NCBI GenBank assembly: GCA_963383645.1
Contig: OY726565.1
Location: 26,250,966 to 26,314,965, forward strand
Origin: Muscardinus avellanarius
Taxonomy: Eukaryota; Chordata; Mammalia; Rodentia; Gliridae
Length of the DNA: 64,000 bases
Direction: 5' to 3'
Part shown: positions 1 to 64,000 of the stretch, in pieces
How positions within the stretch are numbered: position 1 is the stretch's first letter
Layout of the letters: the number at the start of each line of letters is the position of its first letter
Position numbers and translations under genes: made by a program
The notes under the pieces: generated by a model
Database searches by the model: none
What the model was told of the DNA's origin: nothing
What the model saw: only the letters and a program-made list of their open reading frames with translations

Positions 1-689
1 ATGGGTGGAATAGAGGCTGTAAGAACTGAAAACCAAGGGTGTGGCTTGCATTTCAAACAGATGGAGAGGTCAGGGCATGAGGGAGCTGGGAAAGGGTGAT
101 GGCCTTGTGGGTCAGAGAGCATGGCATGCACTCCCACAGATGCGGCTGGAGATGTCTGCTAAATGTTGAGGAGAGACAGCCTTGCTTATCTCCCCATGGC
201 GCAGGGTGACAGACCCATTGCACAGTCATCCACAAGAGCTTTGTCCAGGACTTGCTCCTAGTATTCTGCATAATTTTGTCCCCTTAAATTTACAGTACTA
301 TCAGAGTAAAAGTATGAATCCGGTCCAGAATACAGCCTTTAACCCATCAGAATTCTGAGCATAGGATTCTGACTGCGCTTAGAAAATATGCACCAAAGAC
401 AGGCAAGCACAGGCTGACAGCGAGGGCTGGTGATGGATGACATCAATTTTGAAGCCTTTCCTCCTTCACCTTCCAGGTTATAGATGTCAGTGGCTTTTTT
501 TTTTTCTCCTTTAAGCCTCCTGTTTCAAACTACATCCTTTCATGGCAATCACAGGCATCATTTTATATAACTATAGAAAATGAGTCACTTTATAATAAAG
601 TAGCATTTTAAGTCTTGTGGTCTACTACAGGTCTAATTCAATTCAGTTGGTTGCTCAGGAAATAAAAACTTTAAAAGACGGTTATACTG
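1..689. other. B3GAT2 intron 2, single-copy, no feature seen
   Basis: This lies downstream of the exon 2 donor in gene orientation. There is a short T-run near 495-507, and otherwise no repeat or coding exon that I recognise. Confidence 0.5.
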
Positions 690-875
690 AGCCAGGCATG
701 GTGGTGACACCTGATACTCCCAATACTTGGAAGACTGAGAAAGGAGGATCACAGATTCGAGGCCAGTCTCAGCAAGTTAGTGAGGCCCTTGGGGAATTAG
801 TGAGATCCTATTTCAAAATTAAAAATAAAATGGGGCTGAAGGTGTAGATGTACAATGTCCCTGGGTTCAATCCCA

Positions 876-880
<5 letters not shown>
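690..880 (+). repeat. B1-dID SINE
   Basis: Left arm (GCCAGGCATGGTGG) and ID-like right arm ending in GGGTTCAATCCC are both present. The tail runs straight into the CA microsatellite. Confidence 0.9.

Positions 881-927
<47 letters not shown>
881..927. repeat. (CA)n microsatellite
   Basis: About 23 uninterrupted CA units at the 3' end of the SINE. Confidence 0.97.
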
Positions 928-930
<3 letters not shown>

Positions 931-1091
931 AGTTATACTCAAAGCTAATAAATGTCCTGTTCTTATCAGCAGATCCCAGTATTCAGCCCAGTACGTGGCA
1001 CTGAGTACAGGGGATGTATATATGTCTATTAAATAAGGGGACAGAGAGGTAACAAAGTGGACTAGAATGAGCATTTCTTTTTTCTTTTTCT

Positions 1092-1243
1092 TTTGTGGTC
1101 CTGGGGATTGAGACCAGAGGCATTCTATCTTTGAGCTACACCCCCAGCCCTATTTTTTCATTCTTTATTTTGAATCAAGGTCTCATTAGGTAGCCGAAGC
1201 TGGCTATGAGCCTGCGATCTTGTCTCAGCCACCCAAGCACTTG
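1092..1243 (-). repeat. B1-dID SINE, truncated
   Basis: Minus-strand copy: ID arm first (CTGGGGATTGAGACC), then the B1-like arm. It lies in intron 2, about 220 bp downstream of the exon 2 donor in gene orientation. Confidence 0.85.
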
Positions 1244-1460
1244 GAATGAGCATTTTTTGATCACTTTCAAAATCAATTTCCACTTTAACTAGACAAAGAG
1301 CCTATTTTGAATGTTTAAGGACATTTCGCCTGCTGAGTGTGGTATGATCTAGGGTTTTATACAAACTAGTCTTGAAGGCCTCTTCCTTGGAGGGCCCTGT
1401 TAGAACGGCGCCCTGACGGCAGCTGGGCGGACCCGGCAGTGCCTCTGCCCTACTCCCCAC

Positions 1461-1605
1461 CTGCCATGTCGATGGCGAACGGCCGGTCTGCCCTCCAGCC
1501 GGTGTACCAGCCCACGACTCTTCCGTTTTCCACCAATGGACGTTCGTAGCGTCGCCCACCAACCAGGCCCACTGGCCAGACTGAGACCTTGCGTGTGGTT
1601 CGCAT
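1461..1605 (-). CDS. B3GAT2: B3GAT2 coding exon 2 (internal catalytic-domain exon)
   Basis: On the minus strand an AG acceptor (1607-1606), preceded by the pyrimidine-rich CTTCTTTTAT, opens a 145-bp exon that reads [17 protein letters not shown], then [16 protein letters not shown] and FAIDMA. This is the conserved middle of the GT43 catalytic domain and follows exon 1's final QE directly. It starts in phase 0, matching the exon 1 donor, and ends in phase 1 at a GT donor (1460-1459, GCAG/GTGGGG). It adds 48 complete codons (residues 193-240) plus the first base of a glycine codon. No stop or frameshift is present. The remaining coding exons, about 80 residues in known orthologues, were looked for at 1-1460 on the minus strand and not found, so they lie to the left. 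Confidence 0.95.
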
Positions 1606-1607
1606 CT

Positions 1608-2658
1608 ATAAAAGAAGGAAAGAGGGTTCAAGTTTTCTTAGGAGAAAGGAGGGGAGAAAGAAATGTGATCCACACCGAAGGGACAGGAGGAGGTGGTGGT
1701 ACAGATGTCAACAGCTGAAGATGTTCCAACCGAATCCTTCTGCTGCTAAGCTGCTGCCCCAGTTCACCCTGGTCTGGCGCTCAGTGCCGAGGGCCGTTGT
1801 AGTCAATACCAATTTAGATGGTGGCTCAAGGCTTAAGAGAAATGAAGTAGGTGTCAATACCTGAACGTCACTTATTAAGAGCTAAGTTGTGACTTTTAGA
1901 TATTTTCTATTTGTTTCAAAGTTGGATCTTCTAAGCAATAATTCATATCTGCTAGAACAAGAAGGTTTAATTCCCCTACAGGAAACTTCTCAACTCAGTA
2001 AAAGCAAACATTTCACTCACAGGAGCCTCGGGAGTGTCCTGCTTCCACGACTAATAAATTTATTGCTATAGATACATAGAAATGTTGGCTGGTGACATTA
2101 ATGATGGGATTTAGATACTGAACAGACAACAGGCATCCTCCAAGTGACACGAATAAATCCACACCCTAAAGACAAGCCTGCCTCCCAAGGGCACTTGGGA
2201 CAAACAGGAGGGGATATGGCTGATGCAGGTGGTGGGCACGGTCGGTCCTCTCCCGCACACACCATCATGTACAGCTGAGCACGGCTGAACACAGCTCTCA
2301 ACTGAAAGGGACTTGCCGGATTTCTTTAAGGGCAAGCTTGCTGATTTCAGGCAACATTTTTAGGGCAAACCACCAGCATCACCCTTTCTCCATGCAAGGG
2401 CACCTGGGTGCAAATTAGCAGAAGACATCCCTTCCTGGGCAGACACACCTCATGCTGGAGCCCATGACTGGCCACCATGAGCAAGTCCTGTTGAGGTAAC
2501 GAGACGTTCAACACCAACGCTTAGCCTTTGATTTGCTATAAAATGAACTAGGTCATATCAGTTAACCAAAGGTTAAAATACTGATTATCACTTCTTTATG
2601 AAAAGAAAAAAGTGTCATACTGGAAAAGATTTTCAAATATGATTAGAAATGGAACTTA
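1608..2658. other. Single-copy intron sequence next to exon 2
   Basis: No repeat or exon was recognised. Short reading frames here have no coding character. Confidence 0.4.
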
Positions 2659-2875
2659 GGCCAGGCGTGGTGGTGCATGCTTGTCATCCCAGCATCTGGG
2701 AGGCTGAGACAGGAGGACTGCAGTTCACAGACAGCCTCAGCTACTACTTAGTGATGCCCTTTATAACTCAGTGAGACACTGTTTCCAAGAAAAGAATAAA
2801 AAATAGAGCTGGGGTGTAGCTCAGAGGAAGAACGCCCTTGGGTTCCATCCCCAGTACCACAAAAAAAAAAAAAAA
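2659..2875 (+). repeat. B1-dID SINE
   Basis: Full dimer with a poly-A tail. The upstream flank AACTTAGG recurs at about 3112-3119, beyond the next SINE. The second copy therefore probably inserted into this one's tail. Confidence 0.9.
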
Positions 2876-2876
2876 G

Positions 2877-3095
2877 TCGGGCATGGTGGCACACACTTGT
2901 AATCCCAGCATTCAGGAGGCTGAAACTGGAGGATCACAGTTCACAGACAGCCTCAGCTACTTAGTGAGGCCTTTCACAACTTAGTGAGACCCTGTCTCAA
3001 AATAAAGAATAAAAAATAGGACACGGGGTATAGCTCAGAGGTAGAATGCCCCTGGGTTCCATCCCCAGACCTGAAAATAAATAAATAAATAAATC
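2877..3095 (+). repeat. B1-dID SINE, inserted at the tail of its neighbour
   Basis: Full dimer (GGGCATGGTGGCAC ... GGGTTCCATCCCC) with an (AAAT)n tail. Confidence 0.9.
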
Positions 3096-3121
3096 AAAAA
3101 AGAAAGAAATTAAACTTAGGC

Positions 3122-3334
3122 CTTTTTTTTTTTTTGAGGTACTGGGGATTGAACCTAGGGGCAATCTACCTCCAAGCTACATCCCAGCTCTATTTTTTAT
3201 AACTTATTTTGAAAGAAGTTCTCACTAAATTGCAGAGGGCCTCACTGAGTAGCTGAGGCTGTCTGTGAACCTGGATCCTCCTGTCTCAGCCTCCCAAGTC
3301 CTGGGATCCCAAGCATACACCACCACGCCTGGTG
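3122..3334 (-). repeat. B1-dID SINE
   Basis: Minus-strand dimer beginning with a poly-T run and ending CACCACGCCTGG. Confidence 0.9.
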
Positions 3335-3790
3335 GAAGGCATGCTTTTATAGTATCACTTTCTCAATAAATTGATTATGAATGCTTTGTGCTAGCTCATA
3401 TTTATATTATGATTATTTTATATATTTTTTATTTATTATTTTTTTTGTAATCATACATCACTTTGGAATACAAGACTTGAGAGGATATACAAGCACATAT
3501 CATCCAATAAGCCCTCACCCAATCCCCATCCCATTCCCTCCCCCTCCCTCGATCCCATGCGTAATTGGTAATTATCTTTGATATATTTGTTTACACACCT
3601 CATGAGTTTTAAAGAGATTTCATCCTCGCCCATCCCCCTCCCTCTGATTGATCACCTTAATAGCTTCTCAATAGGGCCCTTTCTACTACTCGACCTCCTC
3701 CTGTTACCCCTTTCCTCCTAGTTCTTGCTAATTAGGGGAAATATCTGGATTTTATTTTCTGTGCTACTTCTAGGTGCATGTCACATTGCA

Positions 3791-4906
3791 AGTTCCGATC
3801 CCACTCTTGACGGCCCCAGTAGTGGCCTGACCACTCAGGGAACTCTTAACCCAACCTCGCTGGGTCCAGCACCAGCTTTGCCTCATGGGTGGCCCTGATC
3901 CTGGCCTTGCTGCCCCCCCCCCAGAACTAACCCCTCGGCTGGCTCTGCTCCCAGCCTCAGAGGCCCCAGCATCAGCCTAGCCTCACAACAGGCTCCAATC
4001 CCGGCCTCGCTGACCCTGGTACCGGCCTAACCGCTCGGCAGGCTCCTATCCTGGTCTCGCATGTCCCAGCTCCATCCTTGCCTCACGGCAGTTTCCAATC
4101 CCGGCCTCGCTGGCCCTGGCGCTGGCCTTACCCCTTGGCATAGTCGGATCCCAGCCTCGGAGGTCCCAGCACCAGTCTTGCCTCACGGCAGGCTCCAATC
4201 CCAACCTTGCTGGCCCCGGCACCGGCCTAACCCCTTGGCTGGTGCCGATCCCTGCCTCAGAGGCCTCAGTAGCGGCTTTGTCTCGCAGCAGGCTCCGAAC
4301 CCGACCTGGTTGGCCCCGGCACTGACCTCACCCCTCAGCAGGCTCCAATCCCAGCCTTGGAGGTCACAGCACTGTCCATACCTCAAGGCAGGCTCCAATC
4401 CCAGCCTCGCTGGCCCCGGCACCAGTCTAACCCCTTGGCAGGCTCCTATTCAGGCCTTGGAGGCCCTGGCACCAGCCTTGCCTCACAGCAGGCTCTGATC
4501 CCTGCCTTTATGGCCCTGGCATTGGCCTAACCCCTCCGCAGGCTCCAATCCCGGCCTCTGAGGCCTCAGCACCGGCCTTGCCTTGCAGGAGGCTTTGATC
4601 CCGGCCTCGCTGGCTCCGGCACTGGCCTAACACATCAGCTGGCTCTGATCCCAACCTCGGAGGCCCCAGCACCAGGCTTGTCTCACGGCAGGCTCTGATC
4701 CCAGCCTCGCTGGCCCCAGCACCACCCTAAACCTTTGGCAGGCTCCGAACCTGGCCTCGGAGGCCCCAGCACTGGCCTTGCCTCACGGCATGCTCCGATC
4801 TCAACCTCCCTGGCCCCAGCACCAACCTAATCCCTCGGCAGGCTCCAATTCCAGCCTCGGAGGCCCCATCACCTGCCTTGCCTCACGGGAGGCTCCGATC
4901 CAGCCC
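3791..4906. repeat. Minisatellite: 22 units of exactly 50 bp in 11 alternating 100-bp dimers
   Basis: Units start at 3791, 3841, 3891 and so on to 4891, with no insertion or deletion. Type A contains CCTCGCTGGCC and ends near CTAACCCCTCGGCA. Type B contains CCTCGGAGGCC and ends CTTGCCTCACGGCA. A and B alternate strictly. Units differ by many substitutions. The period is not a multiple of three, so the 145-residue reading frame across it is not a gene. Confidence 0.95.
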
Positions 4907-4971
4907 CCTCTTCACCCAGCAGGTTGTCCCACGTTCCCGAGGGTGCGTGGTAGTAGTATTCTGCCTCTGAG

Positions 4972-5435
4972 GTAATTTCTTCAAAAGTTCCAGGTGTATT
5001 ACATCAGATCTCTGCCTCTCCTGAGTACTTGCCGCTGTCAATGCGGCTGCCTCCACCATTTCAAATCTTTCCCAAGCTCTTTTCCTATACTGCACAATGT
5101 CCAGTGTTCCAAAGCATGCACGACGGTAGCATTTGACCTTTGGGGTAATTTCTTCAGAGGATCAGGGTGGGTTGGATCAGATGTCTGCCTTTCCCAAAGA
5201 CAAGTCTCCACCGCCATCTCGGCCACTGCTGCCGCCACCACCTTCCTCCTAGGTCTCCGCTAGACTCTGTCCTTACAGGTGATGTCCAGGATTCTTAAAG
5301 ATGTAGAGAAGCCTCAGTCCTCCTTTGCGGGGAATTTTCCCAAAAGTTCCAGTTCAGATGTATATGTTTTGTCTGCATCTCAAATATTCTAGCTGCCGCC
5401 TCGGCCATCTTAACCCCTCTCAAATATTTTTATTT
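4972..5435 (-). repeat. Imperfect tandem units (171 and 187 bp, plus partial) in the composite element's 5' part
   Basis: The plus-strand block GGTAATTTCTTC begins units at about 4972 and 5142. A diverged form (GGGGAATTTTCCC) begins the third near 5329. Each unit also carries CATCAGAT or its equivalent, and two carry a GCCATCT motif. This looks like an L1-type monomer array. Confidence 0.7.
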
Positions 5436-5551
5436 TTTCTTTTCCCTTTTTTTCTTTTTTTAAAAAAGAGAAGAGAGTATTGTGGTTTGGGGAGGATGTG
5501 GATTCAGGCACTCAGTAACGATGGAATTTTTTTTTCATTCTGGGTATGTGG

Positions 5552-5722
5552 GGTGGGGGTCGCTTAAGGGTGCCCCGCCCATACCCGCCCACGTGCCTAG
5601 GGTCGGGGCCAGGCGGCCCGGACCTCAGGGTCCTTCCTGGTGGGCAGGGGGTCGCCTAAGGGTGCCCCGGCAGCACGTGCCCATCCGCCCAGGGTCGGGG
5701 CCAGGCGGCCCGGACCTCAGGC
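5552..5722 (-). repeat. Two copies of a 92-bp GC-rich unit at the 5' end of the composite element
   Basis: A 29-bp block containing GGTCGGGGCCAGGCGGCCCG occurs at 5601-5629 and again at 5693-5721, with no difference seen. The flanking parts are similar but diverged (GGGGTCGCxTAAGGGTGCCCCG). Confidence 0.85.
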
Positions 5723-5758
5723 TATATTATGATTATTTTTTAAATAAAAAGCTCTACT

Positions 5759-5972
5759 GAGCCTGGCATAGTGTTATATTCCTATAATCCCAATACTTAG
5801 GAGGCTGAAACAAGAGTGTCACAGGTTTGGGCCAGTCTTAGTAACTTAGGACCCTGTTGGCCCTCAGCAACACAATAAGACCCTTTTCCAAAAATAATAA
5901 AATAGGGATAGGAATAGGGATATAGCCCAGAGGTAGAATGCCCCTATGTTAAGTCCCCAGTATGGCCCCAAC
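5759..5972 (+). repeat. B1-dID SINE
   Basis: Diverged full dimer (GAGCCTGGCATAGTG ... AGCCCAGAGGTAGAATGCCCC). Confidence 0.85.
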
Positions 5973-5993
5973 TCCCCCAAACAACAACAAAAA

Positions 5994-5994
5994 T

Positions 5995-6028
<34 letters not shown>

Positions 6029-6033
6029 GCAGC
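5994..6033. repeat. (AACAGC)n/(CAG)n microsatellite
   Basis: Hexanucleotide AACAGC units pass into pure CAG units just downstream of the SINE tail. Confidence 0.9.
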
Positions 6034-6584
6034 CTGAGAAAGGACTGTTTGCAAGGTGACCCTTGAATAGTGTCTGGGAACTTGGATTTTAACATACTTT
6101 CTACAGTGATTAGATTGGTTTGCCTGCCTAGGGCACTGAACAACTGCTTTGCTTTTTAGAATCTGAAATTTTGGTGGGCAAATTGTGCCTGTGTGGCCAG
6201 CCCCCAGCTCAACCCACCCTGAACTCTTCATGTAATGAGGTTTCCGGGGGCTACATCTGTGCTGCTGGAGGGAAAGGTGAGCGCCATGGGCGAGCACAGG
6301 AAGCCTGCGTCTGGGTTCCTCTAGACTCTGCCCGACATCCCCTCATGGATTCACCTGTGCATTCTGTCACTGTAGTAAATCTTAGCTGTGAGAACAACTA
6401 TTTTCTGAGTGCTGCGAGTCCTGGTAAATTACCAACATGTAAGTGGTCCTTCTACATTCCTATCAATGGGATGAGAGTTCCAGTTCCTCTACATCTCCAT
6501 TGACACTCAGCGCAGTGGCTCTTTAATTTTAGCAATCATAATCAGTATCGATAGCAGCAACTGTGCTTTTAATTTGCATTGTTC

Positions 6585-6793
6585 AGCCGGGCTTGGTGGT
6601 GCATACTTGTAATCACAGCATTACAAGCTGAGAGGCTGAGACAGGAGGATCACAGTTCCTGGTCAGCCTTAGCTACTTAGCAACTCAGTGAGACCCTGTT
6701 TCAAAATAAAGAATAAAAATAGGGCTGGGGGTGTAGCTTGGAGGTAGAATGCCCCTGGGTTCCATCCCCAATACTGCAATAATAATAATAATC
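6585..6793 (+). repeat. B1-dID SINE with (AAT)n tail
   Basis: Full dimer. Flanking GCATTGTTC before 6585 and after 6793 is the probable target duplication. Confidence 0.9.
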
Positions 6794-6829
6794 GCATTGT
6801 TCTTATGACTAGTGATGCTATCTCTCTAC

Positions 6830-7612
6830 ATGCTCATTGATTGCATCTACATCTCTTCTCTGGTGAAGTCTGTTTAAAAATCCCTCACCCCCTTTAACAC
6901 TGGTTATCTCTTATTAGTGAGATTTCAGAGTTACTTGTATGCTCTGTATATAAATATTTTTACCAGATAGATGATTTATAAATATTTTTTCCTGTCCATG
7001 GATCATCTACTTACCCTTCTAATAGTATCTTTTGAGCAGAAATTTCATGCTGATGAAGTCGAGTCTTTCAACTTGTTTTTCTATAGGTCATGCTTTTGGG
7101 AATGTGTCCAAAATATCTTTGCCTAATCTAAGGTCACAGCTTTCTTTTTTTCCTTCCTTCCTTTCTAGAAGTATTTAAAGACGCTTTTTTAGCTTACAAT
7201 CCTTTTTCAGTTAACTTTCATATATGGCATGAATAGTTGGTTAAAGCTCTTTTTTCCTTCCTTTTAATCTATTTCTTCTAACTTTATTTAACAGTTCTGG
7301 AACAAGTGACCTGCCTTTGAACCTGTGCCAAATTCATTGTGCATCTACATATGGGTTTATTTCTGGAAGCTTTATTGGGGTTCATTGCCCATTTGGTGTC
7401 ATGATGCCAATACCACACTGCCGTGGCTTACCCAGGCTTTCTCAGTCTTCTATTTGGGTGGTGTTACTCCTGTAACTTTGTCCTTCATTTCCAGAGTGTC
7501 TTGGCTGGCCCAGGTCCTTTCATGTCCAGATGAATCTCACAGTTTGTCAAAACTGACTGAGATTGAACTGAATCTATGTATCAATTTGGTGAGAATGACA
7601 ACTTACCAATAT
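6830..7612 (-). mobile_element. Old L1 fragment (ORF2 3' part, antisense)
   Basis: The plus strand reads like the complement of L1 ORF2 C-terminal sequence, for example CTGAATCTATGTATCAATTT and AATATTTTTTCCTGTCCATGG. It is heavily mutated and has no open frame. Confidence 0.7.
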
Positions 7613-7613
7613 T

Positions 7614-7841
7614 GATCACCAGGCATGGTGGCACCTGGCTATAATCCCAGTACTTGAGAGGCTAAGATAGGAGAACTTGAGGTTCATGACCAACCTCAAC
7701 AATTTAGTAAGACTTTTAGCAATTTTGTGTAGCCCTGTTTTAAAATAAAAAGGTCTGGGAGTGTAGCTCAAAGGTAGAATGATCCTGGGTTCAATCTCCA
7801 GTAACAAAAATGAATGAATGAATGAATGAATGAATGAAAGA
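7614..7841 (+). repeat. B1-dID SINE with (GAAT)n tail
   Basis: Dimer ending GGGTTCAATCTCCAGTAAC, then about eight GAAT units at 7809-7841. Confidence 0.88.
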
Positions 7842-8127
7842 AAATGTATAGTTATGAGATCACTAGGAAGGGAACAATTATAGCCATAGGAATAAAGCAT
7901 GTTTTGTGGTGGGCTTTTCATTTAAGGTGAGCCATGAAAGGCATGTGGGCTTTGTCCCACAGAGTGGAGCCTACCCTAGGGTCCTAAGAAATGGTGAATC
8001 AAAGAAGCAGAACTTCACAGACTTTGTTTGCATGCTGCAAATTTCTCAAATACAGGCAATGTGGAGGAATTATGTTTCCAGGGATGCTAAATCTTAAAAA
8101 GTTTGTCGTATAAGCAGTTAACAACTT

Positions 8128-8350
8128 TGTGTGTGTGTGTGTGTGTGTGTGTGGTCCTGGGGTTGGGAACCAGGGGCTTCTACCTCCGGGCTACACCCCC
8201 TGACCTATTTTATATTTTATTTGGAAACAGGGTCTCACTAAGTTGCTGAGAGCCTCACTAAGTAGCCGAGGCTGGCTTCCAACCTGCGAGATCCTCCTGT
8301 CTCCGCCTCCCAAGCGCGGGGATCACAAGCGTGCGTCACCATGCCCAGCT
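8128..8350 (-). repeat. (TG)n plus B1-dID SINE
   Basis: A (TG)n run (8128-8153) sits at the SINE tail. The dimer ends CACCATGCCCAGC. AGTTAACAACTTT flanks both sides as a target duplication, which suggests a relatively recent insertion. Confidence 0.92.
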
Positions 8351-8752
8351 TAGTTAACAACTTTTAAGGTCCAGACACCTCATCCTCTGTGCAGTGCCCT
8401 GAGATTTACCACAGAGGCTTCACCACAGGATGAAAGGCGCCGCCCCTCAGCACAGGACCACCGTCCTTTACAGAGTGCCAGACATTTCAAAGGGAAAGAG
8501 CGCAGCTATTTACAGACTGCCTTCCTCCCTCGGGCCTCTCCCTTGTCCTTCTCACTCAACTCTGTTCTTTGAGATTCCTTGGCAGCTACTTTCTTTGCTG
8601 AGAGGAGAAAATGTTACAGTGACTATTACTAAGTACACGTCCCCTTGCTTAAGGAAGATGCTCTCTGTAGAAACTTTGTTACTTAACATAATATAGCAGT
8701 TACATAACAGCCACACTGCATGGGCTAGGTGTGAGTTCCAATATATATATAA

Positions 8753-8970
8753 TTTTTTTGTGTGTGTGTGGTACTGAGTGTGGAACCCAGGGGCTTTTCT
8801 ACCTCCAGGCTACACTCCCAGACCTTTTTTATATTTTATTTGGAAACAGGGTCTCACTAAGTTGCTGAGAGCCTCACTGAGTAGCTGAGGCTGGCTTCGA
8901 ACCTGTGCGATCCTCCTGTCTCAGCCTCCCAAGCGTGGGGATTACAAGCGTGCGCCACCACACCTGGCTG
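8753..8970 (-). repeat. B1-dID SINE
   Basis: Minus-strand dimer with a short TG tail. TGAGTTCCAAT occurs on both sides (about 8732 and 8971) as a target duplication. Confidence 0.92.
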
Positions 8971-9228
8971 TGAGTTCCAATCTAAAAGAAATAAAGGGAC
9001 TACTGCTGAAAGGATGCAGCTCACATATTTATGAGAGTTACATGACTAGCAGGTCGCCCCCCGCCCCCAGGTGTCTCCTCTATGTAACACCCAAAGCCAA
9101 TTCTGGCACTTAGTCCCCTTGCTAAGACCTCCAACTAAATGAGCAGGGCTTGCCTAGCAGTGCTGACCATCCACCAGCTCACGGCCAGAGTAGTCCGCAT
9201 AACACCCAGTGGCTGGAAAGGACACACA

Positions 9229-9408
9229 AGAGCAGGGTGTGCTAGTGTACTCAGGAGGCTGAGACAGGAGGCTTGCGGGTTTAAGGCCAGGCTCAGCAAT
9301 TTAGAGAGACCCTTAGCAACTTAGTGAGACCCTGTCTGAAAAAAAAAAAAAATGAAAAAGGCTGGGGGTATAGCCTGGAAACAGAATAATGCCCACAGCT
9401 TCAGTACA
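9229..9408 (+). repeat. B1-dID SINE, 5' truncated
   Basis: Starts within the left arm (CTCAGGAGGCTGAGACAGG) and ends in a CA microsatellite. Confidence 0.85.

Positions 9409-9409
<1 letters not shown>

Positions 9410-9454
<45 letters not shown>
9410..9454. repeat. (CA)n microsatellite
   Basis: Uninterrupted CA units extending the SINE tail. Confidence 0.97.
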
Positions 9455-9456
<2 letters not shown>

Positions 9457-9897
9457 GACAGGTGGCATACCTGCACACTCCTGCCCGCTGCATGCCACTC
9501 CAACTACCGCAGGGTGAGGGGCCTGTTCCTCCCAAGCCATCTCTAGGAGAGGGTGGCCGAGGGCTACAGTGCACTCCTCATCCCGGCCCCTCCTAGCACC
9601 ACTCAGGCATCTGTGGGCGCGTTCTCTTCCTGCAGCTCTAAGCTGTGTCCCGTTGGTCCCTCCTGGGGAGAGATGGTAACACTTAGAGGACTTCACAGAG
9701 GCCATCCTGAGGATGCCCCAGAGGAAAACAGAAACGGCAGCAAATGCCATTAGCTCCCTTCAGGACCTGCCACTGGTTGAAATCACATTTTATGTTCTCC
9801 AAAGGGAAAGAAAGTTCTTGATCTCCTGAAATTTAAAATGTTTAAGCAACCTCAAGGAGTGGAGTTACAATTAAGAACGTGCCACTCTATACCTTTT
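9455..9897. other. Single-copy intron sequence
   Basis: No recognised repeat or exon. Confidence 0.4.
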
Positions 9898-10110
9898 ATT
9901 TTTGTGGTACCGGGGATTAATTGAACCCAGGGGCATTCTGCCTCTGAGTTACACCCAGCTCTATTTGTTATTCTTTATTTTGAAACAGGGTGTCACTGTC
10001 ACTAAGTTGCAGAGAGCCTCACTAAGTAGCTGAGGCTGATCACCAATTGTGATCCTCCTGTCTCAGCCTCCCAAGACTAGGATTACAAGCAGGTGCCACC
10101 ACGGTCAGCT
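9898..10110 (-). repeat. B1-dID SINE
   Basis: Minus-strand dimer. CTCTATACC flanks it at 9886 and 10110 as a target duplication. Confidence 0.9.
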
Positions 10111-10144
10111 CTATACCCTGTTTTTTAAGCTAGCAAGCACGCAT

Positions 10145-10145
<1 letters not shown>

Positions 10146-10190
<45 letters not shown>

Positions 10191-10245
10191 ACACACCACC
10201 ACCACCACCACCACCACCACCACCACCACCACCACCACCACCACC
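10146..10245. repeat. Compound (AC)n-(CAC)n microsatellite
   Basis: About 25 AC units with one T interruption, followed by about 17 CAC/CCA units. Confidence 0.97.
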
Positions 10246-10605
10246 TCCAATGAGATCCAATGAAATAAAGTCACAAAGGAAAGATCACTGCAAACACAAG
10301 GAAGATTCAAACTCAGAAGTGACGGCCTGGAAATGAGGGTCCTTTCCCGTTTCATTGTTCAAAAACACCCGCTACTTCCCAACACAGCGCTGCCCTGACA
10401 CCCGACACACCCTTGGCTTCTCTTCAGAGCCTGCTTCAGTTCTGTTCTTTCTTGCGCCTGCCTCCTAGTGAGCTCACTATTTCCTTCTTAGTTGTCACTC
10501 ATCTCAAAGCCACTCCTTCCACCCCTGTTCTTTGCATAACTCTATGCTGTCTGGCTTTTTTTTTTCTATCTCAATTTCCATACAGTGCCATTTCCACAGC
10601 ATGGG

Positions 10606-10607
10606 GT

Positions 10608-10662
<55 letters not shown>

Positions 10663-10665
10663 CGC
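10606..10665. repeat. (TG)n-(CG)n microsatellite
   Basis: A TG run passes into six CG units. Alternating purine-pyrimidine of this kind can adopt Z-DNA. Confidence 0.95.
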
Positions 10666-10683
10666 ATGCACATGTGCATGCAT

Positions 10684-10862
10684 GGGTATTACTAGAGATT
10701 ACACCCAGGGGCATTCTGTCTCTGAGCTACACCCCAATCCTATCTTATTTTTTATTTTGAAATATAGTCTTGCTAAGTTACTGAGGCTGGCCTTGAACCT
10801 GTGATTCTCCTGTCTCAGCCTCCCAAATACTGGGGCTACAGGTGCACACCAGTGTGCCCAGA
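10684..10862 (-). repeat. B1-dID SINE
   Basis: Diverged minus-strand dimer directly after the TG/CG tract, which sits at its tail side. Confidence 0.85.
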
Positions 10863-11639
10863 TCAGTAGAAACTTTTGGGGTGCATAAGCAAATTATTTG
10901 AGAAGCTAAGGTCTCTACAAAGCAGAACTGTCCCTGGCGCTATGTTCATAACCTTCTCCTATGTCACTGGGTAGAAGCTGAGTCTGACTGTCCTTCTACG
11001 CCTCCTTTGTTCTTACAATAAACGTCTATCACACACCTAACGATGCCCAGCCCTTGCTAGATCTTGAGCAAGGCACACAGGGTCTTTGTCTCATGGAGCC
11101 AACAGTCTGGGAGAAAAAAAGCAGTGAAACAACTAATTGCAAAATTAGTCACTTTTTATCTGGTAAGGACTGTGTGGGAAATGGCATGATGGGTGGATGG
11201 TACAGAAAACCTGACCTGATGGGGAAGTGTTAGGGTTTCCCTGAGCAGAATAGCAGAACTAAGTCTAAGTCACAAATAGCACTGACCGCTGTGATTCTGG
11301 AACACTAAACACCTTTCAGGAAGAAAGGCACTGAAGGGCCGCCAGCCCTCTGCAGAAGGATTTCATGGTTTCTCCTGCATTCCCTAAGAAAGACGATCCA
11401 TTTAGGAGGGCTGACTTCGGGAGTCTGGTTCTTCCAACTGGAGTGAGAATTTACATGTCAAGCGGAGGCTAGAATGTTCCATGCACTAATTCATTAGAGC
11501 TGGAGATGTCAGTGTGGACGCCGTAGTTGAATACAGATGGAGGTTGGTAGATCTGTTGCTAGATGTGTCTCCATGCACACGTTTCCTCTCCACCAGCAGA
11601 GCAGCCTAGAAGCAATGCCACACCAGGAGTAATGAGCAC
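10863..11639. other. Mostly single-copy sequence with a possible ancient L2/MIR relic
   Basis: The part near 11020-11140 (GCACACAGGGTCTTTGTCTCATGGAGCC) faintly resembles old mammalian-wide repeat 3' ends. Nothing else was recognised. Confidence 0.3.
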
Positions 11640-12359
11640 CCGGCACAGGCCTTGACCTAATACCCGCCTCCAACAGAAGAATCCAGACCCACTTGGAGAA
11701 CTTCCTGATTTTAAGATTGGGGCAGAAAATACATAAGATGACACTGGAGTGTCCTACAGAGCCAGAAAGAAAGGAAGTACTCAAACAGAAAACCAGAAAG
11801 CAAAATCCCCATCAACGGGAACAACAAAGGCACACACAGGTCACTGACTGCTCCCAACTGTCAAGGATGAAACAATTCCAACAAAAAAATTAAGCAGTCT
11901 TGAATTATAACCCAAACTACAAAATAAGTATCCACAAGTTCACACTGAGACAAACAAGTGATTGAATAAATAAGTGGGGAGCAGACAAAGCTCCCATTCA
12001 GAATTACAACTCTATATTGATACCTTCCCACCCCAAGAAGTAGAGCATGCCTCCCCACGCGCTAGGTGTGGGATGCACGGAGCACAGGACGGCATGAGGA
12101 AGGGGGAGCGCCTGCACAGGGAAGAAGCCTGGATGTCCTACCGGTAGACGATCAAGGTTAACATCAACAGTGATAAATCATGTTGATAGTCTGTACCCTT
12201 GATATAATGCAATGAGAATGACACTTTATCTCTGCACTCTTTTCTAATACTATCCTATTATAAAAAGAAGCCAAGGGTACTTAGAGAACGTCTGATTCTA
12301 GGACTGTGAGAAGCCTGGATCAGCTTGTAATATGAGAAAACAGGGACGTACCAAAAACA

Positions 12360-12550
12360 GCCTGGTGTGGTGGCTTACTCCTAATTCCAGCACTTGGGAG
12401 GCCGAGCAGGAGGGTCACAGATTCAAAGTCAGCCTCAGCAACTTAGTGAGGCTCTCAGTTACTTAGCAAGACCCTATTTTCAAATAAAAAATAAGTCTGA
12501 GCTTGTAACCTAGAGTTAGAAGACCCCTTGGTTATATCCCTAGTACCAAA
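12360..12550 (+). repeat. B1-dID SINE
   Basis: Diverged dimer (CCTGGTGTGGTGGCTTAC ... GGTTATATCCCTAGTACC) inside the L1M remnant. Confidence 0.85.
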
Positions 12551-12944
12551 AAAATATAATAATAACAAACCAAAACAAAAAATCCCAAACAAAATCCTTA
12601 AAGAAGCCCATATTAACTGAAATTGTTTCTAAATGCAAACGGTGGAACAACACACCAACAAAACTAACATGGACAGTACGAGCCCTTGACACACCTTGTG
12701 CATGGCGCTTGGCCCCTCTGGTCTCCTCCCAAATCCATAACCACAATCTAATCATGAAGAAAGCCTCAGATTCCAACAGAGGGGAATACTACAACATGAC
12801 TGACCGGCACTCAAAATTGCCAACGTCGTTGAAAACAAAGAAAATCTGAGAAGCTGTCACAGTCAAAAGGAGCCTAAAGAGACAGGAGAATCGAGTGTGA
12901 CATGGAATACTGGATGGGTCCTCGGAGAGAGTTGGGCACTGGGA

Positions 12945-13131
12945 ACTGGGCACCGTGCTGCACATTTGGGAGGCTGAGCCAGGAGGATTGCAGGCTCAAG
13001 AATAGGGTCAGCAATTTAGAAGACCCCTTTGCAACTTAGCAACGCCTATTTCCAAAAAAAAAAAAAAAAAAAGCTGAGGGTGTAGTTTGGAGGTAGAATG
13101 CCCCTGGGTTCAATCCCTAGTCCTCCCTCCC

Positions 13132-13178
<47 letters not shown>
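12945..13178 (+). repeat. B1-dID SINE with (AC)n tail
   Basis: Dimer with a long A-run between the arms, then an (AC)n run at 13135-13178. Confidence 0.88.
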
Positions 13179-13184
<6 letters not shown>

Positions 13185-13300
13185 CATACTAATACTAGTA
13201 CCATACTAATGGATATGGAATACATGGAAACTCCTTAGTATCTTCTCAATTTTTCTGTAAATCTAAATAAAGTCCATAATTATTTTTAAAGAAGATTCAT

Positions 13301-14170
13301 TTTACAAGTGCCTATGGTAACCCTTCCCTCTCTACTTCCTCCTATTGTGTACAACTTATTCTCCAGTCTAGAGTCAATTTCTCATTTACTTCTACACTAT
13401 TATTTATTGTGCAGACTAGAGGTTGTAAGCTGGAGCATTGTGCAGCCATATCTGGCCCCAGAGGAGAGTCTGACCTGGCTTACACAGAGCCAGGCCAGAA
13501 TTCCAATTTAAAACAGAGTTTTGTGTTTTAAACTGAGTTGTGTTAAAATCCAAATATTTCTAGTGTCTGAAAATCCAGAAAATTTGACCAGCATCCCACT
13601 ATGGTGCCAGCCCCTGGCATGCCCATGGCCCCTTCAGCAATGCTGGCCTTGCCTGTCGCCACAGTGCCCACACTGTCCCCATCTCAGCCAGTGCGACTCA
13701 GCATGCCAATCCCCCTTCACCACCAGCCTATGCAGGAAACTGAAAAAGAGGCCATATGGGCCAGGCATTTTAAGAAGGCAGGGAGGTAGTGGTGTTCATA
13801 TGGAAATAAGGAATGTTGCATTTAAGATGCAAAATATGTGTATAAAAATGTACTATTAGACATAACCCAGAACAAGAGCCATGAGAAATACATGGGAAAG
13901 AGACATGAATAAAAACATTAGTAAATGAAAATAAGCCATGTTGAAATTAGTCTTTAGATCTTACTATGAATAAGTAATGCTGCCTACACAGCTTACACAA
14001 GAATAGCTTAGCTTGATGGGACTGCTTTAAGACATGGATTTGTCAATGCTGGTGCAGACTGTCTGATAGAGCTCTGCCTATTATAAAACTATATTAATCA
14101 AGATTGTAGGACTAGTGTAAAAAACAGATACATAAGTGGGGTAGATTAAAGAATTTTTTCTTATATATAT
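13301..14170. other. Single-copy sequence, unrecognised
   Basis: Includes a Pro/Met-rich frame at 13521-13859 without splice or start support. I cannot assign it. Confidence 0.35.
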
Positions 14171-14381
14171 ATTTTCCTGTACTGGGGATGGAACCCAGGG
14201 ACACTGTACCTCTGAGCTATACCCCCAGCTCTATTTTTTAGTCTTTTTATTTTTTTGAAACAGGATCTCACTGAGTTGCGAAGGGCTTTGCTAAGTAGCT
14301 GAGGCTGTCTGCGAATTACAATCCCCTGGTCTCCTCCTCCCGAAAGCTGATATTACAAGCATGCACCACCGTGCCCAGCAT
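14171..14381 (-). repeat. B1-dID SINE
   Basis: Minus-strand dimer. TCTTATATAT flanks both ends as a target duplication. Confidence 0.9.
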
Positions 14382-15157
14382 CTTATATATGTATTTTTAT
14401 TGGTGCGTTATAGTCTCACATCATAGTGTAGATAATGTTGACAATTGCATATATTCACGCAGTACTTGTGCCTTTCCATTTCCCTCCCTCTGAATACCAA
14501 GTGTCCAGTATAACAATGTTACATTCACATGTATACACATAGCCACTACCTGTGAGGTAGCATTTCCTCCTCTCCTCCCCTTCTTCCCCGGCTCCACAGA
14601 GGATTTCCTCCATTATCTGGAGTCCCTCTGGTATCCCAAATACTTCCTAGCTCAAGCATATTAGAGAAAAATAGGTTCCTTCTCTTTCAGTGCTTGTCTG
14701 ATCTCACTTAACATAATGTTCTATGGATCTTTCCATTTTCTTATGAATGACATTATTTTGTTATTCTTTATTGTTGAGTAGAATCCCACTGCATGTATTT
14801 CTCATAATTTCCTGTGCTTTGGTGGTCTTGTTGAGGAAGTTACTACCTGTGCCTCTATGTTGGAGTGTTGAGCTTATGCCCCCCTCTAATAGCTTCACAG
14901 TCTCTGGTCTGATTTCTAAGTCTTTGATTCATCTTGAGTTGATTGCTGTGAAGGGTGAGAGGTAAGGATTTAGTTCCATCTTTCTACAAATGGATAGCCG
15001 GTTCTCCCAGAACCATTTGTTGAAAAGGCTGTCTTTTCCTCAGCATATGAATTTGGTCCCTTTGTTGAAGATCAACTGACTACAAGTGTTTGGATTTGTT
15101 TCTATCTTCTATTCTGTTCCATTGGTCTGTGGGCTGTTTTGTGCATATATCATGCCG

Positions 15158-15695
15158 TGGCGCCCAACGTGGGGCGCCACTTGCCGGGGTCCAGCCCTAG
15201 CAGGAGTTGGGGTTTGTGTGGTTGGTGAGAGAAGAGTTGAGGTCATGAGAGAAGACACTGACACATGAGATCAGATGCTTCTCTAACTTTATATAGGACT
15301 TGTTACAATTTTTATGCTTCCTTTCTTGGCAGGATATACAAACCAAGCAGAAAACTTTAAGGATAAAAAAAATCTTTAACAACCTTCACGGCAGGGCACC
15401 AGACATTTAATAAATCACAGAAAGTATGTTTTGCCTCATATCATAGGGTCAACTTGAACTTAGTCGTATATTTTGGCCCAGACTTTGTCCTTGGAAAAAA
15501 GATCCTTGATGACTGAGTCTCCCACATGCCGCTGCCCATCTGTTTTAGTAATAATGCTTATATATAAAATTTTAATAATGCATTTTAATCCAAATAATTT
15601 CAAAATAATTCTTTTAAGGGGGAGAGGCTAGTCTTTCTCGCGGGGGACTCAAGCCTTTACAAGTCCCCTGGCCGAGCCTTTGCTCGAGGCTTGCA
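15158..15695 (-). mobile_element. ERVK-like LTR plus primer-binding-site remnant
   Basis: On the minus strand an LTR of about 514 bp runs from TG at 15695 to CA at 15182. A TATA box (TATATAAAG, 15295-15287) lies about 105 bp before its end, which fixes the orientation. After a 2-base spacer a PBS-like sequence begins with TGGCGCCC (15179-15162). It matches 16 of 18 positions of a Lys-tRNA primer site. No gag, pol or env is present. It lies within L1 sequence, about 250 bp of which appears to be missing at the insertion point. Confidence 0.7.
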
Positions 15696-16471
15696 TGAGA
15701 TGCTGTAGCACTTTCCATTTCCCAAGGTCGTCTTCAATTTCTTTGTTTTATAATTTTCATTGTAGATGTCTTTTACATCTTTGGTTAAGTTTATTCCTAG
15801 GTATTTTACTGGTTTTGAGGTTATTGTAAATTGTTTTCTGTTTTTCCGTCTTTGTGAATTCACTGTTGGCATATAGAAAAGCTACTGATTTCTTTAGGTT
15901 GATTTTTTCTCTAGTGCAGGGTTAGTATTCATGAATATTTTTTTAAAGATTCTGCTTATCTTAAAACATCTTTTATTCCATCAATTTTAAATAATAACCT
16001 TGCTGGATATAACAGTTTTGATTGGAAGTTGTTTTCTTCCAGGGTCTGGATTACTTCATACCAGTCCCTCCTGGCATTCATGACTTGGGTTGTAAAGTCT
16101 GGAGTGAATTTTATTGTTTTGGCCCTGAATGTCACCTATTCTTTTGTTCTCACTGCTTTTAAGATTCTTTCCTTAGCCTCTCTGTTAGTCATTTAAACTA
16201 TTACATGGCATAGGGAGGTCCTTCTTTGATCCTGTTGTAACAGTGTTCTGTATGTCTCCTATACATGGATGTCCAAGTCTTTTTCCATGTTTGGAAATTC
16301 TCTGAATTTCTCTGAAGAGATTACGGATACCCTTGGGCTATGCCTCTCTCCCTTCTTCAATGCCTTTTATCCACAAATTAGGCCATTTCATATTGTCCCA
16401 TAGTTGTTGGGTGTTTAGGTTCTGTTATTGTAATGTCTTCTGTACATAGTTGACTTGTAGAATATTCATTT

Positions 16472-16676
16472 GTTTTTGTTTTGTTTTGTTTTGTTTTTGG
16501 TGGTACTGAGGATGGAACCCTTCTACCTCTGGGCTATACTCCCAGACCTATTTTATATATTTTTTATTTGGAAACAGGGTCTCTTAAGCCAGTAAGGCTG
16601 GCTTCAAACCTGCATGACCCTCCTGTCTCCACCTCCCAAGCGCAGGGATTACAAGTGTGTGCCACCATGCTCAGCA
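16472..16676 (-). repeat. B1-dID SINE, GAAGCCC/CTTCTACC subfamily
   Basis: Minus-strand dimer with the TCTCTTAAGCCAG arm. ATTCATT flanks both ends. It is inserted in the L1 block. Confidence 0.88.
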
Positions 16677-17033
16677 TTCATTCGGTTTTGAATTAACTGT
16701 CTTCTAATAATAATATTCTGTTTTCCATTTCACCTAATCTTCCTGATTTCTTTCTAATGATGTCTTTAGTTCATTTATTTACTCCATTTCATTCTAGGCC
16801 TCTTTCTGATTCTTAACATCTCAATTTCCTTTTTAATTTACTGTACACTTACTGGGAGGCCTTTCATCATAATGAAAATCAGGATTTGGAATTCTCCTTC
16901 TTGCATTTCTTGTAGGTCAATATTCATGATTTCCCTGTTTAAGTCGTGGGGATTATTTCCTCACTGTTCCTCATTCTCATATTTTCAGAATTCTCAGGTT
17001 TGTGTTTCTGTTGTCTTGGTATCTTCTTTCTTT

Positions 17034-17228
17034 TCGGGTCTGGGGATAGAACCCAGGGGCATCTGACCTCTGAGCTATACCCTCTGCCCTATTTTTTATT
17101 CTTTATTTTGAAACAGGGTTTAAGTTGCAAAGGGACTCACTAAGTAGCTGAGGCCGTCTGCAAACCATGATCCTCTGGTCTCAGCCTCCCGAATGCTGGG
17201 ATTACAAGCATGTGCACCACGTCTGGCT
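17034..17228 (-). repeat. B1-dID SINE
   Basis: Minus-strand dimer. ATCTTCTTTC occurs on both sides as a likely target duplication. Confidence 0.88.
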
Positions 17229-19107
17229 ATCTTGATATCTTCTTTCGGTTTGTGAGCTGTTATTGATAGGTGCTGAAACAGATTGCTGTTGAAAGAGATG
17301 GTTCCAGCTGACACTAACACTTTGATATTAACCCTGAAGACTATGTCTATTATCAGCCTGCTGTTGTTCTACCTGGAGATCATCAATACTGAGTTCTTCT
17401 GGGGTTCCTTCTGCCTGCTGCTATGGTGGCATTGATGGGTTTCAGGTGTTAAGGTCATGTATTCTGTCACTATGTTTATAATGAGTCAGCTCAGCTGTGT
17501 GGGGAGAAGAGTTTGTGATCTATGAGTTTTTTTAAACCTCGATGTGTGGGCTATTGAGCATTTCCTTCTATCAGCTGTGGTTAGTTAATCTTTAGTGTCT
17601 TGTTGTCCTTTCCTGTGGATCACCTCTCTGATCTTTTCTTAGCTGTAGGGATTTAGAAGTGACAGCAGGTTTATGCAAGGGGAAATAATGTTTTTTTTTT
17701 TTTTTTCCAATGGTGAGGGTTAGGTGATGGGGGAGGAGCTGTAGTGATTGGTTCAGGGATAGAGTAGAGGATATTATTGCATTAGTAAGAGTTTAAGTAT
17801 AATAATATAGTGTCTGATTGGTATGAGAGACATTGAATAAATAGAATTCTTATAGTCAGTGTAAAGTATTTAGGTGTAGTGATATGAAATAGATTAAATA
17901 TGAGGAGATATAGAAAGAAAAAGTTTTGAAGAAAGAGAAAGATTATAAACAGAATGGGAAAGGGAGCAAAGCAACATGTAGAAAACCAACAAGAACAATA
18001 GCAAATAAAAACAAAACAAAACAAAATATACACTTACAACAATGAAAAAAAACCCCAATACTTCAAAAGACATAAAGAGCTGACTTGACCTTTGCAGTCC
18101 TCCTGGGTCTGCATGGGTACTTTCAGCCATTTAATGTCTGCTCACTTTAGTAGGTTCTGGAGCATGTTCTAATAGCTCTCACTTTCTCAGTAACCTATTG
18201 TCAGTTTGTGGACCCTCTTTTGGGTTTCCTGCAAAGTGTGGAACCCTGTGCTGGAGTCTCTCTGTCAGAGCCAGTGCAGAGGTATTTGTGCCCCTCTCAC
18301 CTCCCACCACTTTATGCTCAGTTCTCAGGACAGCTGGTGTCACTGTAAATAAGTCCCGTGTAAGCACAGGGTTCTGCACTTTCCAGCCCTGAGCCTAAGC
18401 CTCCCTACCCACACTGAAGGGTGTCCAGTATAATTTTAGAGCCTGTGCAGGTACTGTGTCTTGGGTACTATGGGCTTACAGAGGTAGGTTATAACCTGAC
18501 CACCTCAAGGGTGGACAGCCAAATCTTATCCCACCGGGATCCTTGGGGCTGTCCTGGGTGGTTGGAGGCTGTGAAACGCAGTTACCTTACTGTCCTTTGG
18601 GCCTGGGTCCCTGGAAGGCACAGTGTGCTGCTGCAGGTGCAGGATTCTGGTGAGCACACAGGCTGTTGGATCCCCTCCCTCCCCCCGCCTGTCCCTGAAA
18701 TGTGGTGCTGGTTGCCTAAGATGTTGGAGTTCTGCTGCTGTTTACTTCACCTCAAGTCCCACGCTTCCTTGAGGAGGATTTCTTGGGGCTGCGGAACTGG
18801 CGGGGGTGGTTCATGTGAGCAGCCCAAGATGGTGTGGGCCTCCGCAGCAGTGGTGCTCACCAGGTCAGTTGCGCGCTCAGGCTCTTTGCTATCTTGTGTT
18901 CTGACTACTGGATTTTGTTCCGCCACAGTTCCCATTTCTGTGTTTTCATTCCTATGTATCTTTGCTGCTTTTCTTGTCAAGGAAGTACCTTCTCAGTAGT
19001 TAATTTTTGTTTGTTACAGCTACTAACACGGGCTGCATCCACAGCTGCCATTTTTCAGTTGTTTTCGATGGAAGAATTTAGAAATACTTCCTATTATGTA
19101 CAGTCTG

Positions 19108-19108
19108 G

Positions 19109-19140
<32 letters not shown>

Positions 19141-19340
19141 GCGGCGGCAGTACTGGGGATTGAACCCAGGGGCCTTCTACCTCTGAGCTACACCATTAAC
19201 CTTATTTTTTTTTATCCTTTTTTTTGAAACACAGTCTCATTAAGTTGTGGAGGGCCTCACTACATAGCTGAGGCTGTCCATGAACCTGGGATCCTCCTAA
19301 GAACTAGGATTACAAGTGTGTACCTCCACACCCGACTGCC
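19108..19340 (-). repeat. (GAT)n microsatellite plus B1-dID SINE
   Basis: About 11 GAT units (19108-19140), a GGCGGC run, then a diverged minus-strand dimer. Confidence 0.88.
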
Positions 19341-19790
19341 ATCTGATTTTTGAGAAGATGCCACAAAATGGCAATGCAATGTGGGGGAGGATACAACCAC
19401 GTGAAGGGCAAAAAATGGGTGTGGAGAGAGGGGGACCCCTGTTTACAGTTGGTAGAATATGAACTAGGAGAACCATTATGGAAAACTGTGGAGATTCTTC
19501 AAGATATTTAAAGAAACAGAATTACTATTATGATCCCACAATCCTACTAGTGGGTATACAGCCAAAGGATATGAGATCAGTATGTTTAAAATAATTCCCC
19601 TGTCCACTGTAGCATTACTCATAATAGCCAAAATATGAAATAAAACTAAATGTCTACCAATGGACAAATGGACAACAAGAATAGGATGGTCATACTTTCC
19701 CTCAGATATCCCCACACACATATCTGGAAAAAGAGTAGAACTCCACTGTTATCCATAGAACTCTATAGGTCAAAAAAATAAAGATAATCC

Positions 19791-20006
19791 AAATTTTTTT
19801 GTAGTACTAGAAATAGAACCCAGGAGCATTCTAACTCTGAGCTATACTCCCAGCCCTATTTTTTAGTCTTTTTATTTTTTTTGAAACAGTCTCAATGAGT
19901 TGCAAAAGGGCCTCACTAAGTAGCAGAGGCTGTCCACAAACTGTGATTCTCCTGTCTCAGCCTCTTAAATGCTGGGATTACAAGTGTGTGCCACCATGCC
20001 TAGCTG
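19791..20006 (-). repeat. B1-dID SINE
   Basis: Minus-strand dimer inside L1. The flanks AAGATAATCC and AAGACAACCC are probably a diverged target duplication. Confidence 0.87.
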
Positions 20007-20621
20007 AAGACAACCCAATTTAAAAAATGGGCAAAAGATCTGAACAAACATTTCAAAGACACAAAGCGATCACACAAAAAGATGCTTTATAGAAGTCACT
20101 GTGGAAATGGAATGAAAACCATAGTAAGATACCTTATACCATGACTAACCCACTAGAATGACTAAAATTAAAAGACCAACAATACTAAGAGTGGATGAAG
20201 ATGTGAAACAACTAGGTCCCTTGTTGGAAGGAGTTAAAAAAAATCCACCCCTCAAAACTATACTTTACTTTGGAAATGAAAATTTGGCAGCTTACTATAA
20301 AGTTGAGAAACAACAATCCTGCTCCAAGGTCGTATGTAAAGAGAACGAAAAAGCATGTGTCTACACAAAAACTTGTACCTAAATGACCACAGAAGTCATA
20401 TTCTTAATAACTACAAGCTAAAAACATTCCAAAAGTACTTTTGGTGGGGTGGGGGTGGGCTAAAGCCATAGGAAGAAAAATGTGATGTATGTGTCCAATA
20501 TGTACTATTTTGTTTTTGTTTTGCAAGAAGAGTTGAACTCTTTTTGATAACAAGAGTAAGTGGAGGAAAATGAAAAAGAGTACATCAATTTATAAAGAGA
20601 TAAACTGTGATACACACATGA

Positions 20622-21060
20622 TGGGGTGTGTCTATATAGCGCCTAAGGAGATTCGGCCTACGGCCTAAGGCAAAACTTTAAGTAAAGTGATTCAGCAAAA
20701 AAGGGGCAAAGATGGCGCCTGGAGGAAGCTAGGAAGGCGTGGTTTCCCCATTCATTATGGGTGGGGAGACTGAGCGGTTTTTCCCTTTCTACCTTTAAAG
20801 GAGCTTCCTGCACACATGAATGGCTCATGTACTGGCCTGGGATTGGCTGTAAACTACGTGCTAGTGATCTTTATCCCGGATAGGCTAGGCTATTTCTCAT
20901 GGAAATTCCCCTCGTGGTTTGGTGCTATATAATATGAGTGCTTGGAGAGAAATAAATGAGATCTTGCTTGACTTGACTCCTGGCTCGTGGGTTTGTGTTC
21001 GAGTCGTCGGTACTCATCATCTCGCCAAGCCCCATCAGCTGTCGGGCTGCATTCCCGACA
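20622..21060 (+). mobile_element. Solo LTR of an endogenous retrovirus with perfect 9-bp flanking repeats
   Basis: The element starts TG and ends CA, and CACACATGA flanks it directly at 20613-20621 and 21061-21069. Inside are a TATA-like box (TATATAAT, 20926-20933) and a polyadenylation signal AATAAA (20951-20956), in the usual U3-R spacing. The 3' end carries a short inverted pair TGTCGGG/CCCGACA. No internal viral sequence or primer site follows, so this is a recombination product. Betaretrovirus-like (IAP/ERVK) classification is likely but unproven. The L1 host sequence continues beyond it. Confidence 0.85.
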
Positions 21061-21330
21061 CACACATGAAAGGATTACTACTCAGCAACAAAATAATACA
21101 TATTTATGTCTTTAACAGTACCGATGAGTTTCAAAAATATAATGCTACATGTTACATAATTCTCCTTGTGTGAATTTCTACTAGGTAGACTAATCCATTC
21201 TGGTAGAGCGCAGACCAGAATACACTGGGCTGAGAATTGCAAAAAGGGACAGTCACAAGGGTGCATGAGGTTGTAAGAATGCAGAAAATTCTACACTTAA
21301 AATGAGTGCATTTTAGTTCAGGTAAATTAC

Positions 21331-22016
21331 ATTATCAATAAAGTTGACTTAAAAGCAAAATAATTAGAAGTTTCAATATGAACTCATGATTAAAGAGCCC
21401 AGAAAATTACTCCAATAGCAATGAAACACCTAATATCCAGCTCTCAGTTTGTAAATACTATTCTCCATTAAAAGAACCAGGGCTCCTTGGAGAAAGGGCT
21501 GATTCTAGGTCTGACATAGGTGAAGTGCAAGAGGAGCCTAGAACACCTTAGTAAAAAAAAAGAAAGTAAAAAAGAAAAAAACAATGACATGCTCAAAGAC
21601 AAACAAAAACAAGGTCAACGGAAACAGAAGCTGGTCTGAAGAGTTCCTGGCCAATCTGAGCATTAACAGGAGTGATGTCTATGGATTAAACGACACTAGG
21701 GGCTGGGGGAGGGACCCACAAGTCTATGATGACAGGGGGCGTGAATAGTAGTACTAATAGGTGCTATTCTTGCATAGAAATATCTGGGAAATAAGATATT
21801 CGCATTGCCTCAAAGTACCACCCCAAGGGTTCCTTATTAATTACAAGAGGAAATGTGCTTCCACAGTGAGAGATCTGGCCCTTACTCCCTGAACCAAGTG
21901 GTTGAGCTTGGCATCATTAGCAGGAGGAAGACATCAGCGTATGCCATACGCACCCAAACAGGTTTGCTCTTACTATACTTATAGGAAACAGATCACTGCT
22001 GGGGAGCCTAAGCAGC

Positions 22017-22019
<3 letters not shown>
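21331..22019. other. Single-copy intron sequence
   Basis: No recognised repeat or exon. Confidence 0.35.

Positions 22020-22067
<48 letters not shown>
22020..22067. repeat. (GT)n microsatellite
   Basis: About 24 perfect units. No SINE is attached. Confidence 0.97.
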
Positions 22068-22069
<2 letters not shown>

Positions 22070-22300
22070 ACTTGTCGCAGTCAAAACTATGAATATTTAA
22101 ATTTCTGTTTTCCTCAGGGTTTCTAGGAAATTAGAAACTGTTATATAAAGCAATCCCAGCATAGGATCATACTTGTATATTATATAACAATGATTGTCAT
22201 ACACTGAGGAAGAAGAGAATAGGGTGACTAGGTCCCCCAACCCACATGAGCCTCTGTCTTGCTATGAATGTTAAAATACATTCCTTCTAAAAACAAGTCA

Positions 22301-22459
22301 GAGCCGGGCATAGTGGCACACACTTGTAATCCCAATACTTGGGAGGCAGAGACAGGAGGATTGCAGGTTGGCGGCCTACCTCAGCAACCTCCTGAGAGCT
22401 GGGGGTGTGGCTTGGAGGTAGAATGCCCGCGGGTTCAATCCCTAAAACATGCTTTGGTG

Positions 22460-22498
<39 letters not shown>
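22301..22498 (+). repeat. B1-dID SINE with (CA)n tail
   Basis: Internally shortened dimer. The tail becomes (CA)n at 22460-22498. Confidence 0.87.
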
Positions 22499-22501
<3 letters not shown>

Positions 22502-22584
22502 GATGAGCTTTATCATTTTCTTGTGTCTATTGGTCTGCATATTTTAGTAAAATTTTGTGTCTATTAAAAATATGAATATAATTT

Positions 22585-22729
22585 AACCAGGTGCATACCT
22601 GTACTTGGGAGGCTGAGACAGGAGGATAATGGGTTCAAGGACAGTCTCAGCAATGTAGTGAGGCCCTGTTTCAAAATAAAAAACAAAAAGAGCTGGGGTA
22701 GCTCAGAGGTAGAATACCCTTGGGTTTAA

Positions 22730-22774
<45 letters not shown>
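22585..22774 (+). repeat. B1-dID SINE with (GT)n tail
   Basis: Shortened dimer ending GGGTTTAATC, then (GT)n at 22732-22774. Confidence 0.87.
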
Positions 22775-22777
<3 letters not shown>

Positions 22778-24783
22778 TATTTTAATCCATAGATGTCACT
22801 TTTTAATTCTCAGATTGTTTACAGAGTGGCCAGAAACCCTTGAAACCACCTTCTGTCTCCATTGACCTTGTTCCTGTCTATCTTTGAGCATTTCATTGCC
22901 TTTTAAAAATCTCTATATAGAAATGTAATTAACTAATTGTCAATAACTATGTTGATCTTTATGTATCAAAATGAAAAATTTCATATAAAATTAAACTATA
23001 TATAGGTTTGCAGAAAACTTCTAGAAATTACCATGTCTAACATATTCCAGTAGTCTAAACTGTCACCCACTTTAAATTTGATTCTCTGCTACTATGCATT
23101 ACTCATAGTGTTTCAAAGACCCTGTGTTCTTTAATGGCAGAGGGCATGTCACTTCTGGGGCAGGGCTTCCAGCTTATACATAATGGTAGTATCTGTCCAA
23201 CTATGTATACACAATGCACTGAGTCTGGGGACCTGGGAATCTTAGCAATGTCAGGTGGCTGGGTTCATTAATTCACCAGTCTTTTCATGTAATAGGCAAA
23301 CTTAGATACAAAAAAACAATCTATACTCAGAGAAGTTATAAATTTGAATGCAATAGTGCCTTTCCTTCTTAAACAAATCAGTCTGGTCTCAAAATGTCTT
23401 GTGGTACTGTGTGTGCATTTGCATGTGTAAGTGTGTGCAGGCAGAGGGATGGGCATGTGTTGCGTTGCTCAACTCCTTCTCATCACTGTACAAAAGATGG
23501 GAGAGTTCACTCCAAGGGCAGTAACCTTGGCTACCATCGATCTAGTTTCCTGAACCAATAGGGACCCAGAGACCTCTGTTCCAGTTTTTTCAGTAATATA
23601 ATCATGTGAGGAAACTAGAATTGTCTCATTACTGTTTCCTAATTTGTCTGTATGAAAATGAACTCCACGCCTTTTATTCTTTAGGGGGGTCTCTATAGCA
23701 CTTAGATGCCCTGAAAGATGTGATTTATTGATTGTGCCTTCCTCTCCCCCTCCCACAGCACTCTCTTAAAACAAGTTTTGAGAAAAGCACATAAGCCCAT
23801 GCCATTCCCAGGCAATGAGAAATACCATTCTTTTCATACAAATGAAATAAAATATTCTTTCCTCTTTCAGTCTCCAGCCCTGTCTTCCATTCCATTTAAG
23901 ATCTGTCTACCTCTGGGTTTCTTTCCCAGTATTTAATTAATAGCTAACATCACTATAAAAATATTTAAAGCAATTTACATAAACAGATGAAAGAAAACTG
24001 AACAGAAGTGACTGAAAAATTGATAGCTTTCCTAGATACAAATAAATATAATGGAAAACAGCCTTACAATAGCAAGAGCAAATACACATAAACTTACTGA
24101 GAATTGTGTGGGGGTCACCTGGAGAAAATCATAAACTCCGTGACGGAAGCAAAGGATGCTGATGAGGGCAGAGGCTGGCATGGCAGAGCCTGGCACCTGC
24201 TTACTCCACAGCCCCCTCCCGTCTTCCTCAATGGCTGAGCCTCAATTTGATGCAGATGGTGGCCAGGTCTCCCCCAGTGGCTGGAGAAAGGGTTCCCTCT
24301 CCTACTGGCAGGGCTCATTTAGGACTAGTGGTTAGTTGGGTGTTGGCCCTTCTGCTGGTCAGAAGTGTGCTGGGCTGCTTCGGGGAAAGGTTCCCTTATT
24401 CGTAAGGGTTTTCTTTTCTCCTCAGCACACTTTATGTCTATTTGTGAAGGGTGGAACTACAACAGCCATCTGTAATCAGGAGAACCATCCTGAGCACAAA
24501 GCGGCCTTGAGGAGGGAGCCTGGAGGGAGATGGGGCTCCGGGGCCTTGCTGACACTGCTGCTCCCCAGGCCAGCCAGCCCACACCTGCGTCCAGCTCCTG
24601 GTTTCCTGTTGTGAGGACGTAGGTCCTGTTCACCACAAGGTGTCCTCTTCCTGAGTGCCCACTTTGCCTCCATGTCTCAGCAAATCTCTGTAGTTAGGAA
24701 TGTATCCAGTGACGGATTTCTGGCAGTGGAACACAGCAGAAGTCATAAGTCAATCATAGGCACAGTTCATAAAAACCTCTGAT
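22775..24783. other. Single-copy intron sequence with a possible small L1 relic
   Basis: The part near 24000-24100 faintly resembles L1 ORF2. No exon was recognised on either strand. Confidence 0.35.
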
Positions 24784-24990
24784 CAGCTGAGTGTGTGGTG
24801 TACCCAGTGCTTGGGAGGCTAAGGCAGGAGGATTGCAGGTTTGAGGACAGCCTCAGCAATGTAGCAAGACTCTCAGCAACTTAGCAAGACCCTGTTTCAA
24901 ACACAAAATATAAAAATAAATAAAAAGGGCTGGGAGGTGAAGCTTGGAGGTAGAATGCCCCTAGGCTCAATCCCTAGGATCACAAAGGGG
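24784..24990 (+). repeat. B1-dID SINE
   Basis: Full dimer with diverged ends. Confidence 0.85.
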
Positions 24991-25674
24991 AAAACGTCAT
25001 GCACACCAGCCCTCTTCCCTTGTACATGTCACAGTACGGTGAAGAGATGGAAAACCAGGGATATCTGAGTCAGTAACCTTGCCTAAGAGGGTTACCAACC
25101 CCAAGAACACTCTGTGGGACCAAGCAATATGCTGTAATTGCACCAAGCCCCTCAAAGTCAGGGTCTGCTTGTTGCATCAGCTAATAGTAATTATTCTGCT
25201 GGCACAGTGAGATAATATATGTGCTTATTGTTTGAGACAAATTCGGGTTCTTTAACTCACGTCTGAAGGTTTTCTGCTTGCCGCTCTTGCCATTTTGCTG
25301 GAGTGGAAGTCTTGACAACATATAGGACTCTTCACACTGAGGCCCAAGGGAAGCTTTCTGAGCGCAGCTCCCTGGGCCATGGCTATTCTGGGCTCTCAGT
25401 GTGGAGCAGGGCCATAAAAGTTTTAACTGCTGTCCTAGGGGAAAATATGGCATGACTCTGTGGAGATAAACCTAAGGTATCTAATAAAGATGAGCACCTA
25501 CAAGGAGGAAGAGCAGAAGAAACAGGGACATTTCCTCCAGGGAGTTAGTTCTAGGAACCAGAAGTCCTGGTCATATCTGCATGAAATTCAGACTTATCTG
25601 AATTGCCAAAATGTGGTAGCTTTCTATTTTGGTAGTCTTTGACTGAACAGGGTCTTTGGACAGCAAGATTAGAG
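24991..25674. other. Single-copy intron sequence
   Basis: Nothing recognised. Confidence 0.35.

Positions 25675-25714
<40 letters not shown>
25675..25714. repeat. (GT)n microsatellite
   Basis: About 20 perfect units. Confidence 0.97.
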
Positions 25715-25716
<2 letters not shown>

Positions 25717-26529
25717 CACCGATTAATACAGCACTAGAATGCCATTGTGTTAAATACAGAGATGTAGCTTATGGTAAATTCTACTTCCCAAACAGAGCAT
25801 TTATGAACATTTCAGTGTGAAAAAAACAGTTCACCATTAGAAGCAGCACAATGGAGGTAAAAACAACAATATTAATAGACCTTAAAATGGGATAAAACTT
25901 GGAAAAATTAAAAAATTATAATGGTATTTATAAAGATTTAAAACACTGCACATAAGACACTATTCATAAGGACACATAAAATAAAATAATGCACTGTAAG
26001 CACATTGGAATAGATGCGTAAGGATACAGATAAAAGGAAATGAACAGAATAAGGAAGGAAATTCATATAAGATGAAGCTGATAGCAGTTAGAACTGGGAA
26101 AAATAACAAACTATACTTGAAATCTAAGAAAAAAGGGGGTAAAGGTTCTCAGCTTTTCCTAGTGGAAAATGGACTCAGAATGTGTGACAAGTGGATACAA
26201 GAGGAAGGAGGAGCCCTCCAAGATTACAGGTGTAATTAAACATTCCCAGAAAACATTTAGAAAGGTAGGAGGCTTCCAAATTGGATAGAACTTTTCCTAG
26301 AGCAGTAAGTAGGCTCTTGAGAGCTTCAGTGATAAGTTATTTCATAGTTATCATGACCAGTTTTGGGGTAAAAGTGAAAACATAGGTGGGCCTTAAAGAA
26401 ATCTAATTCAGAAAGCGCAATTAGTAACAAAATGCTGGGTGTGTTAACTCAGCACAAGATTCACAGTAGGGTTTGTTTAAATAAGGCTCTGTTTGCAGAT
26501 TATTACCTCTGTAATTGGGAAAAGAGTAT
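25715..26529. other. A-rich sequence, unassigned
   Basis: Could be decayed L1, but I found no firm match. Confidence 0.3.
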
Positions 26530-27179
26530 CAGAAAAGCAAAATGGATAACGAAACAAGAACCAACAATACACTGGATACAACAGACACATTTTAAGTGTG
26601 AGAACATTGACAGGATAAAAGCAAAAGGATGGGAAACAATCTAAGGGACAAGCAAGTGTGCATGTGGGAGCTCTAATATCAGCCAAAATATCAGACAAAG
26701 TAGCTCTCAAGACAGAGATTACCAGAGATAAGAGGGACACTTCATAACGAAAAAGGGTTGATGCATCTAAGAAAGTAACATGTCTAAATGCATACGCACC
26801 AAATAACAATGCTTTAAAGTATAGAAACAAACCAGAAAGCTTTAAAAGGAGAAAAATAATTCATAGTCACAGTCAAAAACTTGACCATATGGTATTTGTT
26901 AGAGCAGAATACTAAATATCAGCATAGACATGAAATATCTGAGCAGCAGTCAACTGACACCTATGGAACATTACACCCAACAACTGCATAATAAGTGTTC
27001 TTTTACGTGTACACGGATCACATGTCAATGTCAGCCTATCGGGGATACAAAGTATGTCAATGGAATGAAACTAGATTATGTTTTCAAACCACATAGAAGT
27101 AAAACTAATAATAAAAACAAAAATTAGAAAACAACTAAGTATTTAGAAATTAAGCAACATACTTATTTAATATAATTTA

Positions 27180-27250
27180 ATATTTTTAAATATAATTTAA
27201 TATTTTTAATTTTATGATTATTTAATATAATTACAGAAAAAAATAAGTAA
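27180..27250. repeat. AT-rich low-complexity tract
   Basis: Repeated TATAATTTAATATTTTTAA-like units, about 20 bp long. Confidence 0.7.
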
Positions 27251-27366
27251 ATAAATAGAATTAGAAACTATTTGGACAGGAACAATGAAAACAGCCTCAA
27301 ATATGTGTGATGCCATGAATTAGAAAGAGATGGAATACTTCCAGACCCATTCTGTGAAGCCAATGT

Positions 27367-27583
27367 CTTTTTTTTTTTTTTTTTTTGGCGGTACTAGGGA
27401 TGGAACCCAGGGTCATTCTACCTCCGAGCTATACTCCCAGTCCTGTTTTTTTTTTTTTTGAAACCAGGTTTCACTGAGTTGCAAAGGGCCTCACTAAGTA
27501 GCTGAGTCTGTCCATGAACTGTAATCCTCCGGTCTCAGCCTCCCAATGCTGGGATTACAAACCTGTGCCACCACGCCTGGCTT
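27367..27583 (-). repeat. B1-dID SINE
   Basis: Minus-strand dimer with a long poly-T. AAGCCAATGT/AAACCAATGT flank it. Confidence 0.9.
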
Positions 27584-28017
27584 AAACCAATGTTATCTTA
27601 ATACCAAAACAAACAAACAAAAAATAACCAAAGAAAAAAAAACTACAGACCAATATGCTTGATGAGCATGGATGTAAGCATTCTTAATAAAATACTAGAG
27701 ATTTGCACTTAAAACCATATCAAGAAAATTGTGCACCATAAACAAGTAGGTTTCATTCCAGGGATGCAAGGCTGGCTCAACATAGGAAGTAAACAGAACA
27801 ACAGACAAAAAGCACACCATCACCTTAGTAGGTCTAGAAAACGTATGTGGCAAATCCAACACCCATTTATGCTAAAAAAAACTAAAGATTAGAGATAAAA
27901 GGAATTTACCTCAACACTATAAAGGCAATATACAAAACAAAACAAAAATAACAACAACCAAAGCCAATATCATACTGAATGGGGAAAAATGGAAGGAATT
28001 ACCCCACCACCACCACC

Positions 28018-28220
28018 ACCTTTTTGTGGTACTGAGGGTGGAACCCAGGAGTACTCTTTCCCCAAGATATACCCTCAGCCCAATTTTATTTTTATTATGA
28101 AACATAATCTCACCAGTTTGATAAGAGTCTTCACTATTTGCTAAGGCTGTCCTTAAACCTGTAATCCTATCTCAGCCTCCCAAGTACTGGGATTACAGGT
28201 GTGCACCACCAAGTCTAGCA
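28018..28220 (-). repeat. B1-dID SINE
   Basis: Minus-strand dimer after a short (CCA)n run. GGAATT/AGAATTCC remain at the flanks. Confidence 0.86.
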
Positions 28221-28982
28221 AGAATTCCCTTTAAAATCAAGAGGAAGACTATGAGACTCACTATAACCACTAATATTCAATACAGTACTTGAAATTCTAG
28301 CCAGAAAAATAAGGCAAGAGAAGAAAATTAAAAAGATACATGTTGGGAAAGAAATAAAATTATCTATTTACAGATGACATGATTTTATACTTAGAAAATG
28401 CCAAACACTCAACCAGAAACTTTCTAAAGCTGATAAGTAAATTCAGCAAAGTATCTGAATATAAAATAAACTTATGAAGATCATTTTTCTACATACCATC
28501 CAACCATGAATCCACTGCAAAAGAAATCTGGAAAACATGGGAATAAATCTAAACCATGGAAGCAAAAGACCATGAAAATTATAGAACACTAAAGAAGAAA
28601 TTGAAGAAGACCTTAGAAGATCTCCCATGTTTTTGGATAGGCAGAATAAATGTCATAAAAATATCCATACTACCAAAAATATTGGCATTACAGTATTACA
28701 GATTCAATGTAATTCCTATCAAAATACCAAAGCCATTCTTGATAGACCTAGAAAAAGTCCTAAAATTCATGTATAAAAACGAAAGACCCAGAATAATCAA
28801 AGCAATTCTGATCGTCATAGTACCTGAGTTCAAACTGTACTACAGAAAAATAGTAACAAAACAGCACGATACTGGCACAAAAACAGATCAATGGAATAGA
28901 AGATAAAGAAACAAATCCTCACACATATAGCCCTTGATTTTTGTCAAAGGACCCAAAAAGATATGCTAGGAAAAAAACAGCC

Positions 28983-29140
28983 TTAGCTAAGTGTAGTGGT
29001 TTGTGGCTAGCTTTAACAACTTAGTGAGGCCTCTGCAACTTAATGAGATCATGTTTCAAAGTGAATTTTAAAAAATAGGGCTGGGCATGTAGCTTAGAGG
29101 TAGAATGCCCCTAGGTTCAATCCCCAGTGCTACAAAAGAA
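28983..29140 (+). repeat. B1-dID SINE, shortened left arm
   Basis: The right arm is intact (GCTGGGCATGTAGCTTAGAGG ... GGTTCAATCCCCAGTGC), and part of the left arm is deleted. Confidence 0.85.
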
Positions 29141-30943
29141 AAAGAAAAGAAAAATAGTCTCTTTAACAAGTAGTGCTTGGAAAGCTCAATATTCATAGTT
29201 AGAGAATAAAATAGACTCCATTCTCTCACTCTGCACGAGTCAGCTCAAGATGGATCAAGACCTAGAAACTAGACCAGAAATTGTGCCATTACTATGGCAT
29301 AGAACTAACTCTGACATACAGGAACTAGTAGAGACTTCCTTAATGAAATTCCGACACTCATGAATCAAAACAGAATCAATAAAAGGAATGGCGCGTAATT
29401 GAAAGGCTTCAGTGCAGCAAAGGAAACTATCAAGAGTCTGAAGAGGGCCTACAGAATTGTAGATCTTTGCCAGCTACTTCTCTGATAGAGGACAAATACC
29501 TTGTATAATAAAAAAAAAAAAACCAAAAAAAGGCCAATCAAAAACTGGGCAATTGGATTCAATAGACACTTCTTAAGACAAGAATACAAAAGGCCAATAA
29601 ACACATGAAAAAATGAAAAATGTTCAACATCATTAGCAATCAGGGTAATGCAAATAAAAACAACACTGAGACTCCATTTAATCCACTTAGAAGGCAACCA
29701 TCAAGAATACAAACAATAACATGCTGGCGATGATGTGGGGAAACAGGAACACTTATACTGGTGGGATGGCAAATTTATTACAACTGCTATGGAGATCAGT
29801 GTGGAGGTTTCTCAGAAGACTAAGAACGGAACCACCATGTGACCCATCTATACTACTACTCTGCATCTTTACAAAAGAATCAAACTCAGAACACTATAGT
29901 AACATGCATATTCATGTTTATAGTGGCACACTTTACATAAGACAGAGAATGGAACCGGCCTAGGTGTCTGTGAACAAATAACAGATAATAAAAATGTGGT
30001 ATATACACACAATGGGATTTTACCCGGCCATAAAGAACAACACAAGTATGTCATTTTCAGGAAAATAAATGGAACTAGAGAATATGATGCTAAGTGAGAC
30101 CAGTCAGGAAGTCAAGGGTTGAATGTTTTTTCTCACATGGGAAACGAGAGAGAAATCAGGAAACAAAGGAGCTATAGATAATCGAGGAGGATGACCAGTG
30201 GCATAGCAGAAGGGGCTGGGAGAGGGGGTGGGGCTGGGAAAAGGGAGAGCTGATGAAAGGACCGGTCCCAGTAACGCTGTGCCCATGTATGAAGGCGACA
30301 CGGACATTCCCGCTGTTAGGCACGGGCAGGGCTGTGTAGTGGGGAGGCACTGAAGGGAAGGCCACCAGGACCTATGTGCATTTGTATGAACTGGAACCTC
30401 ACTAAGATGTTTAGTTACAATGCACCAATAAAAGCATAGACAAATATATGGGAGGCGGCTACAACAGTGCCTAAAGTGTACAGTTGTAAGCATGTATTAA
30501 AAAGGAAAGAAAGGTAAGAAAATCAGAGATCTAGGTTTTCATCTCAAGAAACTAAAAAGGAGCCAATTAAAAATAAAGAAAATAAGAGCAAAAAATACCT
30601 GAAGTTTCTCTCAGTCTTAGATATTTTTAGTTCTATTAGTAATACATGGTATTTTTCAGATATGGAAGAGTAAACATCAATTACTAAAACCTATCAAGTA
30701 GAAAAAAGAATAAAGTACTTACAAATAATGCTAAACAAAGAGGTAAAAAATTTATAGAGTAAAAATGACAAAAATTGCTGAAAGAAGTTAAAAACATAAA
30801 TAAATTAAACATCTCATATTTATAGACTGGAAGAACTAATATTAAGATGTCAATTCTACCCAAAGTGATCTATAGATTCAATGCAATCCCTATTAAAATC
30901 CCCAAAACTGTTTTTCAGAAATAGACCGATACATTTTAAAATT

Positions 30944-31151
30944 TTATTTATTTATTTACTTACTTTTGGTGGTACTGGGGTTTCTGGAAGCCCTTCTACC
31001 TCTGGGCTACACTCCCAGACCTATGTTTTTATATTTTTAAATTTGGAAACAGGGTCTCTTAAGCCAGCGAGGCTTGGCTCCGAACCAGCGCGATCCTCCT
31101 GTCTCCGCCTCCCAAGCGCGGGGATTACAAGCGTGCGCCACCACACCCGGC
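30944..31151 (-). repeat. B1-dID SINE, CTTCTACC/TCTTAAGCCAG subfamily, low divergence
   Basis: Perfect 15-bp flanking repeat ATACATTTTAAAATT (30929-30943, 31152-31166). CpGs are retained in the B1 arm (CAAGCGCGGGGATTACAAGC), so it looks young. Confidence 0.93.
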
Positions 31152-31407
31152 ATACATTTTAAAATTCATATAAAATCTCCAGGCATCCTGAGTAGTCTAA
31201 GCAATCTAGGGAAGAGAGTAAAACCAGAGGAGTCATGCTTTCTGATTCCAAAATGTACCACCCAGCTACATTAATCAAAAGAGCATGTACTGACATAAAG
31301 ACAGATAGACCAATGGAATAGACCAGAGAGCCCAGCAATAAACCCTAGAATATGGTCATATATGATTTTTGATAATGTCAATTGTTTTCATTAAGATCAC
31401 TTAATGG

Positions 31408-31580
31408 GTCGGGTATGTGGCACACATCTGTAATCCCAGCACTTAGGACAGGAGGATGGCAGGTACAAAGTCAACATATAGTAACTTAGATCTCATATTA
31501 AAATAAGAAATGAAAGGGGCTGGAGCTGCAGCTCAGAGGTACAGCACCCTGGGTTCAAGCCCCAGTACCATTAAAAAAAA
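31408..31580 (+). repeat. B1-dID SINE
   Basis: Diverged, internally shortened dimer. Confidence 0.82.
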
Positions 31581-32031
31581 TGAGTCGATGGGTAACAAAC
31601 AGTCTTTTCAATAAATGCTACTGTGAAAAACTGTCGTGTGCAAAATGATAGACTGAACCCTAAGACTGGAAAGTTTACAGCTACTAGAAGAAAACAGAAG
31701 GAAACTTCATGACATTGGGCTTGGAATGACTTCATGGATAGGGTACCAAAAGTACACAAGAAAAATGAATTAAACTTCATCAAACTGAAAAACCGTTGCT
31801 CATCACAGGATACTATCAATAAAAAGGCAACCCTCAAAATGGGAGAAAAAACTTGCAATTCACAAATATGATACAGGATTAATATTCAGAATATATAATG
31901 AACTTAAAACTCTACAACAATAAGAACAACTCAATTAAAATTGGGCCTAAAAACTCAAAGACATTTTTTCAAAATGAAAACTAAGCACACTAACAGACGC
32001 TAAACTGCAGTAACACAACACTGCACACTTT

Positions 32032-32240
32032 TCTTTTTTTTTGCGGGTCTGGGGATGGAACTCAGGGGCATTTGACCTCCGAGCTACACCCCCTGCCCTA
32101 TTTTTATTCTTTATTTTGAAACAGGGTCTCACTGAGTTGCAGAGGGCCTCACTAAGTAGCTGAGGCTGTCCGCGAACCGCAATCCTCCGGTCTCAGCCTC
32201 CCGAATGCTGGGATTACAGGCGTGCGCCACCACGCCCGGC
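32032..32240 (-). repeat. B1-dID SINE, low divergence
   Basis: Flanked by CACACTTTTC on both sides. The CpG-rich arm (CACCACGCCCGGC) is intact. Confidence 0.93.
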
Positions 32241-32760
32241 TCACACTTTTCACTTCCCAGTTTTTTGACAGCCATGATCCAAAAACCAGTGTTGGCTAGG
32301 CTGTGGAAAAGTTGTAGTCCTGTGCTCTGCTGGTGGCAAAGTAAAATGTAGCTGCTGTAGAAGTCTGCATGGCAGTTCCTCAAAACATTATATATAGAAT
32401 TACCACAGGACCTAGCAACTCAAATTCTGTGTTTATTCCCCAAAGAATTTAAATCAGGGACTCAAAAAGGTATTTGTTCAGCAATAATCAGATCAGCATT
32501 ATAGCAATAGAAAACAATGAAAGCACATTTCACAACAGCAAAAATGTGAAAGCACTCAAGACTCCATCAATGGCTGAATGGGTAAACAATGTATAGTACA
32601 GCCGAACAACGGAGTACTATTCAACTTCAAAAAGGAATTCTGATACATCTTACAGTGTGAATGTTAGGCTACATGGAATAAGCCAGGCACAAACTGACAA
32701 ATATATGATTCCAGTTACATAAAGAACTGAGAAGACTTTAGAGACATAAAAAGTAGATTA

Positions 32761-32963
32761 GAGCCGGGCGTGGTGGCGCATGCTTGTAATACCAGTACTT
32801 GGGAGGCTGAGACAGGAGGATTGCACAGGTTCGAAGCCAGCCTCAGCTAGTAAGGCTCTCAGCAGCTTGGTGAGACCCTGTTTCCAAATAAAAATATAAA
32901 ATAGGTCTGGAAGTGTAGCCTGGGGGTAGAAAGCCCCTGGGTTCCATCCCCAGTACCACACAA
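32761..32963 (+). repeat. B1-dID SINE
   Basis: Flanked by AAAAAGTAGATT on both sides. It ends GTACCACAC. Confidence 0.93.
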
Positions 32964-33172
32964 AAAAGTAGATTGTAGGTTCCCAGGTTACATGTAAGAT
33001 GGTACATGTTTATTTTATCATATTGCAGATTACCAGAGTAAACAAAAATGGTGAATGTGTAGCTTGCCAAAGCAATAACAAAAATACTGTTTTTGTTTCT
33101 GCATACTGTTTGAAGGTTTTAGGGGAAAGACAGCAAAAAGAGAAATGTGACTTTTTTTGTTTTCTATTTGTA

Positions 33173-33335
33173 GGATTGAAGATTGAACCCAGGACCTCCC
33201 ACATTAGGCAAGTGCTCTACCACTGAGCTACATCCCCAGCCTTTTACTGGGGTTGCCCAGGCTGGCCTGGAACTTGGTCTCCTCCTACCTGGGCAGCTGG
33301 GATTACAGGTGTGCACTACCATACCCTGGTCCACC
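33173..33335 (-). repeat. ID-B1 SINE of a different, older subfamily
   Basis: The ID arm reads close to canonical rodent ID (CAAGTGCTCTACCACTGAGC on the plus strand), unlike the common AGAGGTAGAATGCCCC type here. The left arm is shorter. Confidence 0.85.
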
Positions 33336-33392
33336 TACTTTTAAATGTCACTGGATTTACAAGGGCCAAATAAATGAATACTTTATTTTCTA

Positions 33393-33580
33393 GTACTGAG
33401 AATTGAGCCCAGAGGCATTCTACCTCTGAGCTACACCCCTAGTCCTATTTTTTATTCTTTATTTTGAAACTGGGTCTCACTAAGATGTAAAGTACCTGAG
33501 GCTGGCCACAAACCTGCGATCCTCCTGTGTCAGCCTCTCAGGTACTGGGATTACAGGCATGTGCCACCATGCCTAGCTGA
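33393..33580 (-). repeat. B1-dID SINE
   Basis: Minus-strand dimer. Confidence 0.88.
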
Positions 33581-33826
33581 TTTTAATCTATAGGACAATT
33601 AACCAATTCTCAGAGGAACACCCTGGGCTTTGATTAAATCCCAAATCATTGTCTACAGAAAAAAAAAGCCCCATATAATCCAACCTCATAACCTTTTTAT
33701 TTCTAAAATCCTAAAACAAAGAAGAAAAGCACAATCAGAAAAGATAAAGGCCAAAAAACCTGTTTTATCAGTACATGTATCAGGAAGCAAAGGCAATAGA
33801 CAAATAAATTATGAAAAATGAAAATT

Positions 33827-34055
33827 AGCTGGGTGTCTTGGCACACACTTGTAATCCCAGCACTTGAGAAGTGGAGACTGGAGGGAGAGTCATGGTTCGC
33901 AGACAGCCTCAGCTACTTAGGGAGCCCTTCACAACTCAGTGAGACCCTGTTTCAAAAATAAAAAAATAGGGCTGGGGTGTAGCTCAGAGGTACAATGCCC
34001 TGGGTTCCATCCCCGATACTGAAAGAAGAATAAGAATAAGAATAAGAATAAGAAG
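33827..34055 (+). repeat. B1-dID SINE with (AAGAAT)n tail
   Basis: Full dimer, then AAGAAT hexanucleotide units from about 34025. Confidence 0.88.
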
Positions 34056-35741
34056 AAAAGAAAAGTAAAAGCAATTACTTTAATTTTTCTCTAAGGAGCT
34101 CTGCTGACATGTTGTAGCAGTGCTATCCTGCAGAGCAAGGCTGCAGCTCCTGGGAGAGGAGGCTCCCAAGGATGCTTCCAGAACTCTTGCAGCATGAACA
34201 GATATAGCTGAGGAACTTTTCAAAGTTACTGAAATATCCCCAAACTGTCATCTGACCTTTAAAAACGACACTGGCATTTTCATCTTCCAATGCCAAGCTT
34301 ATTTAGACGATGAACAACAGGCCCACATATGGACCAGACTTAAATTCTCATTTCCATCAGCCGGGAGAGCAGCACGTTGGGGCACCAGGGCTGTCGGGAT
34401 GGCAGCAGCAAGGTCGCTTCGTGACATCTTGCCTGCGGGCCTCCCCACAGCTCTGGTAGCCATGGGCTTCTGAAGGATGTCCAGATGGATCAGGACGCTG
34501 CCCTGCTTGCTCACTGTGCATGTGTCACCTCATTTACATTAGTATCAGCCCCATGAGGAAGATGAATAATTGGATTTTTCTTGTTTGGAAAACAGACATT
34601 ACAGTTCCTGCCTCAGTGACATTATAAAAATCAGACAGCAGTGCACATATCTGATTACTAAGGTGGGTCCTAGCACTGTTAAAAAAAAAAAAAGAAAAGT
34701 ATTAGTCAGTCTCTGGAGGTCAGCGGGAGTCCCATGACCTGGAGGCCACATTTCTAGTTCTTCATTTAGTGTCTTTCTAACAAAACAGTCAGTTTTAGAT
34801 TAGACTAGGGCTGGAGAATGCATGCGAAGACTTTCTGTGGACTACAGCAATGAGGAAAGCTGGAAGGGAATTTATAATTCCTGGACTCCAGAAGTCCCAT
34901 GTTGGCTTTCCTAAAACTGACTCTGAGATTGGAGCAGGTTACGCCTCCTGAGTCCCTGTGCCCAGCCCTTACTGCATTTCATGCAGGGCCTATTCCTTAC
35001 CCATCCTCAATTGTATTAAATGCGATGTCTCACCATGGGAAAATCTCCAGTACAACAAACAAAGGTAATTAGAAATATTGCTATCTTTATTAGGAAAGTC
35101 AATGCCTCTAATGAATGGGTAATAAATCCTTTAGGGAGAAAAGAGGTGTCTAATTATTTGCACTCAACAAAATTGGAGGGGCCCTACTGTCATCAACAGA
35201 GCATTACTGACAGATCACCATGTGGTTTTGGCTTAAAGCTTGACAGTTCAAAAACTCGAGGAATACCGACTACCATAAGGTATGCTTTCACTTGGCTTCT
35301 TTGTGTAAATAAAGTTGACCTAATAGGAACATAATTTATACTAATTCCCATCTCTTCCAGTGATCTGTAATATCCTTCAATGAATACAGATTATGTAATC
35401 AACAAAATACTCCATGTCACTAAGAAACCAATTTCCAACAAATGTAAGCTTTTATGCTTAATAGTAAATTAATAGTAAATTAAATAGTAAATACCCAACT
35501 CCATGACTTCATGTTGTTTTGATTAATTGTTTACCATAATGAATTATAACATTGCCAATCCCCAAAAGTTTTTTAAGACAAAGGCTAATAGAATTTAACT
35601 TAAAAAAATGTCCTATGGGTATATTTTTTACCACTGCATATATGAGCAATAGGAAGATCAATAAATGACCTGGAATCTCAAAATATTCAACTAGGATAAA
35701 CTTCTGAGTGGGAAAATACATAGGCGAGCAGCATGAAGCCA
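34056..35741. other. Single-copy intron sequence; candidate conserved element at about 35000-35340
   Basis: No repeats recognised. The 35000-35340 part is repeat-free and A/T-rich with TAATTA-type motifs. It keeps an open frame of 104 codons, but with no coding similarity I can name. Confidence 0.35.
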
Positions 35742-35957
35742 CCAGGCATGGTAGCACATGCTTGTAATCCCCGTACTTGGGAGGCTAAAACAGGAGGACT
35801 GCAGGTTCCAAGACAGCCTCAGGTACTTAATGAGGCCCTCTACAACTTAGTGAAAACTTGTTTCCAAATAAAGAATAAAAATAGAACTGGGGATGTAGCT
35901 CAGAGGTAGAATGCCCCTGGGCTCAATCCTGAGTATGCAAAAAAAAAAAAAAAAAAA
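35742..35957 (+). repeat. B1-dID SINE
   Basis: Full dimer with a poly-A tail. Confidence 0.9.
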
Positions 35958-35977
35958 CATGAAATTTCCAAATTGTG

Positions 35978-36150
35978 AGCTGGGGATGTAGCTTAGTGGC
36001 AGGGATTTGCTTTGCATACTTCAGATTATGGTACCAAGGGAAGGGCTGCTTAAAAGGGAAGAATGAAGTAACTAGATTTTAGAGCACAGAATGAGAAACA
36101 GTTGTTTGATGTTTAGGTCAGTTCCTGGGGTTTGATCCCCAGCACTGCAA
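35978..36150 (+). repeat. ID monomer split by about 95 bp
   Basis: The 5' half (GCTGGGGATGTAGCTTAGTGG) and the 3' half (CTGGGGTTTGATCCCCAGC) of an ID element are separated by unrelated sequence at about 36020-36115. Confidence 0.7.
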
Positions 36151-36323
36151 AGAAAAAGTTTTATATTTTACTGAGAAGTATGTTTATTAAATGATTGTGG
36201 GTATCACAATGTTATGGTATTTATAGATTACACTGGACATATGTAAGTTTCATTTTCAAGCGTCTATATTTATAATACTCTGAAAAGCATATGCTTTTCA
36301 ACTATTTAAAAGAATTTTAAAAA

Positions 36324-36498
36324 TTTGAGACAGGAGGATTGTGGTTTGAGGACAGCCTCAGCTACTACTTTGTGAGGCCCTTTGCAACTCAGTGAGACCC
36401 TGTTTCAAAATAAAGAATAAAAAATAGGGCTGGGGGTGTAGCTCGGAGTTAGAATGCCCCTGGGTTCCATCCCCAGTACTGCAAAAGAAAAAAAATTT
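36324..36498 (+). repeat. B1-dID SINE, 5' truncated
   Basis: Starts at TTGAGACAGGAGG. The right arm is complete. Confidence 0.87.
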
Positions 36499-36644
36499 AG
36501 ACATCAGTTTGAAGATGTTCCAGAGCATGTACCATTTTACAAAATTGGGTTAGGAGTTCTGTGGACAAGACTGTCGAGGACCACTGCAGAAGCCCCTGCA
36601 TATAGCCCAGTTTTTGTTGTTGTTGTTTTGTTTTGTTTTAATGG

Positions 36645-37010
36645 AATGGTACTGGAGATTAAACCCAGGCATGCTATACCACTGAGTTGCACTCCCAGTC
36701 CTTTTTTTTTTTTTTGTGTGGTACTGGGGTTCCTGGAAGCCCTTCTACCTCTGGGCTACACTCCCAGACCTATTTTACAGTTTTATTTGGAAACAGGGTC
36801 TCTTAAGCTAGCGTGGCCGGCTTCGAACCTGCGCCATCCTCCTGTCTCCACCTCCCAAGCGCGGGGATTACAAGAGTGCGCCACCATGCCCGGCCACTCC
36901 AAGTCCTTTTTATCTTTTATTTTGAGACAGAATCACACTAAACTGCCCAGGCTTCCAATTTGTGATCCATCTGGCTTAGCCACCCATATACTCGGGTTAC
37001 AGGTGTGCCT
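36645..37010 (-). repeat. Older SINE split by a young B1-dID insertion (36702-36894)
   Basis: The inner copy belongs to the GGTTCCTGGAAGCCCTTCTA subfamily. CACTCCCAGTCC (36690) and CACTCCAAGTCC (36895) are its target duplication, cut from the outer element's ID arm. Both are on the minus strand. Confidence 0.9.
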
Positions 37011-38267
37011 CTGACTTCTATGGCCCAGTTTTTGCCAGAAATGGACCTGGAGGGTGCAGGGTCTGTGAAGAAAGAGCAGGACAGCAGCTGTTGCATATGT
37101 AGTTGGGAGGTAACCAGGAGACCCCGTGAGCAAACAGCCTTACACACTCAGCTCTTGCCTGCTGAGTGGAACAACTGCTTCTCACAAGGTACTTTAAACA
37201 TCTGGTCATCTCATTCCTCCCTCTTATTGGCACATACTATTTCTTTGATTCATTTGTTTGTGTTAGAAATAATCTATCATGTTGGAAGTGTGCCGTGGGT
37301 CCACACTAGGTGCTGGGACTACCCCAGAACTAAAACCATGCCCAGGTTCCACATCTGGTGAACCCCGGAATCCATACCCACAGTGGGCACTCTACCCAAA
37401 ACATCTGCCGACTCTCTCACACGTGGTTTTCTTCCCGGAGCCTCTGTAGACCAGATCTACGTAACTCCTTAAATTAAGACACCCAGCCGGTGCAGTCCCA
37501 CTTCTGAACACACTTTCATAGCAGCCAAGGATCTCTACTTCCTCCTCTCCTCAGGCCCTGGGAACAAACCCCTGGTGACAGGATCAGAGCCGACTGAGAC
37601 AGCCCAGTCATCTCGCAGACCCCTCAATTAGAGTGGCCACAGGGGTCAGAACAATGGACAGAGACCAATATGTAGCTCTGCCTATAGCTCAGTACTCGAG
37701 GTCATCACAGGAGGCAGGCAAACCTTGCCGATGAAAACAAGCAGCAGGGGTGACGTCAGATTTGAACCTGCGGCTCTTTACTTCCAAGCTCCTAGCTGAG
37801 CTCCCAGCCATTCCCGTGGGAAGAGGCTTAATACCCAATTGGCTCACAACTACTTTGACACACTGCCCCGCCTCGATGGCTATTTACAGGGCTGCCTTGC
37901 TCCTTACATAGATAGTCACACTCCTTTTCCTTTTAGAATGAATGCTCTTACAGTGAGGGAGGGGAGGGGCCACATCTATAAGTTACTATTTAAAGGGCTT
38001 AATATAGTCTTAGGTAAAACTATTATTTGAATAGGATTCTCTGTGCAAGACCACATTCTGGGATCTACTTTCTTCTGTACTAAATTCCTTCAGCTTCGAA
38101 GAGTCTTATAATTCATTCAACATTTGATGAGCATTTACCACATGCTAAGCACTAGACACTAGAATTACATTTGTAGACAAACAAAAATTCTACTTTTGTA
38201 CTCCAGGGGAACAAACAACTGACTATATTATTTAAGGTGATGTTAGGCGCGGTAAAGGATCCACAAG
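37011..38267. other. Mostly single-copy; possible L2/MIR relic at about 38105-38240
   Basis: TTCATTCAACATTTGATGAG and TACCACATGCTAAGCACTAG recall mammalian-wide old repeats. Nothing else was recognised. Confidence 0.4.
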
Positions 38268-38456
38268 CAGGGCGCAGTGAGGCCTGCCTAGAAGCCCAGT
38301 AATTTGGGAGGCTCAACAGGAGGACCACAGGTGCAAGCCCAGCAACTTGGCAAAGCCCTCAGAAACTTTGGTGAGCCCCTGTTTCAAAACAAAAAATAAA
38401 ACAGGGCTGGAGGCATCGTTGAGATAGAACGTCCCTGGGTTCACTCCTTGGTACTG
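38268..38456 (+). repeat. B1-dID SINE
   Basis: Diverged dimer. ATCCACAA occurs on both sides. Confidence 0.86.
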
Positions 38457-38646
38457 CTAATAGAATAAATCCACAAAAGTCTGTATTACCCCTGCCTTGA
38501 TACAACTAGATATGCTGGTACTACTGTGTAGTGTTTCTATCACTTGAGTATCTATAATATTCAGGTTCTGCTGAAAAAATTAGAGGTCTATTTCCTTAAT
38601 TGGTATTCTGAAAACCAGATGCAAAATAGATAAAAAGGAAAGTATG

Positions 38647-38835
38647 AGCCAGGTGTGGTGGCAAACACCTGAATCCAAGTGCTTGGGAGGCTGAGACACA
38701 GGATGAGTGTAGGTTCAAGGATAATCTCAGCAATTTAGTGAGACCAGTTTCAAACTAAAAAATAGAATAGGGCTAGGGATACAGCTCAGAGAAAGAATGC
38801 TCCTGGGTTCAAGGCTCAGTCCCACAAAAAACAAA
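38647..38835 (+). repeat. B1-dID SINE
   Basis: Diverged dimer with an A-rich tail. Confidence 0.86.
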
Positions 38836-39091
38836 CAAGTGAAGGTACACCCTTCACACTGCTATTTACATTTAGAATCCCCAGATTTACATAAGGGCCT
38901 GGCAGTATCCAGGAAAAGGAGTCTAATGCGCATAATTTAAGCCTCCTTCCAATAAACTACAGACGTATCTTCTTCACAGAACAAGGTTGGGCAGAGGTAA
39001 CAAAGCTTCTCCCGAAGATAAGCAGCACACATATAGGGGTGGAAAAGCAGCTCCTGCTTCTTTGCTTCTTATTAGCCTGGCATGTCTTCCA

Positions 39092-39314
39092 GAGCCAGGA
39101 ACAGTAGGGCACGCCGGTAATCCCAGTACTTGGCAGGCTGAGAAAGGAAGAATGTAGGTTCGAGGCCAGCCTCAACAACTTATCAAGACCCTTTTAACTT
39201 AGTGAGACATTTTTCAAAACAAATAAAATAGTTCTGGGGTATAGCACAGAGATAGAGAGCGCCCCTGGGTTCAATCCCCAGCGTGCGTGCGCGCACACAC
39301 ACACACACACACAC
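39092..39314 (+). repeat. B1-dID SINE with (GC)/(AC)n tail
   Basis: The dimer ends GGTTCAATCCCCAGC, then GTGCGTGCGCGC and an AC run. Confidence 0.88.
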
Positions 39315-39703
39315 TTTCAGGTTTCTATTTCATACAGCCTGTTTCTCAGGTTCACACATATGGCTCCCTCCTGGAAAACCCTTCCCTTCCTGTCCATCAC
39401 CCACCAGGTCCCCTCAACCCTTACTCTCAGCTCAAATGTCACTTCCTCAGCTCCTGCTTCCACCAACTCCATTAGGGTGAGCGGCTGCAATTTCTCTCAA
39501 GTCACACTGCCTGGCTGTGTGTGTATTTAGTCCACAAATAGAGTCAGTGAGAGCCGTGATACTCTGTTCACAGCTGTAGTGCCTCCTGTCTTAACAGAGC
39601 CTGGTGCCCAGCATATAGTAGGTACCCAATTAATGTGTCACAGGACAGAGACGAACTCATTAAAATATCTTGTGAATATGATAAATTTGCAATGTACTAT
39701 CTG

Positions 39704-39892
39704 TATGTGTGTGTGGTTCTGGAGATTGAACCCAGGGGCATTCTACCTCCCAGCTACACCCACAGCCCTATTTTATTATTTCATTTTGAAACAGGGTCTA
39801 AGTTACTGAGGGCCTAAGTTGCTGAGGCTGTGAGCCTCCTGTCTCAGCTTCCCATGCACTGGCATTACAGGCGTGCACCAGCACACCCAGCT
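39704..39892 (-). repeat. B1-dID SINE with short (TG)n tail
   Basis: Minus-strand dimer. Confidence 0.87.
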
Positions 39893-41503
39893 CACTGCTC
39901 ATGTGTGGTGATGGTGGTGTAAACAAACCTACTGCATTGCCAATTGTATAAATGCATAGATCAGACAATTATAGTTAATTGTTAATTATAGCTAGTAGTT
40001 AATATTAATTATAATAGTTATTGTTAATGATAGCTAGTAGTTAAGTGCAGCTACCAGTTGATGATAGCATGAAACATCATTGATTTATGTATTTGCTATA
40101 ATATATTTATTTTAGACTGTACTCTTCTTGAAGTCTATTATGAGACATGTCATGTTACATAGCAGCAGCCCCTCCTCTCATGTGTTTGACTGTATCAATG
40201 GCTGTCTCCAGTGATGGACCCTCCACCTAGTTTAATGTGAATACACTTTGTGAAGCTCATACAACACAGTTTTCAGAACGTGTCCCTGCAGGTAAGAGGT
40301 GCATGATGTGTCTGCAGAGGAAGGGACCAAGGTCTGCTTCAGCATGAAATGCACATACTATTTAAAATTCTTTCCACTGGTGGAGGAGATTGATTTAAAA
40401 ATAGACTACTGAGATTTAGTTATTTTGGGTAAAGGACCAAGGACCAAATAACCCGACATTTGGTAGTGAACATGATGGTCCCTACAGCACAGCCATCTCT
40501 GCGAGATTTCTGTAAGCACAAAAGAAGACTCAACCAATGATACACTGATTTTGATTTTAACCCAGGGAAATGCCTAATCCCAGAAGAAATCACACAAGAA
40601 AATGAACAAACCTCCTACAGCTGGTGAACACGCGGGTGGATGACGAGGCCTGTGGCTGTCGGCAGCCAGCACGGCAGCGCAGGGGTGCAGGGAGAGGCTG
40701 CTGTGCTGGCCTCAGAAGGTGCTGCCTCAGCTGCGGAAGGGAACAGCCAGCAGGTGTAGCACCCACATGGCCTTGGCTCCACTGCGCTCAGGCCCCAGCC
40801 CCTTCCTCTGACCCAGAGAACCACCGTGCCCACTGGAAACAACTCCCTGTGTTTCTACCCTCCATTCTTCCCCAGAAAATTCTTCCTTCATTCAGTTCTT
40901 TCTGCCCTAGCAGGCTAAACGACTGGTAGGGCTGCTGATGTCTGTATATCAACTCAGAAAAAATTAACTTTAACCTTTACCTTCTTGTAGAAATCAATTT
41001 TTAACTTTTCATGACAACACACAGTTTTAAAAATTATGACTATTGCTTATATACTAATTTGGCAATTTTCACTTGATTTGAAAAAAATCTAAAAAATCAA
41101 ATGGTCTATAAATTAGAGACAGTGAAGGAGGAGATGAAATTGTCTTAGGACCAAATGATATGACAAGGGAAAAGTGGTGGTGAGATTGAAAAGACGTTGG
41201 TCAAAGAATACAAAATTTTAGGAATTAATCAAGAAGAATACTTACTTCAGGGGAATCTAGTGCACAGCATGGAGATGATAATTAATAATGGTGTACCACA
41301 TAGTTTAAAACTGCTAAAAGCATATTTAAATATTCTTACTACAAAAAAAATGTGAAATAACTTTTGCTTGATATAATTATGCCACAATGTATATATGTGT
41401 ACATGTCTATGTATGTATATATATCAAAACATACTGTATACCATAAATGTATATAATTGATGCAAATTTAAAATGATTAACTTTTGAGGAGCTATATCAT
41501 TAG
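39893..41503. other. Single-copy; short imperfect repeats at 39960-40065
   Basis: TAGCTAGTAGTTA occurs twice, among TTAAT-type units. The rest is unassigned. Confidence 0.4.
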
Positions 41504-41627
41504 ACCTTTTTATTTTTTATTTTGAACAAGGTGTTGCTAAATTACTGAGGCTGGTCTTAAACTTGTGATCCTCCTGCCTCAGCCCTCCAGGTACTAGAAT
41601 TACAGGCATGCACCAGCATGCTTGGAA
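41504..41627 (-). repeat. B1-like monomer
   Basis: Only the B1-like arm is present, on the minus strand (CTCCTGCCTCAGCCCTCCAG). Confidence 0.8.
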
Positions 41628-41647
41628 AAATAATTTAACATTTTAAA

Positions 41648-41743
41648 ACTGGGGCTAGGGGTACAGCTCAGTGGTGGAGTGCCTACCTAGCATGGGTGAG
41701 GTCCTAGATTCAATCCTTGGCACTAAAAAATAAACAAAATAAA
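41648..41743 (+). repeat. ID monomer
   Basis: A tRNA-derived unit alone (TACAGCTCAGTGGTGGAGTG ... GATTCAATCCTTGGCAC) with an A-rich tail. Confidence 0.85.
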
Positions 41744-42014
41744 ATTTAAAAATCAAAAGAGAAAACTAAGTTGATGATATAAGCTAAGAATAAAGACCTG
41801 AGTTCAAGTATTTCAGAAGACTGAAACAATAACAGAAGCCTCCTGTCCATCAGATACTGTCCTTTTTACAACATTTCTATTCGACTGTACACGCTGGATG
41901 AGAGCACTCCAGGCCCAGCAGCAGAGCAGGTCTTCGGGTTCCAACTCTCAACTTTGACATATAACGGCTCCGTGACCTTTCCTACGTACTTCCTGGTGCT
42001 TCTGTTAAAAATGG

Positions 42015-42222
42015 GGACACAGATGGGCGTGGTGGCGCATACTTGTAATCCCAATACTTGGAGGCTGAGACAGGAGGATCACAGGTTCACGACCAGCCTC
42101 AGCTACTTAGTGAGGCCCTAAACTTAGCGAGACTCCTTTCAAAATAAAGAATGAAAAATAGGGCTGGAGGTGTAGTTCGAAGGTAAAATGCTTCTGGATT
42201 CACTCCCCAGTACATAAAAAGG
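42015..42222 (+). repeat. B1-dID SINE
   Basis: Full dimer. Confidence 0.88.
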
Positions 42223-42235
42223 AGGGGGGGCACTG

Positions 42236-42391
42236 CAAGCATGGTGGTGCAGGCCTGTAACCCCAGTATTCTGGAGGCTGAAATGGGAGGATCCCAGCAG
42301 CTAGTGAGAACGTTTCAAAATAAAAAATAAAAAGGGCTGCATCTGTGGCTCAGAGGTAGACCGCCCCTGGGTTCAGTCCCCAGTGTCAAAA
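42236..42391 (+). repeat. B1-dID SINE, shortened
   Basis: Dimer with an internal left-arm deletion, directly after the previous one. Confidence 0.85.
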
Positions 42392-44977
42392 GGCAGGGAG
42401 AGGGGGAGGCACTGATTTTATCATTCAACGGTAACCTATGCGGTAGTCTGGCTGGCTGCATTTGTTCAAATCTCCTGTCTATGTTTGTGTGTTTAAGTCT
42501 CCAACAGCTATGTGTATGGGGGGCAGTACTAGCACCTGTTCTAGTGGGTGTTGTGAACCTGTGAACATATATAAAACCCTAAAAGTGGTTTCTCACTCAT
42601 AGTAAGTTCTCAGCTAACATCACTATAATTTGCTTATATCTATGATAAAGGGTGTTTTTGCTATTTATTTAAAATTACTTAAAAATTACCAGGCATGAAT
42701 GAGAAGCAAATTAATGTAGTTATATTTCTGCCATTTAGAATTCTTTTCTAAATCAATGCACTTACCAATGATCAGTAGAGCAATTTTACTTGTGGTTTGG
42801 GGGAGAATTAAAAAAAAAAACATACAAAATTTAAATCACATGCTTCAACAGTACTATGAATCAAACATACAATAATATTCTATCTTAAAAGACTGAACAC
42901 ATTCCACCAGAGTCCAGAGGGTCTTAATAGACAAATCTGAACATTATTGAATCCTATGAAAAAAGTAAGACTACCTGAATATCCCCTGAAATAGTTAATA
43001 AGGAAGACCATTGACTTTGGTTCTTCTATTTTGCTTTTGCAGCTTGCCTTAAAAGCAATTACTATTCCATTACAGTTCACACAAGAGAAAATTTACCAGC
43101 TTGTAATTTAGAGTCAAGTGGAGTAGACAGAAGAAAATGGAGCCACCCACTACAGTTCCCAAGAAGCAGCTAACGACAGCCCAAATGCTCAAAAGACACA
43201 ACGTGCATCACACCAAACAATCTGGACACGTCTTCTGGCTGTTCATGAGAGAATAATCAGTGAAAAGTAGATGACGGGAGAAGAATGCCGGAGAAAGACA
43301 AAACAAGAGGCAGAAAGGAGACCGGCTTTAACCCCAATTGTTATTTCTGGCCCATTGAAATATCAAAACCCAAATGAAAACTGCTGGCTTCCAAAGAATA
43401 CGCTATCAAAAATGAGCCATACTTCAAGTAATACACACCCGCTGAGAGTAAAGAAAAATCGATACATCTAACATGTATAGCCTAGGAAAATTGGGGGTAG
43501 CTTTATGTACACATTTTTATAAAATTCTCACATCCCATCAGACCTAGGACTTGACTATTAATATGTGTTCAGAGGAAAGGAATAATAAAACACCGGCAGC
43601 ACATTTCAGATAGTCTTTTCAGGCTGAACTTGAGACTCTTCCAGGTTTCTTCACTTTAAGAAGATAATTACCCTAAATTAAGAAACTGTATCAAGGTAAA
43701 AGAGAAGTAAACATGTCTCCTTTCAGGAAAACAGTTACGATTTAGGGGAAGTGGCAGGCCCTGAAAACCCAAATATCCTGTGGGTTATGGCTCCAGTAAA
43801 GACAGTGGAAAGGTAGAAGCAGATAAATGTTTCAGAAAAGGAGCTGAACTCCTTCATCTGCCTAGCAGGCAAACAGCCCAAGAGTGCTCAACAGAAAATT
43901 CAAACAGAATTATCAACACCACTCTCAATAACATGTGCAGGGGGTGGGGAGTGAGGTGGGATCGAGGGAGACATTAAGTGCTGTGTGCGTGTATATTTCT
44001 ATCACTATGAACCTCATTGTGACATAGAATTATAATGCACCAATATTAATATATTAAATAATAACTTGAAATAAAAACATTCAAACAAGGGGTCTTTTTA
44101 GTCCACTGCTTTCCATAAACATTTTCAACATGCAGGCTCATTAACCGATTCCTTTCATATGGTTCTTAAAATGTCTTGCAGGCTTATCTCATTGAAGGCC
44201 TGTGTGCAGTTTTATTTTTTTTTTTCTTACTTGGAAAGTGCTATTTTTTAAACCTATTGATTGATTTCCAAAGGTGAAGCCAACTTCAATTTAAACTTGG
44301 GAGAGCTGTGAAGGTTTTCTAGTGAAGAACAGGAACCTGATCAATAGTGTTATTGAAAATATGACTAGCTAAAGTCACATTTATTTGTAGTTGTGGCTTT
44401 TATTAAAGCAGCTTAAATCCTTTGCAAATAAGCTTTTCCAGAGAGCTGGATCAATAGGATGCACAGGCAGGCAGGATTACCAGCGATCCATAGTGCAGAA
44501 GCCCATGGATGCCTCCAAAGAGCTGGAGTGGCTGAACCGCTTGAGCCCCCCACCCCCCTTCTCAGGGGGCAATTTCTGTGGCTACAACTCACCCTCGACT
44601 TCATTTGCAAATAAATTTGGCTGTTAACTTAGACTTGTTCAATGCAAAAATTTCTTTCCTGGCAGCGCAATTCAGTTGAAAAGGGAGGCTGAAAATTAGC
44701 TGTATGGGAGTGAAAAAGCACCATTCCAGTTACTGGGGAGGGATAATTGAACACAGATTGCCTGTTGCGTCTTTCATTTAATTTGGAGACCTTTCATCCT
44801 TTACTTTCCTTCATTTGCAGCCAATACTTGGTGAGCTAATTTGTACCTGGTTCATTTTCCTCCCTTTATCTTATCTACTTTAACATCAACCGTGGAAATG
44901 AGAAGCACTATGAATAAAAGATGAAGCTGCCTTGGGACACCCGTTTCTTACTTACTGTGAATTACTTAAAAACTAAT
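42392..44977. other. Longest single-copy stretch of intron 1; candidate conserved element at about 44380-44890
   Basis: No repeat was recognised over about 2.6 kb in an otherwise repeat-dense intron, which makes it a natural place for regulatory sequence. A 78-codon frame at 44391-44627 has no splice or family support. Confidence 0.4.
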
Positions 44978-44978
44978 T

Positions 44979-45025
<47 letters not shown>
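44978..45025. repeat. (GC)n-(GT)n microsatellite
   Basis: About eight GC/CG units followed by about 16 GT units, with no attached SINE. Confidence 0.95.
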
Positions 45026-45031
<6 letters not shown>

Positions 45032-45311
45032 GCACACACGGACAGTGTAAAGGGATGAGACATACACCTCAGCCCCAAGGCGTTCCTTCTCTCCTCCCCC
45101 CAGAGCTGCTGTTTTCAAATGTGTTATGGTTAGGTGGTTCTATCTTTTCTACACGGAAACAGTGTCTAAGGTATAGTCCACATAGAATCATTAATTCCAG
45201 AATGGGTGTAGGTTGACCATCCCGTTAACAAAATTAAGAGCTTAAAGGAAAATAAACTGTAATTCTGGAAAATGCACCAAACTAAAGATGTAGAAATTCC
45301 ACTAAAGTTCA

Positions 45312-45457
45312 TTGGTGCTTGCGATGGCTGAGACAGGCTGGAGATCAGCCTCAGCAGTAGTGGGGCCTTCAGCAACTTAGGGAAACCTTGTTTCAAAACA
45401 AAGAGCTGGTGGTATCAGAGGTAGTAAGCCCCTGGGTTCAGTCTCCAGTTCCAAAAA
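45312..45457 (+). repeat. B1-dID SINE, degraded
   Basis: Shortened dimer. Confidence 0.8.
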
Positions 45458-45794
45458 CTAAAATTGTAACTAGGAAAACTACATACATTTATGTGAACAG
45501 AGGCCTAATCAGTCCCAAGTGTCACTGGCGTGTGTGTGGGTAGAGAGAGAGAGAAAGCTGGTGCTAATGGTGGAGAAAAGGTACTCATCATAAAATTACT
45601 TTCTGGGAGTAATATCCAGGAGATGTAGAACTTAAATTCTGAGTGTGATATGCATATTATACATAAAATACACACATTTATATTTTGTATAGTTGGCACT
45701 TGCTGTAAAAAAATAGCTGCACATGTTTTCAGATAAATTTTGATTATTTCATTACTTCAACTTTGCAAAATTTTAGCGTCTTAAAAGTTTTGCA

Positions 45795-45996
45795 AGCCGG
45801 GCGTGTGGTGCACGCTTGTAATTTCAGCATTGGGGAGGCTGAGACCGGAGGATCGCGGTTCGTGGACAGCCTCAGCTACTTAATGAGGCCCTCTGCAACT
45901 CAGTGAGACCCGGTTTCAAAATAAAGAAAAAATAGGGCAGGTGTGTAGCTCCGAGGTTGAATGTCCCTGGGTTCCAACCCAGACCCGTAAAAAAAA
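45795..45996 (+). repeat. B1-dID SINE
   Basis: Full dimer. AAAAGTTTTGCA flanks both ends as a target duplication. Confidence 0.92.
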
Positions 45997-46373
45997 AAGT
46001 TTTGCATGATTTTCTTTATAATTTCTTCTTTGTCGATACTATTTTTTTTTCCCTCCTTACCCTCTTCCTTTTTTCTCCTCTGCATTTACCAACAGAAAAA
46101 AATCTACTAGATTTTCGGCAGCTTCTTAATACACCCCACCAACAAACCCTCCTTCAGCTTGGGAGGCATCAAAGGAGGACTGTTGAGTTGTTTGACTGCC
46201 TGGATGTGCCAGCTTCTCCCAGCCTACACCCCATGGCAACAGACTAAGGGCTGGGATAAAGGGAGGTATTTCCCCCTCCTTATCTAGCCCCTCAGACGTA
46301 TGGGCAGTGGTCTGTGTGGCTTTATGTCAACAAAGTACACACATTTTCACAGGTAAGGCCAATTCCAAGCTGA

Positions 46374-46376
<3 letters not shown>

Positions 46377-46459
<83 letters not shown>

Positions 46460-46484
46460 GAGGGAGGGAGAGAGAGAAAGAAAC
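46377..46484. repeat. (GA)n polypurine tract
   Basis: About 100 bases of GA units with GGGA interruptions. All-purine on one strand, it can form triplex DNA. It lies about 1.3 kb inside intron 1 from the exon 1 donor. Confidence 0.97.
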
Positions 46485-47539
46485 ATTTAATTTGAAAATC
46501 ATGGGTCATTTGTAGTTGCTTAAAATATGAGCCACTTCTTTTTTTTTTTGGGGGGGAGAGAACAGTGAGACAGTTCAACTTTAAAAGTCTAAATTTAAAA
46601 CAGTCATGATGGCATCTCTAAACGTGCCTTTGATACCCGGTGACTCACGGCCACGGCCACTGCTCTGGAGAAACACAGAAAGCAAGCCCCAGGCAGCGAG
46701 CGGCAGGATGGCCAGGAAGGGTGGAGAACAGTTACTGCTGCTTTATTTATGAAGGGGAAAGATAGAAATAAAGGTGGCAATTAACTTTAAGAAATGGATT
46801 TTTGAAATTCATACAGAAAATAAACGTCGAGAGCAAAGTGTGTTTGGGGCGGGGGACTTGGGGTGCTAGACAGTTATTTTACAGCTCAGTGCTCCAGCAC
46901 ACATCTTCGCAGCGTCCAACTGGCACGAGGGAGGGGCCTTGGGCATCTCTAGGAGGCGGATGTCAGAGAATTTCAGGTGCAGGAAGGCAAGGGTCCCATA
47001 AGACATCAATACTCAACAAGATTCCGTTCAGCGCCAACTGCTCCCGGAGGGAGAACACGGCTAGCGCCACCAACCCGGTCTCCTTTGCAGCCCACACATA
47101 GCCTCGGGGCAGGATGGCGGCCTGGGTGCGGCTAGCCGGGTGCCTGCGGTTGTGTGCACAGGGCCGGGCGCCACTCCGGAGCTCAGCGAGAGCACCAGGA
47201 GGCAGTGGCCCTGCCTGTGCGCGCGGCCACTCGCCGAGCCAGAGACTCCTTGGAGAAAAGGGACCCACCCGGCAGGCCAGGTGCTGCCCTGGGCTGCAAA
47301 AAGATGTAACTTACCAACGGGCATAGTAACCCCAGCTCACTTGCCAGAGGGGGTTTCTTTGAAACAGAAAGGACCTTTATGCGGAGCCCAAGAAAGAGAT
47401 GGAGAGAGAACTCATTGAAGTCAGCGTTTTCACCAGCAGCTATCTCCATACCCGGGGACATTTGTCTCTAGCCAGTTTTTACCTTTCATGTGCGCCTTCC
47501 CTTAATATGCTTGGTCCAGCATCACACCTGTAGGCGCTG
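46485..47539. other. Single-copy intron sequence flanking the CpG island
   Basis: No repeats or extra exons recognised. Confidence 0.4.
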
Positions 47540-49080
47540 AGAAGCCGCCCTCCGGGTCTGGCTCCACTCTCGGGCCGGCCAGAGCCCGGTCCCTGCAAAC
47601 CACCTGTGCTATGTCCTTGGCCCCAACCTCGGGACGGCACAGCCCCGGGCGGGCTCCTTCCCCGGGGGCCCCACGCCCTCCCACCCCCGTCACCCCCGGA
47701 GCCCGCCGAGGCTGCGGAGCGCGTGCGGGGAACTGAGCACTCCGAGGCGCAGCCGGCGCTCCCGCCCGGGGCCCCGGGGCGGGCGGCGCTCACTACCTCC
47801 TGGAAGAGCTCCAGACTGTAGGTGTTGTCGTCGTCGGCGAAGAAGAGCACGCCGGGCTGGGCGCGCTGGTGCTGGTGGCGCTGGCGCAGCCAGGCCAGGC
47901 CGGCGTTGCGCTGCTCGGTGGCGCGCGGCAGCCCGGGCCGCTTGTAGCGCCGCGGCGTGGGCACGTGCAGGTGCGTGCAGGGCAGCCCGGCCCGCGCCAC
48001 GAAGCGGCTCACCAGCTCGCTGCGCGCCGCCGCGTCCTCCACCAGGATCCAGTGCAGCTGCGCCACCTGGCGGAGCGTGTTGGCCAGGCGCGTGAGCTCG
48101 GCTTTCTGCACCGGGCGGCTGTAGGTGGGCGTGATGGCATAGATGGTGGGCAGCGGCTCGGGCGGCGGCGGCGGCGGCCGGGACGCGCTGCGCTTCTGGG
48201 CGCCGCGGCGGGGCGGGAGCCGGACGCCCCCGCGGCCCCCGGGGTGGGGAGCGAAGTCGGGGCGCGGGGTGAGCGGGGGCGCCGGCCCGCGCGTGTCCAC
48301 GTCGAGCATGAGGATGACGATGAGGATCCAGGGCAGGAGGATGAAGACGCGGTGGAACAGCGCGGACTTCATGGCGCGCCCCGGGGCGCGGGCGCCGGCG
48401 GGAGCCGGACCCCAGGGCGCGTGGTGCGCGGCGGCGGCGCTCAGCGGGCGGCGGCCCGCGCGCTCTCCATCGGGCACCCGGCGCGCTCGGCTCCGGAACT
48501 TCGGGCGCCCTTGGGGTGGCGCCCGCCGGGCTCGGCGGCCTCCCCGGCCGCGCTCCCGCCCGCGCGGCGCCCCAGCTCGCGCCCGCGCCGCCGCGGAAGC
48601 CTGCGCGCCGGCCCCTCGCTCTTTTCTTCTCAGAACCTCTCCGGGTTCCCGCAGCCAGACCCCAAGGCAAGCAAGCAAGCAAGCAAGCGGAACCGGGGGC
48701 CGGGGGCGGCAGACGCCCGCGCCCCAGCGCTCCCGGGGCGGCGGCGGGTCCCGGCCCGGACCTGCGGAGTGCGGACGCGCTCCTCCGACCCCCGCGCGCT
48801 CCGCTCGCCCAATACTGCAGGGTCCTCGGGGATCAGCAGAAAATCCGTGCACGTGCGGAAAACTCCGGAGACCGGAGGAGAGTAAGAGGAGCGCGGGGGA
48901 GGGAGGGCAGGCCCGGGGCTGGGCTCCAGCTGCGAGGCCGACGTGCGGAGCCGCAGCGGCCGGGACGCGCTCGCCGAGAGCAGAAGTCGGCGAAAGCCCG
49001 CGAGCCGGGGCGCCGCGCCGGCGAGGAGGCGAGGGGGTGGGCGCCGCCGGCTCTGCCCCCGGCCTCAGCCTCGCGGGGAG
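47540..49080. promoter_or_regulatory. CpG island spanning the B3GAT2 promoter, 5'UTR, exon 1 and start of intron 1
   Basis: G+C content and CpG density rise sharply here and fall away on both sides. The island covers exon 1 and the presumed minus-strand transcription start, which should lie between about 48400 and 49080. I see no TATA box in that interval, which fits a dispersed CpG-island promoter. A (AAGC)n tetranucleotide run at 48666-48689 lies in the presumed 5'UTR/promoter. The edges are estimates. The high GC content also removes stop codons, so several long reading frames here are shadows. Confidence 0.85.
47797..48372 (-). CDS. B3GAT2: B3GAT2 coding exon 1 (galactosylgalactosylxylosylprotein 3-beta-glucuronosyltransferase 2, GlcAT-S)
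   Basis: This exon encodes residues 1-192 of a GT43 glucuronyltransferase. The family moves glucuronic acid from UDP-GlcA to a terminal galactose in the Golgi, on the way to the HNK-1 carbohydrate epitope. The start MKSALF is followed by a signal-anchor at about residues 8-24 (VFILLPWILIVILML), as in a type II membrane protein. Then come a proline-rich stem (27-75, with six prolines at 66-71) and the start of the catalytic domain (PTIYAITPTYSRP from residue 75). The Mn/UDP-binding DDD triad is at 180-182 in FFADDDNTYS. I chose this ATG because it puts the anchor at the N terminus; the context is GCC ATG A, with G at -3. The exon ends after CAG GAG in phase 0 and is followed by a GT donor at 47796-47795. 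It sits inside a CpG island. The frame stays open for 261 codons upstream (see findings). Confidence 0.97.
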
Positions 49081-49084
49081 GGGC

Positions 49085-49959
49085 AGTCTTAAAACTCCAG
49101 CTGAGTATGTTTGGCTTGTTTTTTTCTCTAATAATTTCGAGCCACAACCCCTCACCGGTCCCTGAAAATTATTCCGTGTGACCCTCCCAAGGATCCTTTC
49201 AAGGAGCCCCGGGAAGTAGAATCACCTTCATTTTCTGGATGAGGAAGCTGAGGCTCGGGGTTTAAAGGAATTTCTCCGAGGTTAGTGGGAACTGGCCAAG
49301 TGAAAATAGAACGAACGTGGCTTCCTAGCTGCTTGGCTTGAAGAAATAAATCACTTTCGACTGCCCTGCAGGGTCCGATTGACCTTCCTGGTTAGGGTGC
49401 CATCAGAATCATTTTAAGATGACATGTGTCCAGAAGACATCAAGCAAACAGTTGGTGCTTAGTGTGGACTTTTTCTACCACCCCCGCTAGCTGAATCCCT
49501 GTGTCTTAATGTACCAAGAAGAAAGAAAAGAGGCCATACTTCTGTGCACCTCCTGAGAGGAGCTTGGAAAACCGTGGAGGGCCCTTCTGTCCCAGATAAA
49601 TCATTTCTGCCCCATCTTCTCTCGTCGTCTGCCCTTCCCAGCCTTGTTCACGATTAAGTCCCTTGGGCTGTGTGCTCTCCGGCGCAAAGCCGAGCTCTGG
49701 GCAGAAGCCCCTCCTCTCCCAGCCCTGTCCTTCCATCTCCTGCCCAGTATTGGGCTTTGCACGACTGACTGTGAATAGGTTCTGAGAGTGAAATCTCAAA
49801 CACTTTCCCTTCCCTCAACACACACAGACTAGCGTTCTGACCCAGCTTCCCGTCACCCACAGCTTATACTGTAAGCTCTGCAGACTGGTGCATCCTAAAC
49901 CTCTGGAACAGAAATTCTGTTAGACGTTACCTGTGTTCTGGAATAACCTAAGGCTTGTA
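49085..49959. other. B3GAT2 upstream flank, possible MIR-type relic at 49200-49330
   Basis: TGGATGAGGAAGCTGAGGCT resembles the conserved core of MIR/L2-age repeats. The rest is single-copy. Confidence 0.4.
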
Positions 49960-50339
49960 TGTGTGTGGGAGGGTGTACTAGGGGCTGAACCCAAGGGTGT
50001 ACCCCCAGTCTTTTTATTTGTTGTGGTACCAGGGATTCAACCCAGGGACATTCTACCTTCGAGATACACCCCCAGTTCTATTTTTTATTCTTTATTTTGA
50101 AACAGGGTCTTACTAAGTAAAAGAAGGCCTCATTAAGCAGCTGAGCCTGGCTGCAGACTTATGATCCTCCCACCTTAGCCTCCCAAGCTGGATTATGAGT
50201 GTGTGCCACCATACCTGGCTTTTATTTTTTATTTTGAAAGAGGGTCTCTAAGTTACCTCAAGATAGACAAGAGCCTGAGATCCTCCTGTCTCAGGGTCCC
50301 AAGAACTGGGATTATAGATGTGGGCCATTGCACCCGGCT
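49960..50339 (-). repeat. B1-dID SINE split by another B1-dID (50011-50218)
   Basis: The outer ID arm lies at 49960-50010 and its B1 arm at 50219-50339. The complete inner dimer sits between them. CTTTTTATT and CTTTTATT mark the junctions. Confidence 0.88.
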
Positions 50340-50419
50340 AGTACAGCCTGCCTGCCTTTCTCGCCCCCACGTGTGCACTCTCTCTCTTCTTTACTTCTTT
50401 CTCTTTATTCCACTGTCAT

Positions 50420-50556
50420 TCTACTTGGGGCTACACCTCCAGCCTCCCTTTTTTTGAAACAGGGTTTCTCTAAGCTATCAAGCTTTGAGCCTATGATCCT
50501 TCTGTCTCAGCCTTCCAAGTCCTGGGATTACAGGTATCCACCACCATGTCTGGGTA
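50420..50556 (-). repeat. B1-dID SINE fragment
   Basis: Partial ID arm plus B1-like arm. Confidence 0.78.
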
Positions 50557-50639
50557 TAAAAAGCTCTTTTTAGATGCATACGGGCCAATCCTCCTCCTCC
50601 CGTTCACAAAGGTTCCTAAAGTCTCATTCATTCTGTTGA

Positions 50640-50810
50640 AATTTTAAAATTTGTGCAAAGAGAAATGTGTTAGCTGGAGTAAAATTCAAGTGATTACCTA
50701 ATTGTAGTGGGGAGGGAATGGGGTGGGAATGGGGGAAGGGCTAATTGAGCGATGTATACATGTATGTCTCTACCATCTTGTACTCCTTTAAGATGCATGA
50801 CTACCATGCA

Positions 50811-50815
<5 letters not shown>
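50640..50815 (+). mobile_element. 5'-truncated L1 3'UTR
   Basis: A G-rich block (GGGGAGGGAATGGGGTGGG) followed by ATGTATACATGTATGTCTC and the terminal ACCATGCACCAATA, as at 58956-59090. Confidence 0.85.

Positions 50816-50871
<56 letters not shown>
50815..50871. repeat. (AT)n microsatellite
   Basis: About 28 perfect units, sitting where the L1 tail should be. Confidence 0.97.
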
Positions 50872-50874
<3 letters not shown>

Positions 50875-51065
50875 TGGTACTGGGGTTCCTGGAAGCCCTT
50901 CTACCTCCGGGCTACACTCCCAGACCAGACCTATTTTTACGTTTTTTTTTATTTGGAAACAGGGTCTCCTAAGCCAGCGCGCGCGACTGACTTCGAACCT
51001 GCATGATCCTCCTGTCTCTGCCTCCCAAGCGCGGGGATTACAAGCGTGCGCCACCATGCCCAGCA
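50872..51065 (-). repeat. B1-dID SINE, CTTCTACC subfamily
   Basis: Minus-strand dimer with GGTTCCTGGAAGCCC and intact CpGs; it looks young. Confidence 0.92.
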
Positions 51066-51435
51066 TTTTTTTAAAGCATCATTAACCTTTGTTAAGAGAA
51101 TCCCTTGGGTAGACCCACTATACCATGGAACCTATTTCCCAAAGTGTCTTCCCCAGCAACTGTAGCTATTCAGAGGCAGAACACTTTGAAAACTAATCAA
51201 ATTTGGAATTTAATTTGGGAATTTTGCTTGTGCATAGAAGCCATGGATGTCACAGAACACAACGGTTAACTAGCATATTAAGTGCTATCATTCTTCTTTT
51301 TCTATTATCATTAGCATCTGCACCCTGATTGGCCTAATTCCGTTATCTGTTGGGGATGTCCAGGTTCTTGGATACTCCCAAAGATGACTTAGGCATACCC
51401 CTGCTTCATTCTTAGCTGAGATATTTTCCTTTTCT
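51066..51435. other. Single-copy upstream sequence
   Basis: Nothing recognised. Confidence 0.4.
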
Positions 51436-51642
51436 TTGTGTGATACTGGGGGTTGAATCCAGGGACATTCTGCCCCTGAGCTATACTTCCAGTTCAATTT
51501 TTATCTTTTTTATTTTGAAACAAGGTGTCACTAAGTTATAGAAGGCCTCACTTAGTTGCCGAGGCTGGTCACAAACCTGTGATCTTCTTGTCTCAGCCCC
51601 CTATGTACTAGGATTACAAGCGTGTGCCACCACACCTGGCTA
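51436..51642 (-). repeat. B1-dID SINE
   Basis: Minus-strand dimer. AGCTGAGATA/AGCTGGGATA flank it as a diverged target duplication. Confidence 0.9.
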
Positions 51643-53058
51643 GCTGGGATACTTTCTACTTGTGCAACATTTAAAAGTCAATAAGCTTCACAAAGCCTCA
51701 GTTTTTTCATCTGGAAAGTGGAGGTGTATATAGAATGTGTATATAGTATTATTGTAAAGATGTATTATTTTAAGTATATATTGTAAGAATGAAAGAAATA
51801 GGTTAGGTAAAATGTTTTCCAGAAATGCTGATGTTCCATAGAGGCAATCAATCAACATAGGGAATACTTGCTCAAAAGAATGTCTTCACCCAGGAGATCT
51901 CCACGAATCATGCTTATCACATGAATGCAAAATGAAACATATTAAAAAGAAACCGGAAATGCCTTTAATCAGTGCCTCCACCTGCAAGGACAGTGCGTGC
52001 ATGAGTCTCCCGAATCTATGTAAAGAAGAGAAATTAATTTACCCCAAACTTAGGTATACAACAAAGATGACATCCAAATGGTTGAATATGCCATATTGTT
52101 TTACATTCAGTGACTCAAAATGTGGACCCACATTCTTTATAATAAAATCTGAATGAAGATACAAAAATGCAAAAAGTATTAAGCATGTCCATTTGAAACA
52201 TGACATCAGGACAAAACACTTCCAAGTGCAAAACCTCATCATACTTTTAAAATATGTATGGAATTTGTCAGGGGCTGGAATGGAAACCACGGTTTAAAGC
52301 AGAAGCTTGAAAGTATCACTGCTGGGAAGCACAGTCACTGGGTAGCTATGGTATTTTTCCTTATAGCTGATGATATTCTTACATAAAACAATTTACATTT
52401 GATCTGTGGCTAATAATGAAGGTTGGTGGAAGTCACTTGAGTAATTAAAATAATTACCTAACCAGAGCTTCTGCGCATCCTTTCAGTGTTTATTTTCATT
52501 TAATCTCTCTAATTATTTGTGTAACAATGCAAGCATTGCTTTGTCTGTGCTAATGAAGCCCTCCATTGCTGGCATCAGCCGGCTCATTTCAGCATTCATT
52601 TGTTGTTCTCAAATAAACAAAGGTAAAAAAAAAATCATCCCATCTGGGGAGTTGAAAACAAAAAGCATGTGTAATCACTAAACATTTACGTTTTGCCTTG
52701 ATGAGTAACACACACTGTAACTTCTGCAGGAGAAAGAGGGCGGTGCAGTTAGTGCCTGTGTTGAACTGATCCAGGTGACACTGGAGCCTGGGGTTTTCTA
52801 GTGTGACTAAGCCATCCTCAAGTGAGCACGGAGGACATACTTGGTATTCTTAGCCAAGCAGGCAAGAGATCAAGGAAAAAAAAAAAAAAAGAAAAAAAAA
52901 AACCTCACACAGTTAAGTATTTGTAAATATCTCTGGTTAGATGACTATGCAAACCAGGTCCTGATGAGAATCAGAACAAACTCCTATCAAAGCAATAAGG
53001 TAATGGAAAAGTATTGATAACCAATGCTTACATGTATGTGGACAGAAATACTTTCTGT
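51643..53058. other. Single-copy upstream sequence with candidate conserved element (52330-52640)
   Basis: No repeats. The 52330-52640 part is rich in TAATTA, AACAATG and similar factor-binding cores. An A-rich run lies at 52876-52902. Confidence 0.45.
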
Positions 53059-53075
53059 TAAAATATCAGAGGCAA

Positions 53076-53282
53076 TACCAAGTGTGGTGGTACACGCTTG
53101 TAATCCCAGTACATGGGAGGCTGAGACGGGAGGATCGCAGGTTCGCGGCCAGCCTCAACTACTTAGTGAGGCCCTCTGCAAGTTATTGAGACCCTGTTTC
53201 AAAATTTAAAAAATTTAAAAAATAGGGTTGGTGTGTAGTTTCCAGTAGAATGCCCCTGAGTTCAGTCACAATAAAATAAAAT
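53076..53282 (+). repeat. B1-dID SINE
   Basis: A perfect 17-bp flanking repeat, AAAATATCAGAGGCAAT, before and after. The tail is (AAAAT)n. Confidence 0.93.
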
Positions 53283-53594
53283 AAAATATCAGAGGCAATT
53301 ATGAAAGAATGATGTTCAAATAAATAATTCTAATACTCCACATTCCAGAGATACATGACAGCTTCATTGATAACTGTCAGAGAAATGGCATATAACCACA
53401 AATTAAATAGCTTATTCGGTTTGTTTTCATGCATCCAAGCCCTCTACAAATATCACTTTTGACCTAGAATTGTTCTAAATCAGAATGCTTTCTTAGAATT
53501 TTAGAGTTTTGTAGCTATTAATCACCAAATATTTTAAAGTTAGTTTGTTCAATAAAATCCCATTTTTATATGATGATTTGTGCAAATAGCACGG

Positions 53595-54022
53595 TAGTGT
53601 TATGAGTCGAAGTGTGTTCCCTTCACTTCGAATGTTAAGACTCTGACTCCCAGTACATGGAATATGGCCTTGTTTGGAAATTGGGCCATTGCATCTATAG
53701 TTAAGAGGAGGTCATGTTGGAGAAGGGCCCACACTACTCTTATGCCAAGAGGACGTTTGTACACAGAGGCACACACGTGGGGAGAAGGCTATTGGAAAGC
53801 TGCAGTTGTGCTGCCACAAGAAAAGGGAGGCTGCAGACTCCTGGCCAAACGGGCCTAGGAGAGCGGTATGGAGGGCACCTCCCCGTGCTATGGGAGTGGG
53901 CACTGGCTGCTCTCGCCTGCACCTCCAACTTCTAGCCTCTAACACCGTGAGACAGTACATGTCTATATTTCAAGCTGCCTACTTTATGGTACTTGGTTAC
54001 AGTAGTCCTAGAAAACTAGCAT
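53595..54022 (+). mobile_element. ERVL-MaLR-like LTR (MLT1/MST type)
   Basis: Order and wording fit old MaLR LTRs: CGAATGTTAAGACTCTGACT, GGAATATGGCCTTGTTTGG, then CTTCTAGCCTCTAACACCGTGAGAC-like text and TTGGTTACAGTAGTCC near the end. No internal region is present. The family is assigned by eye. Confidence 0.6.
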
Positions 54023-54552
54023 GAGCAGTGATGGTGTGTACCTGTGCATAGGAATGAGGGCGAGGAACCCTGAGACAGCATTCATGGCTTCCCCAGCGGT
54101 CCAAGCTGCAACAGTGATGGGTGGGGTTTAAAGTCAGGACTCGCTAGCGTGCTTGGTGGTAAGCAGGACTTGAGGGGCTAAAGCAGGGAAGACTTGGGGG
54201 TGCAGGGGCTGAAGAGGAAGCTTCACAAGGGAGCATCGTCTCCATTGCTGAGATAACCTCCGTGCCCCGTTTAGGGAGCAAATCCTCCATAAATACTATT
54301 TGAGTCATGTAATTGCACCACCATGTGCCTCCCAGTCAAGCTGGGGCTGGCGGAGCGTTCCCAGCTATGCCAACACCAACAGGGAGAATATGCTGACTAC
54401 AGGGGACCTATCTGTGCCTTTTCACGTCAGGATGATATTAATGGGCATTTATGTTCAATCATCCATAGGTAACTTACTATTTTAGATTAAGTTTAAAATC
54501 AAAGTAGCCTTTCATCACATCTGTTTGTGATTCACTAATGAATACAGCCTCT
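54023..54552. other. Single-copy upstream sequence
   Basis: Nothing recognised. Confidence 0.4.
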
Positions 54553-54632
54553 AGGCTGGGGATATGGCTCAGAGATAGAGTAAATGCCTAGCATATATGA
54601 GGCCTGAGGTCCAATCTTCAGCACTGCAATAA
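54553..54632 (+). repeat. ID monomer
   Basis: GGCTGGGGATATGGCTCAGA through CCAATCTTCAGCACTGC. Confidence 0.85.
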
Positions 54633-54661
54633 TACAATCTCTAAGTTAATGTTTACTTTTC

Positions 54662-55048
54662 TTTTTGGGGGGAGGCTCCTGGGGGTTGAACTCTAGGCCA
54701 TTATATCTCCAAGCTATATCCCAGCCCTTTCTATTAATTAATTAATTAATTTATTTATTGGTGGTACTGGGGTTCCTGGAAGCCCTTCTACCTCAGGGCT
54801 ACACTCCCAGACCTATTGTTTTGTATTTTTATTTGGAAACAGGGTCTCTTAAGCCAGCACAGCTGGCTTTGAACCTGCGCTATTCTCCTGTCTCCACCTC
54901 CCAAGCGCGGGGATTACAAGCGTGCGCCACCATGCCCAGCCCTTTTTATTTTTCATAATCTCACTAAGTTGTTGATCACAAACATGTGATCCTCCTCTCT
55001 CAGCTTTCCAAATGCTGGGGTTACAGGTATGCACCACAGCACCCAGCT
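54662..55048 (-). repeat. Old SINE split by a young B1-dID (54758-54943)
   Basis: The outer ID arm at 54662-54730 is followed by (TTAA/TTTA)n. The inner copy is the GGTTCCTGGAAGCCC subfamily. The outer B1 arm resumes at 54944. Confidence 0.85.
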
Positions 55049-55170
55049 CCTTTTATTTTGAAACAGGGTCTCACTGAATAAATTGCTGGTGCTGGCCCTG
55101 AACCTGTTATTCTCCTGTTTCAGTCTCCCAGGGACTGGGATCACAGGTGTGTGCCCCTGTGCTCACCTAA
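55049..55170 (-). repeat. B1-like arm of a further SINE
   Basis: Left-arm sequence only, on the minus strand. It abuts the previous cluster. Confidence 0.78.
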
Positions 55171-55215
55171 TGTTTCTATATGAAGATTTTCTGGAAGAGC
55201 AAATTTTAAAAAATA

Positions 55216-55410
55216 AACTTTAGCACAAAGAGTGGTTGTGCACACCCACATATTCCCAGCACTTGGGACGCTGAGACAGGAGCATCACAGGTTCTAGGAC
55301 AACCTCAGCAAGTAGTGAGACTTTCAACCTAGAGAGTAAAAAAAGTAAAAAAGGGCTGGTGGTATAGCTTGAAGGTAGAGCCCTGGGCTCAACCACCAGT
55401 GCCAAACAAA
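55216..55410 (+). repeat. B1-dID SINE
   Basis: Diverged dimer with an (ACAA)n-type tail. Confidence 0.84.
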
Positions 55411-55465
55411 CAATCAAACAACAAACAAAAAACTAACAAAAAAAGGGTTTACCTCTAATTTGTTC

Positions 55466-55674
55466 TTTTTTTTTTTTTTTTTTTGCAGTACTGGGGATTG
55501 AACCCAGGGGCATTCTACCTTCAAGTTACACCCCCCAGCCCTATTTTTTATTCTTTATTTTGAAACAGGGTCTTACTAAGTTGTGGATGGCCTCAGTAAG
55601 TATCTGAGGCTGGCTGAAAACCTGTGATCCTCCTGCCTTAGCCTCCCGAGTACAAGCATGTGCCACCACAGTTA
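55466..55674 (-). repeat. B1-dID SINE
   Basis: Poly-T of about 18, then a minus-strand dimer. Confidence 0.9.
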
Positions 55675-55705
55675 ACTTCTGTTTTTTAAAATAAGGATAT
55701 TTATG

Positions 55706-56110
55706 CTGTTCAGGATCATGCACACCTGTAATCCCAGCTATTCCGTAATCTGAGGCAGGAGAATTGCAAGTTTGAGGCCAGCCTGGGGGATTTAGCAAGA
55801 GCTTGTCTTGCCAGGCACCATGGTGCACATCTATATTCCAGGCTGAGACAGGAGGATCACAGGTTTGAGGACAGCCTCAGAAAGTCATGAGACTCTTATC
55901 AGCCTAGAGAGACTCTTTTTCAAAATAAAAACAAAATAGGGCTGGCGGTATAGCTCAGAGGTAGAATGCCCCTGAGTTCAATCCCCAGTGCCACATACAC
56001 AAAAGAAGAGCCTGTCTCAAAATCTTTCAAAAGGGCTGGAGATGTCGCTCAGAGGTAGAACACTTGCTCAGCACAAGGCCCTGGGTTTGATCCTCAGCAT
56101 TCAAAAAATA
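55706..56110 (+). repeat. Older SINE split by a B1-dID (55810-55998)
   Basis: The outer B1 arm (55706-55808) and ID arm (56011-56110, canonical ID form GGTAGAACACTTGCTCAGC) are separated by a complete dimer. AGCTTGTCT/AGCCTGTCT mark the junctions. Confidence 0.87.
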
Positions 56111-56170
56111 TCTAGTTCTAGTAGGCAAACACATTATATGAGCAACTCACTTTCAAAATATAAAAATTAA

Positions 56171-56312
56171 AGCCAGGCACGGTGGTGCCCGCTTATAATT
56201 TCAGTGTTTGGGAGGCTGAGACAGGAGGATTAGAGGTTTGAGGACAGCCTCAGCAAGTAGTGAGACTCTCATCAACCTAGAGAGACTCTGTTTCAAAAAA
56301 AATAAAATAGGG
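56171..56312 (+). repeat. B1-dID SINE, left part (interrupted by the half-LINE)
   Basis: The left arm and linker end AAATAAAATAGGG. The right arm continues at 59121. Confidence 0.93.
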
Positions 56313-57112
56313 ACTTCCGGGAAGATGGCGACCGAGAAAAGCGGGGCTTAAGAGCCCCGCTAACAACGAATCTCCATTACCACAAAATCAGTGCCTTTCA
56401 AAGCCAGAAAACAACATCACCAGAGAAACAAAAAAAATCACCAGGCTCCAGAGAGAAAGCGGACTGAGAACAGAGCCACAGAGGAGATCCTCACGCCCAA
56501 GGACGCGGCTTCACGCCCGAGGACGCGGCAGCAGTGCCATACTGCTGGCGGCAGCGGCGAATTCACGGAACGGCCACAGCAAGCAGAGGGGAGCCGCTGC
56601 TGAAAAGCATGCGGGATTTCTCGGCGCAGAGGGCATCTAAAGCTCCCAGTGGCTGAGCTCAGCACACGCTGCAGGGATTCAGAGTGGAAATCAAAACCAA
56701 GAAAAAAAAAAACGCCAGCCCCATAGCCGAGGGCGTAGCAGCGGCGCCATATTGCCACCGGCGGCAACAGCACCGAATTCACCGAATTCAGTACAGCTAC
56801 ATCTGCGTACTCAAGAACAGTGAGTCAAATTGTGGGCCACAGCGGAGAAATCCCAGTACTGTACTCACTGGGACTTGACCCAGTGGGAGAGGGGCAGTGG
56901 CAGTGATATCACACCATAGGAGAACGTGTAACCTGGCACCCCCCACAGTCTAAAGCAGCCTCTATCGACTCTCTGGGTCGGAGACTCTGTGATACAACCC
57001 AGTAAAGGAGTAGTGGGGTCTGAGATACTACTGACTCGAGATCCAGAGCACCTTAAGTGAAGTCATAGTGACCCAAGGGAAGAACCCAGAGAAGGCACAA
57101 ACTTCCGAAATC

Positions 57113-57997
57113 ATGGGAAAGAGGAATAATACTGGAGCAATGAATGCTCACAACCCCACAACATCAGAACCCGATAAAACAGAAAATCAGAGATTTCTAG
57201 AAGATCAAATCAGGAAAACAACTGTAGAAATAATAGAGGTGCTTTGAAAAGAACTCAGAGAGAGCCAAAAAGAGATAAAGGATGCAATTAATGAAGTAAA
57301 GGCCTCAATTCAAAGCACAAACAACCGATTAGACCACATGGAGAACAGAATCTCGCTTTTAGAAGATGATCATTCCAAAAATGAACGCATAGTTTCTAAT
57401 CTAGGAAAAAATATCTGACAGCAGGAATCTGATATTGAAGAAATATGGGCCCATTTTAAGAGAGCTAACCTAAGAATAATTGGAATAGAGGAGGGAAAAG
57501 AAAGTGAAACCAAAGGGATTAACAATCTCTTCAAAGAAGTAATAGCAGAAAATTTTCCAGACATAGAGCAAGAGGTCGATACGCAGGTCCAGGAAACTTA
57601 TAGAACTCCCTTTAGACAGGATCGGAGAAGAGGATCCCCACGCCACATAATTGTCAAAATGACCAATGTGGAAGCCGAGCAGAGAATCTTAAAGGCAACA
57701 AAAGCAAAGGGCCAAGTGACATTCAGAGGCAAACCAATTAGAATCACTCCAGACTTCCCAAACCAAGTCATGAGAGCCAGAAGGGCTTGGAGTAACATAT
57801 TCCAAACTCTGAAAGAAAACAACTTCCAGCCAAAAATTTCCTACCCAGCAAAACTTTCTATCAAATTAGATGGAGAAATAAGAAGCTTCCATGACAAACA
57901 GAAACTGAAGGAATTTATGTCTTCAAAACCAGCACTAGAGAAAATACTCAAAGAGATTAACTATAAAGAAGAAATAGGTAACACAAATCAGAACTAG
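57113..57997 (+). pseudogene. L1 ORF1-like open frame with two in-frame stops
   Basis: From ATG 57113 to TAG 57995-57997 there are 294 codons in one frame, broken only by TGA at 57245-57247 and at 57416-57418. The N-terminal part is a predicted coiled coil (about 57190-57420). The intact C-terminal part, from about 57620, carries ORF1p RRM/CTD hallmarks: SPRHIIVKM, KGQVTFRGKPIRITPDF and ISYPAKLSIKLDGEI. The family makes a trimeric RNA-binding chaperone for retrotransposition. At 294 codons it is shorter than the human protein (338). Both stops could be CGA-to-TGA changes, which is an inference. Confidence 0.85.
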
Positions 57998-58129
57998 AGA
58001 AACAAGATTTTCCATCCAACAGACAACTAAGATTGGTTATCTGTGGAGATTCATTACTTATGTTAGTCTTTTACCTATCCGTAAAGGGTATTGTTTACCT
58101 TTATTGTTGTTAATTTTTAGGATTTCTAG

Positions 58130-58740
58130 TTGGAATATTAATATACCTTCAGATATAGCATTTGGAAATATTTTATCCCATTCTATTAGTAACTGTTAAC
58201 TCTGTTTACATTGTCTTTGGATATACAATATGTTTTTTATTTTTTAGGGAGTTTGTATACTCTTCTGTTGCCTGTGCCATTGAAATCATAACCAAGGAAT
58301 CACTGCCAATTTCAATGTTGTGAGGTTTTATGACCCAGATTTTCTCCTAAAAGTTTATAGTCTTAAGATTTATATTTAGGTCTTTTATCTATTTTGAGTT
58401 AATATTTGTATATGGGATTAGGTAAGGGTCCAATTTTATTCTTTTCCATGTAATTATTATTTTTTTAACAATATTTAGTTAAAAGATTATTATTTCCACC
58501 ACCAAATGTTCGTGGAAACCTTGTCAAAAATAACTTGACAAGATAGGGAAGAATTTAGGTCTAGGCTTTTATTTAACTCCAATGGTTTATATATCTGCCT
58601 TTAGAATAGTACTACACTGTTTCAATTATTGTAGCTTTATATGGTTTGAAATCAGAAAATATACATCTTCTAGCTTTGTTTTTTTTCAAGATCGTTGTGG
58701 ATACCTAGAGTCCATATTCCATATTAGGATAGATTTTTTT
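58130..58740 (-). mobile_element. Antisense L1 ORF2 segment inside the half-LINE
   Basis: The plus strand reads as the complement of ORF2 C-terminal sequence, for example TTATCTATTTTGAGTTAATA and GTAGCTTTATATGGTTTGAA. It lies opposite to the surrounding element. Confidence 0.7.
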
Positions 58741-59120
58741 TCTGAAAAATAAATATATAAATATATGATAGTTTCACCTAAAAAATAGAAAAAATAGATT
58801 CTCTGGTAAGAAAGAAAGCAAAAAGAAATATTGAAATGTTATCTTTAAGTCATCAAAAGCTTGGTATCAGACAAATGAAACTGTTATGTGAGATTATCAT
58901 TTTTAATTTTTGATAAATTGCTATAATACTAGATGTCAACTACTAAGCCAAGCATGGGAGGGAGGGATAGGGAGAGAATGGGGTGGGGATCGGGTGGGGG
59001 CTGACTGGGCAATGTGTGCATGTATGTCTACAAAAGTATGTATCCCACTATGATGTATGAGTACAGTGCACCAATTAAAAAGAAACAAAAAACAAAAAAA
59101 AAAAACAAAAAAATAAAAAT

Positions 59121-59212
59121 AAAAAATAAAATAGGGCTGGGGGTGTAGCTCAAAGGTAAAGTGCCCCTGAGTTCAATCTCCAGCACCGTGTGTGCATGCT
59201 TGCACGTGTGCA

Positions 59213-59248
<36 letters not shown>
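59121..59248 (+). repeat. B1-dID SINE, right arm, plus (AC)n
   Basis: Resumes the SINE interrupted at 56312 (GGGCTGGGGGTGTAGCTC ... TTCAATCTCCAGCACC). An AC run follows at 59213-59248. Confidence 0.93.
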
Positions 59249-59249
<1 letters not shown>

Positions 59250-59790
59250 TGCATATATATATAATTTTAATATAACAAAATAGTAGAACATAATGTTTTA
59301 AGTTCAATTTCTTTTAACATGGTAGTCCAGTGACTTGAATGAGTTTGTTTTTTTTTTTATTATTTTTATAACATTCATTTATGAGCCTGTAGTTAGACAA
59401 TTGAAATGCCAACATGGATTCTTTTTTTTTTTTTCTTGACTGCCAAATGAAGTATGACTTGGCTTGGTCAAGTGGTTGTTGTCTAAGGGAAATATGAGTC
59501 CTGCAGAGTGCAAAGGGAGTCCTCCCCATTACTCCTCTGCCTGTTGGGTTATAGCCCCGCCCACGAGATTAGCCACTTGGATTAGTTAGAAAAGAAGGTG
59601 AGTAAGAAAGTTTGTTTTTAAAGCAGAAGTAATACTACAAAAGGTACAACATTGAGTTCATGTTTTTAACAAAAGTGCGTTGGAATTCTATTCAAACAGA
59701 AAGCAATTAGGCCAACAAACCCATCATTCCCAAATTATAGTCTTACTTCTAAGAGTCATACTTCAACTAACTTCAGAATCAAAAGCCTTC
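59249..59790. other. Single-copy sequence with T-runs
   Basis: Nothing recognised. Confidence 0.4.
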
Positions 59791-59891
59791 GCCGGGCGTG
59801 GTGGCGCACGCTTGTAATCCCTGCGCTTGGGAGGCAGAGACAGGAGGATCGCACAGGTTCAAAGCCAGCCGCGCTATAAGAGACCCTGTTT

Positions 59892-59922
<31 letters not shown>

Positions 59923-59935
59923 TATACATATATAT

Positions 59936-59989
<54 letters not shown>

Positions 59990-60049
59990 GGTATATGGTA
60001 GGTTTGGGAGTTTAGCCTGGAGGTAGAAGGGTTTCCAGGAACCCCAGTA

Positions 60050-60090
<41 letters not shown>
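59791..60090 (+). repeat. B1-dID SINE with internal (TA)n/(CA)n expansion and (CA)n tail
   Basis: The left arm is nearly consensus (GCCGGGCGTGGTGGCGCACG). The central A-run has become TA/CA repeats (59907-59990). The right arm ends GTACCACAC and passes into (CA)n. Confidence 0.93.
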
Positions 60091-60091
<1 letters not shown>

Positions 60092-60378
60092 CAACAGCCT
60101 TCAAATTCCAAATGAAGTTCACATTCTAATGTAAATCTCCAGGGGCCAGGTCTCAGGGCCATCACTGTGCAGGGCCTGGAAGCACTTGATTACTCCAGGT
60201 TCATGAACACTGTCTCCCTGGCATGGTTACTAGTGTTAAAAGCTACCTGAGACCTAAGCCAATCTCCTGGACCAGGGGATCCGTGTCCCTGTTTTCGACA
60301 CACCTCCCCCGCTGGCTACCTACCCCAACGTCCTTACTTGTTAAATGAATATGATCATAATAGCTGCTCTCTGATGTT
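60091..60378. other. Single-copy sequence
   Basis: Nothing recognised. Confidence 0.4.
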
Positions 60379-60655
60379 GAGCTGAGTGTGGTGGTACACG
60401 CTTGTAATCCTAGTACTTGAGAGGCTGAGAAAGGAGGATCACAGGTTCAACTAGTGAGTCCTTCCACAATTTAGTGAGACCCTTTTTCAAATTAAAAAAT
60501 AAAATAGGGCTGGGGGTATACCTCAGAAGTAGAATGCCTCTGGGTTCAATCCCCAGTGCCAAAAAAAAAAAAAAAAAAAAAAAAAAGAGGCTGGGAGTAT
60601 AGCTCAAAGGTAGAATGCCTCTGGGTCCAATACTCAATACCAAATAAATAAAGTA
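60379..60655 (+). repeat. B1-dID SINE followed by an extra ID arm
   Basis: A complete dimer (to 60560) is followed by an A-run and a second ID arm (60587-60655), making a B1-ID-ID arrangement. Confidence 0.88.
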
Positions 60656-61561
60656 AAACTAAGAGATGTTGTATAAGAACCATCACCTACTAGGTTCTGG
60701 TCAATGGATGCACTAAACTTTCTTTAGTACAGTAACAGCGCAAAGTAGAAAGGGTAAAAACTTTTCTAAGTTCACACAGCAAGAGACAGAATTTGAATAC
60801 AAATCTACTTTTTTATTCCAAAGCCAACATTCTTCCCTCTATAACTGTCTTCCACAATTGCGAAAGAGTTAAATGGATAATTGATCTGAAAATGTAAGTT
60901 GTTTCAGCATTAAACTCCTTCTGAATAAATAAGCTGGTAGATGTGAAACCCTTAGAACAATACTAGTAAATGTTCAGCAAGAATCGGCTGCTATTATTAT
61001 TATTATCATCATCATCATTATTATTATTCTTATGTAAGGTACACTTTTGGTCTCTGAACATGCCTGTGAATCAGTGTCAATTAGAATAGGACTGATTGCT
61101 TGCAGATTTAGAAAAGAGTAATCAAGTGGTCATTGTAAATGCAAAAGCACAAATTAGTGGTAAAGAGACTTGGATTGGGGTCTGCAGATCAGGCTCACAG
61201 CTCGGGCCCCTGTCAGTTTGTGGATCTTAACAATAAAAACTAGTAGTGGTGGTAGTGGTGTGGGGAGAGTTGGGGAATGTTGCATGAATAACTGGTACAG
61301 TGTGTGAATAGAATTCTATTTGTAATAAAAACAGCACTATAAACATTGTAGTTGTTATTTAGAGAGGGTGGTCTCCTTTGAGCCTAACTGATACTCATGT
61401 TTCCTTTTTGTTGCTGCTAGTATTGAATTTATGGCAACTGGAGAGAGAGAGGTGTTTACTGGTGCATCTGTAACATGACATCTGTAACTGATGTAATGTG
61501 GCATGAGACTGTGGATTCACAGGGATGGTTCCATCCTTTTCCCTTTCCATTCATTAATTTA
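60656..61561. other. Mostly single-copy; (ATT/ATC)n at 60990-61030; possible old relic at 60760-60855
   Basis: A trinucleotide run is clear. TTCACACAGCAAGAGACAGA resembles MIR/L2-age repeats. Confidence 0.5.
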
Positions 61562-61625
61562 TTTTTGTGGTACTGGGGATTGAGTCCTTGTGCATTCTAC
61601 CTCTGAGCAACACCCCCAGCCCTAT

Positions 61626-61664
<39 letters not shown>

Positions 61665-61948
61665 TTTTGCAGTATTGGGGATTGAACCTAGGGGTATTAT
61701 ACTTCTGAGCTACACCCCCAACCCTATTTTTTATCCTTTATTTTGAAACAAGGTCTCAAAGTTGTAGCGGGCCTCACTAAGTTGCTGAGGCTGGCCACAA
61801 ACCTGGAATCCTCCTGTCTCACCTATTTTTTTCTTTTTCTTTTAAACAGAGTCTTACTAAGTTTCTAAAGCTGGCGGTGAACCTGCGGTCGTCCTGTGTC
61901 AGCCTCTAAAGTACATGGATTGCAGGTGTGTGCCTCCATGCCCAGCCC
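61562..61948 (-). repeat. SINE split by another SINE, with (TTTA)n
   Basis: The outer ID arm (61562-61621) is followed by (TTTA)n (61622-61666), then an inner ID-B1 copy (61667-61820), then the outer B1 arm to 61948. Confidence 0.85.
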
Positions 61949-62329
61949 CCCTCATTTCTTTGAACAATGACAATTGGCAATCACAAGAAAAATAAATATC
62001 CAATGATATACATTTAAAAGTTCATTTAGTGTATTATCTGTTAATGTAAGTGTAGTTCCTCAAACAATGTTTGCATTTAAGTACCAAGTGTGTTAGCTAT
62101 TGTTATTATCCCTACTTTTAGAGAAATAGTCTAGGAGGAGCAAATACCACCAGCCAGCTCTGCCTGCTTCAGAGGAGAAGGCCATACCTGTCACTGTATG
62201 AACACAGGCTTTCTCCTCTACTGGACTTTAGACAGGTTCCTCTGAGTCTTCTTTTTGACTAGACTACATTCTTGTCTTCAAGTTGGCCAAGTCCAGCTAT
62301 AGCAAGGATCCTTATTAATCAGTTTTAGG
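61949..62329. other. Single-copy sequence
   Basis: Nothing recognised. Confidence 0.4.
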
Positions 62330-62722
62330 GAGCTGGGTGTGGTGGTACGTGCCTGTAGTCCTAGTACTTGGGAAACTGAGACAGGATCACAGGTTTGAGG
62401 CCAGCTTTGGCAACTTATCAATACCTCAGAAACTTATCAATAGGTGGCGTGCACTTGTAATTCCAGCACTTGGGAGGCTGAGACAGGAGGATCATACAGG
62501 TTTGAAGCTAGCTTCAGCTACTGAGTGAGGTTCTCAGCAACTTAGTGAGACCCTGTTTCTAAATAAAGTATAAAAAATAGGTCTGGAAGTATTATCCTGG
62601 AGGTAGAAAAGTCCCTGGGTTCCACCCTAGTACCACACACACACAAAAATCAAAAATAGAAAAAGGGCTGGGAGGGGGATGTATGGGAGGTAGAATGCCC
62701 CTGAGCTCAATTCCTAGTACAA
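62330..62722 (+). repeat. B1-dID SINE split by another (62436-62637)
   Basis: The outer left arm is interrupted at AACTTATCAA, which is repeated. The inner dimer ends GTACCACACAC. The outer ID arm follows at 62660-62720. Confidence 0.87.
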
Positions 62723-62766
62723 AGGAAGGAAGGAAGGAAGGAAGGAAGGAAGGAAGGAAGGAAGGA
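62723..62766. repeat. (GGAA)n microsatellite
   Basis: About 11 perfect GGAA units at the SINE tail. GGAA arrays are potential ETS-factor binding sites. Confidence 0.96.
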
Positions 62767-63410
62767 GTGAGTTATTTCAGTGAGAACCCCTGTCCTTGCT
62801 ATTTGATCACCTTTGATACTCATCCAGTTCTGACCCTCCACCCGCAGCATCTGATGGCCCTGGGCTCCCTTCAGCAGGAATCCTTCAAAGCTGGTTTTGT
62901 CAGCACCTCCCTGCCCTTGGTGTTTCCTCTTGATCATTTTCAGTCCACTAAGCTCCCACTCTGCTCCTTGGCTGAGAATGCCCGTTTGCTGTGCTGTATT
63001 CATAATGGAGCCCAGTTCTGCTTAAGGGCGTTTGTTTTCCTATTGCATTCATTTGTGAATAAAATATTTCTTACTACTTTAACCTTTGTCCAGCCCTGGT
63101 TCTCTTTGACAATATGCAATCTTCTTACACATCTAACTCAAGTTAAAATAAACTATACCTCTTTTTAGAATTTTGAAAAGTCATGCATAGTGATATGTCA
63201 GTTATATGAGAAGAAAGGGAACAGCAGAGAGGAGGGAAGGGAGGAAGAGAGAGAGAGAATATGATGGTGGACACAGAGAGAAAATTAAAGAGATAAGGAG
63301 TTTGTGGGTAAGTTTATGCATCAGCTTAACTCAGTTAAGGAATGCCCAAATAGCTGGTAAAAAATTATTTCTGTAGCAATGAATTAGGCATTAGAGATAA
63401 ATAAAAATTA
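62767..63410. other. Unassigned sequence with AATAAA; purine-rich run at 63210-63262
   Basis: An AATAAA at 63058-63063, followed by TTTGTCCAGCCCTGGTTCTC, gives 62770-63120 a faint LTR look, but I cannot name a family. Confidence 0.3.
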
Positions 63411-63614
63411 GCCTAGTGTGAGGGTTCAGTGGCACATGCCTGTAATCCTTAGAAGGCTGAAACAGGAGAATCGCAGGTTCTAGGCCAGCCTCAGCAACTT
63501 AGTAAGACCCTCAGCAACTTGGTGAGACCTGTTTCAAAGCTAAAATGAAAGGGGGGTGGGGGTGTAGCTCAAAGGTAGCATACCCCTGGATTCAATCACA
63601 GTACCAAAAAGAAT
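63411..63614 (+). repeat. B1-dID SINE
   Basis: Dimer with a diverged start. Confidence 0.86.
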
Positions 63615-63624
63615 TAAAATGGCA

Positions 63625-63716
63625 GAAATGAAAAACATTTCTCTAAAATAACACTGAATATAAATGTTCTCAACTTTCCAATTAAAAGACATAGACTAGC
63701 ATAATGGAGGATATGT

Positions 63717-63776
<60 letters not shown>

Positions 63777-64000
63777 CATACATATATATAAATATATATA
63801 CATATACAATAACATTTATTCAGCCATAAAGAAGAATGAAATTATGCTATTTGCCAGAAAATGGTTGAACTAGAGAGCATTAAGTATAATAAGGCAGATT
63901 CAGAAAATCAAAGGTCACCCAACAAACTCAACCAAAAGGCTTATAGAACTGATCAACAAATTCAGCAAAGTATCTGGATACAAAATCAATCTTAAAAAAT
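63625..64000 (+). mobile_element. L1 ORF2 fragments, cut by window end and by (TA)n
   Basis: CATTTATTCAGCCATAAAGA and AAATTCAGCAAAGTATCTGG come from two separated parts of ORF2, so the copy is rearranged. A (TA)n-rich tract lies at 63719-63808. Confidence 0.75.

Follow-up and report, generated by a model that had tools for sequence, protein, structure and literature searches.

A candidate VNTR composite retrotransposon family, SVA/LAVA-like in plan, in a rodent genome

Composite retrotransposons built around a variable number of tandem repeats (VNTR) are called specific to hominoid primates in the available parts of two published accounts (PMC4432496, PMC7353768), the first of which also describes a shared CT-hexamer/Alu-like 5' region and, for LAVA, a 3' part that includes an L1ME fragment. 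Two further groups of L1 derivatives resemble the element described here. HAL1 is presented in the accessible text of PMC5753468 as an ORF2-less L1 derivative with several origins in mammals, and SpIREs are characterized in the corresponding portion of PMC5860796 as intra-5'UTR or 5'UTR/ORF1 splicing products that are generally dead ends.

The window analyzed here, a stretch of 64,000 nucleotides, contains a composite insertion whose parts are listed in Table 1. Read in the sense direction, it displays M1, an A/T-rich spacer, M2, the VNTR, a 3' module (M4 and M5) and an A-rich tail. The preliminary description had reported GC-rich 92-bp units, units bearing a YY1 motif, an 11-copy dimeric VNTR, an L1-3'UTR-like end and an A-rich tail, and all of these were recovered, the 92-bp units as 1.9 copies at 84%, the YY1-motif units as three degenerate units of ~160-190 bp each, the VNTR as 50+50-bp dimers, and the L1-like end through homology to sequence located 3' of ORF2 in other loci. 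The number of M1 units is higher in some other genomic copies. Within M2, the YY1-like motif reads AAGATGGC in the first unit and GAGATGGC in the second, and it is degenerate in the third. The VNTR has a GC content of 65%, and its units, cut at fixed length, show identities of 0.746 (A-A), 0.700 (B-B) and 0.632 (A-B). A reading frame through the VNTR gave 214 candidates in the protein collection, none with E <= 0.001, and the VNTR pattern found five loci in the bacterial and viral collections, with matches to the window of at most 25 bp. Other scans of viral contigs returned no match, and neither did the Rfam and tRNA searches.

Table 1. Parts of the composite insertion and of the HAL1-like element in the window
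Feature	Position	Strand	Basis or remark
Whole composite element with flanking duplications	3403-5739	-	One insertion
Target-site duplication, 5' copy	5723-5739		17/17 against 3403-3419
M1: GC-rich 92-bp units, ~1.9 copies, element's 5' end	5548-5722	-	TRF (5548-5721) and own-genome matches
A/T-rich spacer between GC-rich units and YY1 block	5435-5547	-	Sequence; matched elsewhere within the M1 query
M2: YY1 block, three degenerate units whose starts are YY1-like (AAGATGGC type)	4922-5434	-	Self-comparison and alignment
M3: VNTR, 11 AB dimers (50+50 bp) with degenerate ends	~3774-4921	-	Extent of self-similarity, about 3774-4921
Junction of VNTR and L1-derived 3' module	3764-3803, exact base within range	-	L1 alignments start here
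M4: last ~15 codons of L1 ORF2 and first part of L1 3'UTR	3560-3773	-	ORF2 stop equivalent at 3718-3720, from alignment
M5: end of L1 3'UTR, including a G-rich tract (3512-3556) and the terminal GATGTATGATTACA	3436-3559	-	
A-rich tail, continuing the A-rich end of M5	3420-3435	-	Tails of this kind also seen in other copies
Target-site duplication, 3' copy	3403-3419		17/17 against 5723-5739
HAL1-like element: 5'UTR, broken ORF1, L1 3' end, no sense ORF2	56313-59127	+	

A target-site duplication of 17 bp without mismatch, TATATTATGATTATTTT, flanks the insertion, its copies lying 2303 bp apart as had been claimed. This sequence occurs in the window at these two places and nowhere else, and among 2000 Markov-shuffled flank pairs the longest duplication was 14 bp, short of the 17 bp observed. 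Exact direct-repeat pairs of at least 15 bp, 500-7000 bp apart, number 45 in the window including the TATATTATGATTATTTT pair, and the remaining ones, judged by eye, are mostly pieces of SINEs, VNTRs or simple repeats. The nick site had been given as TTTA/AAAA. TT/AAAA is the better reading, with the exact base set by where the tail ends. Searching the window with the rejoined empty site returned the self-match alone and no paralogous empty site. The copy is located downstream of exon 1 of the B3GAT2 gene (47797-48372, minus strand) and shares its orientation, probably placing it in the first intron.

Compared with SVA, LAVA, PVA and FVA as they are portrayed in the available parts of published descriptions, the composite shares the plan of a non-autonomous element with a repeat-rich 5' part, a separate 3' module and a target-site duplication, and presumably also the dependence on L1. 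A central GC-rich VNTR is likewise common to both, with units of 30-50 bp in the primate elements and of 50+50 bp at 65% GC here. This likeness is one of plan, taken from those descriptions rather than from sequence comparison. The composite differs in that its VNTR is built of AB dimers, its 3' module corresponds to an L1 3' end and its host is a rodent. The CT-hexamer repeat was sought as CCCTCT, which is found zero times in the sense strand of the composite and three times singly in the other, with no tandem pair in either. BLAST of the composite against the window (E <= 1e-3) identified no Alu/B1-like region in it; outside the element it matched only the 3' ends of two L1-type sequences and, over 21 bp, an A/T-rich stretch. 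The window itself holds many SINE copies that we take to be B1-like (40 junction-spanning matches). With a VNTR present and both CT hexamers and an Alu-like part absent, the composite is thus SVA/LAVA-like in plan and not a member of that group. Among rodent L1s, the A, F and Tf types of mouse carry tandem 5'UTR monomers, and the composite resembles such L1s in starting inside repeated GC-rich, promoter-like units, yet it has no ORFs and carries a second, different VNTR downstream. Among the open-licence papers listed in literature searches, no title or abstract opening shows a rodent VNTR composite, and a repeat-library consensus possibly exists, unpublished or under another name.

The composite is present in many copies in the same genome (2.497 Gb, 104 contigs). 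Using as M1 query the 92-bp units together with the A/T-rich spacer, first-look searches gave 1579 candidates for M1, 2073 for M5 and 4560 for M2, figures that are candidate counts and not measured copy numbers. For each of these modules, 40 of 40 scored candidates matched, the window copy being among each 40, and the 39 non-self M2 matches lie at 92-94%. The best 20 of 39 non-self M1 matches and the best 8 of 39 non-self M5 matches were fetched; these are the copies closest to the window copy, and divergent relatives are under-sampled among them. M1, M2, the VNTR, M4 and M5 are all present, in order, in 19 of the 20 fetched M1 copies. In the remaining one (L016), which has no convincing duplication, M4 and M5 are absent and an A-run (about 2455-2480) lies inside or just after the VNTR, perhaps reflecting premature polyadenylation. 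In addition, M2 is missing its first part in L030, inserts are present in L028 and L032, and the flanks of L017 and L020 hold two further, more divergent copies with VNTR matches of ~1.5 and 1.8 kb. All eight fetched M5 copies have the VNTR directly upstream of M5, four of them continuing into M2 and M1 and four starting inside the VNTR. No sense ORF of at least 200 aa was detected inside the element in the 20 M1 copies, nor one of at least 150 aa in the 8 M5 copies, and antisense frames overlapping L033 (206 aa) and L038 (164 aa) fall in repeat parts. By this ORF scan, a reverse transcriptase of its own is absent from the 28 fetched copies, none of which (0/20 and 0/8) has ORFs between the VNTR and the 3' module.

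The copies also bear the marks of separate insertions. A target-site duplication scoring at least 12 was found for 14 of the 20 M1 copies, every one different, while 0 of 380 mismatched flank-pair controls reached that score. In these 14 copies, no more than 2 bp separate the end of the 5' duplication from the M1 match, and a tail of up to ~65 bp lies between the M5 match and the 3' duplication. Duplications of the same score accompany 4 of the 8 M5 copies, for which the 3' flank is mostly only ~86 bp; no convincing duplication was seen in 6 of the 20 M1 and 4 of the 8 M5 copies. Among the four copies starting inside the VNTR, L037 alone has a duplication, so that true 5' truncation is shown for one. 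TTAAAA occurs within one mismatch at 11 of the 14 sites when the best-fitting of up to five offsets is chosen, a count given without a null. The 5' starts of the 14 copies with duplications and of the window copy are concentrated within a single portion of the 92-bp unit (n = 15; Rayleigh R 0.63, Monte Carlo p 0.0017), which may be read as promoter start sites within these units. Like SVA-type elements, the composite is thus a multi-copy family with individual target-site duplications (14/20 and 4/8). The preliminary description had weighed a composite family against one L1 copy that lost its ORFs, and the former stands: the element is no single genomic copy, and its module order is common to many.

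The VNTR array appears to have been transmitted with the rest of the element. Its span varies from 0.6 to 1.25 kb across the 20 copies. In five copies chosen for similar VNTR length, dimers compared in register with those of the window copy show identities of 0.79-0.96, and neighboring dimers within the window copy average 0.73; as in-register dimers are closer than neighbors, the array already belonged to the source element and was inherited from it. Compared pairwise at non-CpG positions, the copies diverge by 5.7% for M2 (16 copies and the window copy, 4 of the 20 left out) and by 7.9% for M4 and M5 together (18 copies and the window copy, 2 of the 20 left out), which would fit a burst of copies some millions of years ago.

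Alignments identify the 3' module as the final ~15 codons of an L1 ORF2 followed by L1 3'UTR. One L1 (L019) has an ORF2 matching human ORF2p (E 5.5e-18, stops read as X), and its sequence 3' of ORF2 is homologous to window positions 3783-3420 with a score of 241 (null maximum 82 of 300) and, for the upstream part alone, of 86 (null maximum 53 of 1000). A second such L1 (L038), with its ORF2 end inverted, is 64% identical to M4 and 74% to M5, and its ORF2 end is 79% identical to that of L050. L1s with an open ORF1 and an open ORF2 start occur at three places in the genome (L046, L047 and L049), with open ORF2 ends at the expected distance (L050, L051 and L052); these are paired as single elements by assumption, the middle of ORF2 lying outside the fetched stretches. 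The ORF2 ends and first 3'UTR bases of the open-frame L1s match M4, with a score of 74 for L050 (null maximum 56 of 1000), and the last 140-150 bp of these L1s are 71-73% identical to M5. Between the M4-like and M5-like parts lie ~770 bp in the open-frame L1s and ~100 bp in L019. Much of the ~770 bp is an antisense ORF2-like stretch common to the open-frame L1s and a HAL1-like family, and since the composite and L019 are without it, the composite's 3' end would derive from an L1 form without this stretch. Compared with two old L1s of the window alone, the 3' module matches weakly, with 28 and 11 of 300 shuffles reaching the score for its upstream half and 9 and 6 of 300 for its downstream half, and the L1 origin was settled only with L019, L038 and L050. 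These old L1 copies, at 26700-30440 (plus strand) and 14385-15100 (minus strand), retain ORF2 remains, and both display a 3' terminus of the same GATGT..TA.AA.GCACCAATAAAA type.

The 5'UTRs of the open-frame L1s have a GC-rich tandem repeat of their own, with 22/45/62-bp periods (L046 554-921, L047 403-918), which differs from the composite VNTR, and they gave no BLAST match to M1, M2 or the VNTR. M1 and the VNTR were also considered as copies of the present L1 5'UTR and rejected, as sensitive-alignment scores fell below the null maximum. M2 scored 62 against these 5'UTRs, with a maximum of 61 in 60 shuffles, and in other comparisons shuffled sequences attained its score 11 and 5 times in 300; the resemblance is borderline, and M2 may have a distant origin in an L1 5'UTR. 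The pairs L046/L050 and L049/L052 lie on different contigs and show no difference over the 2.4 kb and 1.5 kb compared, which suggests that the open-frame L1s were recently active.

The HAL1-like element of the window (Table 1) has a broken ORF1 at 57113-57997, an open piece of which matches Transposase_22 (E 2e-26), and its antisense ORF2-like stretch matches LINE-1 ORF2 structures in the PDB (E 5e-8 to 2e-7, stops read as X). When its flanks are rejoined, the empty site proves to be a SINE, and 40 matches span the junction. Relatives at ~93% were found in L023, L026, L030 and L048, with L023 and L030 cut by the ends of their fetched stretches; L026 has a broken ORF1, the other three an open one. 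In the open-frame L1s, the antisense ORF2-like stretch was seen in the 3'UTR of L050 (1035-1800), L051 and L052, and over its full length their 3' part shares 89% identity with the corresponding part of the HAL1-like element in the window.

The element is very probably a multi-copy, non-autonomous VNTR composite retrotransposon whose RNA would be reverse-transcribed in trans by L1 proteins. Pol II transcription would start inside the GC-rich 92-bp units, as the starts of the copies suggest, and the RNA would continue across the YY1 block, then the VNTR, and terminate in the L1 3' end. The VNTR would have been joined to that end ~15 codons before the ORF2 stop, at a junction that presumably arose once. 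L1 proteins acting in trans would then nick TT/AAAA sites and reverse-transcribe the RNA by target-primed reverse transcription. Such insertion would account for the target-site duplications and the A-rich tails, as well as for some copies starting inside the VNTR. The TT/AAAA-like sites, the tails, the L1 3' end and the presence of open-frame L1s are consistent with such mobilization in trans; this, the promoter activity and the single origin of the founding junction are read from sequence features.

Alternatively, the copies could be internally deleted or spliced, SpIRE-like products of a full-length L1 with this 5'UTR, each formed anew from RNA that carries the ORFs and each a dead end. SpIREs are a known class (available part of PMC5860796), the 3' module starts inside the ORF2 end as a deletion or splice would leave it, and M2 shows its borderline resemblance to L1 5'UTRs. 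However, ORFs between the VNTR and M4 are lacking throughout the fetched copies, and the 5'UTR of the open-frame L1s, with its other repeat, has no BLAST match to M1-M3, making this explanation improbable. Moreover, known SpIREs keep ORF2. They resemble the composite as L1-derived insertions with an internal part missing, whereas the composite is a fixed architecture in many copies in which ORF2 is not kept. An internal deletion or splice of an L1 may nevertheless have taken place once, at the founding of the family.

It is more doubtful still that the composite is a HAL1-type half-L1 that lost ORF1. The same genome does hold a HAL1-like, ORF1-only family, the 3' end of which matches M5 better than any other sequence in the window outside the composite, and HAL1 is, like the composite, an ORF2-less L1 derivative. 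Yet the antisense ORF2-like stretch shared by the HAL1-like copy and the open-frame L1s is absent from the composite, and the HAL1-like 5'UTR has no match to M1, M2 or the VNTR. HAL1 also keeps ORF1, whereas the composite lacks ORFs and contains a VNTR, and the HAL1-like ORF1 matches in the fetched loci lie in other places, none within a composite. A satellite, a segmental duplication or growth of tandem repeats within one dead L1 after its insertion would draw on the proneness of tandem repeats to expand and on the differing VNTR lengths of the 20 copies, but different target-site duplications on many contigs and the same order of VNTR units, in register in the five copies compared, speak against it; with copies dispersed and separately flanked, this explanation is refuted, and we give it almost no credence.

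The preliminary description had the composite arise in squirrels. A rodent host agrees with the dimeric SINEs of the window, which we take to be of the B1-ID type, and with the ORF1 of the HAL1-like element, whose closest named relatives are squirrel sequences. The SINEs would suit a sciuromorph resembling a dormouse, a placement offered as a guess. The attribution to squirrels did not hold, as the product of B3GAT2 exon 1 is 85.8% identical to that of Ictidomys and equally 85.8% to that of Papio (baboon). A squirrel host was also considered from L1 ORF1 and rejected, the best match of a Spermophilus dauricus ORF1 in this genome reaching 52% among 122 matches listed of 58356 candidates.

We lean, with some reserve, towards the view that the VNTR-composite plan, with GC-rich units resembling a promoter, a GC-rich VNTR and an L1 3' end, evolved independently in a rodent and spread there, probably to thousands of copies. 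If so, the architecture itself, and not a sequence peculiar to primates, the Alu-like domain for example, would be what the L1 machinery and host silencing select. In the same genome, the open-frame L1s would be the likely helper and the HAL1-like family a second dependant. A second, unrelated origin would turn questions resting on one data point into comparative ones, among them the role of the VNTR in mobilization, its attraction of zinc-finger repression and the need for an Alu-like domain.
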